A stretch of 64,000 nucleotides of DNA from Rhizobium sp. ZPR4 (GTDB taxonomy: Bacteria; Pseudomonadota; Alphaproteobacteria; Rhizobiales; Rhizobiaceae): the NCBI RefSeq assembly GCF_040215725.1, contig NZ_CP157967.1:434001-498000 (forward strand), read 5' to 3'. A model generated the notes under the pieces. The model searched no databases, was not told where the DNA came from, and was given only the letters and a program-made list of their open reading frames with translations. Position numbers and translations under genes: made by a program. The stretch's first letter is position 1. Each line of letters opens with the position of its first letter. Shown piece after piece: positions 1 through 64,000 of the stretch.

Positions 1-113
1 ATAGCCACTCGGTCGCCCAAGGATCAGGGCATGAAATACGATCCGCAATGTTGCGTTTGCCGTTTCCGTGCATACATCACGGGGCAGCAAACATCATGAT
101 TCAGGGATGACGA

Positions 114-974
114 ATGGTTGGGTTCTTGAGACGCATGCTTCCGAAGCGCTTCCGCAAGGAGGAGGTGATCGTGCCCGTCGTCCGTTTGAGCGGCGTCATC
201 TCGTCCGGTGGCGGCCCGCTGCGGCAATCGCTCAATCTTGCAGGCGTGTCGCAGGCGCTCGAAAAGGCCTTCAGCATGAAGACGGCGCCGGCCGTTGCCA
301 TCGTCGTCAATTCGCCGGGCGGTTCTCCGGTGCAATCGCGCATGATCTACAATCGCATTCGCGATCTTGCCGCCGAGAAAAACAAGAAGGTGCTGGTCTT
401 CGTCGAGGATGTCGCAGCATCCGGCGGCTATATGATTGCGCTGGCGGGTGATGAGATCATTGCCGATGCGACTTCCATCGTGGGCTCGATCGGCGTCGTT
501 TCCGGCGGTTTCGGTTTTCCCGAGCTTTTGAAGAAGATTGGCGTCGAGCGCCGCGTCTATACCGCCGGCGACAACAAGGTGATCCTCGATCCCTTCAAAC
601 CGGAGAAGGAAAAGGACATCGAATATCTGAAAAGCCTGCAGCTCGAGATCCACAAGGTCTTCATCGACATGGTGCTCGAGCGGCGGACTGGGAAGCTCTC
701 GGCGGACGAAACAGTGTTCTCAGGCCTCTTCTGGACCGGCAGTCGCGGGCTCGAGCTTGGCTTGATCGATGGCCTCGGCGACATGCGTCAGGAATTGAGG
801 AAGCGTTTCGGCGACAAGGTCAAGCCGATGTTGATTACCACGCCGCGCAGCCTTTTCGGCCGCAAGGCTCCGGGCATTTCGCTTGGCGGCATGAATGGCC
901 TCGGCGCCGGGCTTGCTTCCGGGCTTGCGGAAGCGGCAGAGGAGAGGGCATTGTGGAGCCGGTACGGATTGTAA
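114..974 (+). CDS. S49 family serine peptidase (SppA/SohB-like)
   Basis: Predicted membrane-associated peptidase of 286 residues that cleaves signal peptides or other membrane-embedded peptides. The S49 core is clear: the NSPGG segment near residue 67, the nucleophile in ASGGY (Ser103), and a Lys in GDNK (Lys155), 52 residues on, the spacing of the Ser/Lys dyad in short SppA enzymes. There is no strong N-terminal membrane segment; a basic stretch at residues 6-16 could bind the membrane surface. The ATG at 114 has an AGGGA ribosome site just upstream. A small membrane protein follows 16 bases downstream and is probably cotranscribed. Family assignment is firm; substrate unknown. Confidence 0.9.
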   Translation: MVGFLRRMLPKRFRKEEVIVPVVRLSGVISSGGGPLRQSLNLAGVSQALEKAFSMKTAPAVAIVVNSPGGSPVQSRMIYNRIRDLAAEKNKKVLVFVEDVAASGGYMIALAGDEIIADATSIVGSIGVVSGGFGFPELLKKIGVERRVYTAGDNKVILDPFKPEKEKDIEYLKSLQLEIHKVFIDMVLERRTGKLSADETVFSGLFWTGSRGLELGLIDGLGDMRQELRKRFGDKVKPMLITTPRSLFGRKAPGISLGGMNGLGAGLASGLAEAAEERALWSRYGL

Positions 975-990
975 TCGGGAGCGCTGGGTA

Positions 991-1182
991 ATGCCCCAGA
1001 CTATCTTCTTCATCATCGCTGTCGGCGGCATCTGGTTGCTCTATCGACGCTTCGTGCGCGATGCCCGGAAGCTTGCCGAAAAATCCCGCCGTGCCGAAAC
1101 GGAACGCCGCACGGGCGCCATGGGAACGCTGGTCAAGGATCCGAAGACCGGCGAGTATCATGTGAAGCGCGAGGATGAATAA
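991..1182 (+). CDS. Small single-pass membrane protein, 63 aa
   Basis: The protein begins MPQTIFFIIAVGGIWLLYRR, one hydrophobic helix at residues 3-17, followed by a basic, charged cytoplasmic tail that ends in DPKTGEYHVK and an acidic terminus. The ATG at 991 is chosen because the longer in-frame extension is coding shadow of the upstream peptidase gene. It lies 16 bases after the S49 peptidase stop, so the two are probably cotranscribed. I do not recognise a named family. The helix plus charged tail could make it an accessory to the peptidase, but that is inference from position only. Confidence 0.75.
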   Translation: MPQTIFFIIAVGGIWLLYRRFVRDARKLAEKSRRAETERRTGAMGTLVKDPKTGEYHVKREDE

Positions 1183-1301
1183 AACTCATATGCCCCGGTG
1201 AGGCTGGCTGCATTGCCGTTTGTGCTTCAAAGCCTTGACCCTTTCGCCCCGCCGTGGCACCTGTCCGCCCAACCATTCGCTAGCAGAAGAAATTAGCTCC
1301 C

Positions 1302-2261
1302 ATGACTGCCAACGTGCCCGACCACATGAACCCGAAGCGCTCCTTCCAAGCGCTAATCCTGACGCTGCACAATTATTGGGCCGACAAGGGTTGCGCGGTT
1401 TTGCAGCCCTACGACATGGAAGTGGGCGCCGGCACGTTCCATCCGGCGACCACGCTGCGTTCGCTCGGCCCGAAGCCCTGGCGGGCTGCCTATGTCCAGC
1501 CGTCGCGCCGTCCGTCCGACGGCCGCTATGGTGAAAACCCGAACCGCCTGCAGCATTATTATCAGTATCAGGTCATCCTGAAGCCCAATCCGCCGAACCT
1601 GCAGGAGCTCTATCTCGGCTCGCTGAAAGCGATCGGCCTCGATCCGCTGTTGCATGATATCCGCTTCGTCGAGGACGACTGGGAAAGCCCGACGCTCGGC
1701 GCATGGGGTCTCGGCTGGGAATGCTGGTGCGACGGCATGGAAGTCTCGCAATTCACCTATTTCCAGCAGGTCTGCGGCATCGAATGCGCGCCGGTTGCCG
1801 GCGAGCTGACCTATGGTCTGGAGCGCCTTGCGACCTACGTTCAGGGCGTCGACAGCGTCTATGACCTGAATTTCAACGGCCTCGAAGGCGAAGACAAGAT
1901 CACCTATGGCGACGTCTTCCTGCAGGCTGAGCAGGAATATTCGCGGCATAATTTCGAATATGCCAATACCGAGATGCTGCATCGCCATTTCATCGATGCC
2001 GAAAAGGAATGCCAGGCATTGCTCGCAGCCGGCGCTCCCGGCGACAGCGAAAACCAGCGCCTGCACAAGTGCGTTTTCCCGGCCTACGACCAGTGCATCA
2101 AGGCAAGCCACGTCTTCAACCTGCTCGATGCCCGTGGCGTCATCTCGGTGACGGAGCGCCAGAGCTACATCCTGCGCGTGCGCACGCTGGCCAAGGCCTG
2201 CGGCGAGGCCTTCCTGCTGACCGATGCCGGTGGCATCAACTGGAACCAGCAGGCCGCATAA
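1302..2261 (+). CDS. glyQ: Glycyl-tRNA synthetase alpha subunit
   Basis: Catalytic subunit of the bacterial (alpha-beta)2 glycyl-tRNA synthetase, which attaches glycine to tRNA-Gly in the cytoplasm. The 319 residues match the family length. The opening [17 protein letters not shown], the [15 protein letters not shown] segment and the [19 protein letters not shown] motif are hallmarks of GlyQ. The partner beta subunit glyS lies about 4.2 kb downstream on the same strand with lemA, aroA and a DUF2207 gene between them; in many bacteria the two are adjacent. A second ATG lies at codon 9, so the exact start is slightly uncertain. Confidence 0.97.
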
Positions 2262-2468
2262 GCTTGAATCGCGGCCGGAGAGCGCAGGATGCTTGCGCTC
2301 CCAAGAGCTGCGATAACGGGATATGCTTTCCGAGCGATCCCAATGCGGATTTCCCCCAGATCGGGCCACGCTGACCTGATCTCGCTCTCGCATGATCGTT
2401 AAGCCGGGTGACATTGCCAGCAAATCTGCCTACTGTCCCTGTGGTTGCAGTCGCCCAGGGGATTCCAG

Positions 2469-3020
2469 ATGTATATTCTTCTCGCGATCATAGTTCTGGC
2501 CGCGCTCTATGTCGTCTTCATCTATAACGGGCTCGTTCGTGCCCGCCAGATCGCGGAAGAGGCGTGGTCCGGCATTGACGTGCAGTTGAAGCGCCGCGCC
2601 GATCTCATCCCCAATCTGGTCGAGACGGTCAAAGGCTATGCAGGCCACGAAAACAAAACGCTGGTCGAGGTGACCCAGGCGCGTGCCGCAGCGCAGGCCG
2701 TGCCTGCTGGCGATGTCGCCGGCCGTGCCGCCGCCGAAGGCGTTCTCAGCCAAGCGCTCGGCCGCTTGATGGTCGTGTCCGAATCCTATCCCGACCTGAA
2801 GGCCAACACCGGCTTCGTCGAGCTGCAGCAATCGCTGGAAACGACGGAAAACGAGATCCAGATGTCGCGCCGCTACTACAACGGTGCCGCACGCGATCTG
2901 AACGTCAAGGTCGAGACTTTCCCGAACAACCTCATCGCCGGCCCCTTCGGTTTCGTGAAGAAGGCCTATTTCGAGATATCAAACGAAGCGGATCGTGCCG
3001 TTCCCACGGTAAAGTTCTGA
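2469..3020 (+). CDS. lemA: LemA family protein
   Basis: A 183-residue membrane-anchored helical protein. An N-terminal hydrophobic helix (residues 2-18, YILLAIIVLAALYVVFIYNG) leads into the LemA core with RRADLIPNLVETVKGYAGHE and, near the C-terminus, the segment YYNGAARDLNVKVETFPNN, both diagnostic of the family. The ATG at 2469 is preferred over an upstream in-frame start at 2445 because it gives the standard LemA N-terminus. LemA genes commonly sit next to DUF2207 or TPM-domain membrane proteins; here the DUF2207 partner is separated from it by aroA. Molecular function is not established for the family. Confidence 0.93.
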   Translation: MYILLAIIVLAALYVVFIYNGLVRARQIAEEAWSGIDVQLKRRADLIPNLVETVKGYAGHENKTLVEVTQARAAAQAVPAGDVAGRAAAEGVLSQALGRLMVVSESYPDLKANTGFVELQQSLETTENEIQMSRRYYNGAARDLNVKVETFPNNLIAGPFGFVKKAYFEISNEADRAVPTVKF

Positions 3021-3104
3021 GATTTCCGCTATCGGTTTTTCATGCGAGGCGGTAAAGGAAGCCGACCGCCGGCCATCGGCCGCCTTCCTGACTGATCAAA
3101 GAGA

Positions 3105-4364
3105 ATGATGATGGGTAGAGCCAAACTCACGATTATCCCGCCGGGCAAGCCTTTGACCGGACGCGCCATGCCGCCGGGATCGAAGTCGATCACCAACCGC
3201 GCGCTGCTGCTCGCAGGCCTTGCCAAGGGCACGAGCCGGCTGACAGGCGCGCTGAAGAGCGACGACACCCGCTATATGGCCGAGGCGCTGCGTGCCATGG
3301 GCGTTGTCATCGACGAACCCGACGACACCACTTTCATCGTAACCGGCAGCGGCAAGCTGCAGGCGCCGGCTGCCCCACTTTTCCTCGGCAATGCCGGCAC
3401 GGCGACGCGCTTCCTGACGGCTGCCGCAGCACTGGTCGACGGCAAGGTCATCGTCGACGGCGATGCCCATATGCGCAAGCGGCCGATCGGCCCGCTGGTC
3501 GACGCGCTCCGCTCGCTCGGCGTCGATGCTTCGGCCGAAACTGGCTGCCCGCCGATAACGGTCAACGGCACCGGCCGTTTCGAGGCAAGCCGCGTGCAGA
3601 TCGATGGCGGCCTTTCGAGCCAATATGTCTCGGCGCTGTTGATGATGGCCGCCGGCGGCGATCGCGCTGTCGATGTCGAGCTGCTCGGCGAACATATCGG
3701 CGCTCTCGGCTATATCGACCTGACCGTTGCCGCCATGCGCGCTTTCGGAGCGAGGGTTGAGCGCGTGAGCCCCGTCGCCTGGCGTGTCGAGCCCACCGGC
3801 TACCATGCCGCCGACTTCCTGATCGAGCCGGATGCCTCTGCGGCGACCTATCTCTGGGCTGCCGAAGTGCTTGGTGGCGGCAAGATCGATCTCGGCACGC
3901 CGGCAGAGCAGTTCTCGCAGCCGGATGCGAAAGCCTATGACCTGATTTCGAAGTTCCCGCACCTGCCCGCCGTCATTGACGGCTCGCAGATGCAGGACGC
4001 CATCCCGACGCTTGCCGTCCTCGCCGCCTTCAACGAGACGCCGGTACGCTTCGTCGGCATCGAAAACCTCCGCGTCAAGGAGTGCGACCGTATCCGCGCG
4101 CTGTCGAGCGGCCTGTCGCGCATCGTTCCGAACCTCGGCACGGAAGAGGGTGACGATCTGATCGTGGCATCCGATCCGGGTCTTGCCGGCAAAGTGCTGC
4201 CGGCGGAGATCGACAGCTTCGCCGATCACCGCATCGCCATGAGCTTTGCGCTCGCCGGCCTGAAGATCGGCGGCATTACCATTCTCGACCCCGATTGCGT
4301 CGCCAAGACCTTCCCGTCCTATTGGAACGTGCTGGCTTCGCTCGGAGTCGCTTACGAAGACTGA
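3105..4364 (+). CDS. aroA: 3-phosphoshikimate 1-carboxyvinyltransferase (EPSP synthase), class I-like
   Basis: Sixth step of the shikimate pathway: joins shikimate-3-phosphate and phosphoenolpyruvate to give EPSP. The 419 residues contain PGSKSITNR (Lys27, Ser28), LGNAGTATRFL at 94-104, SSQYVSALL, RVKECDR and DHRIAMSF, and the ending ILDPDCVAKTFPSYW. These motifs resemble the E. coli-type enzyme (LGNAGTAMRPL), with Phe in place of the Pro, more than the GNAATGCR form known from Agrobacterium CP4 and the usual rhizobial AroA. Three consecutive ATGs (3105, 3108, 3111) make the start ambiguous. It sits between lemA and its expected DUF2207 partner. Enzyme class is firm; whether this is a second copy is inference. 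Confidence 0.92.
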   Translation: MMMGRAKLTIIPPGKPLTGRAMPPGSKSITNRALLLAGLAKGTSRLTGALKSDDTRYMAEALRAMGVVIDEPDDTTFIVTGSGKLQAPAAPLFLGNAGTATRFLTAAAALVDGKVIVDGDAHMRKRPIGPLVDALRSLGVDASAETGCPPITVNGTGRFEASRVQIDGGLSSQYVSALLMMAAGGDRAVDVELLGEHIGALGYIDLTVAAMRAFGARVERVSPVAWRVEPTGYHAADFLIEPDASAATYLWAAEVLGGGKIDLGTPAEQFSQPDAKAYDLISKFPHLPAVIDGSQMQDAIPTLAVLAAFNETPVRFVGIENLRVKECDRIRALSSGLSRIVPNLGTEEGDDLIVASDPGLAGKVLPAEIDSFADHRIAMSFALAGLKIGGITILDPDCVAKTFPSYWNVLASLGVAYED

Positions 4365-4453
4365 CGCTCCGCCATCCCAAGGGAGGCTGAGCGCAGGCAT
4401 GTTCCTGACGTGAAGCGGCGCCGGCAACGGCGTCGCGGCCATCCTTTGGGGGA

Positions 4454-6391
4454 GTGATGACACGGCTTTGCGGGTTCTTCCTGGCTCTGTGCCTGCTGCT
4501 TTGCGCAACGGCAGTGACGGCAGCCGAGCTCATCACCAACTTCGATCAGGCAATCGCCCTCCATCGCGACGGTTCCATGCGCGTCGTCGAGACGATCTCC
4601 GTCAATGCCGAGGGCCAAAACATCCGCCGCGGCATCTTCCGGGATTTCCCGCTGACGATGACCGATGCCAACGACCGCGAGATCGAGGTGGATTTCAAGG
4701 TCGTCTCCGTTGAGCGCGACGGGCAGCGCGAGGATTGGCACAGCGAGCGCATCAGCGGCGGCGAGCGCATCTATATCGGCAACGCCGACAGAAGCCTCAA
4801 CCCAGGTCCGCACACATTCCGCCTCACCTACGACACCAATCGTCAGATGCGCTATTTCGGCGATCATGACGAGCTTTACTGGAACGTGACAGGCAATGGC
4901 TGGCTGTTCCCGATCATCAATGCGAAGGCAACCGTCACCTTGCCGGATGGCGTGCAGCCGCAGCAGCTTGCTTTCTTCACCGGGCCGCTCGGCGCCAGTG
5001 GAAAAAATGCAAGCGCCAATGCCCAGGGCAACATCGTCACATTTATAACGACACGGCCGCTGGCGAACGCCGAAGGTCTGACGATCGCCATCAAGCTCGC
5101 AAAGGGAGCGATCACGCCACCCAGCTCAAGCCAGCAATGGGGCTGGTTCCTGCGCGATCATCTCGACACCGCCATCGCCATTGGCGGGCTGATCCTGCTG
5201 TTCGTCTATTACATGCGCAGCTGGATCGCCGTCGGCCGCGATCCTCCAGCCGGCGTGATGGTGCCACGTTGGGATGCGCCTGACGGCATCTCGCCGGCGC
5301 TGGTCAACTATATCGACAACAAGGGTTTCGGCAGTTCCGGCTGGACGGCATTCTCGGCCACGGCGATCGATCTCGCCGTGCGCGGCTATGTCATTCTGGA
5401 CGATCTGAAGGGAAAGGTGGTCATCCGTCCCTCGGGCAAGGCGGGCGGCGATCTCGGCGGCGGCGACAAGGTGCTCATGCAGGCCGTCGGACCATTCTCT
5501 CCGCTCGTCATCGACAAGGAAAACGGCGAGGCGGTGCAGCGGCTGGGTGCGAAGTTCCGCAGCGCGATCGAGCGCGATCATCGCGGCGAATACTACAAGG
5601 CCAATTCGCTCTATGTCATCGCCGGTATCGCGCTGTCGATCCTCGTCCTGGCCTCGATCATCATCTTCGGGCGACTGCATGAAAATGTGGTGCCGCTGAT
5701 CCTCATGCCCGGCTTCCTGTCGATCTTCGTGACGATCTTTACCAGCATCATCGGCCGGAGATTCCGGCGCCATAATGCCAGTCTCGGCCAGCGAATTATT
5801 TCCGTTCTGATCTGCGCCTTCTTCGGCTTCATCCTGGTATCCGCTATCGTCAACGGTTTTGCCGCCGCGGTCGTGCCGCTATGGGAGGCGGGCTTGCTGC
5901 CGCTGGTGGCGGGCATCGTCGGCATTTTCGCGCTCAACGTCGTCTTCTATTTCCTGATGGGTGCGCCGACGCCGCTCGGGCGCAAGATGATGGATGGCAT
6001 CGCCGGCCTCAGGCAATATCTGACACTCGCTGAACGCGACCGCATGAACATGCAGGGCGCGCCGCAAATGTCGCCGCAGCACTTCGAAACGCTGCTGCCC
6101 TATGCGGTCGCTCTTGGCGTTGAAAAGCCATGGTCGAGCGCCTTCGAGACCTGGCTCGCCACGGCCGCGGGTGCCGCCGCCGCGGCTTACGCGCCGATCT
6201 GGTATTCCGGCGATTTCCGTCCGGGCAATATCGGCGGCACGATCGGCGATTTCTCCTCTTCGATGGCGTCGACTATAGCCTCGACCATTCCCGCCCCGGC
6301 ATCGAGCTCCTCCTCCGCCTTTGGCGGTGGCGGCGGAGGCGGCGGCTCCTCCGGCGGTGGTGGAGGCGGTGGCGGCGGAGGCGGATGGTAA
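4454..6391 (+). CDS. DUF2207 membrane protein with Gly-rich tail
   Basis: A 645-residue membrane protein. A signal peptide (residues 1-24, ending VTAAE) precedes an extracytoplasmic DUF2207 domain ([39 protein letters not shown]) of about 220 residues. A membrane helix follows near 238-256, then a cytoplasmic stretch and further helices near 385-405, 410-430, 450-470 and 480-500. The protein ends with an Ala/Ser-rich stretch and a run of Ser and Gly finishing in Trp, a tail commonly seen in this family. LemA and DUF2207 proteins often pair, so it probably works with the lemA product in the envelope. Role unknown. Confidence 0.88.
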
Positions 6392-6476
6392 ATTCGCCTT
6401 TTGTCTTGGTGACTTTTGCCGCCGGGCTTGCTAAGTCCGCCCGGATCATTTCTGCCTCAAGGTAAAGACAGCTCCC

Positions 6477-8591
6477 ATGCCCGATCTCCTTCTCGAACTC
6501 CGCTCCGAGGAAATTCCCGCCCGTATGCAGCGCAAGGCTGCCGGCGACCTGAAGAAGCTGGTGACCGATGCCCTGGTCGAAGCGGGTCTTTCCTATGAGG
6601 GGGCGAGGGAATATTGGACGCCGCGGCGCCTCACGCTCGATATTCGCGGCCTGACCGCGCGCTCGGCCGATGTGCGCGAGGAACGCAAGGGTCCGCGCAC
6701 CGATGCCAACGAGAAGGCGATCGAAGGCTTCCTGCGCGGCGCAGGCCTCTCCTCCATTTCCGAGGCGCAGGTGCAGAGCGACCCGAAGAAGGGCGATTTC
6801 TACGTTGCTGTCATTTCCAAGCCCGGTCGCGCGGCAGAGGAAATCGTTGCCGCCGTCATGCCTGATATCATCCGGAACTTCCCCTGGGCGAAATCCATGC
6901 GCTGGGGCAAGGCATCGGTGAAGCCCGGCTCGCTGCGCTGGGTGCGCCCGCTGCAGTCGATCGTCTGCACCTTCGGCACCGAGCATGAAGAGACCGCCGT
7001 CATCCCCTTCGAGATCGACGGCATCGTCGCTTCGAACGTCACCTACGGCCATCGCTTCCACGCGCCTGATGCGATCACGGTCAAGCGCTTCGAGGATTAT
7101 GCCTCGAGCCTGGAAAAGGCCTACGTCGTTCTGGACGCGGAGCGCCGCAAGGACATCATTCTGCACGATGCCCGCGATGCCGCTTTTGCCAATGGCCTGG
7201 AACTGGTCGAGGACGAAGGCCTGCTGGAAGAGGTCTCCGGCCTCGTCGAGTGGCCGCAGGTGCTGATGGGCTCCTTCGAGGAAGATTATCTCTCGATCCC
7301 GTCGGAAATCATCCGCCTGACCATCAAGACCAATCAAAAGTGTTTCGTCACGCGTCCGCAGGCCGGCGAGACGTTGTCCAACCGCTTCATTCTCGTCGCG
7401 AATATCCAGGCGACGGACGGCGGCAAGGAAATCATCCACGGCAACGGCAAGGTCGTGCGCGCCCGCCTGTCCGACGCGCTGCACTTCTGGAAGCGCGACC
7501 AGGGCGATCTGCCCGATCTCGAAACGCTGGAAGCCTCGGCTAAAAAGTTCGGCCTCGATCTGAAGAAGCCGCTCGATCAGCGCATGGCCAAGCTCGACGC
7601 GCTGAACGTCACCTTCCATGCCAAGCTCGGCAGCCAGGGCGAACGTGTTGCCCGCATCCGGACGCTGGCCGCTGACCTTGCCAAGATCACCGGCGCTGAT
7701 GCTGCCCTGGTCGACCGCGCCGTCGTGCTCGCCAAGGCCGATCTGCGCACTGACGCGGTCGGTGAATTCCCCGAGTTGCAGGGCGTCATGGGCCGCAAAT
7801 ATGCATCGCTGCAGGGCGAGAACGCCTCCGTGGCAACGGCGATCGAAGATCACTACAAGCCGCAAGGTCCGTCCGACCGCGTCCCCGAGGACAAGGTCGC
7901 GATCACGGTCGCGCTCGCCGACAAGCTGGACACACTCGTCGGCTTCTGGGCCATCGACGAAAAGCCGACAGGCTCGAAGGACCCCTATGCGCTGCGCCGC
8001 GCCGCGCTGGGCGTCGTCCGCATCCTCCTGGAGCGCGGCGTGCGCCTGCCTCTGCTCGCGACCACCAGGGATGCCGATCTGCTCGCCTTCTTCCACGATC
8101 GCCTCAAGGTCTATCTGCGCGATCTCGGCGCCCGCCATGACCTCATCGACGCCGTGCTGACGCCGGAGGCCGACGATCTGCTGATGGTCGCTCGCCGCGT
8201 CGAGGCGCTGACCGCCTTCATCACCTCCGAAGATGGCAAGAACCTGCTCGCCGGCACCAAGCGCGCCACCCAGCTTCTGGCCGCCGAGGAGAAGAAGGGC
8301 ACCGTCGTCGCCGATGGCGTGTCGGACGCTCTGCTGAAGCTTGATGCGGAAAAGGACCTCTTTGCCGCCGTCAAGGCCGCCTCCGCCGAGGCTTCCGATG
8401 CGATCGCAAAGGAAGACTTCCGTTCGGCCATGGCAGCGCTTTCCAAGCTGCGCGCGCCGGTCGACCGCTTCTTTGAAGACGTGCTCGTCAACGACGAAGA
8501 CGCCGCCATCCGTGCCAACCGTCTGGCGCTGCTGCGTATGATCCGCGAGGCAACCGGCACCGTCGCCGACTTCTCGAAGATTGCGGGATAA
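6477..8591 (+). CDS. glyS: Glycyl-tRNA synthetase beta subunit
   Basis: The tRNA-recognition subunit (704 residues) of heterotetrameric glycyl-tRNA synthetase, partner of the GlyQ protein encoded upstream. It opens with [17 protein letters not shown], the standard GlyS start, and contains WAKSMRWGK, the HD-like region, [16 protein letters not shown] and the C-terminal anticodon-binding region with [13 protein letters not shown]. The ATG at 6477 is preceded by an AAGGTAAAG-type site. A DUF523 gene starts 14 bases downstream and is probably cotranscribed; an intrinsic terminator follows that gene. Confidence 0.97.
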
Positions 8592-8605
8592 GGCATGGGG
8601 GCGCG

Positions 8606-9100
8606 ATGACCGGAAAGATCCTCGTCAGTGCCTGCCTCATGGGCCATGCCGTCCGCTACGACGGCCGTTCCAAACCGCTTGTCCATCCGGCGATCGATCG
8701 CTGGCGCGAGCAGGGGTTGCTGGTGACGATCTGTCCGGAAATGTCTGCAGGCATGGCGGTTCCAAGACCGCCGGCGGAGATTGCTGGCGGCGCCATCGGC
8801 GAAGACGTGCTTGCCGGCACCGCAAAGGTGATGGAGATCACCGGCGGCGACGTCACGGCGGAATTTCGTCGGGCAGCGGAAAATGCTCGGGCGCTCGCAG
8901 AGGAAACCGGCTGCCGCTATGCGCTCCTGATCGACGGCAGCCCATCCTGCGGCTCGGGCTTCATCTATGACGGCACATTTTCCGGCGGCAGGCAGAATGG
9001 CCATGGCGTCACGGCGGCGCTGCTCAAGCAGGCCGGCATTGAGGTTTATTCCGATCGCGATATCGACAGACTGGTCGAGCGTCTGAAAACCGCAGACTGA
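8606..9100 (+). CDS. DUF523 domain protein
   Basis: A 164-residue cytoplasmic protein of the DUF523 family. The N-terminal ILVSACLMGHAVRYDG and central IDGSPSCGSGFIYDGTFSG carry the conserved family cysteines, and a CPE-type motif (TICPEMSAGM) lies between them. The family has no settled function; the conserved cysteines suggest metal or thiol chemistry, which is inference. It starts 14 bases after glyS and a strong terminator lies about 25 bases after its stop, so it is the last gene of the glyQ-to-DUF523 run. Confidence 0.88.
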   Translation: MTGKILVSACLMGHAVRYDGRSKPLVHPAIDRWREQGLLVTICPEMSAGMAVPRPPAEIAGGAIGEDVLAGTAKVMEITGGDVTAEFRRAAENARALAEETGCRYALLIDGSPSCGSGFIYDGTFSGGRQNGHGVTAALLKQAGIEVYSDRDIDRLVERLKTAD

Positions 9101-9124
9101 AGCAGCTAATCGCAGCCCAAAAGA

Positions 9125-9158
9125 AAACCGCCGGACGCGAGCCCGGCGGTTTCCTGTT
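9125..9158 (+). terminator. Intrinsic terminator after the glyS-DUF523 run
   Basis: A ten-base perfect stem (AAACCGCCGG with CCGGCGGTTT) closes a short loop and runs into a T-rich stretch. It lies between the DUF523 stop and the convergent chemoreceptor stop at 9174, so it may act on both strands. Confidence 0.85.
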
Positions 9159-9173
9159 TCTATCCTATGTCGC

Positions 9174-10991
9174 TCAGGCAGCGCGACGACGGTGATCCAT
9201 GGTGGGGTGGCCGTCGTTGACGCGGAAACCGCGGATGAGGGCGAGAAGATCTTCCGTGTCGGCGGCAAGTGTCTCGGCCGATGCGGTGGTCTCCTCGGCC
9301 ATGGCGGCGTTCTGCTGCGTGGCGGCATCGAGCTGGTTCATCGAAGACGAGATCGAGCGCAGCGTCGTATCCTGCTCGGAGGCGCTATGGGCGATCTTCG
9401 AGACGATTTCGTTGGCGGCCTTGATCTGATCGGAGATGCGCTTCAGCGCTTCGCCTGCCTCGCCCACGAGACGGACGCCCTGGTCGACCTGGCCGGAGGA
9501 GCGGGCGATCTGGTCCTTGATCTCCTTGGCGGCTGCTGCGGAACGCTGGGCCAGTTCACGCACTTCCTGGGCGACGACGGCAAAACCCTTGCCGGATTCG
9601 CCAGCGCGGGCGGCTTCGACGCCGGCGTTGAGCGCCAGCAGGTTGGTCTGGAAGGCGATTTCGTCGATGACGCCGATGATCTTGCCGATCTCCGACGAAG
9701 ACTTCTCGATGCCGCTCATCGCCTCAATCGCCTGGGCAACCACGGCATCGCTGCGCGACGCTTCGGCGCTGACGGCATGAACGCGCTTGCTGGCTTCGTC
9801 TGCGCCTTCCGCGGTCTGGCGGACGGCGACGGTGAGCTCGTCGAGCGCTGCCGAGGTTTCTTCCAGGCTTGCGGCCTGGCGCTCGGTGCGCTGCGAGAGT
9901 TCGTTGGAAGCGCGGCGGATCTCTTCCTTGCTGAGGCCGATGTCGTTGCCCTTGGCGTTGACGCGTCCCATGGCGGCTTCGAGATGCGATAGCGCCTCGT
10001 TGAAGTTGTTGCGAAGGCCGGCATAGCTGGCGCCGAGATCGCCGCAACGCACCGTCAGGTCGCCGCTGGCGAGATCCTCGAGCGATTTGCCGATGACAGA
10101 GACGACGCGAGCCTGTTCGCGGGCCTCATCCTGCTGCTGGCGCAGGTTCTGCTCACGCTCATTGCTGATTTCGAGTTCCTGCGCGGCCTGGCGGTCGGAC
10201 AGTGCGTGCCGCTCACGGACTTTTTCCTGCAGCGCCTGAGTCGCCTTAGCCATCAGGCCGATTTCGTTGCGCATCTCGGCATGCGGAATGGCCATCGTCA
10301 CGTTTTCGTCGGCGACCGCCTTGAGGGCGGAGTGGACATCCGCAAGCGGTTTTGTGATGCCACGAATGAAGTAGACGGCGGCACCGATACCGACAAGGAA
10401 GACAATGCCGCAGATGAGCAAGGCACGCCACATGGTAGCGTTGATCTGTTCTTCCAGGTCATCCATATAGACGCCGCATCCGAGAACGAGCTGCCAGGGT
10501 GCGAAGGCAGCCGAATAGCTGCCCTTCAGGAAAAAGTCGCTATCGGGGTGGCCGGGCTTGTTCCAGTAATAGATGGTGCGGCCGCCGCCCTTGATGCCCT
10601 TCTCCACCATTTCCTTGCTGAAATGGGTGCCGTTCTTGTCGACCTGCGAGGACATGTCCTTGCCGATATTGACCGGGCTCGGATGAATGCGCTGGATCAC
10701 ATTATAATCGAAACCGAAGAGATAGCCTGATGGCGCGAAGCTGACATGCGACAGGACCTTGAAGGCCTCAGCCTGAGCGGCCTCATGCGTCATCTCGCCG
10801 GATTTCTCGCGCTGGTAATATTGGTTCAAAACCGAAATACCGGATTCGACCTGCGTGCGCAGCATGTCGAAGCGGTCGTCATAAATGGAATCGGCTTGCG
10901 ACCGGATCTGGAAATAGGTGGCCACTGCGAAGGCGGCCATGAGGACGCCAAGCAGGGCGAATAATTGATGTGCGATCTTGAGATTCTTCAT
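9174..10991 (-). CDS. Methyl-accepting chemotaxis protein with single Cache sensor
   Basis: A 605-residue transmembrane chemoreceptor. The first helix (residues 8-27) is followed by a periplasmic single-Cache domain with the typical PSGYLFGFDYN and ERIHP-like segment and a second helix (near 190-210). A HAMP domain, a coiled coil and the signalling tip follow; the tip reads [19 protein letters not shown] and binds CheA/CheW. The ATG at 10991 (MKNLKIAHQ) is chosen over an in-frame upstream start because GGGAGA stands just before it and a membrane helix begins at once. The protein ends HRRRAA without a CheR-tethering pentapeptide, unlike the second receptor in this window. The ligand is probably a small organic acid, by family analogy. 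Confidence 0.93.
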   Translation of the reverse strand: MKNLKIAHQLFALLGVLMAAFAVATYFQIRSQADSIYDDRFDMLRTQVESGISVLNQYYQREKSGEMTHEAAQAEAFKVLSHVSFAPSGYLFGFDYNVIQRIHPSPVNIGKDMSSQVDKNGTHFSKEMVEKGIKGGGRTIYYWNKPGHPDSDFFLKGSYSAAFAPWQLVLGCGVYMDDLEEQINATMWRALLICGIVFLVGIGAAVYFIRGITKPLADVHSALKAVADENVTMAIPHAEMRNEIGLMAKATQALQEKVRERHALSDRQAAQELEISNEREQNLRQQQDEAREQARVVSVIGKSLEDLASGDLTVRCGDLGASYAGLRNNFNEALSHLEAAMGRVNAKGNDIGLSKEEIRRASNELSQRTERQAASLEETSAALDELTVAVRQTAEGADEASKRVHAVSAEASRSDAVVAQAIEAMSGIEKSSSEIGKIIGVIDEIAFQTNLLALNAGVEAARAGESGKGFAVVAQEVRELAQRSAAAAKEIKDQIARSSGQVDQGVRLVGEAGEALKRISDQIKAANEIVSKIAHSASEQDTTLRSISSSMNQLDAATQQNAAMAEETTASAETLAADTEDLLALIRGFRVNDGHPTMDHRRRAA

Positions 10992-11359
10992 AACATCTCC
11001 CACAGGTAAACGAATACCGGTGCGGTATCCTACCGCCTGTGCGATCGCCTGAGAGAATCCCAATACGCTTGCCGCCGCTCGAATGACATGCTGCTGTCCG
11101 GTGAACAGTAAAATCGCTGTTTATGTCTAAAAAAGCTTTAATTGCAGGTGTTTGGTTGCATTGTCTCTTGATTTAAACCGGAGATATGCGCTCGGGTCAT
11201 AAGTAATACTTATTTTGACTTGAGAATGACTGCGGCTGAACCAAGCATTTCCTGATAATTTATTTAGATCACTCGAATATTAGGAAGATATATTTCGAAA
11301 AAGTGAATGGTGCCGGCATTCCGCAAGCAAACAAACGCGGCTTGGAATGGATTGCGGAA
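10992..11359. other. AT-rich intergenic region
   Basis: This 368-base gap lies upstream of the chemoreceptor gene and beyond the stop of the small secreted protein gene. It is markedly richer in A and T than its surroundings from about 11100 to 11310. No convincing open reading frame, RNA gene or repeat was seen. It presumably carries the chemoreceptor promoter. Confidence 0.5.
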
Positions 11360-11788
11360 CTATTGGCGAAGCTGGAAACCGGAGATATCGAGCGGTGCAG
11401 GTTCGCGAGCTATGGAGGAGTTCGGCAAGGCTGCCGTCTGAGCCGTCATGTCGATGCCGTCGACGGCTTCACCGGCGGCCGCGAGCGCCTCGGGCGTGGG
11501 TTTGCTGACGAAGGTAACAGGCGAACCGCCCATCCACGCTTCGGTGCGCACGACCCTTTTCTGACCATCGACATTGCGCACGACGACGGACTGCGTGCCG
11601 GGCTCCAGCGTCGGCACGTTATATTCCCTTTCCGTGACCGGCGGCTTGAGCGCAGGGCAGTCGGCGCAGCTCTTGTCGATAATGCTGCCTCTGCCACCGA
11701 TCATCGTGCCGTCGATCGGCTGGATCGACGAGGCCATGGCGGAGCCGCCTGCCAGCACGCATGCCAAGGTCAGAAAGAAGGAACGCAT
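11360..11788 (-). CDS. Small secreted protein, possibly HPE1-like
   Basis: A 142-residue protein with a clear signal peptide (MRSFFLTLACVLAGGSAMAS, cleavage near residue 19). The mature part starts SSIQPIDGTMIGGRGSI and has a CADCP motif (two Cys three residues apart), then PTLEPGTQSVVVRNVDGQ and a low-complexity C-terminus. It resembles short rhizobial proteins annotated as plant virulence effector HPE1-like, but I am recalling that from general features and cannot confirm it. It is a single-gene unit with its own upstream gap. Function unknown. Confidence 0.75.
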   Translation of the reverse strand: MRSFFLTLACVLAGGSAMASSIQPIDGTMIGGRGSIIDKSCADCPALKPPVTEREYNVPTLEPGTQSVVVRNVDGQKRVVRTEAWMGGSPVTFVSKPTPEALAAAGEAVDGIDMTAQTAALPNSSIAREPAPLDISGFQLRQ

Positions 11789-11900
11789 AACCAGGAACTC
11801 CGCCTATAGTGACGAAGACATTAGTGTAGCTTTATTTCCATCCCGTCAGGAGATTAGGTAAAAATTTAATGGACTTGCGATTGTAAAGCCACAGTAATGT

Positions 11901-13169
11901 TTACTTTTCGCGCTCCACTGCACGCCAGCCGATATCATTGCGATAGAAGCCGTTATCCCACTTCACCTTATCGGCCAGCGCATAGGCCCGTTCTTTTGCT
12001 TCGCCCACCGTCTTGCCTGTTGCCGTGATGTTCAACACGCGGCCGCCGGTCGCAACCAGCGTGCCGTCCTTCAGGCCTGTACCGGCATGGAACACCTTTT
12101 CGCCTTCGCCGCCTATCGGCAGTGCCGCGATCGGCGTGTTCTTGGCGTAGGAGCCGGGATAGCCTTTCGAGGCCATGACGACGGTCAGCGCCGGATCGTC
12201 GCTCCATTCGGCCGTCACCTGATCCAGCGTGCCGTTGGCGCAGGCAAGGAGCAGCGGCAGCAGGTCGCTCTTCAGTCGCATCATCAGCACCTGGCATTCC
12301 GGATCGCCGAAACGTACGTTGTATTCGATCAGCTCAGGCCCCTTGGCGGTGATCATCAGTCCGGCAAAGAAGACGCCGCTGAAGGCATGGCCGCTCTCCG
12401 CCATGCCGCGCATCGTCGGCTCGATGATCTCCTTCATGGTGCGTTCGACCATGTTTGCGGTCATGACGGGGGCAGGCGAATAGGCGCCCATGCCGCCGGT
12501 GTTCGGGCCGGTGTCGCCGTCGCCGACGCGCTTGTGATCCTGCGCGGTTGCCAGCGCCAGCGCATGCTTGCCGTCGCTAAGGCAGAAGAAGCTTGCTTCT
12601 TCGCCGTCTAGATAGGCTTCGATCACCACCTCCGCGCCGGCCTCGCCGAATGCGCCTTCGAAGCAATCGTCGATCGCAGCCAGTGCCTCGTCGACCGTCA
12701 TGGCGACGGTGACGCCCTTGCCCGCCGCAAGGCCGTCCGCCTTGACGACGATCGGTGCGCCCTGAGCGCGAACATAGGCTTTTGCCTTCGGCGCATTATT
12801 GAAGCGCTGGTAGGCGCCGGTGGGAATATCGTAGCGGGCGCAAATATCCTTGGTGAAACCCTTGGACCCCTCGAGCTGGGCGGCCGCTGCAGAAGGGCCG
12901 AAGACGGCGATGCCGGCGGCGCGCAGCCTGTCGGCAATACCGGCAACGAGAGGTGCCTCCGGGCCGACCACGACGAAGTCGATGGCCTTGTCCTTGCAGA
13001 AGGTGACGACGGCGTCATGGTTGTCGATATCGATCGCCGCAAGCGTCGCGTGCTCGGCGATGCCGGGATTGCCCGGCGCCGCATAGAACTCCGTCATGAG
13101 AGGCGATTGTGCCAGTTTCCACGCCAGTGCGTGCTCGCGTCCGCCCGATCCGATCAACAGAACTCTCAT
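11901..13169 (-). CDS. purD: Phosphoribosylamine-glycine ligase
   Basis: Second step of purine synthesis: ATP-dependent joining of glycine to phosphoribosylamine to give GAR. The 422 residues show the opening [19 protein letters not shown] and YAAPGNPG, the ATP-grasp core with [13 protein letters not shown], and [12 protein letters not shown] and RFGDPECQ near the metal/nucleotide site. The ATG at 13169 is used; the longer reading frame to 13220 adds a non-homologous basic extension. It diverges from tex, with an imperfect inverted repeat in the shared 247-base spacer. Confidence 0.97.
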
Positions 13170-13284
13170 GGCTTGCCCTTTCGTTGCGTCCCTTTGCGCG
13201 GTTAAGCGGGGTTGGGCCAAAGGTCAAGCGTCAAATCCTGTGGAGGTTTGCCTGGTAACATTGCCACGCCTTTTTCTATCGCTA

Positions 13285-13356
13285 AAGCGGAATGCGGTTT
13301 GGACGCGAGATCGCCTCTCACTTGCCGGATCGGTATGATCCGCGTCGAAACCGCTT
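13285..13356. repeat. Imperfect inverted repeat in the purD-tex spacer
   Basis: Arms at 13294-13312 and 13336-13354 pair almost completely (GCGGTTTGGACGCGAGATC against GATCCGCGTCGAAACCGC), and outer AAGCGG/CCGCTT extends the stem. It lies about 60 bases before the tex start codon. It could be a rhizobial palindromic repeat or a regulatory leader structure; the sequence alone does not decide. Confidence 0.6.
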
Positions 13357-13416
13357 CTTATGTCCATGGGATCGTGCTTATGGTCCCCTTTACGATTGTC
13401 CAGTTCAGAGAGACAC

Positions 13417-15726
13417 ATGTCCGCCGATATCCGTTCCCTTGCTGCTACCATTGCTGCCGAGATCAACTCCCGCCCGGATCAGGCCAAGGCCGCCATCGAC
13501 CTCTTGGACGAAGGCGCGACCGTGCCGTTCATCGCCCGCTACCGCAAGGAAGTGACCGGCGGCCTCGACGATACCCAGCTTCGCACGCTATCGGAACGCC
13601 TCGTCTATCTGCGCGAACTGGAAGCGCGCCGCGCCGCCATCATCGAGTCCATCACCAACCAGGGCAAGATGACCGACGAGCTGATGGGCAAGGTCGCAAC
13701 GGTCGCCACCAAGTCCGAGCTGGAAGACCTTTATCTGCCCTTCAAGCCGAAGCGCCGCACGCGTGCCGAGATCGCCAGGGAGCGTGGCCTCGGACCCTTG
13801 GCCGATACCATTCTTGCCGATCGTTCGAAGGAGCCCGCCGTGCTTGCCGAAGGCTTCATCACCGCCGATGTTGCCGACGTGAAGACGGCGCTGGAAGGCG
13901 CGCGCGATATCATCGCCGAAGGTATTGCCGAAAACGCCGATCTGCTCGGCAAGCTGCGCAATTACATGAAGACTGGTGCCACGCTGAAGGCCGCCGTCGT
14001 CGACGGCAAGCAGGAGGCCGGCGCCAAGTTCTCGGACTATTTCGAGCATCAGGAACGCTGGGCGACGGCTCCCGGCCATCGCGCGCTCGCCATGCTGCGC
14101 GGCTGGAACGAAGAAGTGCTGACGCTGAATATCGAAGTCGATACCGATGCCGTCTCGCCGAACAAGCCGGTCGAGCGCATGGTCACCACGGCCTACGACA
14201 TCGGCGCAAGCCGACCGGGTGACCGCTGGCTGACGGAAGTCGCGAGCTGGACCTGGCGTGTGAAGCTTTCGATGTCGTTGTCGCTCGATTTGATGCGCGA
14301 ATTGCGCGAACGTGCCGAAGAAGAAGCGATCCATGTCTTCGCCCGCAATCTGAAGGATCTGCTGCTCGCAGCGCCCGCCGGTTCGCGCGCCACCATGGGT
14401 CTCGACCCGGGCATCCGCACCGGCGTCAAGGTTGCCGTGGTTGATGGCACCGGCAAGCTCCTGGAAACCACCACGGTCTATCCCTTCCCGCCGAAGAACG
14501 ACGTGCGCGGTACGCAGGCGACGCTGGCGGCACTCATCCGCAAGCACAAGGTCGAGCTGATCGCGATCGGCAATGGCACAGGGAGCCGCGAGACCGAAAA
14601 GCTGGTGGCTGATATGCTCAGCGAACTGCCGGCGCCTAAGCCGACCAAGGTCATCGTTTCCGAAGCCGGCGCCTCGGTCTATTCCGCCTCGGAAACGGCG
14701 GCGCTCGAATTCCCCGGCCTCGACGTCTCGCTGCGCGGCGCCGTCTCGATCGCCCGCCGCCTGCAGGATCCGCTCGCAGAACTCGTGAAGATCGAGCCGA
14801 AGTCGATCGGCGTCGGCCAGTACCAGCACGATGTCGATCAGCAGAAGCTGTCGCGCTCGCTGGATGCGGTGGTCGAAGACGCGGTGAATGCCGTCGGCGT
14901 CGATCTGAACACGGCCTCGGCACCGTTGCTTGCCCGCGTCTCCGGCCTCGGGCCGTCGATCGCCGAAGCGATCGTTAGGCATCGCGATGGCGAAGGTGCG
15001 TTCGAGACGCGGCGTGATCTCCTGAAGGTCGCCCGTCTCGGTCAGCGCACCTTCGAGCAATGCGCCGGCTTCCTGCGAATCCCGAACGGCAAGGAGCCGC
15101 TCGACGCTTCCTCCGTGCACCCCGAAGCCTACGGTGTCGCCAAGAAGATCGTCGCTGCCTGTGGCCGCGACCTGCGCACGCTGATGGGCGATACAGCAAC
15201 GCTGAAGGCGGTCGATCCCAGGCAGTTCATCGACGACAAGTTCGGCCTGCCGACCGTGCGCGACATCATCGCCGAATTGGAAAAGCCGGGCCGCGATCCG
15301 CGTCCGAGCTTCAAGACCGCAACCTTTGCGGAAGGCGTCAACGAGATCAGCGACCTCAAGCCCGGAATGCTGCTGGAAGGAACCGTCACCAACGTCGCCG
15401 CCTTTGGTGCCTTCGTTGACATAGGCGTCCATCAGGACGGTTTGGTGCACGTCTCGCAGCTGGCGGACCGCTTCGTCAAGGATCCGCATGAGGTCGTGAA
15501 GGCCGGCGACGTCGTCAAGGTCAGGGTCGTCGAAGTCGACGCGAAACGTAAGCGAATCGGCTTGTCCATGCGCAAAGATGGCAGCACTGTGGCAGCCCCA
15601 TCCGGGCGGGACACACGCGAACAGAGTGGTGCGCGCAACGCTGGGGTTAAGGCAAATGCCCGTCCGAAGGCCGAACAGCAGGGTAGTTTCGGGGCGGCAT
15701 TGGCCGACGCACTCAAACGAAAATAA
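13417..15726 (+). CDS. tex: Transcription accessory protein Tex (S1 RNA-binding)
   Basis: A 769-residue cytoplasmic nucleic-acid-binding protein related to Spt6. It has a helical N-terminus, a YqgF/RNase H-like fold ([19 protein letters not shown] near residue 328), helix-hairpin-helix repeats ([20 protein letters not shown]) and a C-terminal S1 domain ([20 protein letters not shown] near residue 647), followed by a basic, low-complexity tail. The ATG at 13417 (MSADIRSLA) is chosen as the normal Tex start; an upstream in-frame ATG adds an unrelated extension. Known family role is in RNA polymerase-associated processing or toxin gene expression; the exact mechanism is unsettled. Confidence 0.95.
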
Positions 15727-15871
15727 GGGCTTAGCGGAACTTCGTGCAAGAATGTCACACTCTGGCAGCGTTGTTGCCAGAGTGCCAATGACTGTCCAAA
15801 GGTAAGCTTGCCACAATGCTGTGAGGCGTTAAAGTCTGCCTTAATGTCATGTCATAACATTCGAGGCGTCC

Positions 15872-17131
15872 ATGGCGTCCACGCTTTTTTCTCTCATCAA
15901 GAAAATCATCCGTAAAGGTTCGCTCCAGCTTACACTCGCATCCGGCGAGACCCATCTGGTTGGCGATGGAACCGGAGAGACGGTTGCCGTCCGGTTTGCC
16001 GATCAGCAGGCAGAAGATGCTATCGCCCGCGATCCGACGCTTAAGCTCGGCGAAATGTATATGGAGGGCCGCTTCATCCTCGAGCAGGGGGATATCTACG
16101 AATTCCTGTCGCTGGTGAAGCAGAACACAACCAATGAAGTTTTCGATCTCCGGATGGCGGTGCTGCTGATTGGCCGCATCGCCTGGCAGCAGATCAAGAG
16201 CCGCTCGCCGATCAACCGCAACAAGTACAATGTTGCGCATCACTACGATCTGTCGGCGAAGCTGTTCGATCTCTTCCTCGATGAGGATTGGCAGTATTCC
16301 TGCGCCTATTTCAATCCGCCCGGCATCAGCCTCTATGAAGCGCAACTGGCCAAGAAGCGCCACATCGCCGCCAAGCTGCTGGTCGAGCCCGGTCAGAAGG
16401 TGCTGGAGATCGGCTCCGGTTGGGGCGGCATGGCCATGTATCTCGCCGAAGCCTATCCAGGTCTCGATGTGACCGGCATCACGCTTAGCGAAGAACAGCT
16501 CAAAGTATCGCGTGAACGGGCGGCCAAGCGCGGCCTCTCCGATCGCGTCCGCTTCGAGCTGCAGGACTATCGCTACCTGACGGGCGAGAAGTTCGACCGT
16601 ATCGTCTCGGTCGGCATGTTCGAGCATGTCGGCATCGGCGATTACGGCAAGTTCTTCCGCAAGGTTTCGGAGCTGCTTGACGATAATGGCGTCATGCTGC
16701 TGCACTCCATCGCCCGCCCGAAGCCGAGCTTTGCCACCAACGCCTTCATCGAGAAGTATATTTTCCCGGGCGGATACATCCCGTCGATCGGCGAGACCAC
16801 GCCGCCGCTGGAAAAGGCCGGCTTGCTCACCAGGGACGTCGAGACCCTGCCGATGCACTATGCCTATACGCTGAGGCACTGGCGCAACCGCTTCGTGGCG
16901 CGCAAGGCCGATGCCGTCGCGCTTTACGACGAGAAGTTCTTCCGCATGTGGGAGTTCTATCTGGCTGGCTCCGAAATGGGCTTCCGCTGGGATGAGCTCT
17001 TCATCATGCAGCTCCAGATCACCAAGAACCAGTTCGCCGTGCCGGACAATCGCAATTACATCGCGGAGCGCGAAGCGAAGCTGAAGGAGTTCGAGGCAGT
17101 GCGCGCACCTTTGGAGAAGGTGACGTTCTGA
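15872..17131 (+). CDS. cfa: Cyclopropane-fatty-acyl-phospholipid synthase
   Basis: SAM-dependent enzyme that adds a methylene bridge to unsaturated acyl chains of membrane phospholipids. The 419 residues contain NVAHHYDLSAKLFDLFLDEDWQYSCAYF, the SAM-binding VLEIGSGWGGMAMYLA, GITLSEEQ and the FEHVG and FIEKYIFPGGYIP segments of the CFA family. It stands alone, with a strong terminator directly after it. Rhizobia often have two cfa genes; which copy this is cannot be told here. Confidence 0.94.
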   Translation: MASTLFSLIKKIIRKGSLQLTLASGETHLVGDGTGETVAVRFADQQAEDAIARDPTLKLGEMYMEGRFILEQGDIYEFLSLVKQNTTNEVFDLRMAVLLIGRIAWQQIKSRSPINRNKYNVAHHYDLSAKLFDLFLDEDWQYSCAYFNPPGISLYEAQLAKKRHIAAKLLVEPGQKVLEIGSGWGGMAMYLAEAYPGLDVTGITLSEEQLKVSRERAAKRGLSDRVRFELQDYRYLTGEKFDRIVSVGMFEHVGIGDYGKFFRKVSELLDDNGVMLLHSIARPKPSFATNAFIEKYIFPGGYIPSIGETTPPLEKAGLLTRDVETLPMHYAYTLRHWRNRFVARKADAVALYDEKFFRMWEFYLAGSEMGFRWDELFIMQLQITKNQFAVPDNRNYIAEREAKLKEFEAVRAPLEKVTF

Positions 17132-17156
17132 GCCTCTATCATCGCACCGTTTGACA

Positions 17157-17193
17157 GGGCCGGACCGTGGAAACCTACGATCCGGCCTTTCTG
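17157..17193 (+). terminator. Intrinsic terminator after cfa
   Basis: GGCCGGA and TCCGGCC form a stem around a 16-base loop and are followed by a short T-rich stretch. It lies between the cfa stop and the convergent lipoprotein gene stop, so it may serve both. Confidence 0.75.
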
Positions 17194-17220
17194 TTCATAC
17201 TCCACCTGCAGGCAAGATCG

Positions 17221-17655
17221 TCATTTGCCGACGTGAACAGTGAATGTGCCGTCCTGCACCGTACCGTCGGTGTTCAGTCCCGTAAGGCGCATGGTGAATT
17301 GATCGATGCCCGAGAAACCAGGGTTCGGCGTATAGTAGACAATGTTCCCCTGAACCGTCTTGCCCGAGCATAGATAGGCATTGCTGTCTTTCGAAAATTT
17401 TGCTGCGACCGGGCCGTGCTCGACGTCAACCTTGCCGTGCGCTGGCGCCTTGACAACGCCCGTATAGGGAAAGCCTGCAAACGTGCAGTCCTGCTTCACG
17501 AGGGAAGCACTCGTAATCTTCGTTTTCTTGCCGGGCGCAACTCTTCCCGAAAACTGGCTTTGCTTCGCCCCGCCGATCGGAGTGCCGACGCAGCCGGAAA
17601 GCGCCATGCCGGCACTGAGGATCAGACCTAGGGAGATCAGGGATATGGTCTTCAT
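17221..17655 (-). CDS. Predicted lipoprotein of unknown function
   Basis: A 144-residue protein with a lipoprotein signal: MKTISLISLGLILSAGMALSGC, lipobox LSGC with the acylated Cys at residue 22. The mature domain has two further cysteines (QDCTFAG and YLCSGK) and a repeated-strand pattern ending in GTFTVHVGK; the KAPAHGKVDV and YTPNPGFSGIDQFT segments resemble beta-sandwich repeats of cadherin-like envelope proteins. The ATG at 17655 is chosen because the longer frame adds 23 unrelated residues. I do not recognise a named family. Confidence 0.8.
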   Translation of the reverse strand: MKTISLISLGLILSAGMALSGCVGTPIGGAKQSQFSGRVAPGKKTKITSASLVKQDCTFAGFPYTGVVKAPAHGKVDVEHGPVAAKFSKDSNAYLCSGKTVQGNIVYYTPNPGFSGIDQFTMRLTGLNTDGTVQDGTFTVHVGK

Positions 17656-17923
17656 TCGTTTCTCATTTTTGAAATTGGGGGCTGCGAGATCGTGAGTGTC
17701 TGGCAGGCTTCGGCCATTACCCACGATTGAGTATTCTATACAGGAATTAAATCAACGCGATAGATCGGCGCATGTCGAATGATATCCGGTGGGAGCAACC
17801 TGAATTTGATGTTCTCAATGGATTCGGCGTCTTGTGGTTAAGAGAGCGGTAACGCGATCCGCATAATTTGAGGCAACTCTCGGGCCATATGGCCCTTTGT
17901 ATTGCGTATCATGGAGTTTCGTT

Positions 17924-18736
17924 GTGTTAGCAAAGTTAAGGTTCCTTTTCATTAGCGGCCTCTCAGTCCTCGCCTATGCCGGCGCTGCCGAGGCGGGTGA
18001 TGGCCAGCATCTCTGGTCGGGTGATTGGTACCTAAGCGTCGGTGCGGCCGGTTTCTCCGCGCCGAAGTTCGAAGGCGGCAAGCACAACAAGCTGCAGTGG
18101 TCGCCGCTGGTCTCGATCGGCCGGCAGGGTCCAGGTCCGCGTTTTTCCTCGCGCAACGACAATCCCTCCTTTGCCCTCATCGAGAGCGACGCATTCCGCA
18201 TCGGTATCGTCGGCAAATTCGTGCCGAGCCGCGACAGCAGCGATGGCCACGAGCTGAGGGGGCTGAAGAAGGTCAAGTGGGGTCTCGAGGCCGGCGGTTT
18301 TGCCGAAGCCTATCCCACGGACTGGTTACGCGCCCGCGTCGAAGTCCGCCAGGGTATTCGCGCCCATAGCGGCGTCGTCGCCGATGCCGCGGTCGATGCT
18401 TTTACCGACATCACCCCGGAACTCCGCGCTTCGGCCGGTCCGCGCATGACGCTCGCCAGCACCGACTATTTCGACGCCTATTACGGCGTCAATGCGCGGG
18501 AATCGGCTGCCTCCGGCCTCAGCGGCTACAAGCCCGGCGGTGGCGTCAAATCCGTTGGCTTCGGCGGCGCCCTGACCTGGAAGGCCACGCAGAACTGGAC
18601 CACGAGCACCTTCCTCGAATATACCCGGCTCACCGGCCCGGCCGCCGACAGCAGCCTCGTGCGCGAGCGCGGCGACCGCAACCAGCTGCTGATCGGTGTT
18701 TCCGCCAGCTACAAGTTCAATTTCACGATGAACTGA
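17924..18736 (+). CDS. MipA/OmpV-like outer membrane protein
   Basis: Predicted outer-membrane beta-barrel. A signal peptide (MLAKLRFLFISGLSVLAYAG, cleavage near AAEA) precedes DWYLSVGAAGFSAPKFEGG and a series of amphipathic strands, ending in SASYKFNFTMN with the C-terminal aromatic typical of barrels. The GTG at 17924 is preferred because a GGAG site stands eight bases before it and the signal peptide starts there; a TTG at 17897 extends the frame. The family includes MltA-interacting MipA and OmpV porins; which role applies cannot be said. Confidence 0.88.
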   Translation: MLAKLRFLFISGLSVLAYAGAAEAGDGQHLWSGDWYLSVGAAGFSAPKFEGGKHNKLQWSPLVSIGRQGPGPRFSSRNDNPSFALIESDAFRIGIVGKFVPSRDSSDGHELRGLKKVKWGLEAGGFAEAYPTDWLRARVEVRQGIRAHSGVVADAAVDAFTDITPELRASAGPRMTLASTDYFDAYYGVNARESAASGLSGYKPGGGVKSVGFGGALTWKATQNWTTSTFLEYTRLTGPAADSSLVRERGDRNQLLIGVSASYKFNFTMN

Positions 18737-18751
18737 GTAACGAGCGAGGCC

Positions 18752-18867
18752 AGAGCATGATGCCGAAAAGTGCTTGAGCGGCTTTCGGACGACATCATGC
18801 TCTAATTCTTTGATTTTAGAGCGGATTGAGATCTTAGGTCGTTTCGACCTGAAATCATCGGACTCTA
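18752..18867. repeat. Rhizobial mosaic palindromic element (two palindromes)
   Basis: Two palindromic modules in tandem. The first (18752-18804) begins AGAGCATGATGCCGAAAAG and ends GACATCATGCTCTA; the second (about 18817-18867) has TTAGGTCGTTTCGACCTGAA at its centre and closes with ACTCTA. The first module recurs at 60611-60660. It fits the RIME class of Rhizobium intergenic elements, as I remember them. It lies between the OmpV-like gene and ubiA. Confidence 0.8.
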
Positions 18868-18914
18868 ATGCCCGCAGCTTGACCTCGGGGGCCGGATATC
18901 AATACTACTCGCCT

Positions 18915-19877
18915 ATGCAAAACACAGGCGACATCAACGGGCGCGTCGCCGACGCGCCTTCCGGCAACTGGGTCTACCGGGTTCTCCCCCCGACGCTCTG
19001 GCCTTACGCCCAGCTTGCGCGCTGGGACCGGCCGATCGGCTGGCAGCTCCTGATGTGGCCATGCTTCTGGTCCGTAGCGCTTGCGGCCAATGCCTCTGTC
19101 GCCATGGGACATGGTTCGCCCGGCTTCGTGGTAATTTATCACCTCTTCCTCTATTTCATCGGCGCCGTCGCCATGCGCGGCGCTGGCTGCACCTATAATG
19201 ATCTGGTCGACCACGAGATCGACATGTCCGTGGCCCGCACGCGCTCGCGCCCGCTGCCATCGGGCCGCGTAACACGTTTCCAGGCCAAGGTGTTCATCGC
19301 ATTGCAGGCTCTGGTCGGCCTGCTGGTGCTGCTGCAGTTCAATTGGTTTGCCGTCATCCTCGGCGTGCTGTCGCTCGGCATCGTCGCGCTCTATCCCTTT
19401 GCCAAGCGCTTCACGGACTGGCCGCAGTTCTTCCTTGGGCTTGCCTTTTCCTGGGGCGCCCTGATGGGCTGGGCCGGCCTTTTCGGCAGCCTGTCCTTTG
19501 CCTCGATCGTGCTCTATCTCGCAGCCATCCTCTGGACCATCGGCTACGACACGATCTATGCGCATCAGGACAAGGAGGATGACGAGCTGATCGGTGTCCG
19601 GTCGACCGCCCGGCTTTTCGGTGACCGGACGCGTCTCTGGCTGGTCGGGCTTTACGGCGCGACGCTGCTTCTGATGCTGCTGTCCTTTGCGCTTGCGGGT
19701 ACAAGCTGGCTGGCCTATCTCGGCCTGATCGTCGCCGGCGGCATGTTCGCCTATCAGATCGCCGTGCTTGACATCAACGACGGCGAACAATGCCTGGCCT
19801 TGTTCAAATCGAACAATCGGGTCGGGCTGATCATCTTCGCCGGCCTCTTCCTGTCGTTCCTGTTTCTCGTTCCCTGA
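18915..19877 (+). CDS. ubiA: 4-hydroxybenzoate polyprenyltransferase
   Basis: Ubiquinone biosynthesis: transfers a polyprenyl chain to 4-hydroxybenzoate in the inner membrane. The 320 residues carry both Asp-rich prenyl-diphosphate sites, NDLVDHEIDMSVARTRSRPLP and the second YDTIYAHQDKEDD, with eight or nine membrane helices. The ATG at 18915 (MQNTGDINGR) is chosen because the longer frame runs into the upstream palindromic repeat. Family members share the RxRPLPSG motif seen here. Confidence 0.95.
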   Translation: MQNTGDINGRVADAPSGNWVYRVLPPTLWPYAQLARWDRPIGWQLLMWPCFWSVALAANASVAMGHGSPGFVVIYHLFLYFIGAVAMRGAGCTYNDLVDHEIDMSVARTRSRPLPSGRVTRFQAKVFIALQALVGLLVLLQFNWFAVILGVLSLGIVALYPFAKRFTDWPQFFLGLAFSWGALMGWAGLFGSLSFASIVLYLAAILWTIGYDTIYAHQDKEDDELIGVRSTARLFGDRTRLWLVGLYGATLLLMLLSFALAGTSWLAYLGLIVAGGMFAYQIAVLDINDGEQCLALFKSNNRVGLIIFAGLFLSFLFLVP

Positions 19878-19916
19878 GGGAAGGGATTCGCCGCGTCCGA
19901 TTTAAAGGGGGGTGCC

Positions 19917-20372
19917 ATGGCATGTGAAATCCGTCTGGCCTCGGAGGCGGACGCCGAGGCGATCAGCGGCGTCATCCTTACCGCACTTCGTGAGAGCAAC
20001 GCACAGGATTATTCCCCGGATATCATCGCGCGCGTTGCAGAGAGCTTTAGTCCCGCTGGCGTGCGTAAGCTCATGAGCAGCAGAATGGTCTTCGTGGCAA
20101 TTGATGGTGAAAGCCTTGTCGGGACCGCGAGCCTTGACCGTGCCGTTGTGCGCACGGTGTTCGTCTCTCCTTTTGCGCAACGACGCGGCATTGGCGCCAA
20201 CCTGATGGCTGCAATCGAACGGGCGGCGAGGGCAGGCGGCATCGCCACCCTGTCCGTCCCCTCGTCGATTACCGCGCAGGGTTTCTACGAAAAGCTCGGC
20301 TTCAATGCTGTCGGCGAGAGTTTCCACGGCGATGAACGAACGATCGTCATGGAGCGCTCGCTGACGCCATAA
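19917..20372 (+). CDS. GNAT family N-acetyltransferase
   Basis: A 151-residue single-domain GNAT enzyme. The acetyl-CoA binding loop is VFVSPFAQRRGIGANLMAAIE near residues 80-100, and the C-terminal fold shows AQGFYEKLGFNAVGE. A strong AAAGGGGGG ribosome site stands before the ATG. The substrate (amine, amino acid or peptide) cannot be told from sequence. It ends just before a terminator-like hairpin, convergent with the DUF6101 gene. Confidence 0.88.
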   Translation: MACEIRLASEADAEAISGVILTALRESNAQDYSPDIIARVAESFSPAGVRKLMSSRMVFVAIDGESLVGTASLDRAVVRTVFVSPFAQRRGIGANLMAAIERAARAGGIATLSVPSSITAQGFYEKLGFNAVGESFHGDERTIVMERSLTP

Positions 20373-20378
20373 GATTTC

Positions 20379-20412
20379 GGCCGCGGGATCGGTTCTCCCA
20401 CGGCCGGTTTCT
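20379..20412 (+). terminator. Bidirectional terminator between convergent genes
   Basis: GGCCGCGGGA at 20379-20388 pairs with TCCCACGGCC at 20396-20405, with one mismatch, and is followed by a short T-rich stretch. It separates the GNAT gene from the oppositely oriented DUF6101 gene. Confidence 0.65.
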
Positions 20413-20442
20413 GGCGATATTCGGTTTTCGAGCCATAACGGT

Positions 20443-21009
20443 TTAATGTCTGGCGATGATCTCGCGGCCCTGGATCTTCATCTTGACGCCGAGCTTGCCG
20501 GTCGTGCGGCGCACGAGGAAGCGGGGACGGCGGTTTGCAAAGTAGGAATGGCGGCGACGCGGCTGACTGTCCTGCGAGCGGACGCCGCCGAGATGTTCTT
20601 CCAGCGGACGGGCAACACCGTCGGCTTCGATCATCAGCATGGGAATGCGGAAGGCTTCCGACCAGGAGCGCCAGTCGGCAGCGATGTCGCTCAAATCGTG
20701 AGCGACGAGAAGGGGGATGCAGAGATCCGGATCGGAGTGATGCAGTTCCAGCGTGACGGTGACTTCGCCGTCGCCGTGATCGATGGCGCGGGCGGCTACA
20801 CCCTGGAATGCACGCTTGGGCAAGGCGACGGACAGCGGCAGGCCGCTGGACGGCAGGATCTTGCGCAGCACTGCGCCGCGCTCATCGATCGTAATGGTGA
20901 CGTCACCCTCGGCACCTCGCATGGCATAGCTGACCTGTTGCGGGAAGCGCGCCGGATCAAGCCGCAGTGTGGTTCCAGCCCAGTCGGGCTTCAGGACGGT
21001 ATTAGTCAT
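20443..21009 (-). CDS. DUF6101-like conserved protein
   Basis: A 188-residue soluble protein. The centre (SVALPKRAFQGVAARAIDHGDGEVTVTLELHHSDPDLCIPLL, read in parts) and the WRSWSEAFRIPMLMIEADG segment match conserved alphaproteobacterial proteins listed as DUF6101, as I remember them. The C-terminus is very basic (RPRFLVRRTTGKLG), which would suit nucleic-acid or membrane binding, an inference. Its leader on the minus strand has a small hairpin. No function is known. Confidence 0.75.
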   Translation of the reverse strand: MTNTVLKPDWAGTTLRLDPARFPQQVSYAMRGAEGDVTITIDERGAVLRKILPSSGLPLSVALPKRAFQGVAARAIDHGDGEVTVTLELHHSDPDLCIPLLVAHDLSDIAADWRSWSEAFRIPMLMIEADGVARPLEEHLGGVRSQDSQPRRRHSYFANRRPRFLVRRTTGKLGVKMKIQGREIIARH

Positions 21010-21327
21010 CGATTTTTCTACCCTTGCTTTACCTGAGAGCCGGTTGTTCCGGTCTTCTCTCGGAGAACTTTTGTCCTCTCGTTGTTGGGCAGATTAGGCG
21101 CCGTCCCTTCCAGACAGCTTAAAAATCGAGGTTAAGAAAACTTTGCGTCCTCAAATGGTTAGCAAAGTCGAATGCATCAGGGTTTCCATAAGGTGAACAC
21201 ACGGCAGGGCGGTGCGTCAATATAGTACACGCATAAGGTGAGTGGGTGTAAGTCTCGGGTAAGGTTTGTATGCAATAATCACAGCCAGATTCGTCCCCTT
21301 TATTAGAGATCTATTGGGATTCTGCTG
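21010..21327. other. Divergent intergenic region between DUF6101 and DUF1217 genes
   Basis: A 318-base spacer holding the leaders of two divergent genes. On the minus strand a hairpin lies at about 21028-21064 (GAGAG pairing with CTCTC around CCGG/CCGG). The rest is relatively AT-rich and shows no open reading frame or known RNA. Confidence 0.5.
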
Positions 21328-23844
21328 ATGATTTCCACTTATCTTGGTTATACGATCGCAACCAGAGATATGGCGACCTCACTCAATCAGGTGGCGCAAC
21401 AGTCGCAAAACAAGCGCTTGATCGACTATTACAACGCCAATATCGGCAAAGTAACGAACGTCGATGACTTCCTGAATGACTATCAGCTATACAGTTACGC
21501 AATGGAAGCCTACGGGCTTTCGGACATGACCTACGCCAAGGCCTTTATGAAACAGGTCCTCACCAGCGACCTCAGCGACTCCAGCAGTTTCGCCAATAAG
21601 CTCACCGATCCGCGCTACAAGGAGTTCGCTGCGGCGTTCAATTTCGGTACGAGCTCGACGGGAACGACGAATACGGCACAAACGAGCACGCAGGAAGACG
21701 ACCTCATCGGGCTTTACCAGCAATCATTTACGAATGAAGAGACGTCTGCGGCAACCGAAACGACCTATTACAGCCAGAACATCAGCTCGGTTAAGACGGT
21801 CGATGACCTTCTCGGCAACACCCGCCTGCGTAATTATGTGCTGCAAGCCTACGGCATTGACCCGACCTATGTGTCGAATTCGTCTCTGAAGCAGATGCTG
21901 ACGAGCGATCTCAGCGACCCCAACAGCTACGTCAATCTGAATGGCGGCACCGCCGACAAGGCCCTGGTGGCGGAATTCAATTTCAATGCCGACGGCACCA
22001 TCAAGACATCGACGCCGGACGGCGACACGGCCTATTACGAGGCCAATATCGGCAACGTTACCTCGGTCGATCAGCTGACGTCCAATCCGCAGCTGTTCCA
22101 ATACGTCAAGACGGCTTTCAATATCCCGTCCTACATCACGGCAGACCAGTTCAATGCTTCTGCCAAGGATGCCAGCACCGCAAGTTCGAACGGTCTGACC
22201 GCCGTCATGGCGGAATTCAACTTCCAGAGCGACGGCACGGTCGCATCCGGCTCGCAGGCCCAGACGTCCGGTCAGATAAGCGCAACCACGGCCGGCTATA
22301 CCACGAACTATCCCGGAGGGCCGCAGACCCTCAGCCAGCAGGCCGATGTGATGAGCGCCTACAATTCCACCGTGCCCTCATTCACGACAAGCGTGGGGGC
22401 AACCGACAATGATCTTTATTACAAGAATCATATCGGCTCCATCACGTCAGTCGATCAGTTGACGTCGGACACGCGTCTTTTCGATTACGTCAAGACGGCT
22501 TACGGCATCGATCCGACGACGCCAGCCGTCGTCTTCAAGAATGCGTTCGGCGATGCGACGACCGCCGCCATCTTTGGCCTGACCGACGTCGTCTCCCAAT
22601 TCAATTTCCAGTCGGACGGCACGCTTGCTTCCGGCCAGACCGCACAGTCCCAGGACGAGATCGACGCGGCCTCCACGGCCTATATGAGCAACTATCAATC
22701 ATCGCAGTCGACTCTGACCACGGATGCGGTCAACAACTACAAGAACCGCATCGCCAGCGTGAAGACCATCAAGGATTTCTTCGCAAGCAACACGACCGAC
22801 AGCAGCACCTCGAACGACAGCGCGCCGGAGCTTTATCAGATGGCGTTGCGCGCCTATGGCATCGGCGAGAACGAAGTCACGAAGTCCCAGCTGACCAAGA
22901 TTCTCGAAAGCGATCCCTACGATCCGAAGAGCTACGTCAATTCGCTCAAGGACTCTCGTTTTACCGCGCTTGCCAAGGCGTTCAATTTCGACAGCAAAGG
23001 CAATCTGAAGGCGCCGGTGCAGTCTTTGTCGCAGACGCAGATCAACAGCTATATCTCGGAATATTCCAGCCGCAGCACGGCGGGACTGTCGGGAGCCGAG
23101 CTGACCAAAGCCACCAGCGACGCCAAGACCGCTGGCACCTATTTCGCCACCAACATCGTCAACGTGACCAGCGTTACGGATCTGCTGGCCGACAGCAAGC
23201 TTACGAATTTCATCCTGACGGCCAACGGCATCGATCCGAAGACCGTCGATACGGCGACGCTGAAGAAGGCTTTTGCTTCCGATCCGTCCAGCTCGACAAG
23301 CTTCATCAACACGACCGATGGCGCGAAGTTCAAGAGCATCGTCGAGGCGTTCAATTTCGGCACCGACGGAAACCTGACCGACACGAAGCTCGGCACGGCG
23401 CAAAACCAGGGCGCGCTCGCCGCGACCAATGATCTCTTTCTGCATCAGACACTGGAAGATCAGCAAGGCGAGACCAATCCGGGCGTGCGTCTGGCGCTCT
23501 ACTTCCAGCGCAAGGCGCCCGATATCAACTCGATCTATGACATCATGGGCGATTCCGCTCTCTATGAGGTCATCACCACGACCTACAATCTGCCGAGCTC
23601 GATCTCCAATATGGATGTCGATACCCAGGCCAGCATGCTGAAAAAGTTCGTCAATGTGAGCGACCTGCAGGACCCGGACAAGGTCAACCAGCTGCTGCAG
23701 CGATTCTCCGCGATGTACGACATGGAGAACAATACGACCACTTCGACGTCGCCAGCACTTTCGATTCTCACGGGCTCGTCGTCGAGCTCCGGCATCAGCG
23801 CCGACACGCTGCTTTCCATCGCACAGCTGTCCTCGTCGCGGTAA
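21328..23844 (+). CDS. DUF1217 protein with about seven tandem repeats, 838 aa
   Basis: The whole protein is made of repeated DUF1217-like units of about 75-85 residues. Units begin near residues 30, 146, 235, 363, 470, 605 and 722; each starts with a YY/YF-x2-NI or KNxI segment, then a V(T/K)-S-V-D-x-L stretch and an AYGI core, and units 1-6 end in FNF followed by a DG-type turn. Linkers are Ser/Thr/Gln-rich and there are no cysteines. There is no signal peptide or membrane helix, so it may be cytoplasmic or exported by a leaderless route. DUF1217 proteins, as I recall, are linked to flagellar gene clusters in rhizobia; no flagellar gene is in this window. Function unknown. Confidence 0.85.
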   Translation: MISTYLGYTIATRDMATSLNQVAQQSQNKRLIDYYNANIGKVTNVDDFLNDYQLYSYAMEAYGLSDMTYAKAFMKQVLTSDLSDSSSFANKLTDPRYKEFAAAFNFGTSSTGTTNTAQTSTQEDDLIGLYQQSFTNEETSAATETTYYSQNISSVKTVDDLLGNTRLRNYVLQAYGIDPTYVSNSSLKQMLTSDLSDPNSYVNLNGGTADKALVAEFNFNADGTIKTSTPDGDTAYYEANIGNVTSVDQLTSNPQLFQYVKTAFNIPSYITADQFNASAKDASTASSNGLTAVMAEFNFQSDGTVASGSQAQTSGQISATTAGYTTNYPGGPQTLSQQADVMSAYNSTVPSFTTSVGATDNDLYYKNHIGSITSVDQLTSDTRLFDYVKTAYGIDPTTPAVVFKNAFGDATTAAIFGLTDVVSQFNFQSDGTLASGQTAQSQDEIDAASTAYMSNYQSSQSTLTTDAVNNYKNRIASVKTIKDFFASNTTDSSTSNDSAPELYQMALRAYGIGENEVTKSQLTKILESDPYDPKSYVNSLKDSRFTALAKAFNFDSKGNLKAPVQSLSQTQINSYISEYSSRSTAGLSGAELTKATSDAKTAGTYFATNIVNVTSVTDLLADSKLTNFILTANGIDPKTVDTATLKKAFASDPSSSTSFINTTDGAKFKSIVEAFNFGTDGNLTDTKLGTAQNQGALAATNDLFLHQTLEDQQGETNPGVRLALYFQRKAPDINSIYDIMGDSALYEVITTTYNLPSSISNMDVDTQASMLKKFVNVSDLQDPDKVNQLLQRFSAMYDMENNTTTSTSPALSILTGSSSSSGISADTLLSIAQLSSSR

Positions 23845-24064
23845 GAAGTTCCGCAAAAAATTTAACCGTGTCTCCCTGCCGCGTTCTTGTGTGGCAGGAG
23901 CCTGCCATGCACTTGTTTCTGCAGGGTTTGCGAACATATTCGGACGTGTTTTTCAGGTGCGGGATGGCTGCTTTCCACAACGGCAGGAAGGAACTTATTA
24001 ACCATCCTTGCCCTATTCGATTTGAGAAGCCAACGGCAATATCAATGACTGGGTTGCAGGTCTC

Positions 24065-27049
24065 ATGCGTCTTTCCCGAACGACACTTTCCAATGCGTCT
24101 CAAGGCGTCCAGCCGGAGGGCGATCTCGACCCGGAGCAGGCAGCCGAAGAGGCACGCCGCGCCGAGCAGATTGCCGCTCGCCGCGCATTCCTGGAAGAGA
24201 AGATTCGCAATGCCCGCGAAGCCAAGCGTAAGGCTGAAGAGCAGCGCCACGCCGAGGAAAAGCGCCTTGCCGAAGAGGTGAGGAAGCGCACCGCCGCGGC
24301 ACCGCCGCCGGTCGTGGAGGCGCTGCAGTCGGCCGCCGTTACGAGCGAGCAGGAAATGCCCGTTCTGCCGCAGGGAATCTCCGCGGAAGATCTCGCATCG
24401 CCCGGCTGGCAGAATGCCTTCCTGATGGGGCCGAACGTACGGTTTACCCGCACGCGCGAAAACGAAATCATCAGCCGCCGCCCGCCCGTCGAGCCGAAGG
24501 CCGAGATTCGACCGCCTGCCGCCGCGCACGCCGCGATGCGGGTGATGGAGCCGCCTGTTGCGGTCGAAACACCTGCGGCACCGGCTGCAACCATTGTCGT
24601 CCCGTCCGTGCGGCAGGACGAGTTCCATCTGCCGCTGCTCGAAGACATGCCGCTGGTGGTGCAAAGCTACATTCCGACAGTAATTCAGAATTCCCCGGCG
24701 ACCGAGCCGGACGCATTGGAGATGACCGTTATCGCTACCGCATTTTCGAAGGCTCCCGCGATCGCGCTGGATGCTTCCCCTGTTCAGTCAAAGGTTCCCG
24801 AGTCCCTAGCCGCGCCTGTGGTCGAGTCGCGTCTTGTCCATCTTTCCGATTTCGCCTTCTGGGATGCGATGCCGTTCGACGGCGAATTCATCTCTGTCCT
24901 CAAGGGTGAGTCGAAGCAGCCGGCGACGCCGCAGAGGCCGGAAGTCGATGCCGAATCGATTATTGCGAAGTTCCGTGTCGTCGAGTGCCGCCGTCCGGCT
25001 GCCGCTGTCGAGGTGCTGCCCGTCGGCGCGCTATCTCCGGCGGTCGAAATTGCAACGCCAGTCGAAACTGTCTCCAGCCAGCCGGCGGCAGATCTCAGCA
25101 CGCCGGCCATGGACGAGCTTGCTGCACTGGAGGCGGCCATTCTGGCTCCCGTCATCGAGACGACGCCCGCCGCTGTTGAAGCTGCCACTGCCGAGCAGCC
25201 GACCGTGGCAGAGCCGGCCGAAACATTCGTACCGCCCGCTTTCGTCACGGCAGTTTACGGCGCTGAAGCTGCTCCTGCTGTCGAAACTCGTCCGGCTCCC
25301 GTCATGGTCTTGGCACCAATGCCGAAGAAGGTTGCAGCGCCTGCGCCTGCCGAACCGGTTGCCAAGGCTGCATCGACCATTCCGGCCGTCGAAGCTGCAG
25401 CGCAGCGCCTCATCGACGCGCCGCCGTCGCGGATCTCGCCGCGCCGTCCTGCGTCCCTGACACCGCCCGAGTGGCGCCCGATCGCTCCCAGCGTCGATGG
25501 CGAATACGAACTGCCGCCGCGCGAACTGCTGCAGGAGCCCGCCATCCGTTCCGGCGTCATCATGACCCAGGAAACGCTGGAGCAGAATGCCGGCCTGCTG
25601 GAAAGCGTGCTCGAGGACTTCGGCGTCAAGGGCGAGATCATCCATGTCCGTCCAGGCCCTGTCGTCACGCTCTATGAATTCGAGCCGGCGCCTGGCGTCA
25701 AATCTTCGCGCGTCATCAACCTCGCAGACGACATCGCCCGCTCGATGTCGGCGCTCTCGGCTCGTGTCGCTGTCGTCCCCGGCCGCAACGTCATCGGCAT
25801 CGAACTGCCGAACGTCAACCGCGAGACCGTCTATTTCCGCGAGATGATCGATTCGCCCGATTTCGAGAAGAGCGGCTATAAGCTTGCGCTCGGCCTCGGC
25901 AAGACGATCGGCGGCGAGCCCGTCATCGCCGAACTCGCCAAGATGCCGCATCTGCTTGTCGCCGGCACCACCGGCTCGGGCAAGTCGGTCGCCATCAACA
26001 CCATGATCCTGTCGCTGCTCTATCGCATGACGCCGGAGCAGTGCCGCCTGATCATGGTCGATCCGAAGATGCTCGAACTCTCCGTCTATGACGGCATTCC
26101 GCATCTTCTGACCCCCGTCGTTACCGACCCGAAGAAGGCCGTGATGGCGCTGAAGTGGGCGGTTCGCGAAATGGAGGATCGCTACAAGAAGATGTCGCGC
26201 CTCGGCGTGCGTAACATCGACGGCTACAACAGCCGCGTTGCCTCCGCCAAGGAAAAGGGCGAGACAATCCACGTCATGGTCCAGACCGGCTTCGACAAGG
26301 GCACCGGTGCTCCGATCGAAGAGCAGCAGGAAATGGACCTGACGCCGATGCCCTATATCGTCGTCATCGTCGACGAAATGGCCGACTTGATGATGGTCGC
26401 CGGCAAGGAGATCGAAGGTGCGATCCAGCGTCTGGCGCAGATGGCGCGTGCCGCCGGTATCCACCTGATCATGGCAACGCAGCGTCCATCGGTCGACGTC
26501 ATCACCGGCACGATCAAGGCGAACTTCCCGACGCGCATCTCCTTCCAGGTCACGTCGAAGATCGACAGCCGCACCATCCTTGGCGAACAGGGTGCCGAAC
26601 AGCTCCTCGGCCAGGGTGACATGCTGCATATGGCCGGCGGCGGCCGCATCTCCCGCGTCCACGGCCCCTTCGTGTCCGACGAGGAGGTCGAAAAGGTCGT
26701 GGCTCATCTGAAGCTGCAGGGCCGTCCGGAATATCTCGACACGGTCACTGCCGACGAGGAAGAGGAAGACGAGGAAGAAGATACGGCCGTGTTCGACAAG
26801 GGCGCCATTGCCTCGGAAGATGGCGACGATCTCTACGAACAGGCGATCAAGGTGGTCATGCGCGACAAGAAGTGCTCGACCTCCTACATCCAGCGCCGCC
26901 TTGGCATTGGCTACAACCGCGCCGCCTCGCTCGTCGAGCGCATGGAAAAGGACGGTCTGGTCGGCCCGGCCAACCACGTCGGCAAGCGCGAAATCATCAC
27001 CGGCAACCGCAATGGCGGCGGCAACTCCAGCCAGGAAGATTTCGATTGA
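24065..27049 (+). CDS. ftsK: DNA translocase FtsK without N-terminal membrane helices
   Basis: A 994-residue FtsK/SpoIIIE-type ATPase that pumps double-stranded DNA. Residues 1-80 are a charged coiled coil ([20 protein letters not shown]), followed by an Ala/Pro/Glu-rich linker to about residue 470. The motor then begins: the alpha domain with [23 protein letters not shown], Walker [11 protein letters not shown] near 634-643, Walker [12 protein letters not shown] and the [12 protein letters not shown] motif. A C-terminal gamma winged helix ([18 protein letters not shown]) should read polar DNA motifs. The four N-terminal membrane helices of classical FtsK are absent, so this is probably a second, soluble or differently anchored paralog. 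A terminator follows directly. Confidence 0.95.
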
Positions 27050-27090
27050 TCTGATCGGCAGCCAGATCGGAACGACATCGTGACAAGATA

Positions 27091-27127
27091 GAAAGCGGCT
27101 TTCCAATGGAAGGCCGCTTCTTTTTTG
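27091..27127 (+). terminator. Intrinsic terminator after ftsK
   Basis: AAGCGGCTTTCCA pairs with TGGAAGGCCGCTT with one mismatch and is followed by a six-T run. It abuts the stop of the convergent MOSC gene at 27128. Confidence 0.9.
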
Positions 27128-27679
27128 TCAGACACGCTCGAGCTTGATGTGCGGCAGTGGCGGCAGCTCGACATGGATGGTGTCATCGCGCTGCACACGG
27201 CCGCCCTGCGAGACAATGCCCATGATGCCCGCCTTGCGAATCAGGCCGCCATCGGCATCCTTGTCGAGCACGGCATGCAGCAGGCCCTTCTGGAAATTGT
27301 CGATCTGCCTGCAGGGATTGCGCAAGCCCGTCACCTCGACGATCGCATCCGCGCCGATATGCAGGCGCGTGCCTTGAGGCAGGGAAAGCAGGTCGATCCC
27401 TCTGGTCGCGATATTTTCGCCCATATCACCAGGCGCGACGGAAAATCCCTTTTCGGTCAGCTCCTCGAACAGCTCTTCATGGATGATATGCACCTGGCGT
27501 AGATTGGGCTGTGTCGGATCGACCGCGACACGGGAACGGTGCTTCACCGTTACCCCCATATGCGCATCGCCCTCCACACCGAGCCCGGTCAGCAGCTGAA
27601 TATGATCCTTGGTCTGCTTGCTGAACCCGTGCACGCCGCTGCTACTGACCGCCGTCACATATATGCGCTTGTCGCCCAT
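27128..27679 (-). CDS. MOSC domain protein
   Basis: A 183-residue MOSC-domain protein. GDMGENIATRGIDL, LRNPCRQID (the candidate metal- or sulfur-binding Cys) and the C-terminal GIMGIVSQGG are typical of this fold, which is related to the C-terminal domain of molybdenum cofactor sulfurase. The second ATG (27679, MGDKRIYV) is preferred over that at 27694 because a GGAAGGG site precedes it. It diverges from a GntR regulator, and a perfect 20-base palindrome lies in the 69-base spacer, so it is probably controlled by that regulator. Substrate unknown. Confidence 0.85.
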   Translation of the reverse strand: MGDKRIYVTAVSSSGVHGFSKQTKDHIQLLTGLGVEGDAHMGVTVKHRSRVAVDPTQPNLRQVHIIHEELFEELTEKGFSVAPGDMGENIATRGIDLLSLPQGTRLHIGADAIVEVTGLRNPCRQIDNFQKGLLHAVLDKDADGGLIRKAGIMGIVSQGGRVQRDDTIHVELPPLPHIKLERV

Positions 27680-27713
27680 GCCGAACCCTTCCATAAACGA
27701 TCGAGATCTTTAT

Positions 27714-27733
27714 AAATTGGTATATACCAATTT
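27714..27733. promoter_or_regulatory. Perfect palindrome, probable GntR/HutC-type operator
   Basis: AAATTGGTAT followed by its exact reverse complement ATACCAATTT. The core GGTATATACC fits the GT-N-TA-N-AC pattern reported for HutC-subfamily GntR regulators and resembles the TGGTATAGACCA site described for PhnF. It is centred between the divergent MOSC gene and the GntR gene and could control both. Confidence 0.75.
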
Positions 27734-27748
27734 CAAGGCGACAGATTT

Positions 27749-28486
27749 GTGATGGTAGAAAATAATCGACAGGATGAAGGCGTAAAAACTGCGGGAGGCT
27801 GGGCGACCGTTGCCGCGCAACTGCGAAATGCCATCGATGAGGGTCGGCATGCTCCGGGTAGCCGCCTGCCAAGCGAACGCGCCTTGTCCGAACAATTCGG
27901 CGTCTCCAGGGTGACGATGCGGCGGGCGATCGCCGAACTGGAGGGGGAGGGACTGCTGCGTGTCGCGCGGGGCAGCGGTGCCTATGTCCGCGCCGACATG
28001 CCCGTTCGTTTCCAGTTGGGCGACAAGGTGCGGTTCAGCAAGGATCTGACTGCGACGGACGCTAACCTCACGCGCAAGGTTGCCTCGGCAAGGGAAGTCC
28101 CGGCAACCGCCGATATCGCTGCAAGGCTGAATTTGCAGCCGGGCGAAATGGTGCTGGATATGTGCGTAGTTGCCTATGCCGACGCGCTTCCCGTCTCGGT
28201 CGTCATGCGCAGCTGCTCGGCAAAGCGCTTTCCCGGTCTGGCGGAGAAGTTTGCCGCAACGGGCTCGTTCACAGCGGCACTCCAGGATTACGGCGTGACC
28301 GACTATTGGCGGCGCTCCACCGACATCACGGCGCGCATGCCGACGGAAGCCGAGGCGCGCCTTTTGCAGCAATCGCGCCTGACGCCCGTCCTTGCCTATG
28401 CCGGCGAAGACATCGATGCCGAGGGCACGGTCATTTCCTGCCAGATCGGCTGCTTCGCCTCGGAGCGGGTGGTCGTGACCGTCTGA
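27749..28486 (+). CDS. GntR family regulator, HutC/PhnF subfamily
   Basis: A 245-residue repressor-type regulator. Residues about 18-85 form the winged helix (LPSERALSEQFGVSRVTMRRAIAELE), and 105-240 form a UTRA ligand-binding domain (VRFSKDLTATDANLTRKVAS). The UTRA domain and the divergent operator make it HutC/FarR-like; the opening ENNRQ and the ATDANL-type segment recall PhnF, the phosphonate regulator, but the effector is not certain. The ATG at 27749 and the next codon, also ATG, leave the start within one residue. Its stop is four bases from that of the convergent FAD-linked oxidase. Confidence 0.9.
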   Translation: MMVENNRQDEGVKTAGGWATVAAQLRNAIDEGRHAPGSRLPSERALSEQFGVSRVTMRRAIAELEGEGLLRVARGSGAYVRADMPVRFQLGDKVRFSKDLTATDANLTRKVASAREVPATADIAARLNLQPGEMVLDMCVVAYADALPVSVVMRSCSAKRFPGLAEKFAATGSFTAALQDYGVTDYWRRSTDITARMPTEAEARLLQQSRLTPVLAYAGEDIDAEGTVISCQIGCFASERVVVTV

Positions 28487-28490
28487 TATC

Positions 28491-29921
28491 TCAGACCTTG
28501 AGAACCTTGCCCGGATTCATGATGCCTGCCGGATCGAAGGCGGTCTTGATCCGGCGCATCAGGTCCATCTCGATATCCGAGCGGATCGAGGCAAGCTCGT
28601 CGCGCTTCAGCTGGCCGATGCCGTGCTCGGCGGAGATCGAGCCGCCATGCTGCAGCACCAGTCCGTGCACGATCTTGTTCATCTCGTGCCAGCGGCCGAT
28701 GAACTCGGCCTTGTCGGCGCCGACGGGCTGCGAGATGTTGTAGTGGATATTCCCATCGCCCATATGGCCGAAGGCGCAGACACGCGCGCCCGGCATGGCG
28801 GCAACGACGGCCTTCTCGGCCTCGGCCATGAATTGCGGGATCTGCGCCACCGGCACGGAAACATCGTGCTTGATTGAGCCGCCTTCCGGCTTCTGCGCAT
28901 CCGACATGCTCTCGCGCATATGCCAGATGGCCTTCTGCTGGGCTTCCGAGCTGGCGATGGTCGCATCCTGGATCAGGCCGTCCCCATAACCTTGTTCGAG
29001 CAGCGCCGTCATCATCCGCTCGGCCGTTTCAGCCGAATCGGACGTGGAGATGTCGATCAGCACATACCAGGGATGGGCAGTCTCAAGCGGATCGCGCACG
29101 CCCGGAATATGCCGCGTGGTGAACTCGACGCCGATGCGCGGCATCAGCTCGAAGCCAGTCAGCGCCGTGCCGCAGAGACTTGAGGCATTCTTGAACAGGG
29201 TCAGCGCATCATCGACCGATTGCAGGCCGGCAAAAGCGACCTGATGGCCGAGCGGCTGCGGAAAGAGTTTCAGCACCGCGCCGGTTATGACGCCGAGAGT
29301 GCCTTCGGCGCCGATGAAGAGATCGCGCAGATCGTAGCCGGTATTGTCCTTCTTCAGGCGGCGCAGGCCATTCCATATCTCACCCGTCGGCAATACGACT
29401 TCGAGGCCGAGGCAGAGCTGGCGCATGTTGCCATAGGCAAGAACGGCCGTGCCGCCGGCATTGGTGGAGAGATTGCCGGCAATGCGGCAGGAGCCTTCGG
29501 AGCCGAGCGAAAGCGGAAACATACGGCCATGCTCGGCCGCTGCCTTATGGACATCGGCGAGAATGCAGCCGCCGTCGACGATCATGGTGTTGCCGACGGG
29601 ATCGATATCGCGGACGCGGTTCATGCGCTCCAGCGACAGGATGATATCGGAGCCGCCCTCGCGCGGCGTCTGGCCGCCGACAAGTCCGGTATTGCCGGTC
29701 TGCGGAACGATGGCCGTACCGGTCTCGCTGGCGAGCTTCAGGATCGCGGACACCTCTTCCACCGAGCCGGGCTTCAGCAGCATGGGCGAAGCACCGTGAT
29801 AGAGGCCGCGATTTTCCACGAGATGCGGCGCGATTTCGGCCGGGTCCTGCACGGCATGTTTTTCGCCGACGATGGCGGCGAAGCGATCGAGAAGGTCGGA
29901 AGAGGGGGCGGAGCTGCTCAT
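28491..29921 (-). CDS. FAD-binding D-2-hydroxyacid dehydrogenase (GlcD/D2HGDH-like)
   Basis: A 476-residue flavoprotein of the FAD-linked oxidase C-terminal family. The N-terminal FAD domain (VPQTGNTGLVGGQTPREGGSD) and the ending AFDPAGIMNPGKVL are diagnostic. Family members oxidise D-lactate, glycolate or D-2-hydroxyglutarate, passing electrons to the membrane or to electron-transfer flavoprotein. A GHMGDGNIHYN segment carries the conserved His residues. The substrate cannot be assigned. A Sua5-type gene lies 33 bases upstream on the same strand and may be cotranscribed. Confidence 0.92.
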   Translation of the reverse strand: MSSSAPSSDLLDRFAAIVGEKHAVQDPAEIAPHLVENRGLYHGASPMLLKPGSVEEVSAILKLASETGTAIVPQTGNTGLVGGQTPREGGSDIILSLERMNRVRDIDPVGNTMIVDGGCILADVHKAAAEHGRMFPLSLGSEGSCRIAGNLSTNAGGTAVLAYGNMRQLCLGLEVVLPTGEIWNGLRRLKKDNTGYDLRDLFIGAEGTLGVITGAVLKLFPQPLGHQVAFAGLQSVDDALTLFKNASSLCGTALTGFELMPRIGVEFTTRHIPGVRDPLETAHPWYVLIDISTSDSAETAERMMTALLEQGYGDGLIQDATIASSEAQQKAIWHMRESMSDAQKPEGGSIKHDVSVPVAQIPQFMAEAEKAVVAAMPGARVCAFGHMGDGNIHYNISQPVGADKAEFIGRWHEMNKIVHGLVLQHGGSISAEHGIGQLKRDELASIRSDIEMDLMRRIKTAFDPAGIMNPGKVLKV

Positions 29922-29954
29922 GGCGTGTCCTTTGCCTGATGATGTCGGGCTGAT

Positions 29955-30929
29955 TTATTCTCTGGGCGCGGCCGCGCGGCGCAGCCGGTCGTTGATGGCC
30001 TCGCCGAGGCCCTCGTCTGGAATATGCGAAAAGGCAATGGTCGCAGCGCCGGTGGCATCGGCGCGCTTCATGAAGTCGAAGAGGTTTGCTGCCGCTTCGG
30101 AGAGATCGCCACTGGCGCTCAGATCAAGCACCGCAATGGCATTCTCGCTGCCGGCAATGTCGGGTTTTCCGAAGCGGATCAGCGTCTCGTTCTCTGAAAC
30201 CTCGGTCGCATCAAGCCGTACGGCCGCTCCCGGCGCATAATGTGAGGCCATCATGCCGGGCGCCTCGATGGCAGCCGATGCCTTCTTCTTGCGCTTCAGC
30301 GCCTTGCCGGCCACCCGCTCGATCTCGCTTGCCGCCAGCCCGCCGGGCCGCAGCAGGCGCATCTCGCCGTCCTCGACCTTCACGATAGTCGACTCGACGC
30401 CGACGACCGAAGCCCCGGCATCGAGAATGAGGGTAATGCGTTCACCGAGATCGTCATGGACATGATCGGCGCTGGTGGCGCTGATCTTGCCTGACGTGTT
30501 GGCGCTTGGTGCTGCAAGCGGTCTGTCGAAGGCGCGGATCAGATCGCCGGCAAAGCCCTTGGGAACGCGAATGCCGACCGTGTCGAGGCCGGCGGTGGCC
30601 AGCGGGTGGATGCCGCTATCGGGCTTGAGTGGCAACACCAATGTCAACGGGCCAGGCCAGAAGGCTTCCGCCAGCTTCCGAGAGGTAGGATCGAAGATCG
30701 CATAGCGCTCGGCCATGGCGAGATCGCTCATATGGCAGATCAGCGGATTGAAGCGCGGCCGCCCCTTGGTCTCATAGATGCGGGTAATGGCGGCTGGATT
30801 GGTGGCGTCAGCGGCAAGCCCGTAGACCGTCTCCGTCGGTAGACCGATCGGTAGACCCTCGGCAAGGGTTGCCGTCGCGACCTCTATTGCCGTTTGCGGA
30901 TGTTCGAGAATGTCTATGTGTCGTGCCAT
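29955..30929 (-). CDS. Threonylcarbamoyl-AMP synthase (Sua5/YrdC family)
   Basis: Makes threonylcarbamoyl-AMP from threonine, bicarbonate and ATP for the t6A37 modification of ANN-decoding tRNAs. The 324 residues have the YrdC domain (GLPTETVYGLAADATN, KGRPRFNPLICH, GLDTVGIRVPKG, AAPSANTSGKIS) followed by a C-terminal Sua5 domain (PGMMASHYAPGA), so it is the long Sua5 type rather than short TsaC. It probably shares a transcript with the FAD oxidase downstream. Confidence 0.95.
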   Translation of the reverse strand: MARHIDILEHPQTAIEVATATLAEGLPIGLPTETVYGLAADATNPAAITRIYETKGRPRFNPLICHMSDLAMAERYAIFDPTSRKLAEAFWPGPLTLVLPLKPDSGIHPLATAGLDTVGIRVPKGFAGDLIRAFDRPLAAPSANTSGKISATSADHVHDDLGERITLILDAGASVVGVESTIVKVEDGEMRLLRPGGLAASEIERVAGKALKRKKKASAAIEAPGMMASHYAPGAAVRLDATEVSENETLIRFGKPDIAGSENAIAVLDLSASGDLSEAAANLFDFMKRADATGAATIAFSHIPDEGLGEAINDRLRRAAAPRE

Positions 30930-30987
30930 GGCCTGCCTGCTTGCAGTTCAGGCCGTTTTTATGCTCTTCGAGTTTTGGGATCAATCG

Positions 30988-31605
30988 TCAAAGCTGGCGA
31001 ATGATGTCGCGAAGCTGCTCGTTGCGGGCGCCGAGCAAAAGAACATTACGGATGGCGATCTGCGGATCGTGCGTGTGGAAGAGCACGCCGTTGCCGCGAA
31101 TGTCGCGATTGATCGTCAGCTTCTTGTCTTCCGCTTGCTTGTCCGGATGGATGGCGACGGCGAAATACATCCGCGAATATTTCAGACTGATGTCTTCGAA
31201 GAAATTCTCTTCCTGGCCGATCCGGGCAAAGAAGTTGGCGATGTAGAAAGCCCAGTTCACCTGCTCATATTGCGCGAACTGCGTCCGCGCGGCTGTCACG
31301 TGGCAGTAGCCGAGATGCGGCGTGTCCTTCAGCGTGTGATGGAAGATGAGCTTCGGGAAACGGATTGATTTGTGGAAGCTGTTGAGCCGGTCATGTGTCT
31401 TTTCGCCGGCATCCCTAAGCTTTTGCGCCGTGCGCACCGCCACCTGCTCATGGCTGATATAGTCCCGTTCTTCCGCAAGCCAGTGCGGCCTGTTGCGGTT
31501 GATGCGGCCCGTGCGCAGGAATTCGCTGTAGCCCGTTGTCGATACCGGTGGCGCCGGTTCGGGCTCGGCGGGCTTCCCAGCGTCGAAATACCTGAGTTTG
31601 GCCAT
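30988..31605 (-). CDS. Conserved hypothetical protein, 205 aa
   Basis: I do not recognise this family with certainty; it may belong to a rhizobial domain of unknown function. It is soluble, with no signal peptide. The N-terminus is proline-rich (PAEPEPAPPVSTT), then charged helical segments, a hydrophobic core with LIFHHTLKDTPHLGYCHVT and a C-terminal RNVLLLGARNEQLRDIIRQL. Codon use matches its neighbours. It diverges from the ACT-domain gene at 31709. Confidence applies to it being a gene; function is unknown. Confidence 0.75.
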   Translation of the reverse strand: MAKLRYFDAGKPAEPEPAPPVSTTGYSEFLRTGRINRNRPHWLAEERDYISHEQVAVRTAQKLRDAGEKTHDRLNSFHKSIRFPKLIFHHTLKDTPHLGYCHVTAARTQFAQYEQVNWAFYIANFFARIGQEENFFEDISLKYSRMYFAVAIHPDKQAEDKKLTINRDIRGNGVLFHTHDPQIAIRNVLLLGARNEQLRDIIRQL

Positions 31606-31708
31606 GCCGGATCTCGCTTTAGACGTCTCTGGACGGCATGGTAGATGGAATAGCTTGAGCCGGGCTTAACCATTTTGAGACGCCGCACCTTTTGGGAGAC
31701 AGACAAAC

Positions 31709-32122
31709 ATGCCTGGAGTTATCGATCTCAAGCAGCTTCTGTCCGGCATGAAACCAAATCTCGCCGAGGGCGAATTCGTCTATTGCAGTGTGCCGGCGCC
31801 GGTATTGGCCGATCATTGGCATCTAGACCCGATCGGGCTGTTCCGGGAAAAGGAGGGAGTGACGCTGATCCTTTCGCTGGAGGCGGCCCGCAAAGCGGGA
31901 TTTCCGGCCACTCCCGCCATGCGCATGATCACGCTTGAAGTTCACTCGTCCCTGGAGGCGGTCGGGCTTACTGCGGCCTTCGCCACGGCCCTTGGAAATG
32001 AGGGTATTAGCGCCAATGTTGTCGCCGGCTATTATCATGATCACATCTTCGTTCCGGCTGCCGATGCGGAGCGCGCCATGGCTGCGCTGCTGGCGCTTTC
32101 CGCCACCCAAGCGCCCCGTTGA
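31709..32122 (+). CDS. ACT-domain protein
   Basis: A 137-residue protein with two ACT-like halves: an N-terminal segment (LKQLLSGMKPNLAEGEFVYCSV) and a C-terminal ACT fold (MITLEVHSSLEAVGLTAAFATALGNEGISANVVAGYYHDHIFVP, read in parts). Such short proteins are often amino-acid-binding sensors related to the aspartate kinase regulatory domain. A ligand cannot be named. It lies upstream of a cobalamin riboswitch, separated by about 220 bases, so it is probably a separate unit. Confidence 0.82.
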   Translation: MPGVIDLKQLLSGMKPNLAEGEFVYCSVPAPVLADHWHLDPIGLFREKEGVTLILSLEAARKAGFPATPAMRMITLEVHSSLEAVGLTAAFATALGNEGISANVVAGYYHDHIFVPAADAERAMAALLALSATQAPR

Positions 32123-32339
32123 TAACGGCTCTGTCGCATTCAGGATAAAGCGTCATCATTCGGGTGCGGATGGGCTGCATGTCCGCATTTTGATGTAGCC
32201 GCATAAGCGATTGAATTGTCTTTCGATAATGCCTCTTCACGGAGCCATCTTGGCGTTCCGTTTCGCCTGTCGTCAATTTCGGAGCCGATGTCGCATTGCA
32301 GCGCAGCGGCTGGCGGAGCCGAGAGCTATGATGCCATCA

Positions 32340-32518
32340 ATCTCAAGGTGCCGTCTGCTAGGGAGACGGAGAATTGGGAAGCCGGTCAAAATCCGGCGCT
32401 GCCCCCGCAACGGTGGTGGAGTGAGGCATGGCGAATAAAGCCACTGGGTCGATCGGCCTGGGAAGGTGCCATGGGGTTCTGGAAACAGGGCCGCTCCAGA
32501 GCCCGGAAACCAGCCTTG
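32340..32518 (+). promoter_or_regulatory. Cobalamin (B12) riboswitch
   Basis: The conserved core is visible in order: AAGGTGCC, a variable hairpin, GGGAAGCCGGTCAAAATCC, the invariant GCTGCCCCCGCAAC, AGCCACTGG, GGGAAGGTGCC and the closing GGAAACCAGCC. Together these define the adenosylcobalamin-class aptamer (Rfam Cobalamin). It stands before the Rieske oxygenase gene on the + strand. High cobalamin would be expected to reduce expression. The absolute ends are estimates. Confidence 0.93.
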
Positions 32519-32541
32519 GGCGCATAAGGTTTACTGACCGC

Positions 32542-32604
32542 GGCGGGTGGTCGGGACATTGCTTTTGGCCGCTCCCAACCGGCCACGCATGTCCTTTGCC
32601 CGCC
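32542..32604 (+). promoter_or_regulatory. Probable riboswitch expression platform (long stem-loop)
   Basis: Nested arms after the B12 aptamer: GGCGGG with CCCGCC (outer, 32542-32547 and 32599-32604), GGACAT with ATGTCC, and GGCCG with CGGCC around the loop. The outer stem ends about ten bases before the AAGGATAGG ribosome site of the oxygenase gene. It has no T-run, so it is more likely a translational switch than a terminator. This is inference from base pairing. Confidence 0.6.
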
Positions 32605-32629
32605 TCCTGGTACTGCTAAGGATAGGCAA

Positions 32630-33874
32630 ATGGACATCGGCAGCAAAGTTCTGCGGCAATTGAAGAACCACCGGACAGGCTTGAGCCTGGAGCAACCCTT
32701 CTACACCGATCCGGACTACTTCAAGCTCGACATGGAGACGATCTACTATCGTGACTGGCTGTTCATCGGCCATGATTGCGAAGTGCCGCGCGCGGGCAAC
32801 TACTTCACCGTCCAGATCGGCGACTATCCCGTCGTCATCGTCCGCGGCCGCGATCAGGTCATCCGCGCCTTCCACAATAGCTGTCGCCATCGCGGCTCGC
32901 GGGTCTGCACGACCGAGCGCGGCTCCTCGGCAAAACTCGTCTGCCCCTATCACCAGTGGACCTATGAGCTCGATGGCTCGCTGCTTTTCGCCCGTCAGAT
33001 GGCCGAGGATTTCGACAAGAGCCAGCATTCGCTGAAGCCGGTTCATTGCGAAAGCGTCGGCGGCTACATCTTCATCTGCCTGGCACAGAACGCTCCGGAT
33101 TTCGCCTCGGTCCGCGCCTCGATCGAGCCTTATATGGCGCCGCACCGCATCAGCGAAGCCAAGGTCGCCTTCCAGAGCACCATCATCGAGAAGGGCAACT
33201 GGAAGCTCGTCTGGGAAAACAACCGCGAATGCTATCATTGCGCGGCCAATCACCCCGAGCTTTGCCGCACTTTCCCGGAAGCGCCGACCGTGACCGGCGT
33301 ACAGGGTGCGCTGAACGATCCCGTCATCGCCGAGCACTGGCAACGCTGCGAAGCCGCAGGCCTGCCGAGCGAATTCAAGCTCTCGCCGGACGGACAGTTC
33401 CGCACGGCCCGCATGCCGCTGATCGAAGGTGCGGAAAGCTACACCATGTCCGGCCAGAATGCCGTCAGGCGGCCGCTCTCGCCCGACGTGACGATCAACG
33501 GCATCGGCACCATGCTATTGTTCCATTACCCGACGACGTGGAACCACATCCTCGGCGACCACGCGATCTCCTTCCGCGTCCTGCCGATCAGCGCCGAGGA
33601 AACAGCCGTCACCACGAAGTGGCTTGTTCACAAGGATGCCGTGGAAGGCGTCGACTACAATCTCGAAGAGCTGACCCACGTCTGGACCGAAACCAACGAC
33701 CAGGACCGCCGTATCGTCGAGGAAAATGCCTTCGGCATCCGCTCGCCGGCCTATGAACCAGGTCCCTATTCGGAAATCCATGAAGGTGGCGTCATGCAGT
33801 TCGTCGAATGGTACACGACTTTCATGATCAACCGGCTGCAGGGCGACCAGGCCAAGCTGTCGGCGGTTGCCTGA
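32630..33874 (+). CDS. Rieske oxygenase, glycine-betaine demethylase type (GbcA-like)
   Basis: Oxygenase component of a two-protein system, 414 residues. The Rieske cluster ligands are Cys85-x-His87 (CRHRGS) and Cys105-x2-His108 (CPYHQW); the mononuclear iron site is NRECYHCAANH with His203 and His208. The NNRECYHC signature and partner layout match quaternary-amine demethylases such as GbcA (glycine betaine) and stachydrine demethylase. If so, it removes a methyl as formaldehyde using O2. The reductase follows two bases downstream. A B12 riboswitch controls it. Family firm; substrate inferred. Confidence 0.88.
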   Translation: MDIGSKVLRQLKNHRTGLSLEQPFYTDPDYFKLDMETIYYRDWLFIGHDCEVPRAGNYFTVQIGDYPVVIVRGRDQVIRAFHNSCRHRGSRVCTTERGSSAKLVCPYHQWTYELDGSLLFARQMAEDFDKSQHSLKPVHCESVGGYIFICLAQNAPDFASVRASIEPYMAPHRISEAKVAFQSTIIEKGNWKLVWENNRECYHCAANHPELCRTFPEAPTVTGVQGALNDPVIAEHWQRCEAAGLPSEFKLSPDGQFRTARMPLIEGAESYTMSGQNAVRRPLSPDVTINGIGTMLLFHYPTTWNHILGDHAISFRVLPISAEETAVTTKWLVHKDAVEGVDYNLEELTHVWTETNDQDRRIVEENAFGIRSPAYEPGPYSEIHEGGVMQFVEWYTTFMINRLQGDQAKLSAVA

Positions 33875-33876
33875 GC

Positions 33877-34965
33877 ATGAACATGGCCGTCTCTCTTTCG
33901 CATCGCCACCTCGACCAGATGCAGCCCTGGAATGACAGGCAGCATGTGCTCGAATGTCTCTCGGTGACACCCGAAGCACCCGATGTGATGACCTTCACAT
34001 TCGGGTCCGACAAGGACAACTGGTTCCGCTATCTGCCGGGCCAGTTCGTGACGCTGGAGCTGCCGACGGCTCCGGAGCCCGTCATGCGCACCTATACGCT
34101 ATCATCGACGCCGTCGCGGCCCTTCTCTGTCGCGGTGACGGTGAAGGCGCAGAAGGACAGCGTCGGCACGCGCTGGATGTTCGAGAACCTGAAGCCCGGC
34201 ATGCGCATCAAGGCGTTCGGCCCGCTCGGCGATTTCAGCCATATCCGCCATCCCGGCGAGAAGTACCTCTTCGTTTCCGCCGGCTCCGGCATCACGCCGA
34301 TGATGTCGATGACGCGCTACATGTCCGATATCGCACCGCTGTCGGATATCACCTTCGTCAACTGTTCTCGCAGCCCGGCCGATATCATCTTCCGCTCCGA
34401 GCTCGAATATCTTGCGCGCTTTATGCCGAACCTCAATCTCGGCTTCATCGTCGAAGGCTGTGGCCGCACCGATCTCTGGTCCGGCTTGAAGGGCCGCATC
34501 GATAAAGCAAAGATCGGCCTGCTGGCGCCCGATTTCATGGATCGGACGATCTTCTGCTGCGGCCCTGAGGTCTTCATGGATGCCGTGCGCTCCATGTTGG
34601 AAGCTCATGGCTTCGACATGTCGCGCTACCATCAGGAAAGCTTCCAGCCGGCCAATGCGGCAACGCCGCTTGCCGAAGTTTCCGACGATGCCTCCGGCGA
34701 GGCTGCCACCACGATCCGCTTCACCATGGCCGGCAAGGATGTCGTCTGTGCGGCGGGGCAGACCGTGCTGCAGGCGGCGCGCGGTGCCGGCGTGCGCATC
34801 GGCGCGGCCTGCGAATCCGGCCTCTGCGGCACATGCCGGGTGATGAAACTCTCGGGCGAAGTCGAGATGAGCCACAATGGCGGCATTCTCGATGACGAGA
34901 TCGACGAGGGCTATATCCTCGCCTGCTGCTCGCGCCCGAAGACGGACGTTCAGATCGAGGCCTGA
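33877..34965 (+). CDS. NADH-dependent oxygenase reductase with C-terminal ferredoxin (GbcB-like)
   Basis: Electron donor to the oxygenase encoded directly upstream. The 362 residues form an FNR-type FAD domain (RTYTLSSTPSRP), an NAD domain (SAGSGITPMMSM and CCGPEVFMDAVRSML) and a C-terminal plant-type [2Fe-2S] ferredoxin with CESGLCGTC and a distal Cys in ACCSRP. The FAD-NAD-ferredoxin order matches GbcB. The start is read at 33877, two bases after the oxygenase stop, with a further in-frame ATG at 33883. The two genes form an operon under the B12 riboswitch. Confidence 0.92.
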   Translation: MNMAVSLSHRHLDQMQPWNDRQHVLECLSVTPEAPDVMTFTFGSDKDNWFRYLPGQFVTLELPTAPEPVMRTYTLSSTPSRPFSVAVTVKAQKDSVGTRWMFENLKPGMRIKAFGPLGDFSHIRHPGEKYLFVSAGSGITPMMSMTRYMSDIAPLSDITFVNCSRSPADIIFRSELEYLARFMPNLNLGFIVEGCGRTDLWSGLKGRIDKAKIGLLAPDFMDRTIFCCGPEVFMDAVRSMLEAHGFDMSRYHQESFQPANAATPLAEVSDDASGEAATTIRFTMAGKDVVCAAGQTVLQAARGAGVRIGAACESGLCGTCRVMKLSGEVEMSHNGGILDDEIDEGYILACCSRPKTDVQIEA

Positions 34966-34992
34966 AGCCGTACGGCGAGAATGCTGGTTTGC

Positions 34993-36003
34993 CTAGAAAT
35001 CCTGGTAGTTCAGCTCGTTGATCTCGACCGGCTTCGTTTGCGGGGTCGAGGCCGTAACGACCGGGTCGACATCGGGCATGAGAGAAACGAGCGTCTGTCG
35101 CGGTCCGCTGCACATCGGCGCAAGCGCGATCGTCAGGTCCGGTGCGGGCAGGGGTTTGGCGGGCAGGAGATCGCCCTGCGGCCAGATCTTCGCGAGCTGG
35201 ACCTTCGTCATCGGCACGACATTGACGTCGATATCGGTGAGTGTCCCCGGCACCCGATAGGGGCAGCTTTTCTCCGAACAATTGTCCGACGAAACAAACT
35301 GCCAGATAGCATAATTGTCCCAGTTGCCGAGCGGGAAGGTGCCTTTCACGTCGGGCTTGTAGCGCGCATACCACAAGGGCAGCCGCGACAGCAGCGGATA
35401 GGTGCCGCGGTGATCGGCGATATAGCGCGCCGTGTTGTGGTTGACGTAGAGCATGGGATAGCGCCCGGTCCTGACCTTAATGTGGGCGACGAAGATCTGC
35501 GCATCGTCGAGCGACATGAATTGCGTCGCATCCATGCCGTCGATGTCGAGCACCATCAGCTCATCCGGCTGCGGATCGGCATAATCGAGAAAATGGTTTG
35601 CCTGGTCGATCGGATTGCCGGGCCGGCCCAGATGATAGGCGCCCCATAGCAGGCCATTCGTCTTTGCCAGCATCCGGCGCGTTTGAAACAGTTCGCGGCT
35701 GACCGCGTATTTGCGCCACATCGTCCTGCAATGGGCCACCGTATCGCCGCCATGGTCGCCGGTGCAACTGAAGCTTTCAGGCAGTCCGTCGGACGCCTTT
35801 GAGATGAAGCCGGCGATGCGCTTGTCCTGCAGAAATGCGGTCCAGTCGATGGTGTTCAGCTCGTAAGCATCGACAATCAGGGCGTTTTTCGGATCGCCCC
35901 AGGGCTGGCTTTCACCGGCCGAAGGCTTGGAGACCGGCCCCATGAGGGTCAGGATCGTCAGCAAGCTGTAAATGAGGAGGTTACTCTTTCGGTATCCTTT
36001 CAT
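34993..36003 (-). CDS. GH25-like secreted protein with altered active site
   Basis: A 336-residue secreted protein: an N-terminal signal-like helix (NLLIYSLLTILTLMG) and a GH25 lysozyme-like barrel (LIVDAYELNTIDW, KASDG, GAYHLGRPGNP, WQFVSS). In GH25 muramidases the catalytic residues are an Asp in the first strand and a later D-x-E pair; here Asp45 is present but the pair reads D153-I-D155, with Asp where the catalytic Glu is expected. It may therefore be a weak muramidase or only a peptidoglycan binder. The long C-terminal tail is family-unassigned. Divergent from the BA14K gene. Confidence 0.8.
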   Translation of the reverse strand: MKGYRKSNLLIYSLLTILTLMGPVSKPSAGESQPWGDPKNALIVDAYELNTIDWTAFLQDKRIAGFISKASDGLPESFSCTGDHGGDTVAHCRTMWRKYAVSRELFQTRRMLAKTNGLLWGAYHLGRPGNPIDQANHFLDYADPQPDELMVLDIDGMDATQFMSLDDAQIFVAHIKVRTGRYPMLYVNHNTARYIADHRGTYPLLSRLPLWYARYKPDVKGTFPLGNWDNYAIWQFVSSDNCSEKSCPYRVPGTLTDIDVNVVPMTKVQLAKIWPQGDLLPAKPLPAPDLTIALAPMCSGPRQTLVSLMPDVDPVVTASTPQTKPVEINELNYQDF

Positions 36004-36250
36004 GAAATAATAGTAAGGATTGCTGGTTAATCTTGGGTTAAGAATGAAATCACTATAAATTCATCGTGGAGCCCCGCATAACTCCTTAATTCGGTAGGGA
36101 TTTGAGGAACTAAATAACGCGCTGCCGCGTTTCTTGTCGTCTACTCGCATATGCGACGAAGCAGGCAGTGAAACCTTGCTCGGGAAGCATTCCCGACATG
36201 AAATGCCTACAGGCTTGAGTACCAAGTCGAACCAGGGAATGGAGATAAAA

Positions 36251-36721
36251 ATGCTTGGTTTCCGTGCAAAAATCGCGACAGTCGCCGTAACGGCCGCCGT
36301 CGCCCTGACGAGCTTCACACCGTCTTTTGCCATGCAGATGCCCGCCGCACCGATCGTGAATCAGGCCGTGCCCGCCCAGGCCGCGCCCGGCAACGTCGAA
36401 CAGGTTCAATGGCGTCACGACGGCTACTATCGTCGTGGCTGGTATGGCGGCTACCGCGGTTATCGCGGCGGCTATCGTCATGGTTATCGCTATCACGACG
36501 GCTATTGGTTCCCGCTGGCAGCCTTCGGCGCCGGTGCGCTGATCGGCGGCGCGATCGCCAGCCAGCCGCGCTATTATGAGCCGGCTCCGGCCCCGAGCGC
36601 CGGCATCAATCCGCGCCATGTCGAATGGTGCGAGGGACGCTATCGTTCCTACCGCGCCTACGACAATACGTTCCAGCCGAACTCCGGCCCGCGCCGTCAG
36701 TGCTATTCGCCGTATTTCTAA
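36251..36721 (+). CDS. BA14K family protein
   Basis: A 156-residue secreted or membrane-attached protein. A signal peptide ([20 protein letters not shown], ending SFAM) precedes a Gly/Tyr/Arg-rich stretch ([20 protein letters not shown]), a hydrophobic glycine-rich helix ([16 protein letters not shown]) and the C-terminal BA14K motif [17 protein letters not shown] with a closing [11 protein letters not shown]14K is named for the Brucella 14 kDa immunoreactive, lectin-like protein. The ATG at 36251 has a GGAG site seven bases before it; in-frame upstream starts only lengthen the leader. Confidence 0.88.
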
Positions 36722-36747
36722 GCAACGGTGCCAGAACGACAAATGCC

Positions 36748-36778
36748 AGCCGTCCGGTTTACGCCGGGCGGCTTTTTC
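36748..36778 (+). terminator. Intrinsic terminator after BA14K gene
   Basis: AGCCGTCCGG pairs with CCGGGCGGCT (one G-T pair) around a six-base loop and is followed by a short T run. It separates the BA14K gene from the convergent transporter gene. Confidence 0.85.
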
Positions 36779-36790
36779 TATGATCCGATG

Positions 36791-37801
36791 TCAGAGAATG
36801 TTGACCCGCCTGAGCAGCCACCATGCCAGCAGCATGGAGGCGATGATGAAGGCCACCGCATATCCGGTGCCGCTTGCACCGCCCGCCAGCGGCAGGCCCG
36901 ATGTGTTCATGCCGAAGAAGCCGGTCACCAGCGTCGGCGGCAGCAGGAAGGCGGTCATGATCGACAGGATGTAGAGATGCCGGTTGATCTCGGAGGCGAG
37001 CTTCGAATCGATCTCTTCGTGCAGCAGTCTCGCCCGCTCCTGCAGGGCATAGACGTCGTGCTCGACCGCTTCGAGGCGCCCGGTCAGCCGACCCGCGACA
37101 TCCTCGAAGCCGAGCGGCATTTCCTCGTCGTCGGAGGCGGCGGCATGGCGCATCAGCGAGAGAACGGTCCGCAGATGACGATGCAGGCGCACGATCGTCC
37201 TGCGGATCGGCGGAAGCTTGGCGCGCTCGTCGCGCGACGTATTGCCGTGAACGAAATCCTCGATGGCATTCAGCTCTTCACTGATCTCGATGACGACGGA
37301 GATCAGGGTCCGTTGGAATTCGACGACGATCAGCTCGAAAATATCCACCGGGCCTGTAAACCGCGCGGCATTCTTCTCGATCAGCACGCGGGTCCTGTCC
37401 AGGCTGCGAAGCGGTTGCAGCCGGCTGGTGATGAGCATGCGATCTGTGAACGCGAAATGCAGCCAGCCGATGTCGTGCGTGTTGTGGGCGAAGTCACGCT
37501 GGAAGTCGACCAAGGTCCCGAAAAGCATCTGCTCGTCGACCGTAATCGTTGCATGTGTCTCATGCGTGGTCAGCGCTGTGCGGGCGGCTTCGTTCAGTCC
37601 AGGCGCATCCTCGAGGAAGGCCGGTACCCGCGCATCCACGAGATTGAGATGCAGCCAGAGAAAGCCGTCGCCACTGAAGAGCGTCGCACGGTCGGTATCG
37701 TCAGGCAGGCGCTCCGGCTTGGTTGCGCCGGGACGGAGACGATATGCCCAGATAAAGCCTGGTATGGTATTGGCGGACGTGAGCGTGTTCATTGGGGGCA
37801 T
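36791..37801 (-). CDS. CorA-like divalent cation transporter (ZntB family)
   Basis: A 336-residue inner-membrane transporter of the CorA/ZntB superfamily. A large soluble N-terminal funnel domain is followed by a long helix and two C-terminal membrane segments. The signature GMN motif, in TGFFGMNTSGLPLAG, lies between the segments. The N-terminus (IPGFIWAYRLRPG) and WLHLNLVDARV are closer to ZntB zinc transporters than to CorA. The metal (zinc or magnesium) and direction of transport cannot be told from sequence alone. Confidence 0.9.
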   Translation of the reverse strand: MPPMNTLTSANTIPGFIWAYRLRPGATKPERLPDDTDRATLFSGDGFLWLHLNLVDARVPAFLEDAPGLNEAARTALTTHETHATITVDEQMLFGTLVDFQRDFAHNTHDIGWLHFAFTDRMLITSRLQPLRSLDRTRVLIEKNAARFTGPVDIFELIVVEFQRTLISVVIEISEELNAIEDFVHGNTSRDERAKLPPIRRTIVRLHRHLRTVLSLMRHAAASDDEEMPLGFEDVAGRLTGRLEAVEHDVYALQERARLLHEEIDSKLASEINRHLYILSIMTAFLLPPTLVTGFFGMNTSGLPLAGGASGTGYAVAFIIASMLLAWWLLRRVNIL

Positions 37802-37985
37802 CGTTCGCTTTGTCTGAACAGTTGCCTTAGTCTTCGTTCATGACGATTGTTTATGCAAGTCCGTGCTTTCGCGGAATAATCGCGGATATCGGCGGCGATG
37901 TCACAGCCGCGCAGCGCGCGTAGGACGCATGTCAGGTTCGAGTTCGCGAAACGGTGGAAATCGATGCCTCTGCAATTTGAGAAAA

Positions 37986-38001
37986 TTGACGTTTACGTAA
38001 A
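37986..38001 (+). promoter_or_regulatory. LiuR-type palindromic operator and possible -35
   Basis: TTGACGTTTACGTAAA is a 16-base dyad with two ACGT half-sites (TTnACGTwwACGTnAA). It resembles the LiuR (MerR family) operators described for branched-chain and fatty-acid catabolism operons and also contains a TTGAC element that could be a -35 box. It lies about 80 bases before the acyl-CoA dehydrogenase start. No MerR-family gene is in this window. Confidence 0.5.
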
Positions 38002-38081
38002 AATAAACTAGCTATAGCCACAAATGGCCGATGGTCCGGGTGAGGCGGGTCATTGCCAGTACCGATCCGGAGGAAATCATC

Positions 38082-39860
38082 ATGTACAAGGCGCCTGTCG
38101 AAGAAATCGCGTTCACGCTGAAACATGTCGCCGGCATGGAGCGCGCCATGGAAGAGGGTGTTCTCGGCGATCTCAGCACCGATCTCGTCGATGCCATCCT
38201 GTCGGAAGCGGGGCGTTTCGCCGGCGATGAGGTGGAGCCGCTTGCCGAGAACGGCGACAAGCAAGGCGCAAGGCTGGTGGACGGCAAGGTGGTCCTTCCC
38301 GATGGCTGGGAGAAGCTCTATCGCGACTGGATCGCTGGCGGCTGGAACGGCCTGACCGCACCGGAGGAGTTCGGCGGGCAGGGCCTCCCGCATATGCTGA
38401 ATATCGCGACGCTGGAAATGTGGAATTCCGCCTCGATGGCCTTCGGCCTTGCGCCGACCTTGACCATGGGTGCCGTCGAGGCGCTCCGGGCGCATGGTAG
38501 CGAAGATCTCAAGAAGACATATCTGGCGAAACTGGTATCGGGCGAGTGGACGGGAACCATGAACCTCACGGAGCCGCATGCCGGCTCCGATGTTGGCGCC
38601 TTGCGCTCGCGCGCCGAACGCGGCGATGACGGCACCTATCGCATCTTCGGCCAGAAGATTTTCATCACCTGGGGCGACCACGAGGCGACCGAGAACATCA
38701 TCCATCTCGTTCTCGCCCGCCTTCCGGATGCGCCCGCCGGCACGCGCGGCATTTCGCTCTTTCTCGTGCCGAAGTTCCTCGTGAACGAGGATGGCTCCCT
38801 TGGCGCCCGCAACGATTATTTCGCCCATTCGCTGGAGCACAAGCTCGGCATTCACGGCTCGCCCACCTGCACGCTCATCTTCGGCGATGGCAAATATGGT
38901 GCGGAAAAAGGCGCCGTCGGCTGGCTAGTGGGTGAGGAGAACAAGGGCCTCGCCTGCATGTTCACGATGATGAACAATGCCCGGCTGGCCGTCGGCATTC
39001 AGGGCGTAGCGATCGCCGAGGCCGCAACGCAGAAAGCCATCGCCTATGCCCGGGAGCGCACGCAGGGCCGCGCGCCGGGTACGGCCGCATCGGGCATGAG
39101 CCCGATCATCGAGCATCCCGATGTCGCTCGCATGCTGCTGACGATGAAGGCTCTGACGCAGGGCTCACGCGCGATCTGCTACGCCTGCGCACAGGCGATC
39201 GACATGTCGCATCGCGATCCGCAGCAGGCTCGCTTCTGGCAGGAGCGTGCAGCGCTGTTGACGCCGATCGCCAAGTCCTTCTCCACCGATGCCGGCGTTG
39301 ATACCGCCTCGCTTGGCGTCCAGGTTCATGGCGGCATGGGCTTCATCGAAGAAACGGGGGCGGCGCGACTGCTGCGCGATGTGCGCATCGCACCGATCTA
39401 CGAAGGCACCAACGGCATCCAGGCCATCGATCTGGTGACGCGCAAGCTGACGATCGCCAACGGCGATCACATGCGCGGCTTCATCGCCGAATTGCGTGAG
39501 ATTGCCGATGGCGTCGCTAAATCCAACCTCGAAGGTTTCGGCGAAACGGCGCCGCGGCTTGAGGCAGCCATTGCCGATCTGGAAAAGACGAGCGAATGGC
39601 TCTTGTCGAAGCAGGCGGAGGGCGCCGTTGCCGAAGCGCTGGCCGGCGCCACCCCTTACCAGCGGCTGTTCGGTCTTGTGCTGGCCGGTTCTTATCTAGC
39701 CAAGGGTGGTCTTGCCGATGCAGGAGACGGCGAGGGGGCCAAGCGCATCGCACTCTGCCGCTTTGCTGCCGAAAATCTTCTGGCCGAGACCGCCGCTCTC
39801 TCTGATCGGGTCATCGCCGGCGCATCCAGCCTCGAAGCCGCCCGCGCCGCATTAGCCTAA
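38082..39860 (+). CDS. Acyl-CoA dehydrogenase, long C-terminal type
   Basis: Flavoprotein that oxidises an acyl-CoA to the 2-enoyl-CoA, the first step of beta-oxidation. The 592 residues include AFGLAPTLTMGAVEAL, TGTMNLTEPHAGSDVGALRSRA, QKIFITWGDHE, and the C-terminal GVQVHGGMGFIEETGAARLLRDVRI with the YEGTNGIQAIDL ending, followed by an extra C-terminal domain of about 130 residues as in AcdA/FadE-type long forms. The ATG at 38082 has a GGAGG site. An enoyl-CoA hydratase gene follows nine bases on; a LiuR-type palindrome lies upstream. Confidence 0.93.
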   Translation: MYKAPVEEIAFTLKHVAGMERAMEEGVLGDLSTDLVDAILSEAGRFAGDEVEPLAENGDKQGARLVDGKVVLPDGWEKLYRDWIAGGWNGLTAPEEFGGQGLPHMLNIATLEMWNSASMAFGLAPTLTMGAVEALRAHGSEDLKKTYLAKLVSGEWTGTMNLTEPHAGSDVGALRSRAERGDDGTYRIFGQKIFITWGDHEATENIIHLVLARLPDAPAGTRGISLFLVPKFLVNEDGSLGARNDYFAHSLEHKLGIHGSPTCTLIFGDGKYGAEKGAVGWLVGEENKGLACMFTMMNNARLAVGIQGVAIAEAATQKAIAYARERTQGRAPGTAASGMSPIIEHPDVARMLLTMKALTQGSRAICYACAQAIDMSHRDPQQARFWQERAALLTPIAKSFSTDAGVDTASLGVQVHGGMGFIEETGAARLLRDVRIAPIYEGTNGIQAIDLVTRKLTIANGDHMRGFIAELREIADGVAKSNLEGFGETAPRLEAAIADLEKTSEWLLSKQAEGAVAEALAGATPYQRLFGLVLAGSYLAKGGLADAGDGEGAKRIALCRFAAENLLAETAALSDRVIAGASSLEAARAALA

Positions 39861-39869
39861 GGAAAAGCC

Positions 39870-40622
39870 ATGACCGACCACATCCTGATCGAACGCCCCG
39901 AGACTGCGCCGCAGGTCCAGATCATCCGCTTCAACCGGCCGGAAAAGAAGAACGCCATCACGCGCGCCATGTATCAGACCATGACTGATGCAGTGAAGGC
40001 GGCGGAAGCTTCGCCGGATATCCGCGTTCATGTGTTCCTTGGCACGGAGGGCTGCTTCTCGGCTGGCAACGACCTCGCCGATTTCCTCGCCTTCGCCATG
40101 AGCGGCAATATGGGGCGCGAAGTCATTGATTTCCTCGTCGCGCTGGCGAGTACGAAGAAGCCCGTCGTCTCCGGCGTCGATGGCCTGGCGATCGGCATCG
40201 GCACCACGATCCATCTGCATTGCGATCTGACGATTGCTTCCGATCGCAGCCTGTTCAAGACACCCTTCGTCGATCTTGCCCTTGTTCCCGAGGCTGCCTC
40301 AAGCCTGCTTGCCCCACGCGTGATGGGCCATCAACGCGCCTTCGCCCTGCTTGCCCTCGGCGAAGGCCTTTCCGCTGCCGAAGCCAAGGAAACCGGCCTA
40401 ATCTGGAAAGTGGTTGCGCCGGAAGCCGTAGAGGCTGAAACACTGTCGCTGGCTGCAAAGCTCGCCGCCAAGCCGCCCGAGGCCCTTCGCATTGCACGCG
40501 ATCTGATGCGCGGCTCCCCGGATGCCGTCCTCGACCGCATCCACAAAGAAGCCGAGCATTTTGCCGCCCAGCTGAAAACCGCCGAGGCTCGAGCCGCCTT
40601 CGAAGCCTTTATGAAGCGGTAA
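39870..40622 (+). CDS. Enoyl-CoA hydratase/isomerase family protein
   Basis: Crotonase-fold enzyme (250 residues), likely hydrating the 2-enoyl-CoA made by the dehydrogenase encoded immediately upstream. Typical segments: FNRPEKKNAITRAMYQTM, FSAGNDLADF with the oxyanion-hole Gly, SGVDGLAIGIGTTIHLHCDL and the AAKPPEALRIARDLM ending. Nine bases separate it from the dehydrogenase, so they are an operon. Acidic catalytic residues are hard to assign by eye, so isomerase or hydratase is undecided. Confidence 0.9.
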   Translation: MTDHILIERPETAPQVQIIRFNRPEKKNAITRAMYQTMTDAVKAAEASPDIRVHVFLGTEGCFSAGNDLADFLAFAMSGNMGREVIDFLVALASTKKPVVSGVDGLAIGIGTTIHLHCDLTIASDRSLFKTPFVDLALVPEAASSLLAPRVMGHQRAFALLALGEGLSAAEAKETGLIWKVVAPEAVEAETLSLAAKLAAKPPEALRIARDLMRGSPDAVLDRIHKEAEHFAAQLKTAEARAAFEAFMKR

Positions 40623-40633
40623 AACCCCAACCC

Positions 40634-40767
40634 GCCCTCGTGGTTCGAGACGGCCTTGCAGGCCTCCTCACCATGAGGGCTAACCTCTGGCGTATCTCGA
40701 TCGTGAGCCACTCCGCCCTCATGGTGAGGTGCGAAGCCCTAAGGGCACAGCCTCGAACCACGAGGGT
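40634..40767. repeat. Nested inverted repeat between convergent genes
   Basis: Outer arms CCCTCGTGGTTCGAG (about 40635-40649) pair with CTCGAACCACGAGGG (about 40752-40766); an inner pair, CTCACCATGAGGGC with GCCCTCATGGTGAG, lies nested. It fills the space between two convergent genes, so it could act as a bidirectional terminator. The CCTCGTGGTTCGAG-type arm recurs widely in rhizobial genomes, as I recall. Confidence 0.75.
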
Positions 40768-40794
40768 CGGCCACGGAACCGGCGGTCAGAAGAA

Positions 40795-42045
40795 CTACTT
40801 CTCCAGCGCCGCGACCACCTCGACATGCGAGGTCCACAGGAACTGGTCGATCGGCGTCACCCGCGTAATGCGATAGCCGCCCTCGACCAGAGTAGCGAGA
40901 TCGCGGGCGAGCGTCAGCGGGTTGCACGAGACGGCGACGATCTTCTTGACCTGGGATCGGGCCAGTTCCTTGCTCTGGAATTCCGCACCGGCGCGCGGCG
41001 GGTCGAAGACGACGGCGTCGTAGACCTTCAGTTCCTGCATCATCAGCGGCCGGCGGAAGAGATCGCGGCGTTCGATGCTGACAGGTTTCAGTCCCTGCGT
41101 GTTGCGGGCGGCGTGATCCAATGCCGCGAGCGGCTTGTCTTCGCTTTCGACCGCATGCACGCGCCCGATCCGCGCCAGGCGAAGCGAGAAGGTGCCGCTG
41201 CCGGCAAAGAGATCGGCAATGCGCTTCGCCTTGCCGACATGGCCGGCCACCAGCTCGGCCATGGCATCTTCAGCCTGTTTGGTCGCCTGCGTGAAGGCGC
41301 CCGGCGGCGGTGCAACCTGAACGCCGCCGAAATCGATGATCGGCTTTGCGGGTTCCACCAGGATCTCGCCGTTCAGCGAGACGCGGGCGATGCCGCGAAG
41401 CGATAGCACGGTTTCGATCGTGCTGCGGCGCTGCTTGTCCGAAAGCGACTTGATGCCGTCGACGGCAAGATCGAGGCCGGTCTGTGTCTCCAGCACCGAG
41501 ATGCGGAACGCTTCGGCATTGATGGCCGTTGCCGCGGCAATCGTCTTGATTGCCGGCAAACGCGCCATGATGCCGGCCGAGGCGATGGGACATTCCTCGA
41601 TGGCGACGATATGATGGCTTTCGGCCTGGTTGAAGCCGATCAGCATATCCTTTTCGGTCTTGCGCGCGGCGAAGACCACCCTGCGCCGCTCGCCCGGATG
41701 CGCGGCGACGATATCGTCAACCTCGGGCGTCAGGCCCTTGGAGCGCAAGGCATCGATGACCAGCTGGCGCTTGAAGGCGCGATAGGGTGCATCGGCATAA
41801 TGCTGCAAGGTACAGCCGCCGCAGGCGCCGTTGAGCCCGTGCGGACCGAAGTGTCGACAGTGCGGCTCCTGCCGGTCCGGCGAGGCAGACGCGATCGACA
41901 TCAGCGTGCCCTGGCTTTTCACCCGCGCGATGGCGACGCTTTCGCCCGGCAGCGTGAAGGGCACGTAGATCGGGCCATCGGTACCCTGCGCGATGCCGTC
42001 GCCCTGGGCGCCGAGCTTCTGGATGGTGACGGTTTCAGTGCTCAT
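40795..42045 (-). CDS. 23S/tRNA uracil-C5 methyltransferase (RumA/RlmD family)
   Basis: SAM-dependent RNA m5U methyltransferase of 416 residues. An N-terminal TRAM-like domain (QKLGAQGDGIAQGTDGPIYVP) is followed by the [4Fe-4S] Cys cluster CRHFGPHGLNGACGGC and a further Cys in EECPIAS. The methyltransferase part has LFAGSGTFSLRLA, VFDPPRAGAE and the catalytic Cys in VAVSCNPLTLARD. The RumA/RlmD type modifies U1939 of 23S rRNA; TrmA-like alternatives lack the cluster. It overlaps the downstream-strand neighbour tlyA by four bases (ATGA), so the two are cotranscribed, tlyA first. Confidence 0.93.
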   Translation of the reverse strand: MSTETVTIQKLGAQGDGIAQGTDGPIYVPFTLPGESVAIARVKSQGTLMSIASASPDRQEPHCRHFGPHGLNGACGGCTLQHYADAPYRAFKRQLVIDALRSKGLTPEVDDIVAAHPGERRRVVFAARKTEKDMLIGFNQAESHHIVAIEECPIASAGIMARLPAIKTIAAATAINAEAFRISVLETQTGLDLAVDGIKSLSDKQRRSTIETVLSLRGIARVSLNGEILVEPAKPIIDFGGVQVAPPPGAFTQATKQAEDAMAELVAGHVGKAKRIADLFAGSGTFSLRLARIGRVHAVESEDKPLAALDHAARNTQGLKPVSIERRDLFRRPLMMQELKVYDAVVFDPPRAGAEFQSKELARSQVKKIVAVSCNPLTLARDLATLVEGGYRITRVTPIDQFLWTSHVEVVAALEK

Positions 42046-42782
42046 GGCTTGATCCCTGCGAGAAGAAATTCCTGGTTGCCGTCGCCGCCGGCGATGGGCG
42101 AGGCGATGAGGCCGAGGCTCTGCCAGCCCATGTCTTCGGTGAACCAGCGTTCGAGTTCGGCCGCTACCGCCGGAGCGGAGGAGGGGTCCTTCAAGAGGCC
42201 GGCCTTGCCGATCGCATCGCGCCCCGCCTCGAATTGCGGTTTCACGAGCAGGGCTGCCCGTGCGCCATGTTCGGCAAGCGCGAGCGTCGGCGCGAGGGCG
42301 AGCTTCAGCGAAATGAAGGAGACATCGGAGACGATGAAAGTGAAACGCTCGCCGATATCATCGGCGGTCAGGTTGCGCGCGTTCAGCCCCTCGATATTGG
42401 TCACGCGTGGATCGGCCGCTATGCGCGGATGCATCTGGTCGTGGCCGACGTCGATCGCCGTCACATGGGCGGCTCCGCGCTCCAGCAGCACTTCGGTGAA
42501 GCCGCCCGTCGATGCGCCGACGTCGAGGCAGCTCTGCCCCCGTGGGTCGAGGCCGAAATGGTCGAGCGCCGCCACCAGCTTCAAAGCCGCGCGCGAAACG
42601 TAGTCCTGCGCGGGATCATCGATGCTGATATCGGCCTCTTCGGTAAAGAGCGCACCGGGTTTGGTCACGACTTTGCCGTTCACCGTCACCGTGCCACGCT
42701 GGATCGCATCGCGCGCCCGTGATCGGCTGGCAAAGAGCGAGAGGGTGACGAGGAGCTGGTCGAGGCGTTGCGGTTCGGACAT
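42042..42782 (-). CDS. tlyA: TlyA family rRNA 2'-O-methyltransferase
   Basis: A 246-residue protein with an N-terminal S4 RNA-binding domain (RLDQLLVTLSLFASRSRARDAI) and a FtsJ-like methyltransferase domain (CLDVGASTGGFTEVLLERGAAHVTAIDVG). The family is named for mycobacterial TlyA, which methylates 16S and 23S rRNA; many were called hemolysin A. It is the first gene of a two-gene unit with the uracil methyltransferase. Confidence 0.93.
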   Translation of the reverse strand: MSEPQRLDQLLVTLSLFASRSRARDAIQRGTVTVNGKVVTKPGALFTEEADISIDDPAQDYVSRAALKLVAALDHFGLDPRGQSCLDVGASTGGFTEVLLERGAAHVTAIDVGHDQMHPRIAADPRVTNIEGLNARNLTADDIGERFTFIVSDVSFISLKLALAPTLALAEHGARAALLVKPQFEAGRDAIGKAGLLKDPSSAPAVAAELERWFTEDMGWQSLGLIASPIAGGDGNQEFLLAGIKP

Positions 42783-42893
42783 AGGCTGTCCATGCCGGGC
42801 AATGCATTATGTTGCAAGCCTTTTATGCTGGAATCGGCGTTGACGACGGATCGCGGCCAGCGATAATCGCCGACATCAACGGGCGAGGGCATC

Positions 42894-43901
42894 ATGCGAA
42901 AGATCGGTGGCTATGCGGCGTTAGTGGCGATGTTCGCCGCTCCGGCTCTTGCGAATGACACCATGGCCGAGCTGAGGACAGGCGGGCTCGCCTATGTCCG
43001 CACCGGCGATATCAGCATGGCTGAGGAGAAGCTGTTCGTTTCGCAGGCCGAAGTGCGCGTCGACTACGTCTTCGAAAATACCTCCGATAAGGATGTCGAA
43101 AGTGTCGTCGCCTTCCCGATGCCCGATATCAAGGGCGACATAGACAGTATGGTCGATGCCGGAAATGTCGAATCCGACAATTTCCTTGGCTTCACCGTGA
43201 CACAGGACGGCAAGGCCATCACCCCGACCCTGCAGCAGCGCGTATCCGTGGCCGATGTCGACATGACGGAGGAGCTGAAGGCGCATGGCGTGCCGCTGCT
43301 GCCGCTCAGCAAGGCAGCGACGGATGCCGTCGCCAAGCTGCCCGTCGATGTGCTCGAGGATTGGACCGCCCGCGGCCTGATCGCCGATGACGAATACGAC
43401 AATGACGGCCAGGGCATGAAACATCATCCGACGCCGATGTGGACGCTGCACACGACCTATTGGTGGCGCACCAAGTTTCCAGCCAAGGCCAAGATCGCTG
43501 TTCAGCACCGCTACAAGCCGAGCGTCGGCGGCACCGTCGCCATCACTTTCGCCGGCGATGAAGACTATCAGAAGCAGCAGCTGCAGGCCTATCGCGGCAG
43601 ATATTGCCTCGACGATACCTTCCTGAAGACCGCGACCAAGCTCGCCGCCGTGGCCGACAAGGGCGGCCGGGGCTATACCGAAAACTGGATCTCCTATGTG
43701 CTGACGACCGGCGCCAACTGGTCAGGCCCGATCAAGCATTTCGAGCTGACGGTCGATAAGGGCGGCCCCGAAAACTACATCAGCTTCTGCGGAACCAATG
43801 TGAAGAAGATCGGCGCGACGACGTTCCAGATGACGGCGCAGGATTTCTATCCGGAACACGATCTGGATATCCTGATCCTGGCAGCGGCAACGGTGAATTA
43901 G
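42894..43901 (+). CDS. DUF4424 periplasmic protein
   Basis: A 335-residue secreted protein with a signal peptide (GGYAALVAMFAAPALAN, cleavage near residue 21). The mature part has TMAELRTGGLAYVRTGDISM, VDYVFENTSDKDVESVVAFPMPD and YLDILILAAATVN-type beta segments, matching the DUF4424 family as I recognise it. It is a single gene divergent from tlyA. Function unknown; an envelope location is likely. Confidence 0.85.
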   Translation: MRKIGGYAALVAMFAAPALANDTMAELRTGGLAYVRTGDISMAEEKLFVSQAEVRVDYVFENTSDKDVESVVAFPMPDIKGDIDSMVDAGNVESDNFLGFTVTQDGKAITPTLQQRVSVADVDMTEELKAHGVPLLPLSKAATDAVAKLPVDVLEDWTARGLIADDEYDNDGQGMKHHPTPMWTLHTTYWWRTKFPAKAKIAVQHRYKPSVGGTVAITFAGDEDYQKQQLQAYRGRYCLDDTFLKTATKLAAVADKGGRGYTENWISYVLTTGANWSGPIKHFELTVDKGGPENYISFCGTNVKKIGATTFQMTAQDFYPEHDLDILILAAATVN

Positions 43902-44124
43902 CGGCGAGCTGAGCTGCCTGCGCAAATTAAATAAATTTAAAGCCGAAGCCTCTACTGATGCCGGGGATTGCGGTGATCCGTTTCCAGGTCGCCGCCTGCC
44001 ATGAAGGCTTTGCGCTTCCGCGTCCAATCATGCCCTCCCTGAATTCTTCGAGCGTCGGCCGTGCTCCCTCCCAGGCATGGCTCAATGATGCTCGCCAGGA
44101 CCGGCGCTCAGGAGGCGCTCGCTC

Positions 44125-46071
44125 ATGTTTGCGAAAAAACTCTCTTTGAATGGCAAGCTTGCCATTACATTTACGGCCCTGATCGCCATTTTTGCCTGTG
44201 TTTCCGCTTTCGTCTACGCAAAGCAGGACGTGTCGGCCGGAGCCGCCGTCGAGCAGGCAAAGTCGCAGCAGCTCGTCAGCCTGATCGACGACTCCCTGCA
44301 GGCCATGCTGGAGCAGGCCGTCAATCTGCGCGGCTTCCTGCTTCTGCGCAGCGACAGCACCTATGGCGATATCTTCAACAATCGCGAGCGGATGCTGAAG
44401 AGCATAGCTGCTGCCAAGCAGGCGGCTGCCGATTCTCCGGATCTGCTGCAGGCGATCGACAACATGCAGAAGGCTGCCGATCTCTATTTCCATCAGCTCG
44501 CAGAGCCGCAGGCCAAGGCGCGCAAGGAAACCGAGATGCCGCTCGACCAGATCGTCAAGATCGGTCAGAACGAAACCAAAGGTCAGCTTGATGGCTTCCG
44601 CGAAGCTGCCGCGAAGATCAAGCAGGCCGCACGTACCAGGGCTGCCAATCTCGCCGCCATGCAGGACGGCGCCAATGGCGATCTGCGTCTGACCCTCATC
44701 TTGGGCGGTATCTTCGCCTCGCTCGCCGCCGCCGTGCTGGCATGGCTGTTGTCGCGGATCATCGTGCGCCCGATCGTCGGCATGACGGCTGCAATGGGGC
44801 GTCTGGCAAATGGCGAGCATGACGTCGAAGTCCCGGCAGTTGGCCGCGGCGACGAAATCGGCCGCATGGCGGATGCCGTCCTCGTCTTCAAGCAAGCCGG
44901 CATCGAGAAGCTGCGTCTTGCCGGTGAGACCGAGCGTATGCGTGGCGATGCCGAACACCAGCGCCTGATGAATGATGAACAGAAGGCGCGTGAAGAGGGT
45001 GAAATCCGTTTCGCCATGGAAGCGCTCGCCGGCGGCCTGTCGGCTCTATCGTCGGGCAATGTCGCAACCCGCCTCCACAACAGCTTTGCACCGCAATTCG
45101 ACAGCGTTCGCGCCGATTTCAACAATGCAGTCGAGAAGCTGGAAGCCGCCCTGCAGTCCGTCGGTTCCAATGCCCGCGCCATCAATGCGGGCGCTGACGA
45201 AATCCGGTCGGCTGCCGACGATCTGGCGCACCGCACCGAACAGCAGGCTGCCGCGGTCGAAGAAACGGCCGCAGCACTGGAAGAGGTCACGACCACGGTT
45301 CGCGACTCTGCCAAGCGTGCTGAGGATGTCGGTCATCTTGTCGAGCGCGCCCGCCTCGGCGCCGAACGGTCTGGCGAGGTGGTTCGCAAAGCCGTCTCGG
45401 CCATGCAGCAGATCGAGAAATCCTCGGGCGAGATCAGCAATATCATCAGCGTCATCGATGATATCGCCTTCCAGACCAACCTGTTGGCGCTGAATGCCGG
45501 TGTCGAAGCCGCGCGTGCCGGAGATGCCGGCAAGGGCTTTGCCGTCGTCGCCCAGGAAGTGCGCGAGCTTGCCCAGCGCTCCGCCAACGCCGCCAAGGAA
45601 ATCAAGTCGCTCATCACGACGTCGAGCGATCAGGTCAATACAGGTGTGTCGCTGGTCGGCGAGACCGGCAAGGCGCTGGAACTGATCGTCTCGGAAGTGC
45701 AGGAGATCAACCGCCATGTCGGCGCGATCGTGACTGCGACCCGCGAACAGTCGACCGGCCTGCAGGAGATCAACACGGCCGTCAACAACATGGATCAGGG
45801 CACGCAGAAGAACGCCGCCATGGTCGAGGAGCAGACGGCGGCAAGCCATGCGCTCGCCCGCGAGGCCGCGGCCCTTAACGAACTGCTCCAGCAGTTCCGT
45901 CTCGGCGATGCCGCACAGGCTGCACCTGTCCGGCCGGCGGTTGCGACCGCACGCTCGAAGCCGGCCGCGTCGCCGGCCCGCGCCCTGGGCCGCACCGTTG
46001 CCAAGGCTTTCGCCGGCAAGGCAACCGCTGCTGCGGCCGCCACCGCGCGGGACGACTGGGAAGAGTTCTGA
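44125..46071 (+). CDS. Methyl-accepting chemotaxis protein with DWEEF CheR tether
   Basis: A 648-residue chemoreceptor. Helix 1 (residues 12-32) and helix 2 (near 190-212) enclose a helical periplasmic four-helix-type sensor, then HAMP ([26 protein letters not shown]), a long coiled coil and the tip [19 protein letters not shown]. The last residues are DDWEEF, the pentapeptide that recruits CheR, as in several rhizobial receptors. The ATG at 44125 gives the full helix 1; upstream residues in other frames are shadow. A terminator follows. Ligand unknown. Confidence 0.94.
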
Positions 46072-46409
46072 CTCCAGCCGATCGCGGCTCTGCCGGGATA
46101 TTCCCGCAAGGCAGCGCACGGCGAATCACCTTCATGAATCGTGTCGGCCCGTCGCTTTTCGGCGGGCCGCTTCGTTTTTTCACAGTTTATGTAAGGGCAT
46201 TGTTCGCCGCCGCTTGTCCGGCTTTGGGGCAGCACCGTCATGGCCTGAACGCTTTTTCCCTTGAGGGACAGGCTCTCCGGGTCCCTGCCTGTTTTCGGCC
46301 GACCATTCTTTGGTCAAGATTTGTTAAATATTTGATCGGCGGCAGGGTTGCCCTGAGCGGCGAACCGCCATTTCTATAAACCGCATGGTGATCGCCGAGG
46401 GAGATTCGA
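46072..46409. other. Intergenic region with terminator and GGDEF-gene promoter
   Basis: This 338-base gap contains the chemoreceptor terminator and, in its latter part, the expected promoter region of the diguanylate cyclase gene. Nothing else was recognised. Confidence 0.5.
46146..46181 (+). terminator. Intrinsic terminator after chemoreceptor gene
   Basis: GGCCCGTCG pairs with CGGCGGGCC (one mismatch) around a TTTT loop and is followed by a T-rich stretch ending in TTTTTT at 46175-46180. Confidence 0.85.
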
Positions 46410-47447
46410 ATGGGACAGCTCGTCCGAGTTCCGGCCAATGAAACACAGAGACTTTTGGCCGTACGCTCTCTGAATGCGATTCACAGCAGTCCGACGCCGG
46501 AGCTCGCGACCCTTGCGGAGCTGGCTAGAGGCGTGTTCGAGACGCCCTATGCGGCAATCAACATTATCGATGAGGACTGGCAGCGCATAGCAGGGCAGGC
46601 GGGGCTGAAGATCGCCGAATGCTCGCGCGATATGTCGATCTGCACGCGGGTCGTTTTCGATGACGAACTGCTGGTCCTTCCGGATCTTATGGAGGAACCG
46701 GAACTGAAGGCTGCTCCCTTCGTGCTCGACGATCCCCATTTTCGTTTTTACGCCGGTGCGCCGGTGCGATTGGAGAACGGTTTGCCCGTGGGCGCCTTCT
46801 GCATTCTCGATCAGAGGCCAAGGCGATTTTCCTCGAGTGAAGAGCAGAGCCTCATGCGGTTCGCCCAGATCGCAAGTGCGCTCCTGCGGCTGCAGAAAAC
46901 CAATTTGCTGATGGGAATAGCCGAGAATGGCCTGCGCGCGGCTGCCATGACCGATCCGCTGACCCGTTTCTTCAATCGGTCGGCGCTCGAAGCCATCGTC
47001 GATGGCGCGTTGAGCACGGCGATCGCAACCGGCAGCAATTTCGGCGTGCTCTATCTCGACATGGACGGTTTCAAATCGATCAATGATCGCTTCGGTCACA
47101 ATGTCGGCGACGAAGTTCTGTGTGAGGCGTCGGCACGCATTCGCTCGGTCGTCCGAGCAGACGATATCGTCGTGCGCATGGGGGGCGACGAGTTCGCGAT
47201 ATTCATCCCGGATTCGCCCGACAAGAATGCGCTCGTGTCCCTGTCCGAACGGCTGCTTGCCGCCTTCAGGGCGCCTTTTGCGGTGGATGGCGTGTCGATT
47301 TTCGCAAGACTCAGCATCGGCGCCGCTCTCGCGCCGCATGATGGTGCGACGCGCGTCTTGCTGTTGAGGAATGTCGACTCTGCGCTCTATCAGGCAAAGG
47401 CAGCAGGCCGCGATCGCGTAGTGGTCTTCAATGCGCTCGATGCCTGA
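46410..47447 (+). CDS. GAF-GGDEF diguanylate cyclase
   Basis: Probable c-di-GMP synthase (345 residues). Residues about 20-165 form a GAF sensor (AAINIIDEDWQRI, SRDMSICTRVVFDDELLVLPDL, FYAGAPVRLENGLPVGAFCILDQ). Residues 185-345 are the GGDEF domain with the active MGGDEFAIF and the LYLDMDGFKSINDRFGHN start. An RxxD inhibitory site is not seen at the usual place. The ATG at 46410 is preceded by GGGAGA. Input signal unknown. It ends at a terminator facing dxs. Confidence 0.93.
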   Translation: MGQLVRVPANETQRLLAVRSLNAIHSSPTPELATLAELARGVFETPYAAINIIDEDWQRIAGQAGLKIAECSRDMSICTRVVFDDELLVLPDLMEEPELKAAPFVLDDPHFRFYAGAPVRLENGLPVGAFCILDQRPRRFSSSEEQSLMRFAQIASALLRLQKTNLLMGIAENGLRAAAMTDPLTRFFNRSALEAIVDGALSTAIATGSNFGVLYLDMDGFKSINDRFGHNVGDEVLCEASARIRSVVRADDIVVRMGGDEFAIFIPDSPDKNALVSLSERLLAAFRAPFAVDGVSIFARLSIGAALAPHDGATRVLLLRNVDSALYQAKAAGRDRVVVFNALDA

Positions 47448-47454
47448 TGGTATT

Positions 47455-47480
47455 AGGCAGCCCCAAGACTGCCTGATTTT
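47455..47480 (+). terminator. Terminator between GGDEF gene and dxs
   Basis: AGGCAG and CTGCCT form a six-pair stem around an eight-base loop, with GATTTT following. It lies eight bases after the GGDEF stop, between convergent genes. Confidence 0.7.
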
Positions 47481-47503
47481 GAAGACCGCCTGATTTTTAC
47501 GCG

Positions 47504-49420
47504 TTATCCAGCTGCTTCGACGATGCGGCCGCGGCCAAGTGCACGGAATACCGTCTGCACGATGCCAGCGCGATCAAGGCCAGCCATGGCGTTCATGGCC
47601 TCAGGCTTGGCCTGTTCCATCCAGATATCGGGCATGACCAGCGAGCGGACCTTCAGGCCGCTGTCGAGCAGGCCCTCGTTGGCAAGGAACTGCATGACCT
47701 GACTGCCGAAGCCGCCGACCGAGCCTTCTTCGATGGTGATCAGTATCTCGTGGTGGGCGGCAAGCTGGCGGATAAGGTCGTGGTCGAGCGGCTTGGCAAA
47801 GCGTGCGTCCGCAACCGTCGTCGAAAGCCCGGCAGCGTCGAGATCCTCGGCGGCGGACAGGCTATCCGCCAGCCGCGTTCCGAAGGACAGTAGCGCGACC
47901 TTCGAGCCCTGTTTGACGACGCGACCCTTGCCGATTTCGAGGATCTGGCCACGTTCCGGCATTTCGATGCCGACGCCTTCCCCACGCGGATAGCGGAAGG
48001 AGATCGGACCGAGATCATAGGCGGCGGCAGTGCGCACCATATGCTTGAGTTCCGCCTCGTCGGCCGCGGCCATGACGACGAAACCGGGCAGTGTTGCCAG
48101 GAAAGCGGTGTCGAAGGACCCTGCATGCGTCGGGCCATCGGCGCCGACGAAGCCGGCACGATCGATTGGGAAGCGGACGGGAAGGCCCTGGATCGCCACA
48201 TCGTGCACCACCTGGTCGTAAGCGCGCTGCAGGAAGGTGGAGTAGAGGGCAGCAAACGGCTTATAGCCTTCGGCGGCGAGGCCAGCGGCGAAGGTCACGG
48301 CATGCTGCTCGGCGATGCCGACGTCGAAACAGCGCTTGGGGAAGAATTCCTTTAGCTTGTCGAGGCCGGTGCCGTTCGGCATGGCGGCGGTGATGCCGAC
48401 GATCTTGTCGTCGAGCGTCGCTTCCTGCACCAAAGCGTCCGCAAAGACGCTTGTGTAGCTCGGCGCATTCGGCTTCACCTTGGTCTGCGCGCCGGTAATA
48501 ACGTCGAACTTGTTGACGCCATGATATTTGTCGGCAGCCGCTTCGGCGGGCGCATAGCCCTTGCCCTTCTGCGTCACCACATGAATCAGCACCGGCCCTT
48601 GCGCATTGTCACGGACATTGCGCAGCACGGGCAGCAGATGCTCGAAGGAATGGCCGTCGATCGGGCCGATATGATAGAAGCCCATCTCCTCGAACATGGT
48701 GCCGCCGGTCACATAGCCCCGTGCGTGCTCGACTGCCCGTGTGATGGCGCGGTCGACCTTCTTGCCGAGATAGGCGGTCAGTTTCTTGCCGAAATCCCTA
48801 AAGCCCATATAGGTGCGGCCGGAAGCAAGGCGTGCGAGATAGGCGCTCATCGCCCCGGTCGGCGGGGCGATCGACATGTCGTTGTCGTTGAGGATGACGA
48901 TCAGCCGCGCATCGAGCGCGCCGGCATTGTTCAGGGCTTCATAGGCCATGCCGGCCGACATGGCGCCGTCGCCGATGACGGCGATGACGCGGCGGTCGGT
49001 ATTGTCAAGCTCGGCGGCAACCGCCATGCCGAGACCGGCGGAAATGGATGTGGAGGAATGCGCGGCGCCGAAGGGATCATATTCGCTTTCGGCCCGCCGC
49101 GTGAAGCCGGAAAGACCGCCTTCCTGGCGCAGCGTGCGGATGCGGTCGCGACGTCCGGTCAGGATCTTGTGCGGATAACACTGATGCCCGACGTCGAAGA
49201 TCAGGCGGTCGCTCGGCGTATTGAAGACGCTGTGTATGGCGATGGTCAATTCGACGACGCCGAGGCCGGCGCCGAGATGTCCACCGGTACGCGACACCGC
49301 ATCGATCATCTCGTCGCGGACTTCGCGGGCGAGCTGTGGCAATTCCCGGTCTTCCAGCTTTCGCAGGTCGGAAGGATATTGGACCCGGTCGAGCAGGGGC
49401 GTCTGTGGCATTTGTGTCAA
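47504..49420 (-). CDS. dxs: 1-deoxy-D-xylulose-5-phosphate synthase
   Basis: First step of the MEP isoprenoid pathway: TPP-dependent joining of pyruvate and glyceraldehyde 3-phosphate. The 638 residues have the TPP motif [18 protein letters not shown] followed by NDNDMSIAP, the [17 protein letters not shown] active-site segment and the C-terminal transketolase domain. It provides prenyl precursors for the ubiA pathway elsewhere in the window, a functional rather than genomic link. It belongs to a same-strand group of dxs, a pirin gene, xseB and a deacetylase-like gene. Confidence 0.97.
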
Positions 49421-49545
49421 GGCTGATGCCTCTTTCTTGCTATTCTTGGGCGGTTGTCCGCCTTTACGTCAAAACAGATTGCGACAAAAGACGCCGAATT
49501 CAAGGTGTTCCCGAACAAGAAACATGTGGGAGTGTTATGAACCCG

Positions 49546-50469
49546 TTAGCCCTCCGGCAGGGGAATGAACTCTTCCTCGTCGCCCGGCACGATATCGAAG
49601 CGGCCTGTGCGCCATTCTTCCTTGGCCTTTTCGATACGCTCCTTTGAGGACGAGACGAAATTCCACCAGATATAGCGCTTCGAATTGAGCGCCGCACCGC
49701 CAAAAAGCATGAGATGACAGCCTTTTTCGCCGGCTTCCAGCGTTATCGCGTCGCCGGGGCGGAAAACGAGAAGCTGATCCTGTTCGAAACGGTCGCCGGC
49801 AACGATGAGCGAGCCGGAGAGAATGTAGACCGCACGCTCCTCATGCGCTGCCCCAAAAGGAAACGTCTTATGCGGTTGTAGCTGCAGATCGACATAAAGC
49901 GTGTCGGTGAAGGACTTCACCGGGGATTTCAGGCCCTCGAAATCGCCGATCACCACGCGCCCGGTCACGCCGCCATCGGCGATGGCGGGTAGCTCGTCCT
50001 TCTCCGTATGGGCGAAGGACGGATCGATCTCCTCCTTGTCGTCGGGAAGTGCCAGCCACGTCTGCAGGCCGGACATGGAGAATGGATGGTCTCGCAGGTT
50101 CTCCGGCGTACGCTCGGAATGCACGATGCCGCGCCCCGCCGTCATCAGGTTGATGTCGCCGGGACGGATCACCTTGGCCGTGCCGAGGCTGTCCATGTGG
50201 CGGATTTCACCGTCGAACAGATAGGTGACGGTGGAAAGCCCGATATGCGGATGCGGGCGGACATCGAGCGCCTGGCCCGGCCGCAAGATTGCGGGACCCA
50301 TGCGGTCGAAGAAGATGAACGGCCCCACCAGCCGCCGCCGGCTGCTCGGAAGCGCACGCCGCACGGAAAAGCCGCCAAGATCGCTGGTGCGCGGGATGAT
50401 AAGGTTCTCGATCGCGTCACAGGCGAAGGCGTCGCCGGCCTGGGGATCGTTTCCTGGGAAGAAGGACAT
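49546..50469 (-). CDS. Pirin family protein
   Basis: A 307-residue bicupin of the pirin family. The N-terminal cupin has FIFFDRMGPAILRPGQALDVRPHPHIGLSTVTYLFDG (read in parts) with the conserved iron-binding His residues (HPHIG) and GRGIVHSE. The C-terminal cupin has LDEERAV-like and GDAITLEAGEKGCHLMLFGG segments. Some pirins have quercetinase activity; most have no assigned substrate. It lies between dxs and xseB on the same strand, with a 125-base gap to dxs. Confidence 0.92.
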   Translation of the reverse strand: MSFFPGNDPQAGDAFACDAIENLIIPRTSDLGGFSVRRALPSSRRRLVGPFIFFDRMGPAILRPGQALDVRPHPHIGLSTVTYLFDGEIRHMDSLGTAKVIRPGDINLMTAGRGIVHSERTPENLRDHPFSMSGLQTWLALPDDKEEIDPSFAHTEKDELPAIADGGVTGRVVIGDFEGLKSPVKSFTDTLYVDLQLQPHKTFPFGAAHEERAVYILSGSLIVAGDRFEQDQLLVFRPGDAITLEAGEKGCHLMLFGGAALNSKRYIWWNFVSSSKERIEKAKEEWRTGRFDIVPGDEEEFIPLPEG

Positions 50470-50540
50470 ATCGGCTCTCCTTTCGGTTGGGACTCAACCT
50501 ACCGGGAATATCGAGCAAACTCAAATCTTCCCATCCGATC

Positions 50541-50792
50541 TCAGGCGCCGTCCAGCGCTTCCGTGCCCTGCGGCTTACCGGCCCGGTCGAGCCGGATCTT
50601 CTCGATGCGGTTTTCCGCAGCCGACAGCAGCGCCTCGCAATGTTTCTTCAGCGCTTCGCCGCGCTCGTAGATGGCGATGGATTCGTCCAGCGCCACATCG
50701 CCGCGTTCTAGACGGGCAACGATGCTTTCAAGCTCCGCCACGGCCTTCTCGAAGGAATAGCTCGAAACATCTGTCTTGGCGTTCTCGCTCAT
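50541..50792 (-). CDS. xseB: Exodeoxyribonuclease VII small subunit
   Basis: Small, acidic helical subunit (83 residues) that associates with XseA to make ExoVII. The core [20 protein letters not shown] and [15 protein letters not shown] is typical. The ATG at 50792 is used, with AGAGG seven bases before it; a TTG two codons upstream is also in frame. It starts three bases after the deacetylase-like gene stop. Its xseA partner is not in the window. Confidence 0.93.
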
Positions 50793-50794
50793 CG

Positions 50795-51736
50795 TCAACC
50801 TCTCATCATGCGTAGAATATGCATCCCCGCCGACTCGGCGAGGCCTTCCAGATCATAGCCACCTTCGAGCAGGCTGACGACCCGGTTCTTGGCGCTTCGG
50901 TCGGCGACCTCGAGCAGTCGCCCCGTCGCCCAGTCGAAATCCTCTCCGGTCAGGTTCAGCTGCGCCAGCGGATCGCGGTGATGGGCGTCGAAACCGGCCG
51001 AGATGATGATGAGATCCGGACGGAAGTCATTGAGCGCCGGCAGCACGCGTGACTTGAAGGCCTCGCGAAAATGGTCGCCTCCGGTATTGGGCGAGAGCGG
51101 CGCATTGACGATGGTGTTGTGCGTACCGCTTTCATCCTTCTTGCCGGTGCCCGGGTAAAGCGGCATCTGGTGGGTGGAGCAGAAGAGCACGGAGGGATCG
51201 TCCCAGAAGATGTCCTGCGTGCCGTTGCCGTGATGCACGTCCCAGTCGACAATAGCGACACGCTCGGCGCCATGGGCCTTTTGCGCATGGCGGGCGGCAA
51301 TCGCGGCATTGTTGAAGAAACAGAAGCCCATGGCCTTGGTCTTCTCGGCATGGTGGCCGGGCGGACGGGCCGCGACGAAGACATTGTCGGCTGCACCTGA
51401 AAAGACATCGTCGACCGCCGCCATCGCGCCGCCGACGCCATGCATGATCGCCTGCAGCGTCTTCGGGCTGGCATAGGTATCGGCTTCGAGCTGGTTGATT
51501 TCGCCGTCGTCGCCTCTGTCCGGCATCGAGCGCAGCACGAAATCCAGATGCGCTTCGGGATGCGCAAGAAGAATCGCATCTTCGTGGGCGGCTGGAGCCT
51601 TTCGCCGGTCCAGCCGTTCGAAATTCGGATGCTCCAGCGCAATGTTCAGCGAGCGCAGCCGGTCGGGCCGCTCCGGATGGCCGGGCGGAACGATGTGTTC
51701 AAGAAAGATCGGGTGTTCGTAAAGACGTGTGCTCAT
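50795..51736 (-). CDS. Histone deacetylase-like amidohydrolase
   Basis: A 313-residue zinc amidohydrolase of the arginase/HDAC fold. ARPPGHHAE supplies the active-site His pair, and [15 protein letters not shown] holds the Asp-x-His zinc ligands; [12 protein letters not shown] and [10 protein letters not shown] are also typical. In bacteria such enzymes remove acetyl groups from polyamines, acetoin or proteins. The substrate cannot be told. It is the first gene of a unit with xseB. Confidence 0.93.
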
Positions 51737-51904
51737 GGGACCAATCTATAAATGAGGCGTGACGCCTATTACAGGACATGGACCATGTCACTACAATGTC
51801 AACAATCCATCTTAACCACTTTGGGATGGCGTCCGTTTACTTATCGAGGCGCAGTGTTAAGCTTTCATTAAGGTCAGTATGGCGCCGGCCAGGGTTGTTG
51901 CGTG

Positions 51905-52306
51905 ATGGCGAGAGTGGAACGATCCGATGTCATTGAGGTAAGGGTGCCGCCGCGCGATGTCGATCGGCACGGCCAGATGTTTATCGCCTCTTACATCTCG
52001 CAGGCGGAGACCGCACTCTCGAACTTTTGGCGCACGCGGCCGCTGGTCGATGACGAGCCCATCTATATCGCCAGGAAGGCGTCCTGCTCGCTGCACCGGG
52101 CCTTGCACTATGACGACCTTGCCCGCTACTCGATCAGCGTCAACAAGATCGGCGGCAAGTCGATCGGCTTTGTCGTCGCGGTCGAAACCGGCAATGAACT
52201 GGCGGCGGAGGTGGAAATCCTCTGGCTCGCGGTGCGCGGCGACGAGCATGATCCCGTGCCGCTGCCGGAAGACACGCGCGACTGGCTCTACAAATATCTG
52301 GCTTGA
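51905..52306 (+). CDS. Hotdog-fold thioesterase-like protein
   Basis: A 133-residue protein with a single hotdog-fold pattern: VPPRDVDRHGQMFIASYISQAETAL with the 4HBT-type Asp/His, then ARKASCSLHRALHYDDLARYSISVNKIGGKSIGF. This looks like an acyl-CoA thioesterase of the YbgC/4HBT class. The ATG at 51905 is used; GTG at 51902 is equally possible. It ends eight bases before the convergent bioY stop. Substrate unknown. Confidence 0.85.
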   Translation: MARVERSDVIEVRVPPRDVDRHGQMFIASYISQAETALSNFWRTRPLVDDEPIYIARKASCSLHRALHYDDLARYSISVNKIGGKSIGFVVAVETGNELAAEVEILWLAVRGDEHDPVPLPEDTRDWLYKYLA

Positions 52307-52314
52307 GCCGAGCT

Positions 52315-52872
52315 TTAGCTCCGCTGCGGCAGAAGCGGGTAGCCGGCCATGACGGCGCGGCCGACGAGAGCTGCGACAAATGCCTTAATGAGGTCTCCCG
52401 GCACGAAGCCCATGGAGCCGACGAATGCCTTGTTGAAGCCGACATTGATTGTCAGCCAGGCAATACCGAAAGCATAGAGCACCACGACACCGCCAGCGAC
52501 GGCGGCGATGAAGAAGCCGACACCCTGCATGAGGCTGCTTTGCTCAGGTTTCACCAATCTCTCCGAGAGATAGCCGGTGACGAAGGCTGCGAAAATCCAG
52601 CCGACGAAGAAGCCGGCCGTCGGGCCAGCAAACACCGCAAGGCCGCCACGGCCACCGGACAGCACAGGCAGACCGATCGTCACAAGCACCACCACCAACA
52701 GCACCGCGACCGTACCGCGCTTGGCGCCAAGCACGACGCCGGCAAGCATGACGCCCAGCGATTGGGCGGTGATCGGCACGGCAATGATGCCGATCGGGAT
52801 CGGCGGCAAGAGGCCGAGCGCCACGATGATGGCGGCAAAAAGAGCCGAAAGCACGAGATCGCGGGTATTCAT
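52315..52872 (-). CDS. bioY: Biotin ECF transporter S component
   Basis: Substrate-binding membrane subunit (185 residues, six helices) of the energy-coupling factor biotin transporter. LVLSALFAAIIVALGLLPPIP and the PITAQSLGVMLAGVVLG segment are typical BioY. A longer in-frame start at 52953 is rejected in favour of the ATG at 52872, which has GGAAGGAA before it. It forms bioMNY with the two genes upstream. It may import biotin alone or with bioM and bioN. Confidence 0.94.
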   Translation of the reverse strand: MNTRDLVLSALFAAIIVALGLLPPIPIGIIAVPITAQSLGVMLAGVVLGAKRGTVAVLLVVVLVTIGLPVLSGGRGGLAVFAGPTAGFFVGWIFAAFVTGYLSERLVKPEQSSLMQGVGFFIAAVAGGVVVLYAFGIAWLTINVGFNKAFVGSMGFVPGDLIKAFVAALVGRAVMAGYPLLPQRS

Positions 52873-52900
52873 GGCGGTTCCTTCCGAAAAAGCTCTTTGT

Positions 52901-53503
52901 TCATTGCCGCCGAATGCCGCGCGCGTCAATCGCAGCCGCAATATTGTCCGCATCGCGCAGTGTCAGGATGATGAGCGGCGCGAGCGTGGTTGTCAGACGA
53001 ACCTTGATCCCGCGCGCTTGATGCGCATCGCGGATCGCGCGGTAACGATCGAGGATCTCGGGGACGAAACGGATCACCAGCCCAATCGCCAGCCCGATAT
53101 CGGCGGCCTTGAGCAGGCCGAGCTTTTCGAGCGGCATGGTAAGAACAGTGATTTCGTCGATGAAAGCGGCCATCGAGGTCGTCGCCGTCACCGTGGCGGC
53201 AAACAGCGCCAGCGCCGTCAGCCTGAGTGCCGTGACGATTGCCGCGTGAAGCGGGCCGACGAGGGCGGCGAAAACAGCGAGCACGGCAATCGAGATCAGG
53301 ATAGGACGCAGCCGCCTCAGCGCCTCTCCGACCGGCAGGCCGCTGCGAAGATATAGGGCGGCACCGACAAGGTTTGCGCAGGCAAGCAGCGTGATGGACT
53401 GCGTCAGAAACAGCAACACGCCGAATGCGGTCAGCACCAAAAGCTTTATGCGCGGCGAGAGCCGGTGCAGCCAGGTATCGACGTCGACATGCAGCGTCTG
53501 CAT
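52901..53503 (-). CDS. bioN: Biotin ECF transporter transmembrane subunit
   Basis: EcfT-type coupling membrane protein (200 residues) linking BioY to the ATPase. It has several hydrophobic helices and the two Ala-Arg-Gly motifs expected of EcfT: QARGIKVRL and DARGIRRQ near the C-terminus. Its stop is 28 bases before bioY, and its start overlaps the bioM stop by one base. The operon order is bioM, bioN, bioY. Confidence 0.93.
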   Translation of the reverse strand: MQTLHVDVDTWLHRLSPRIKLLVLTAFGVLLFLTQSITLLACANLVGAALYLRSGLPVGEALRRLRPILISIAVLAVFAALVGPLHAAIVTALRLTALALFAATVTATTSMAAFIDEITVLTMPLEKLGLLKAADIGLAIGLVIRFVPEILDRYRAIRDAHQARGIKVRLTTTLAPLIILTLRDADNIAAAIDARGIRRQ

Positions 53504-54180
53504 CAGCCTGCCATCTCCCTATAGCGCGCGATCGCTTCCGCTGCCGGAGCGTCGGCGACAAGCCGGCCCTGATCGAACAGCAGCACCCGCTCGAAATCCT
53601 CGAGCAGCGGCAGGTCATGGCTGATGACGATGACGCTTTCCGGTAGCCCCATGATGGTCTTCTGCACAAGCGCCCGGTTCTTGAGGTCGAGCTGGTTCGT
53701 CGGCTCGTCCAGAATGAGAATGTCAGGCCCGGTCACGAGCACCGAGCAGAGCGCCGCCATCTGCAATTCCCCGCCGGAAAGCTCATGCGCGCGTCGGCCT
53801 CCAAGATGGCTGACGCCGAATCGCTCGAGAATGCCCTCTACCGCAACCTCGATCTCAGCCTTATCATATCCGCGCGCCTTCAGCCCGAAAGCGATGTCAT
53901 CGCGCACGATGGGTAAAATGATCTGGTTCTGCGGCGACTGGAAGATATAACCGACCTTTCCGAGTACCTTGCCGGCATCGCCGACCGTATCGAGCCCGTC
54001 GACGACGACACGTCCGGTCGTCGGCTTGACGAGCCCGTTGATCAGCCGCGCGAAGGTCGTCTTGCCGGAGCCGTTGAGACCGATCACGCCGATGCGGCGC
54101 TCTTTAAGAGCAAGATCCAGCGGAAACAGCGCGGTGCGCTTGCCGTAATCGACGCCGGCATTGTCGAAGCGGATATCCAA
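53503..54180 (-). CDS. bioM: Biotin ECF transporter ATPase
   Basis: ABC-type ATPase (225 residues) that powers biotin uptake. Walker A GLNGSGKTTFARL, the Q-loop YIFQSPQNQIILP, the LSGGELQMAALCSVL signature and Walker B ILILDEPTNQLD are all visible. It is the first gene of the bioMNY unit. An 80-base spacer separates it from the divergent DNA glycosylase-like gene; no exact BioR-type operator was seen there. Confidence 0.94.
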   Translation of the reverse strand: MDIRFDNAGVDYGKRTALFPLDLALKERRIGVIGLNGSGKTTFARLINGLVKPTTGRVVVDGLDTVGDAGKVLGKVGYIFQSPQNQIILPIVRDDIAFGLKARGYDKAEIEVAVEGILERFGVSHLGGRRAHELSGGELQMAALCSVLVTGPDILILDEPTNQLDLKNRALVQKTIMGLPESVIVISHDLPLLEDFERVLLFDQGRLVADAPAAEAIARYREMAG

Positions 54181-54260
54181 GCGGTTTCCCTATGCAATAA
54201 TGTGATCGCGGACCTATAGCGCATCGTCCGGATTTATCAAATCAGGGCCTCTTTGAAAGC

Positions 54261-55478
54261 ATGGGAATTTATGCCTATGATCTACCCATGACGAATCTGC
54301 TTTCGAATCGTGACGCCCGCCGTGTGTTCCTTGCCAAGCAGGGGCTCGCCAATCCGCCGAACCGCGCCTTGACCAAGGCGGGCCTGCTGCAGCTCATCCA
54401 CGACATCGGTTTCGTGCAGGTGGACAGTATCGCGACGGTCGAGCGCGCCCATCACCAGATCCTGTTTTCGCGCAACCAGACCTATCGGCGCGAGCATTTG
54501 ACGGAACTTCTGGAAAAAGACGGCGCGCTGTTCGAGAACTGGACGCATGACGCCTCCATCCTGCCGAGCGCCTTCTTCGTCTACTGGAAGCATCGCTTCC
54601 GCCGCGAGGACGAGGCGATCATCGCACGCTGGCGCAAATGGCGCGGGGAGGGGTTCGAGGCGGCATTCGAGGAAACTTACGAGCGCGTGCTGAAGAATGG
54701 CGCCATCACCGCCCGCGAGGTCAAGGCGGAGGATCATGTCTCCGGCGGCTGGTGGAACTGGCACCCGAACAAGACGGCGCTCGAATATTTCTGGCGCACC
54801 GGCAAGTTCGCCATTGCCGGCCGTACCAATTTCCAGAAGGTCTATGACCTTGTCGAACGCGTCCTGCCGAGCCATTTCCATGAGCCGGAAGTCGAGCACG
54901 ACGAATTCGTCGACTGGGCCTGCCGCAGCGCGCTGCAGCGTCTCGGCTTTGCGACGTCGGGCGAGATCGCGGCCTTCTGGGATCTGGTGACGCCGCAGGA
55001 GGCCAAGAGCTGGGTCGAAACGCATCGCGACGAACTGACCGAAGTGTTGATCGAGCCCGCCGGCGGCGGCAAGCCTCGCCCTTCCTTCGCATTCCAAGAT
55101 TTCCATGACACGCTCGACAGTCATGCCGAAGCGCCGGCGCGCATCCGTGTCCTCAGCCCCTTCGATCCGACCTTGCGGGATCGCAACCGCACCGAACGCC
55201 TGTTCGGCTTCTTCTACCGCATCGAGATCTTCGTGCCCGAACCGAAGCGCGAATACGGTTATTACGTCTTCCCGTTGTTGGAGGGAGACCGTCTGATCGG
55301 CCGGATCGACATGAAGGCCGACCGCAAGGCTGGCACTCTCGACATCAAGCGCCTGTGGCTGGAACCGGGCGTCAGGGCATCTGCCGGCCGGCTGGAGAAA
55401 TTGGAAGCGGAGCTGGAGCGCGTCGCCCGTTTCACCGGCGTCGAGAAGGTGGTGTTTCTCGAAGGGTGGCGGGGATGA
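54261..55478 (+). CDS. HTH_42 winged-helix DNA glycosylase (YcaQ/AlkX-like)
   Basis: A 405-residue member of the HTH_42 superfamily that repairs DNA interstrand crosslinks and alkylation. The family marker QxQ (AlkZ) or QxD (YcaQ/AlkX) reads QVD in GFVQVDSIATVERAHHQILFSRN, so it belongs with YcaQ. ENWTHDASILPSAFFVYWKHR and LWLEPGV are also typical. Two in-frame starts (54261, 54288) are possible and neither has a good ribosome site. Its precise lesion is inferred by family. Confidence 0.9.
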   Translation: MGIYAYDLPMTNLLSNRDARRVFLAKQGLANPPNRALTKAGLLQLIHDIGFVQVDSIATVERAHHQILFSRNQTYRREHLTELLEKDGALFENWTHDASILPSAFFVYWKHRFRREDEAIIARWRKWRGEGFEAAFEETYERVLKNGAITAREVKAEDHVSGGWWNWHPNKTALEYFWRTGKFAIAGRTNFQKVYDLVERVLPSHFHEPEVEHDEFVDWACRSALQRLGFATSGEIAAFWDLVTPQEAKSWVETHRDELTEVLIEPAGGGKPRPSFAFQDFHDTLDSHAEAPARIRVLSPFDPTLRDRNRTERLFGFFYRIEIFVPEPKREYGYYVFPLLEGDRLIGRIDMKADRKAGTLDIKRLWLEPGVRASAGRLEKLEAELERVARFTGVEKVVFLEGWRG

Positions 55479-55562
55479 CCAACATTCGTTTTTCGGGAAA
55501 TCGGCAGCGAATGGCGTTGTGGCGTAAGCAAAATTGCCTCTGATTTTGGGGACTGCGATCGC

Positions 55563-56621
55563 ATGGATACTGTTCGGATTTTCGATGGGCATAATGATGC
55601 GGTCCAGTTCATGCTGGACTATAAATCCGACGGCCGCGATTTTCTGGCTCGATCGGAGGCCGGACATCTCGATCTTCCACGAGCGCTTGAAGGCGGCTTG
55701 GCTGGCGGATTGTTTGCAATGTTTGCCGCACCGGAGCACGAACCGGTTGACGATCTGACGATCACCCATGACGGGTATGAGGTTCGCTATGCCGACGCGG
55801 TGCATCCGGACCATGCAAGGTTGCAGATCGATGGACAGCTTTCAGCCATAAAGAAGCTGATTGAGCGCTCCGGCGATAAAATACATCTCGCAACGAGCGT
55901 CAGCGAGATCGAGACGACGCGATATGATGGCGCCTTTGCAATCGTGCTCCACATGGAAGGCGCCGACGCCATCGGCCCCGATCTGGGCTATCTGGATAGC
56001 CTTTACAATGCCGGCCTTCGATCTCTGGGGATCGTGTGGAGCCGCCCGAACATCTTTGGCTATGGCGTTCCGTTCGCTTATCCGAGATCGCCCGATACAG
56101 GACCCGGGCTGACGGATTTGGGAAAGAATCTGGTCAGAAGATGCAATGAACTCGGAATCATGATCGACGTTTCCCATCTGAACGAGCGCGGATTTTGGGA
56201 TGTCGCGGCGTTGAGCACAGCCCCGCTTGTGGCCACACACGCCTGCGCCCATGCCATATGTACATCGACCCGAAACCTCACCGATCGGCAATTGGACGCT
56301 ATCCGCGACACCGGCGGGGTCGTCGGTCTAAATCTGGCCGTCAATGACATTCGCGCCGATGCTCACCTCGAGGAAGATACTCCGCTCGAGGCCGTCGTTC
56401 GTCAGATTGACTATCTCGTTACTCGCCTTGGAGCGGATAGGGTTGCTCTTGGATCGGATTTTGATGGTGCCGTCATGCCGCGTGAAATCAAGGATGTAAG
56501 CGGCTTGCCGCGTCTCCTGGACGCCATGCGCAAAAGCGGGTTCGATGAACCGGCCCTGCGAAAGTTCGCCTATGACAACTGGCTTCGCGTATTCGGCTTC
56601 ACATGGCCGGATCGATCGTGA
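55563..56621 (+). CDS. Membrane dipeptidase (peptidase M19)
   Basis: Zinc-dependent dipeptidase of the M19 (renal dipeptidase) family, 352 residues. The FDGHNDAVQFML segment supplies the first HxD zinc ligands (His10, Asp12); GIMIDVSHLNERGFWDV and APLVATHACAHAI hold further ligands. GLNLAVNDI replaces the usual GVNF segment, and the RVALGSDFDGA site is present. Bacterial M19 enzymes cleave dipeptides, often with D-residues. There is no signal peptide, so it is probably cytoplasmic. Confidence 0.92.
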   Translation: MDTVRIFDGHNDAVQFMLDYKSDGRDFLARSEAGHLDLPRALEGGLAGGLFAMFAAPEHEPVDDLTITHDGYEVRYADAVHPDHARLQIDGQLSAIKKLIERSGDKIHLATSVSEIETTRYDGAFAIVLHMEGADAIGPDLGYLDSLYNAGLRSLGIVWSRPNIFGYGVPFAYPRSPDTGPGLTDLGKNLVRRCNELGIMIDVSHLNERGFWDVAALSTAPLVATHACAHAICTSTRNLTDRQLDAIRDTGGVVGLNLAVNDIRADAHLEEDTPLEAVVRQIDYLVTRLGADRVALGSDFDGAVMPREIKDVSGLPRLLDAMRKSGFDEPALRKFAYDNWLRVFGFTWPDRS

Positions 56622-56628
56622 GCTTTGT

Positions 56629-56706
56629 CACCTCCCCCTCAAGGGGGGAGGTCGCCGCACAGGGGCGGGTGGGGTGATCCTGAGTGCGGGGAACATCCCC
56701 ACCCCC
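56629..56706. repeat. GC-rich palindromic repeat, copy A
   Basis: Starts with CCTCCCCC then TCAA then GGGGGGAGG, an almost perfect stem, then GCGGGTGGGGTGATC and GAGTGCGGGGA. A related version lies at 57395-57510 beyond the acetyltransferase gene. It follows the dipeptidase stop by eight bases and may also end that transcript. The arrangement is typical of rhizobial REP-like elements. Confidence 0.75.
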
Positions 56707-56862
56707 GAGCTTTCCTGGCCGTGATAGTGCCGTTCGAGGCTTGTAAGCTATAGAAAACCACTTCTAGTAGCTTGAGCGTAGCGTTTCAAACCTCTGCCTT
56801 TGGTGAAGAACATGACTCCTGGGGTCGAATAGGCAGAAGAGCGCTTGAAAAAGGAGGGTTCA

Positions 56863-57408
56863 TTGTCGTCGCCAATTCTCGAGGGTCGCAACGTCAGGCT
56901 CCGCCCGCCATGTTCCGACGACGCCGATACGCGCTTCGCTCTGGGCACGAATGCCGAGATCGCAGAAATGTATGGGGTCGACAAAGAGGACATCAAGCCC
57001 ATCACCCGGGAGGGAGCGGTCAGTTGGGTGCAGCGGTTCGCCGATCGCCCGCATGCCTGGGTCATCGAAATCAACGGTGTCTTTGCCGGTGAAATCAGAT
57101 TGGACAACGTCAATCCGCAGGACAAGCGCGCGACGATGGCGATCGGTATCAGCAATCCGGCCTTGCTTGGCAAAGGCTTTGGCACTGAGGCCATTATTCT
57201 CCTGCTGCGTCACGCTTTCGGCGAGATGGGACTGCACCGCATCGGAATACGCGTGCTTGCCTACAACAAGCGCGCCATCCGTGCCTATGAGAAATGCGGC
57301 TTTGTGGTCGAGGGCAGGGAGCGGGAAACCGCTTACGTCAACGGCCGCTGGTACGACGACATAATGATGGGTCTGTTGGATTACGAGTTTTCGCCACCTC
57401 CTCTTTGA
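56863..57408 (+). CDS. GNAT acetyltransferase, RimJ/RimL type
   Basis: A 181-residue N-acetyltransferase. Signature segments: LEGRNVRLRPP, IGISNPALLGKGFGTEAIILLLRHAF (acetyl-CoA loop) and GLHRIGIRVLAYNKRAIRAYEKCGF. The TTG start at 56863 is chosen because AAAGGAGG stands before it; the upstream TTG at 56845 lacks one. The gene ends FSPPPL-stop, and its last codons with the TGA lie inside the second copy of the GC-rich repeat. Substrate unknown. Confidence 0.85.
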   Translation: MSSPILEGRNVRLRPPCSDDADTRFALGTNAEIAEMYGVDKEDIKPITREGAVSWVQRFADRPHAWVIEINGVFAGEIRLDNVNPQDKRATMAIGISNPALLGKGFGTEAIILLLRHAFGEMGLHRIGIRVLAYNKRAIRAYEKCGFVVEGRERETAYVNGRWYDDIMMGLLDYEFSPPPL

Positions 57409-57510
57409 GGAGGAGGTGGAGCGGAACGCGCGGGTGGGGATGACCTATGAGTGCGGGGAGGCATCACCCCATCCTGGAGCGTTGCTCCGCCCCCTCAAGA
57501 GGAGGGTGAG
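57395..57510. repeat. GC-rich palindromic repeat, copy B
   Basis: Begins CACCTCCTC-TTTGAG-GAGGAGGTG, an exact nine-base stem, then GCGGGTGGGGATGACC and GAGTGCGGGGAGG, with a further ACCCC/GGGT stem near the end. It shares the motif order with copy A. The acetyltransferase stop codon (57406-57408) sits in the loop of the first hairpin. Confidence 0.75.
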
Positions 57511-57526
57511 GACGGCCAGCTTTCGC

Positions 57527-58279
57527 TCATGTCGTTGGTTGACGTTGCCGCGCCATCTGGAGAGCCTGTAAATTCGGCTTGAGATAGGGTGGCGACCAGA
57601 TCACGAAGCCCGTTAAAAGTCCGGCGATGAATATAATCTTGGCAATCACCGCGAAAATCGTTCCGAGCAGGCCTGTCCAAAAAAGGGCTTGATGAGGGCC
57701 GTGGCGAGATTCAATCACGTCATAGAATAGGTGTCCGCCATCGAGCGGAAACGCCGGCAACAGATTTACGACACACCAGATGAGATTCAGCACGCCGAGC
57801 CACTGAAGAGCCCGGCAAAACGGCGGTACCGCCATGGGCGGCGGCACAGTCCAGGGACTTTCGGGGGTTGGGACGAAGGGTACTGCCGTGTCTGGCATGG
57901 CAACATAATATGCCGACAGAAGCGCAAGCGCGATCAGGAGGTTTGCGGCTGGCCCCGCGATCGTAATCAAACGCGCTTCAGTTCGTGTAATATCGCCGCT
58001 TTCCAAAATTGCCTCGCCGCCACCGGCATGCAGGCGTATCAGTGTCGGTTTGCAGCCGAGATAACGGGCCGTCCCGGCATGTCCAAGTTCGTGAGCCAAT
58101 ACAGATAGGATAATTCCGGGAATGATGATTCCGGCAGTGGCAAGTCCCCCTGCATGAAGCTTGATCCATAGGGGGAAGGTGAGCAGACAAGCAATGATCA
58201 CAATCCCCATATGCATCCAGATCGGTGGTAAACCGCCGATCCGCAATTCTATCCCATCGTTGCGATAGGTGAGCTTCAA
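57527..58279 (-). CDS. Site-2 protease family protein (peptidase M50)
   Basis: A 250-residue intramembrane metalloprotease with about five or six hydrophobic segments. The zinc motif HELGH lies at residues 63-67 in a hydrophobic helix, and the second ligand site is NLLPAFPLDGGHLFY with the conserved Asp. It lacks a PDZ or CBS domain and is close to the short M50 forms. It lies 118 bases from the divergent repeat and 48 bases from ribB on the same strand. Substrate unknown. Confidence 0.92.
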   Translation of the reverse strand: MKLTYRNDGIELRIGGLPPIWMHMGIVIIACLLTFPLWIKLHAGGLATAGIIIPGIILSVLAHELGHAGTARYLGCKPTLIRLHAGGGEAILESGDITRTEARLITIAGPAANLLIALALLSAYYVAMPDTAVPFVPTPESPWTVPPPMAVPPFCRALQWLGVLNLIWCVVNLLPAFPLDGGHLFYDVIESRHGPHQALFWTGLLGTIFAVIAKIIFIAGLLTGFVIWSPPYLKPNLQALQMARQRQPTT

Positions 58280-58327
58280 TGGCTATAAACCTCGCATCCA
58301 GCTTTCTGCTTCCGGACCGGGCAACGA

Positions 58328-59431
58328 TCAGCAGATTTCTGTCGTGGTGATTTTGATGCCGAAGCCTTCAAGCCCGACATAATGTCGCTCGCGGCTGGTG
58401 AGCAGCTTGATCGAGCTGACGCCGAGATCCTTCAGGATTTGCGCGCCGAGGCCGATTTCCAGCCATTCACTGTCTCGCGCCTGTGCCTCGGCATGGCTCT
58501 CGCGCTCGGCCTGACGCGCCTTGCGGCCATTGTCGAAATGACCGACACCGACGGAACCTTCACGCAGGTAGACGATGACGCCGCGGCCTTCCTCGGCGAT
58601 CTTCTTCATGTAGAAATCGACCGGGCGGCGCTTGCCGAACAAATCCTCGGCGACGTTTTCCGGATGCAGGCGCACCGGGATATCGACGCCGTCGCGAATA
58701 TCGCCGAAGACCACGGCGAGATGCTGCATCGGGTCCCAGGGCAGCGAATAGGTATGCGCACGTGCCTTGCCGAACGGCGTTTCGATGTCGAAGCTGGTGC
58801 CGAGCTCGATCAGCGTTTCCTTGCGCTGGCGATAGGCGATGAGATCGGCGACGGAGACGAGCTTCAGGCCGTTTTGCTCGGCGAATTCCACCACCTGCTG
58901 GCCGCGTGTCACCGTGCCGTCGTCATTGACCAACTCGCTGATGACGCCGATCGGCGGTAGGCCGGCAAGCTTGCAGAGGTCGACGGCGGCTTCCGTATGG
59001 CCGGAACGCATCAGCACGCCGCCCTCGCGGGCAACCAGCGGGAAGATATGGCCGGGACGAACGAAATCCGTGGGGCCGACATTCGGATTGGCGAGGTTTC
59101 GAACCGTCAGGGTCCGGTCGTCGGCGGAAATGCCTGTTGTGGTGCCATGCTTGAAATCGACGGAAACGGTGAAGGCCGTCGTATGGGCGGAATCATTTTC
59201 CGCCACCATGGCGTTGAGGTTCAGCCGCTTGGCTTCCTCGCGCGGCATCGGCGTGCAGACGATGCCGGAAGTGTGCCGGACGATGAAGGCCATCTTTTCC
59301 GGCGTGCAGTGAACGGCGGCAACGATGAGGTCGCCTTCGTTCTCGCGGTCGTTATCGTCCATGACGACGACGATCTCGCCAGCTTCGAAAGCCCGGATGG
59401 CATCGACAACGCGCTTCTGGTCGTAAGACAT
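58328..59431 (-). CDS. ribB: 3,4-dihydroxy-2-butanone-4-phosphate synthase with degenerate RibA domain
   Basis: Riboflavin pathway enzyme that makes the four-carbon precursor from ribulose-5-phosphate. Residues 1-200 form RibB, with the acidic loop DDNDRENEGD (25-34) and the HTEAAVDLCKLAG segment. Residues 210-367 resemble GTP cyclohydrolase II, but the zinc Cys triad is missing: the site reads RLHPENVAEDLFGKRRPVDFY. The C-terminal half is therefore probably inactive for GTP hydrolysis. It lies 10 bases from aroC on the same strand. Confidence 0.94.
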   Translation of the reverse strand: MSYDQKRVVDAIRAFEAGEIVVVMDDNDRENEGDLIVAAVHCTPEKMAFIVRHTSGIVCTPMPREEAKRLNLNAMVAENDSAHTTAFTVSVDFKHGTTTGISADDRTLTVRNLANPNVGPTDFVRPGHIFPLVAREGGVLMRSGHTEAAVDLCKLAGLPPIGVISELVNDDGTVTRGQQVVEFAEQNGLKLVSVADLIAYRQRKETLIELGTSFDIETPFGKARAHTYSLPWDPMQHLAVVFGDIRDGVDIPVRLHPENVAEDLFGKRRPVDFYMKKIAEEGRGVIVYLREGSVGVGHFDNGRKARQAERESHAEAQARDSEWLEIGLGAQILKDLGVSSIKLLTSRERHYVGLEGFGIKITTTEIC

Positions 59432-59441
59432 TTCGAAGTTC

Positions 59442-60539
59442 CTACCTCTGCTGGCCGGTCTGGCCGCGATCCCTCAGATAATGGTCGGCAACGGCGCAGG
59501 CGACCATCGCCTCGCCGATCGGCACAGCGCGAATGCCGACGCATGGATCGTGGCGGCCCTTGGTACGCACATCGACATTGTTGCCATCGGCATCGATCGA
59601 CTGGCGTTCCGTCAGGATCGAGGAGGTTGGCTTGATGGCGAAGCGTGCGACGATCGGCTCGCCCGTGGAAATGCCGCCCAGGATGCCCCCGGCATGATTG
59701 GATAAGAAGATGCGCTTGCCGTCATTGCCCATGCGCATCGCATCGGCATTTTCCTCGCCGGTCAACTCGGCAGAGGCGAAGCCCTCACCGATCTCGACGC
59801 CCTTGACGGCATTGATCGACATCAGCAGCGAAGCGATATCCTGATCGAGCTTGCCATAGATCGGGGCACCGAGACCAGCCGGCACGCCTTCGGCCACGAC
59901 TTCGACGACGGCGCCGATCGAGGAGCCCGCCTTGCGGATGCCGTCGAGATACTCTTCCCATACCGGCACGATCTCAGGATCGGGCGCGAAGAACGGGTTC
60001 TGATCCACTTCAGCCCAGTCCCAGTTGGCGCGGTTGATCTTGTGCTTGCCGATCTGCACCAGCGCGCCGCGGATGGTCGCGCCGGGTACCACGAGGCGGG
60101 CGATGCCGCCGGCAGCAACGCGTGCGGCCGTTTCGCGGGCCGACGAGCGACCGCCGCCACGATAGTCGCGAATGCCGTATTTGACGTCATAGGTATAGTC
60201 GGCATGGCCGGGGCGGTAGCGCCGAGCGATTTCGCCGTAATCCTTCGAGCGCTGGTCGGTATTCTCGATCAGCATCGAGATCGGCGTGCCGGTCGAGATC
60301 ATCGTCTCGCCATCCTCATCGAACATCACGCCCGACAGAACCTTGACGAGATCGTCCTCACGCCGCTGCGTCACGAAGCGCGATTGCCCCGGCTTGCGCT
60401 TGTCGAGCCAGGTCTGAATGTCTTCCAGCTTGAAGCGGAGCCCGGGAGGGCAGCCGTCTACGATGCAGCCGAGCGCCGGGCCATGGCTTTCGCCCCAGGT
60501 GGTGACGCGGAAAAGGTGACCGAATGTATTGTGCGACAT
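59442..60539 (-). CDS. aroC: Chorismate synthase
   Basis: Last step of the shikimate pathway: FMN-dependent conversion of EPSP to chorismate. The 365 residues show [11 protein letters not shown], the [17 protein letters not shown] region (read [15 protein letters not shown]) and [10 protein letters not shown] near the end. The ATG at 60539 gives the family N-terminus [10 protein letters not shown]; a longer frame to 60617 adds an unrelated leader. It shares a strand and short spacing with ribB. It uses the product of the aroA at 3105, although the two are far apart here. Confidence 0.96.
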
Positions 60540-60914
60540 GGAAAACGACCGGTTTGCTGCAGCCTGTCGTGCAGGCTGCGTCTTGTCTCTTGCAATTTCG
60601 GCCCACTCATAGAGCATGACGCCGAAAAGTGTAAGCGGTTTTCGGGCGACATCATGCTCTACCTATTTGATTCCAGTGCCGGATGCCGGCAAGATAAAAT
60701 CTTTCTTTCTAGCTGCGCGGAAACGGCTGTCGCAGCTTTCGTCTGCCGCTTCATCATCATGGTAAACAAAGATTAATCCGCGCTGTGGATTGTGACGATG
60801 CATTCACCAATTGGGCGAGCGAAGCCATTATTGGGGGCAACTTCCGCCATATTCGACGTGTTTTCTACATCGCAATAAGAAATGAAAAGCAAATTGACCT
60901 GAAGGGTGACGACG
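60540..60914. other. Divergent aroC-DUF1344 intergenic region
   Basis: A 375-base spacer containing the palindromic element at 60611-60660 and the two divergent promoters. Apart from the repeat no feature was recognised. Confidence 0.5.
60611..60660. repeat. Rhizobial palindromic element, single module
   Basis: AGAGCATGACGCCGAAAAG ... GGCGACATCATGCTCT repeats the first module of the element at 18752 with few differences; the second module is missing. Confidence 0.8.
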
Positions 60915-61175
60915 ATGCGCTTCTTTGTAGCGACGCTTTTGGCCACGGCAAGCCTGCTTGCTCCTGTCGCGGGCTTTGCCGAAAGCGCGGATGTCGAGGC
61001 AGTCATCAAGAAGGTCGACACGAAGAATTTCAACATCACTCTGGATGATGGCAAGAGCTATCAGGTGCCCGAGGATTTCGATTTCAGCGGCTTGCAGGCC
61101 GGTGTGAAGGTCGTGGTCTTCTATACGGAAGTCGACGGCAAGCGCGTCGTCAACGACCTCGATATCGTCCAGTAA
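60915..61175 (+). CDS. DUF1344 family secreted protein
   Basis: An 86-residue protein with a signal peptide (RFFVATLLATASLLAPVAGFA, cleavage near residue 22) and a short mature domain that reads SADVEAVIKKVDTKNFNITLDDGKSYQVPEDFDF. This small beta-rich fold is known as DUF1344 in Rhizobiales. The ATG at 60915 is used with GAAGGG upstream. Function unknown; probably periplasmic. Confidence 0.85.
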   Translation: MRFFVATLLATASLLAPVAGFAESADVEAVIKKVDTKNFNITLDDGKSYQVPEDFDFSGLQAGVKVVVFYTEVDGKRVVNDLDIVQ

Positions 61176-61177
61176 CT

Positions 61178-61283
61178 AGAGCATGTCGCGCAAAGGTGCG
61201 CAGCGGTTTTGCGATGGCGATATGCATAAAATCGAGGATCTAAAGTGTTAGAAGCGAATCTGAAGGATCGCGATGCGCTTTAG
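61178..61283. repeat. RIME-like mosaic element
   Basis: About 106 bases, starting AGAGCATGTCGCGCAAAGG, with an internal AAAATCGAGGATCTAAAG and ending CGCGATGCGCTTTAG. It contains two palindromic modules and fits the roughly 108-base RIME1 type as I recall. It begins three bases after the DUF1344 stop. Confidence 0.75.
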
Positions 61284-61394
61284 TGGTGCCGCCGCACAGC
61301 GGGCGGTCTTGGGCAGGTTTTTTGCCTTCAAAGTGATTGTTCTTCTTCGCTCGCTCCCAAACCACGCAGCCATCCGCGCCTAGTCGGGAACCGT

Positions 61395-61991
61395 CTACAT
61401 CCAGCCGATGATCCTCATCTGCGGATCGACCTTTAGAATCTGGTCCTGATGGATCGGGATTTCCGCCGCCTCTTCCTTTTCGACATCGCCTATCAGACGG
61501 AACAGTGTGCGGATGACGCCGCCATGTGTGACGCAGACTGTGGGGCGATCGACCGATGCCAGCCATGAGCCGACGCGCCAGGAGAGGATTTCGTAGCTTT
61601 CGGCGTCATCGCCAGGCGGGATGAAGTCCCATTTGTTCGCTTTGCGCTCGGCAAGCCGGTCCGGCGCCGTCGCTTTCAATTCCTTGAGTGTAAAGCCTTC
61701 CCAGGCGCCGAATGACAGCTCGACGAGCCTTTCGTCCGTGCGATAATCCTTGGGTGGCAGGCCCATGGCATCGCGTGCGATTTCCATGGTTTCGCGCGTG
61801 CGCCGCAAGGGGCTGGCGACGAAATCGAAGGGTCGGTTTTCGAAGGCGAGGATTTCGGCGAGATCGATGCCGTTCTGCCGCGCCTGTTCGCGGCCGACGG
61901 CGTTGAGATCGATGTCCTTCTGCCCCTGCAGGCGGCGCTCGGCATTCCAGTCGGTCTGACCGTGACGTATCACATAGAGGATGGGCGACAC
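61395..61991 (-). CDS. Histidine phosphatase superfamily protein
   Basis: A 198-residue phosphatase of the phosphoglycerate mutase-like fold. The catalytic motif RHGQTDWN lies at residues 9-16, and CVTHGGVIRTLFRL carries the second His near 153. EL-F-GxWEGF (VELSFGAWEGFTL) holds the acidic catalytic region. It is likely a broad-specificity phosphatase rather than a glycolytic mutase. It lies 17 bases from fabI on the same strand. Confidence 0.92.
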   Translation of the reverse strand: MSPILYVIRHGQTDWNAERRLQGQKDIDLNAVGREQARQNGIDLAEILAFENRPFDFVASPLRRTRETMEIARDAMGLPPKDYRTDERLVELSFGAWEGFTLKELKATAPDRLAERKANKWDFIPPGDDAESYEILSWRVGSWLASVDRPTVCVTHGGVIRTLFRLIGDVEKEEAAEIPIHQDQILKVDPQMRIIGWM

Positions 61992-62008
61992 GGTCAGCTT
62001 CCTGTTGA

Positions 62009-62827
62009 TCAGTCCTTTGCGACGGAAATGTCAGGCGCGTCTACCGCCTTCATGCCGACGGTGTGGTAGCCGGAGTCGACGTGATGGATTTCGCCGGTAA
62101 CGGCCGTCGACAGATCGGACAGCAGATAGAGCGCGGAATTGCCGACTTCGTCGATCGTGACGGTCCGCTTCAGCGGCGCGTTATATTCGTTCCACTTCAG
62201 GATGTAGCGGAAGTCGCCGATGCCGGAGGCTGCGAGCGTCTTGATCGGGCCTGCCGAGATCGCGTTGACGCGGATGCCGCGGCTGCCGAGGTCGACTGCG
62301 AGGTAGCGCACGCTTGCTTCGAGAGCAGCCTTGGCGACGCCCATGACGTTGTAGTGCGGCATGACCTTCTCTGCACCATAATAGGTGAGGGTGATCATCG
62401 AGCCGCCGTCATTCATGATTCGCTCGGCGCGCTGTGCAACTGCCGTGAAGGAATAGACGGAGATGTCCATCGTCTTCGTGAAGTTGTCGCGGCTGGTGTC
62501 GAGGTAACGGCCGGTCAGCTCGTCCTTGTCGGAAAACGCAATGGCGTGCACGACGAAGTCGATCTTGCCCCATTTCGCCTCCAGCGTGTCGATGACGGCA
62601 TCGATCGTTGCCGGCTCGGTCACGTCGCAATGGCCGGCCATGAAGGCGCCGAGTTCCTGAGCAAGCGGCTCGACGCGCTTCTTCAGGGCATCGCCCTGCC
62701 ACGTCAATGCGATTTCGGCTCCGGCATCCGAACAGGCCTTGGCAATACCCCACGCTATCGAACGGTTGTTTGCTACGCCGAGGATGACGCCGCGCTTGCC
62801 TGCCATGAGGCCAGTGGATTGAGCCAT
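62009..62827 (-). CDS. fabI: Enoyl-[acyl-carrier-protein] reductase (NADH)
   Basis: Reduces enoyl-ACP in the last step of fatty-acid elongation. The 272 residues have LGVANNRSIAWGIAKA (NAD binding), LTYYGAEKVMPHYNVMGVAKAALE with the Tyr-x6-Lys active-site arrangement, and the GIRVNAISAGPIKTLAASGI loop. Related FabI1 and FabI2 paralogs occur in rhizobia; this copy cannot be told apart. It shares the strand and a short spacer with the phosphatase gene. Confidence 0.96.
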   Translation of the reverse strand: MAQSTGLMAGKRGVILGVANNRSIAWGIAKACSDAGAEIALTWQGDALKKRVEPLAQELGAFMAGHCDVTEPATIDAVIDTLEAKWGKIDFVVHAIAFSDKDELTGRYLDTSRDNFTKTMDISVYSFTAVAQRAERIMNDGGSMITLTYYGAEKVMPHYNVMGVAKAALEASVRYLAVDLGSRGIRVNAISAGPIKTLAASGIGDFRYILKWNEYNAPLKRTVTIDEVGNSALYLLSDLSTAVTGEIHHVDSGYHTVGMKAVDAPDISVAKD

Positions 62828-62949
62828 ATTCTGCTCCCTTGAACTTTCGAATGACCCTGCCTATGGCATAGGCCGTTCCCCTGTTCAAGCATCGTAAAGA
62901 TCATCAACTGTTAGGGATCGTAACAAAGGGTGCTGTTGTCACCAAAATT

Positions 62950-64000
62950 TCACAGGAAAAGCCCTTCACGCATGCTGCGCATGAGATCCGTGACCTTGTC
63001 GTCGGGTTTTTCCCACAGCATCAACCGTAATTCGACTATGAGATCACCCTTTCCGCCATTGCCGTCGGGCAGGCCCTCCCCGGAAATGCGCACGATCTGA
63101 TCCGAACCGGACCAGGCCGGCACCGTGATCCTGACCGGCCCGTTCAATCCTTCTACCATGGTCTCGCAGCCAAGGACCGCATTCTCGATGGTCACGGGCA
63201 ATATCGTGCGCACATCGCTGCCGTCGAGCGTGAAGCGTCCGTCGGTCGACAGATGAACGGTGACGGCGACATCACCGCGCAGCATTCCGGCGAGCTTCAG
63301 TCCCTGGCCCTTCAGGTGAAGGACCTGGCCATTGGAGATATCCGTCGTCGCCTGGAAGCGCGCCTCGCGGTTGTCGGGCAACGGAACGGTGATCCAGCGG
63401 CTCTTCAGCATGTCGTCAAGCGTTACCGTGGCTTCGGCGGCGACCTCCGGGGTTTTTTCCGGCGGCTTTTCGGGCGCATTGCTGCCCGTGATGCGTCGCA
63501 CCAGGGAGCCGAGGATGCCGAATGCGGAGCGCGAGCCGGCCGAGGCTGTTGCCAGTTGCTCTTCTTCCATCTGCGTCTCTTCCGGTGCCGCGGTATTGGG
63601 TTGATCCTGCGGCTTTTCGGTCTGCTGCGCGCTGGCTTCCGCGGCGGTGGCTTGTGCCTGCTGTGCCTGGCCGGTCTTCACTCCGAAAATGCGCTCGACC
63701 ATATCTTCAGGAGATTCGGCGGCATTACTCCTCTGGCCGGATGCGGCGGACGCGGCTGCCTTGCGGGCATTGGCCCTAGCGAGCTCCTCCATGATCTTAT
63801 CGGCATTGGCGCGTGCTGCCTTGGCCCTCTCGGCGGCCTCGCGCGCCGCCTGTCGCTGCTGCATGATCGTCTGTTCCCGGCTTTGGCCCTTTGCCTCGGC
63901 CATTTGGGTGATCTGATCGTAGCGGCTGCGCTTCTGCGGGTCCTTCAGCGTCTCATAGGCACGGCCGATTTCAGCAAAGCGCTCCGACGCCGTCGGATCG
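62950..64000 (-). CDS. DnaJ-like chaperone, truncated by the window end
   Basis: The start lies beyond the window. Reading in from the edge gives the last part of a J domain (SERFAEIGRAYETLKDP, then RYDQ), so the first part with the HPD motif is outside. A long Ala/Gln/Arg-rich linker (REQTIMQQRQAAREAAERAK) and the C-terminal substrate-binding domain (ISNGQVLHLKGQGLK, GDVAVTVHLSTDG) follow. There is no zinc-finger domain, so it is a CbpA-type DnaJ. Its stop is at 62950. Confidence 0.88.
   Translation of the reverse strand, partial: DPTASERFAEIGRAYETLKDPQKRSRYDQITQMAEAKGQSREQTIMQQRQAAREAAERAKAARANADKIMEELARANARKAAASAASGQRSNAAESPEDMVERIFGVKTGQAQQAQATAAEASAQQTEKPQDQPNTAAPEETQMEEEQLATASAGSRSAFGILGSLVRRITGSNAPEKPPEKTPEVAAEATVTLDDMLKSRWITVPLPDNREARFQATTDISNGQVLHLKGQGLKLAGMLRGDVAVTVHLSTDGRFTLDGSDVRTILPVTIENAVLGCETMVEGLNGPVRITVPAWSGSDQIVRISGEGLPDGNGGKGDLIVELRLMLWEKPDDKVTDLMRSMREGLFL

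Follow-up and report, generated by a model that had tools for sequence, protein, structure and literature searches.

The metE/metH and nrd systems provide examples of B12-independent isozymes controlled by B12 riboswitches. B12-independent isozymes under a B12 riboswitch constitute a named category in the accessible part of PMC3766115. GbcAB, known from Pseudomonas and Chromohalobacter (family models NF058607 and NF058606), consists of two components, a Rieske oxygenase and an FAD/2Fe-2S reductase; according to the available portion of PMC12478193, the methyl group leaves as formaldehyde in reactions of GbcAB-type enzymes. The same portion describes MtgBCD, a B12-dependent system which retains the methyl group on tetrahydrofolate, and reports, on the basis of mutants, that glycine betaine use by the aerobe Ruegeria pomeroyi depends on MtgC and MtgD; within it, the word “riboswitch” is confined to the reference list.

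The window, i.e., the whole 64 kb stretch of DNA of the soil bacterium Rhizobium sp. ZPR4 that was analysed, contains a Rieske oxygenase/reductase gene pair preceded by a B12 riboswitch. The same type of gene pair under a B12 element, an oxygenase/ferredoxin pair of alphaproteobacteria termed ardX-frdX, was reportedly noted in B12 surveys of 2003; to our knowledge, no function has been assigned to it. Searching the literature for ardX/frdX by name yielded no title on the subject among the matches listed, and no description of a link between the riboswitch and such an oxygenase, or betaine, was recognised in a search that was judged mostly from titles and covered few subscription papers. We propose that the pair is probably a B12-gated, B12-independent fallback demethylase for the corrinoid MttB/MtgB-MtgC-MtgD route.

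Riboswitch leader and enzyme pair

The locus comprises the following features:

32329..32532, + strand: cobalamin riboswitch aptamer, full length (Rfam RF00174)
32534..32554, + strand: P13-type hairpin with loop region GCGGCGGG, predicted by folding the 3' portion of the leader
32591..32635, + strand: predicted expression platform, from folds of the leader
32618..32622, + strand: ribosome-binding AAGGA, within the predicted expression platform
32630..33874, + strand: Rieske oxygenase subunit of the GbcA/stachydrine-demethylase superfamily, 414 aa (domains, family models, solved chains)
33877..34965, + strand: ferredoxin-NAD(P)H reductase subunit, GbcB-like, 362 aa (domains, family models)

The Rfam covariance model RF00174 matches with 108.4 bits (cut-off 31.5; E 3.2e-26) over model positions 1–189 of 189, and this is the sole match in the window above the Rfam gathering thresholds. 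The riboswitch-led pair is real and confirmed, and the full cobalamin core claimed in the preliminary description is present. The feature start given there, 32340, is placed 11 bases into the aptamer.

The loop region GCGGCGGG of the P13-type hairpin is complementary to the invariant CCCCCGC of the aptamer, which predicts a regulatory kissing loop, presumably L5-L13. Of 110 leaders, 104 have the motif GCGGnGGG no more than 80 nt from the end of the aptamer, and the columns of the candidate partners show no variation across 20 leaders. When the whole leader is folded, the hairpin is absent from the structure of lowest energy. Pairing of GTCCTTTGCC (32591–32600) with GGCAAATGGAC (32625–32635), predicted both in the fold of the 3' part and in that of the whole leader, would shut in the start codon. 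Fold energies are only mildly better than those of shuffled sequences (z –2.12 and –1.48), and pairing of the ribosome-binding site in 95 related leaders exceeds that in a shuffled-spacer control. We infer an OFF switch which acts on translation: the cobalamin-bound riboswitch probably hides the ribosome-binding site, turning the oxygenase/reductase pair off, and the pair would be made at low B12.

The products of the two genes contain Rieske and Ring_hydroxyl_A domains, and FAD_binding_6, NAD_binding_1 and Fer2 domains, respectively. With the GbcA and GbcB models as the top NCBIfam matches by a wide margin, the layout recognised at the outset, a Rieske oxygenase followed by an FAD-NAD-ferredoxin reductase as in glycine betaine demethylase, is borne out. 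Residues C85, H87, C105, H108, E200, H203, H208 and D359 of the oxygenase are identical in 193 of 193 aligned rows; we take the first four (Rieske CxH...CxxH) and the last four to be the cluster and iron ligands. The pair resembles GbcAB in its two-component composition. Unlike GbcAB, it is led by a B12 riboswitch, and its scores against NF058607 (525.6 bits, curated cut-off 670) and NF058606 (381.3 bits, curated cut-off 500) are below both cut-offs.

Homologs and probable substrate

The same layout occurs in Sinorhizobium meliloti (74.9% identity, riboswitch 100.3 bits) and in Ruegeria sp. TM1040 (58.7% identity, riboswitch 109.7 bits). The product of the riboswitch-led TM1040 gene is exactly the chain of PDB 3n0q, an entry described only as putative ring-hydroxylating dioxygenase. 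Over nearly the whole chain, the oxygenase of the window matches 3n0q with 573 bits and PDB 4qup and 3vca, which we take to be stachydrine demethylase, with 535 bits; despite this whole-chain similarity, the substrate assigned to the window protein is putative.

Judged by the company its homologs keep, the substrate of the window pair is most likely glycine betaine. In one genome (G463), a 75% ortholog adjoins genes for a glycine-betaine-type ABC transporter and for DMGDH-like and PurU-like proteins, and a 68.7% homolog of Paracoccus versutus is clustered with genes for BCCT, fdhA, an FAD/GCV_T oxidoreductase, FolD and PurU. A riboswitch-led homolog from another family (L112) scores 648 bits on the GbcA model, near the cut-off of 670. 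A point against the proposed reading is a second GbcA-like gene of the same genome, on contig C3, with 44% identity and a GbcA model score of 406.7 bits; no riboswitch was found within its locus.

It is possible, if less likely, that the pair acts on a different quaternary amine, for example proline betaine (stachydrine) or a relative of carnitine; the partner would then be the MttB paralog for that compound, and the logic of the switch would stay the same. The match to the stachydrine-type chains (535 bits) is about as good as that to the GbcA model, and the substrate may be another betaine because the riboswitch-led TM1040 protein is closer still to these chains (668 bits) than the window oxygenase. 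Moreover, the genome contains three MttB paralogs, which may differ in their substrates. The glycine-betaine-type catabolic clusters around near homologs and the score of the L112 homolog argue against this alternative. So does the match to the solved carnitine monooxygenase, of 128.7 bits only, with the best stretch restricted to residues 20–211 (about half of the chain); identity as a carnitine oxygenase (CntA) was rejected.

Co-distribution with the presumed B12-dependent counterpart

An Mtg-type locus is present in the same genome on contig C1 near 1.78 Mb. Its genes encode MttB (760 bits), DUF1638, MetF-like and pterin-binding proteins, and a corrinoid protein that has the two B12-binding domains; the MttB matches the solved glycine betaine methyltransferase 9yce with 411 bits. 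We infer that this locus is the B12-dependent counterpart of the oxygenase pair. The MtgBCD system described for aerobes (PMC12478193), a glycine betaine methyltransferase that the locus resembles in composition, probably performs the same task as the pair, conversion of glycine betaine to dimethylglycine, with unrelated proteins. The pair would use O2 and NAD(P)H to take one methyl group off the quaternary amine, most likely glycine betaine, with dimethylglycine and formaldehyde as the products in that case. It would stand in for the corrinoid route of MttB/MtgB, the corrinoid protein MtgC, the methyltransferase MtgD and MetF2, which would need B12, hand the methyl group to tetrahydrofolate, and be used when B12 is ample.

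The distribution of riboswitch and MttB is consistent with such substitution. MttB was found in 38/38 riboswitch-bearing genomes of an 80-locus set, in 63/66 of a sample of the family Rhizobiaceae, and in 5/5 outside the family, and it was lacking from 36/41, 25/27 and 0/7 riboswitch-less genomes, respectively. The link is not universal, since all seven riboswitch-less genomes among the 12 sampled outside Rhizobiaceae carry MttB. Within the family, MttB without the riboswitch was observed in 2/93 and 5/79 genomes, and the riboswitch without MttB in three of the 93 family-sample genomes, which belong to one genus (Rfam 56–61 bits). Because at least three genomes are common to both sets (L053/G494, L095/G395 and L097/G466 share contigs), the counts were kept separate. 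In Rhizobiaceae, loss of the riboswitch mostly tracks loss of the presumed counterpart, as expected of a B12-independent substitute. In L040 and L041, the aptamer has decayed to its 3' part; one of these genomes lacks MttB, and the other has a divergent MttB copy and a fragment.

For scoring, 22 such leaders and two other riboswitches from this genome were combined into a sequence profile, and scores of >40 bits were counted as presence. Rfam confirmed the absence of the riboswitch from each of the 25 genomes of the family sample that have neither riboswitch nor MttB, from the MttB-only cases L071, L086, L091, L103, L187, L195, L040, L108 and L109, and from L041, L044, L050, L058, L089 and L094. 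The calls for the remaining riboswitch-less loci of the 80-locus set, for L113–L117 and for most riboswitch-bearing loci rest on the profile score. L017 (profile score 55.7, but no Rfam match at the cut-off) has no MttB score and enters none of the tabulated counts; L036 was omitted, its upstream sequence being missing.

Shared ancestry might by itself account for the pattern, if a few clades jointly lost riboswitch and MttB from unrelated causes and the riboswitch served some other B12-related need; we consider this rather unlikely. The states are indeed not scattered over the tree: 12 and 9 changes suffice for the two large groups, with both or neither, compared to shuffled means of 30.6 and 22.8, and the few independent contrasts on the protein trees fall short of significance (median p 0.125 for the 106-row tree and 0.0625 for the 181-row tree). 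In contrast, supported branches of the DNA gene tree provide 11 independent pairs, of which on average 7.2 are concordant, 0.0 opposite and 3.8 undecided (median sign-test p 0.0156, range 0.0039–0.0625). For the 181-row protein tree and the DNA tree, rows with the same sequence and the same state had first been merged, and the latter excludes L109 and L112 (long branches). The genera g1, g280 and g340, moreover, each contain both states, with riboswitch and MttB in agreement, and the losses do not extend to MetH or other B12 riboswitches: MetH is present, and other B12 riboswitches remain, in 31/31 genomes tested among those lacking riboswitch and MttB. A general loss of B12 use was rejected as the cause of riboswitch loss, as both persist.

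It is still less likely that the pair helps to provide methionine or methyl groups once MetH is idle for want of B12, for instance by channelling formaldehyde into folate C1 metabolism. Such a role would suit genomes G470 and G573, where metH is immediately upstream of the riboswitch-led oxygenase gene, and G542, G408 and G553, where it is in the same stretch; however, metH is beside the oxygenase gene in few of the loci searched and was not found in the neighbourhood in the window. All 31 riboswitch-less, MttB-less genomes examined retain MetH but not the riboswitch, and methyl-folate derived from formaldehyde would still require methionine synthase. A link to the oxygen-dependent methionine synthase MesD/MesX was considered and rejected; the available part of PMC7857596 names neither a Rieske enzyme nor a riboswitch. 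A role of the oxygenase in B12 synthesis, with a corrinoid or the lower ligand of one as its substrate (cf. BluB and dimethylbenzimidazole), is scarcely credible: B12 synthesis genes are often led by B12 riboswitches, but inspection by eye recognised no cobalamin gene among the reading frames at 28–40 kb, homologs are located in betaine clusters, and the matching family models are betaine demethylases.

Other B12 riboswitches of the genome lead nrdE, fdhA, two ABC transporters and the cobN region. The riboswitch-led nrdE is of class Ib (TIGR04170), with nrdI and nrdF, identified by eye, adjoining; this arrangement looks like a case of a B12-independent isozyme. The fdhA gene codes for a glutathione-independent formaldehyde dehydrogenase (TIGR02819, 719.7 bits, cut-off 637), which in this genome would oxidise the formaldehyde released by the pair. 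A riboswitch in the fdhA leader was detected with Rfam in 5/7 genomes having both the oxygenase riboswitch and fdhA, and in 1/13 riboswitch-less genomes scanned, where it is weak (43.5 bits). The fdhA arm is not general, since most riboswitch-bearing genomes tested are without an fdhA ortholog (present, at the E limit used, in 7/50 riboswitch-bearing vs 18/30 riboswitch-less genomes).

B12 supply and the predicted fate of betaine methyl groups

The fallback demethylase proposed here resembles B12-independent isozymes in that a B12-free enzyme is riboswitch-led and a presumed B12-dependent counterpart is present in the genome. It differs in that the demethylation routes that would be swapped are non-homologous and yield different C1 products, formaldehyde vs methyl-folate, and in that a detoxifying enzyme (fdhA) is under a second riboswitch. 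Of the roles first suggested for the pair, a B12-free substitute for some step, put forward there without naming a B12-dependent counterpart, agrees with the co-distribution with the MttB/MtgBCD corrinoid route and with the fdhA riboswitch. Supply of methyl groups was not upheld: GbcAB-type enzymes release formaldehyde (PMC12478193, in its available part), and it is the corrinoid route that keeps the methyl group on folate.

On a broader scale, we are inclined, with slightly better than even confidence, to view alphaproteobacterial betaine catabolism as a B12-gated two-way switch, with MtgBCD in use when B12 is ample and the Rieske pair when it is scarce, complemented in some lineages by a B12-repressed formaldehyde dehydrogenase. 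The accessible part of PMC12478193 mentions, from earlier work, an unexplained second glycine betaine system of S. meliloti. One strain of this species carries the riboswitch-led pair, and the arrangement may be part of that system. The proposal offers a concrete role for a type of B12-riboswitch-led oxygenase of which the TM1040 member has been solved (3n0q) in an entry without an assigned role; if true, a catabolic route joins the functions that B12 riboswitches swap. Under this proposal, the methyl groups of betaines in soil and symbiotic bacteria are predicted to end up on folate or as formaldehyde according to the supply of B12. Since betaines are abundant osmolytes of plants and the sea, a vitamin would govern the flow of carbon and nitrogen from them.

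Riboswitch-led oxygenase/reductase pair and its probable substrate

The sole match in the window at Rfam gathering thresholds is a full-length cobalamin riboswitch followed 3' by two genes, confirming the B12 riboswitch and Rieske oxygenase/reductase pair of the preliminary description:

32329-32532, full-length cobalamin riboswitch
32630-33874, (+), Rieske oxygenase gene, 3' of the riboswitch
33877-34965, (+), GbcB-like reductase gene, 3' of the oxygenase gene

The window belongs to a Rhizobium genome. The oxygenase has intact metal-site residues, and among named orthologs its nearest are labelled R. rhizogenes 17-2069-2c (100%) and R. tropici SARCC-755 (99%). The top NCBIfam models for the pair are the two glycine betaine monooxygenase subunits, both with scores below the curated cut-offs. 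Solved relatives of the oxygenase comprise the unassigned Ruegeria protein 3n0q and stachydrine-demethylase-type chains. An ortholog with 75% identity (genome G463) is clustered with genes for a GlxA-type regulator, a glycine-betaine-type ABC transporter, a DMGDH-like FAD/GCV_T protein and a PurU-like protein, and the Paracoccus homolog adjoins genes for BCCT, the same DMGDH-like protein, FolD and PurU. A riboswitch-led homolog from another family of bacteria (L112) is GbcA-like (648 bits on the GbcA model, near the cut-off of 670). Glycine betaine is our best guess for the substrate of the window protein. The riboswitch-led TM1040 protein, nearest to stachydrine-type chains (668 bits), counts against this assignment; proline betaine or another betaine is a possible, though less likely, substrate. 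Since L112 is GbcA-like and the TM1040 protein is of the stachydrine type, riboswitch control recurs over several branches of the demethylase superfamily.

A second GbcA-like Rieske oxygenase of the same genome (G000:C3:226291-227496, locus L015; 44% identical) could act on a betaine too; no riboswitch was found in its 4.2 kb locus. At two loci, L261 (G413:C28) and L257 (G506:C53), the oxygenase riboswitch is kept, a GbcB-like reductase gene was not found in the surrounding 13-20 kb, and other short ORFs come next. In L160 (G470) and L175 (G573), metH immediately precedes the riboswitch-led oxygenase; in L170 (G542), L245 (G408) and L210 (G553) the two share a stretch.

Co-distribution of the riboswitch with MttB

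The suggestion that the pair is a B12-free substitute gained support, and the MttB/Mtg-type route can now be named as its probable counterpart. Three MttB genes are present in the window's genome, one of them clustered with genes for a corrinoid protein, DUF1638, a MetF-like protein and a pterin-binding methyltransferase; PMC12478193 describes the same gene parts in Ruegeria pomeroyi, where they serve to demethylate glycine betaine. The clustered MttB scores 411 bits to the solved glycine betaine methyltransferase 9yce and 1051 bits to 4yyc (very close). In the mtg locus of genome G572, mttB and mtgC flank a gene for a TonB-dependent receptor (L250, 2227-4566; G572:C23) that is led by a cobalamin riboswitch.

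The riboswitch was scored upstream of the oxygenase, and MttB by PF06253. Among the 79 scorable members of an 80-locus set, 38 had both, none the riboswitch only, five MttB only and 36 neither. The Rhizobiaceae sample of 93 genomes (94 of 247 matched with E no higher than 1e-190, minus the window's own) gave 63, 3, 2 and 25, respectively; of 12 genomes outside the Rhizobiaceae, five had both and seven MttB only. Fisher tests, which ignore ancestry, gave p ~3e-17 for each of the two larger sets. Phylogenetically independent pairs were concordant in a mean of 4.3 of 6 and 5.4 of 8 in two tests, and in 7.2 of 11 on a better-resolved DNA tree (180 rows, two long branches left out; median p 0.0156), with no opposite pair in any of them. 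Three genera hold both states (g1, g280, g340), each in agreement.

All 31 tested genomes devoid of both riboswitch and MttB encode MetH (68/79 overall, all 11 absences falling in MttB-bearing genomes), and cobalamin riboswitches occur elsewhere in the genome in 58/58 tested, the same 31 among them; therefore, the loss is specific. In the Rhizobium loci L040 and L041, just the 3' part of the aptamer remains before the oxygenase; MttB is missing from one genome and represented by a divergent copy plus a fragment in the other.

The B12 regulon and formaldehyde oxidation

The window's genome contains six cobalamin riboswitches above the cut-off, located at an ABC transporter, nrdE and neighbours, the oxygenase, fdhA, a second ABC transporter and the cobN region, plus a weak seventh site just under it whose target is uncertain. 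Class Ib NrdE is part of a B12-independent ribonucleotide reductase, and fdhA (TIGR02819 match above cut-off) oxidises formaldehyde. The oxygenase and fdhA genes lie on separate contigs (C1 and C2), each with its own B12 riboswitch, and look functionally linked, because formaldehyde is a by-product of Rieske demethylation and fdhA adjoins homologous pairs elsewhere, namely 3' of the oxygenase/reductase genes in Paracoccus versutus and in an Agrobacterium plasmid; no riboswitch was found at these two loci.

Orthologs of fdhA (E 1e-150 or better) occur in 7/50 riboswitch-bearing versus 18/30 riboswitch-less genomes; most riboswitch-bearing genomes, lacking this fdhA, must dispose of formaldehyde by other means. 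A cobalamin riboswitch precedes fdhA in five of the seven, as well as in the window's genome, versus 1/13 riboswitch-less genomes by Rfam (Rhizobium leguminosarum Norway; weak, 43.5 bits). Five more riboswitch-less fdhA loci had no riboswitch by profile, and two others retain remnants by profile (13.7 and 10.3 bits). This pattern matches a loss of B12 control of fdhA in step with that of the oxygenase.

In L259 (G523:C15) and L260 (G472:C1), genes for a class Ib ribonucleotide reductase (nrd, by eye) are followed by riboswitch-led fdhA, forming a cluster of B12-independent functions; G523 has a further riboswitch on the nrd side, ~2.7 kb upstream of that of fdhA. Paired cobalamin riboswitches were seen back to back and divergent between cobalamin-synthesis-type genes (by eye) in L262 (~4347-4784; G413:C41:37335-37789), and on the same strand, ~460 bases apart, at G463:C9:16722-17604.

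Leader architecture and relation to earlier work

The core of the aptamer is conserved over 20 leaders, as are a loop with a sequence complementary to the aptamer CCCCCGC and the ribosome-binding-site core AGGA; the loop motif is present in 104/110 leaders. Mean pairing of the ribosome-binding site was 0.83 versus 0.63 with shuffled spacers over 95 leaders, which is suggestive only because these leaders are mutually related. The window leader folds only a little more stably than its shuffled versions, with z -2.12 when the 3' part is folded and -1.48 for the entire leader; the leader fits a predicted translational OFF switch.

An oxygenase/ferredoxin pair, ardX-frdX, was reportedly listed in the B12-element surveys of 2003, and thus the riboswitch/oxygenase pairing itself may already be old knowledge. 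The main text of PMC3766115 describes a class for isozymes of B12-dependent enzymes and does not mention betaine, oxygenase or formaldehyde; in PMC12478193, "riboswitch" occurs nowhere but in the reference list. Within the literature searched, both the functional assignment and the evidence from co-distribution appear new.
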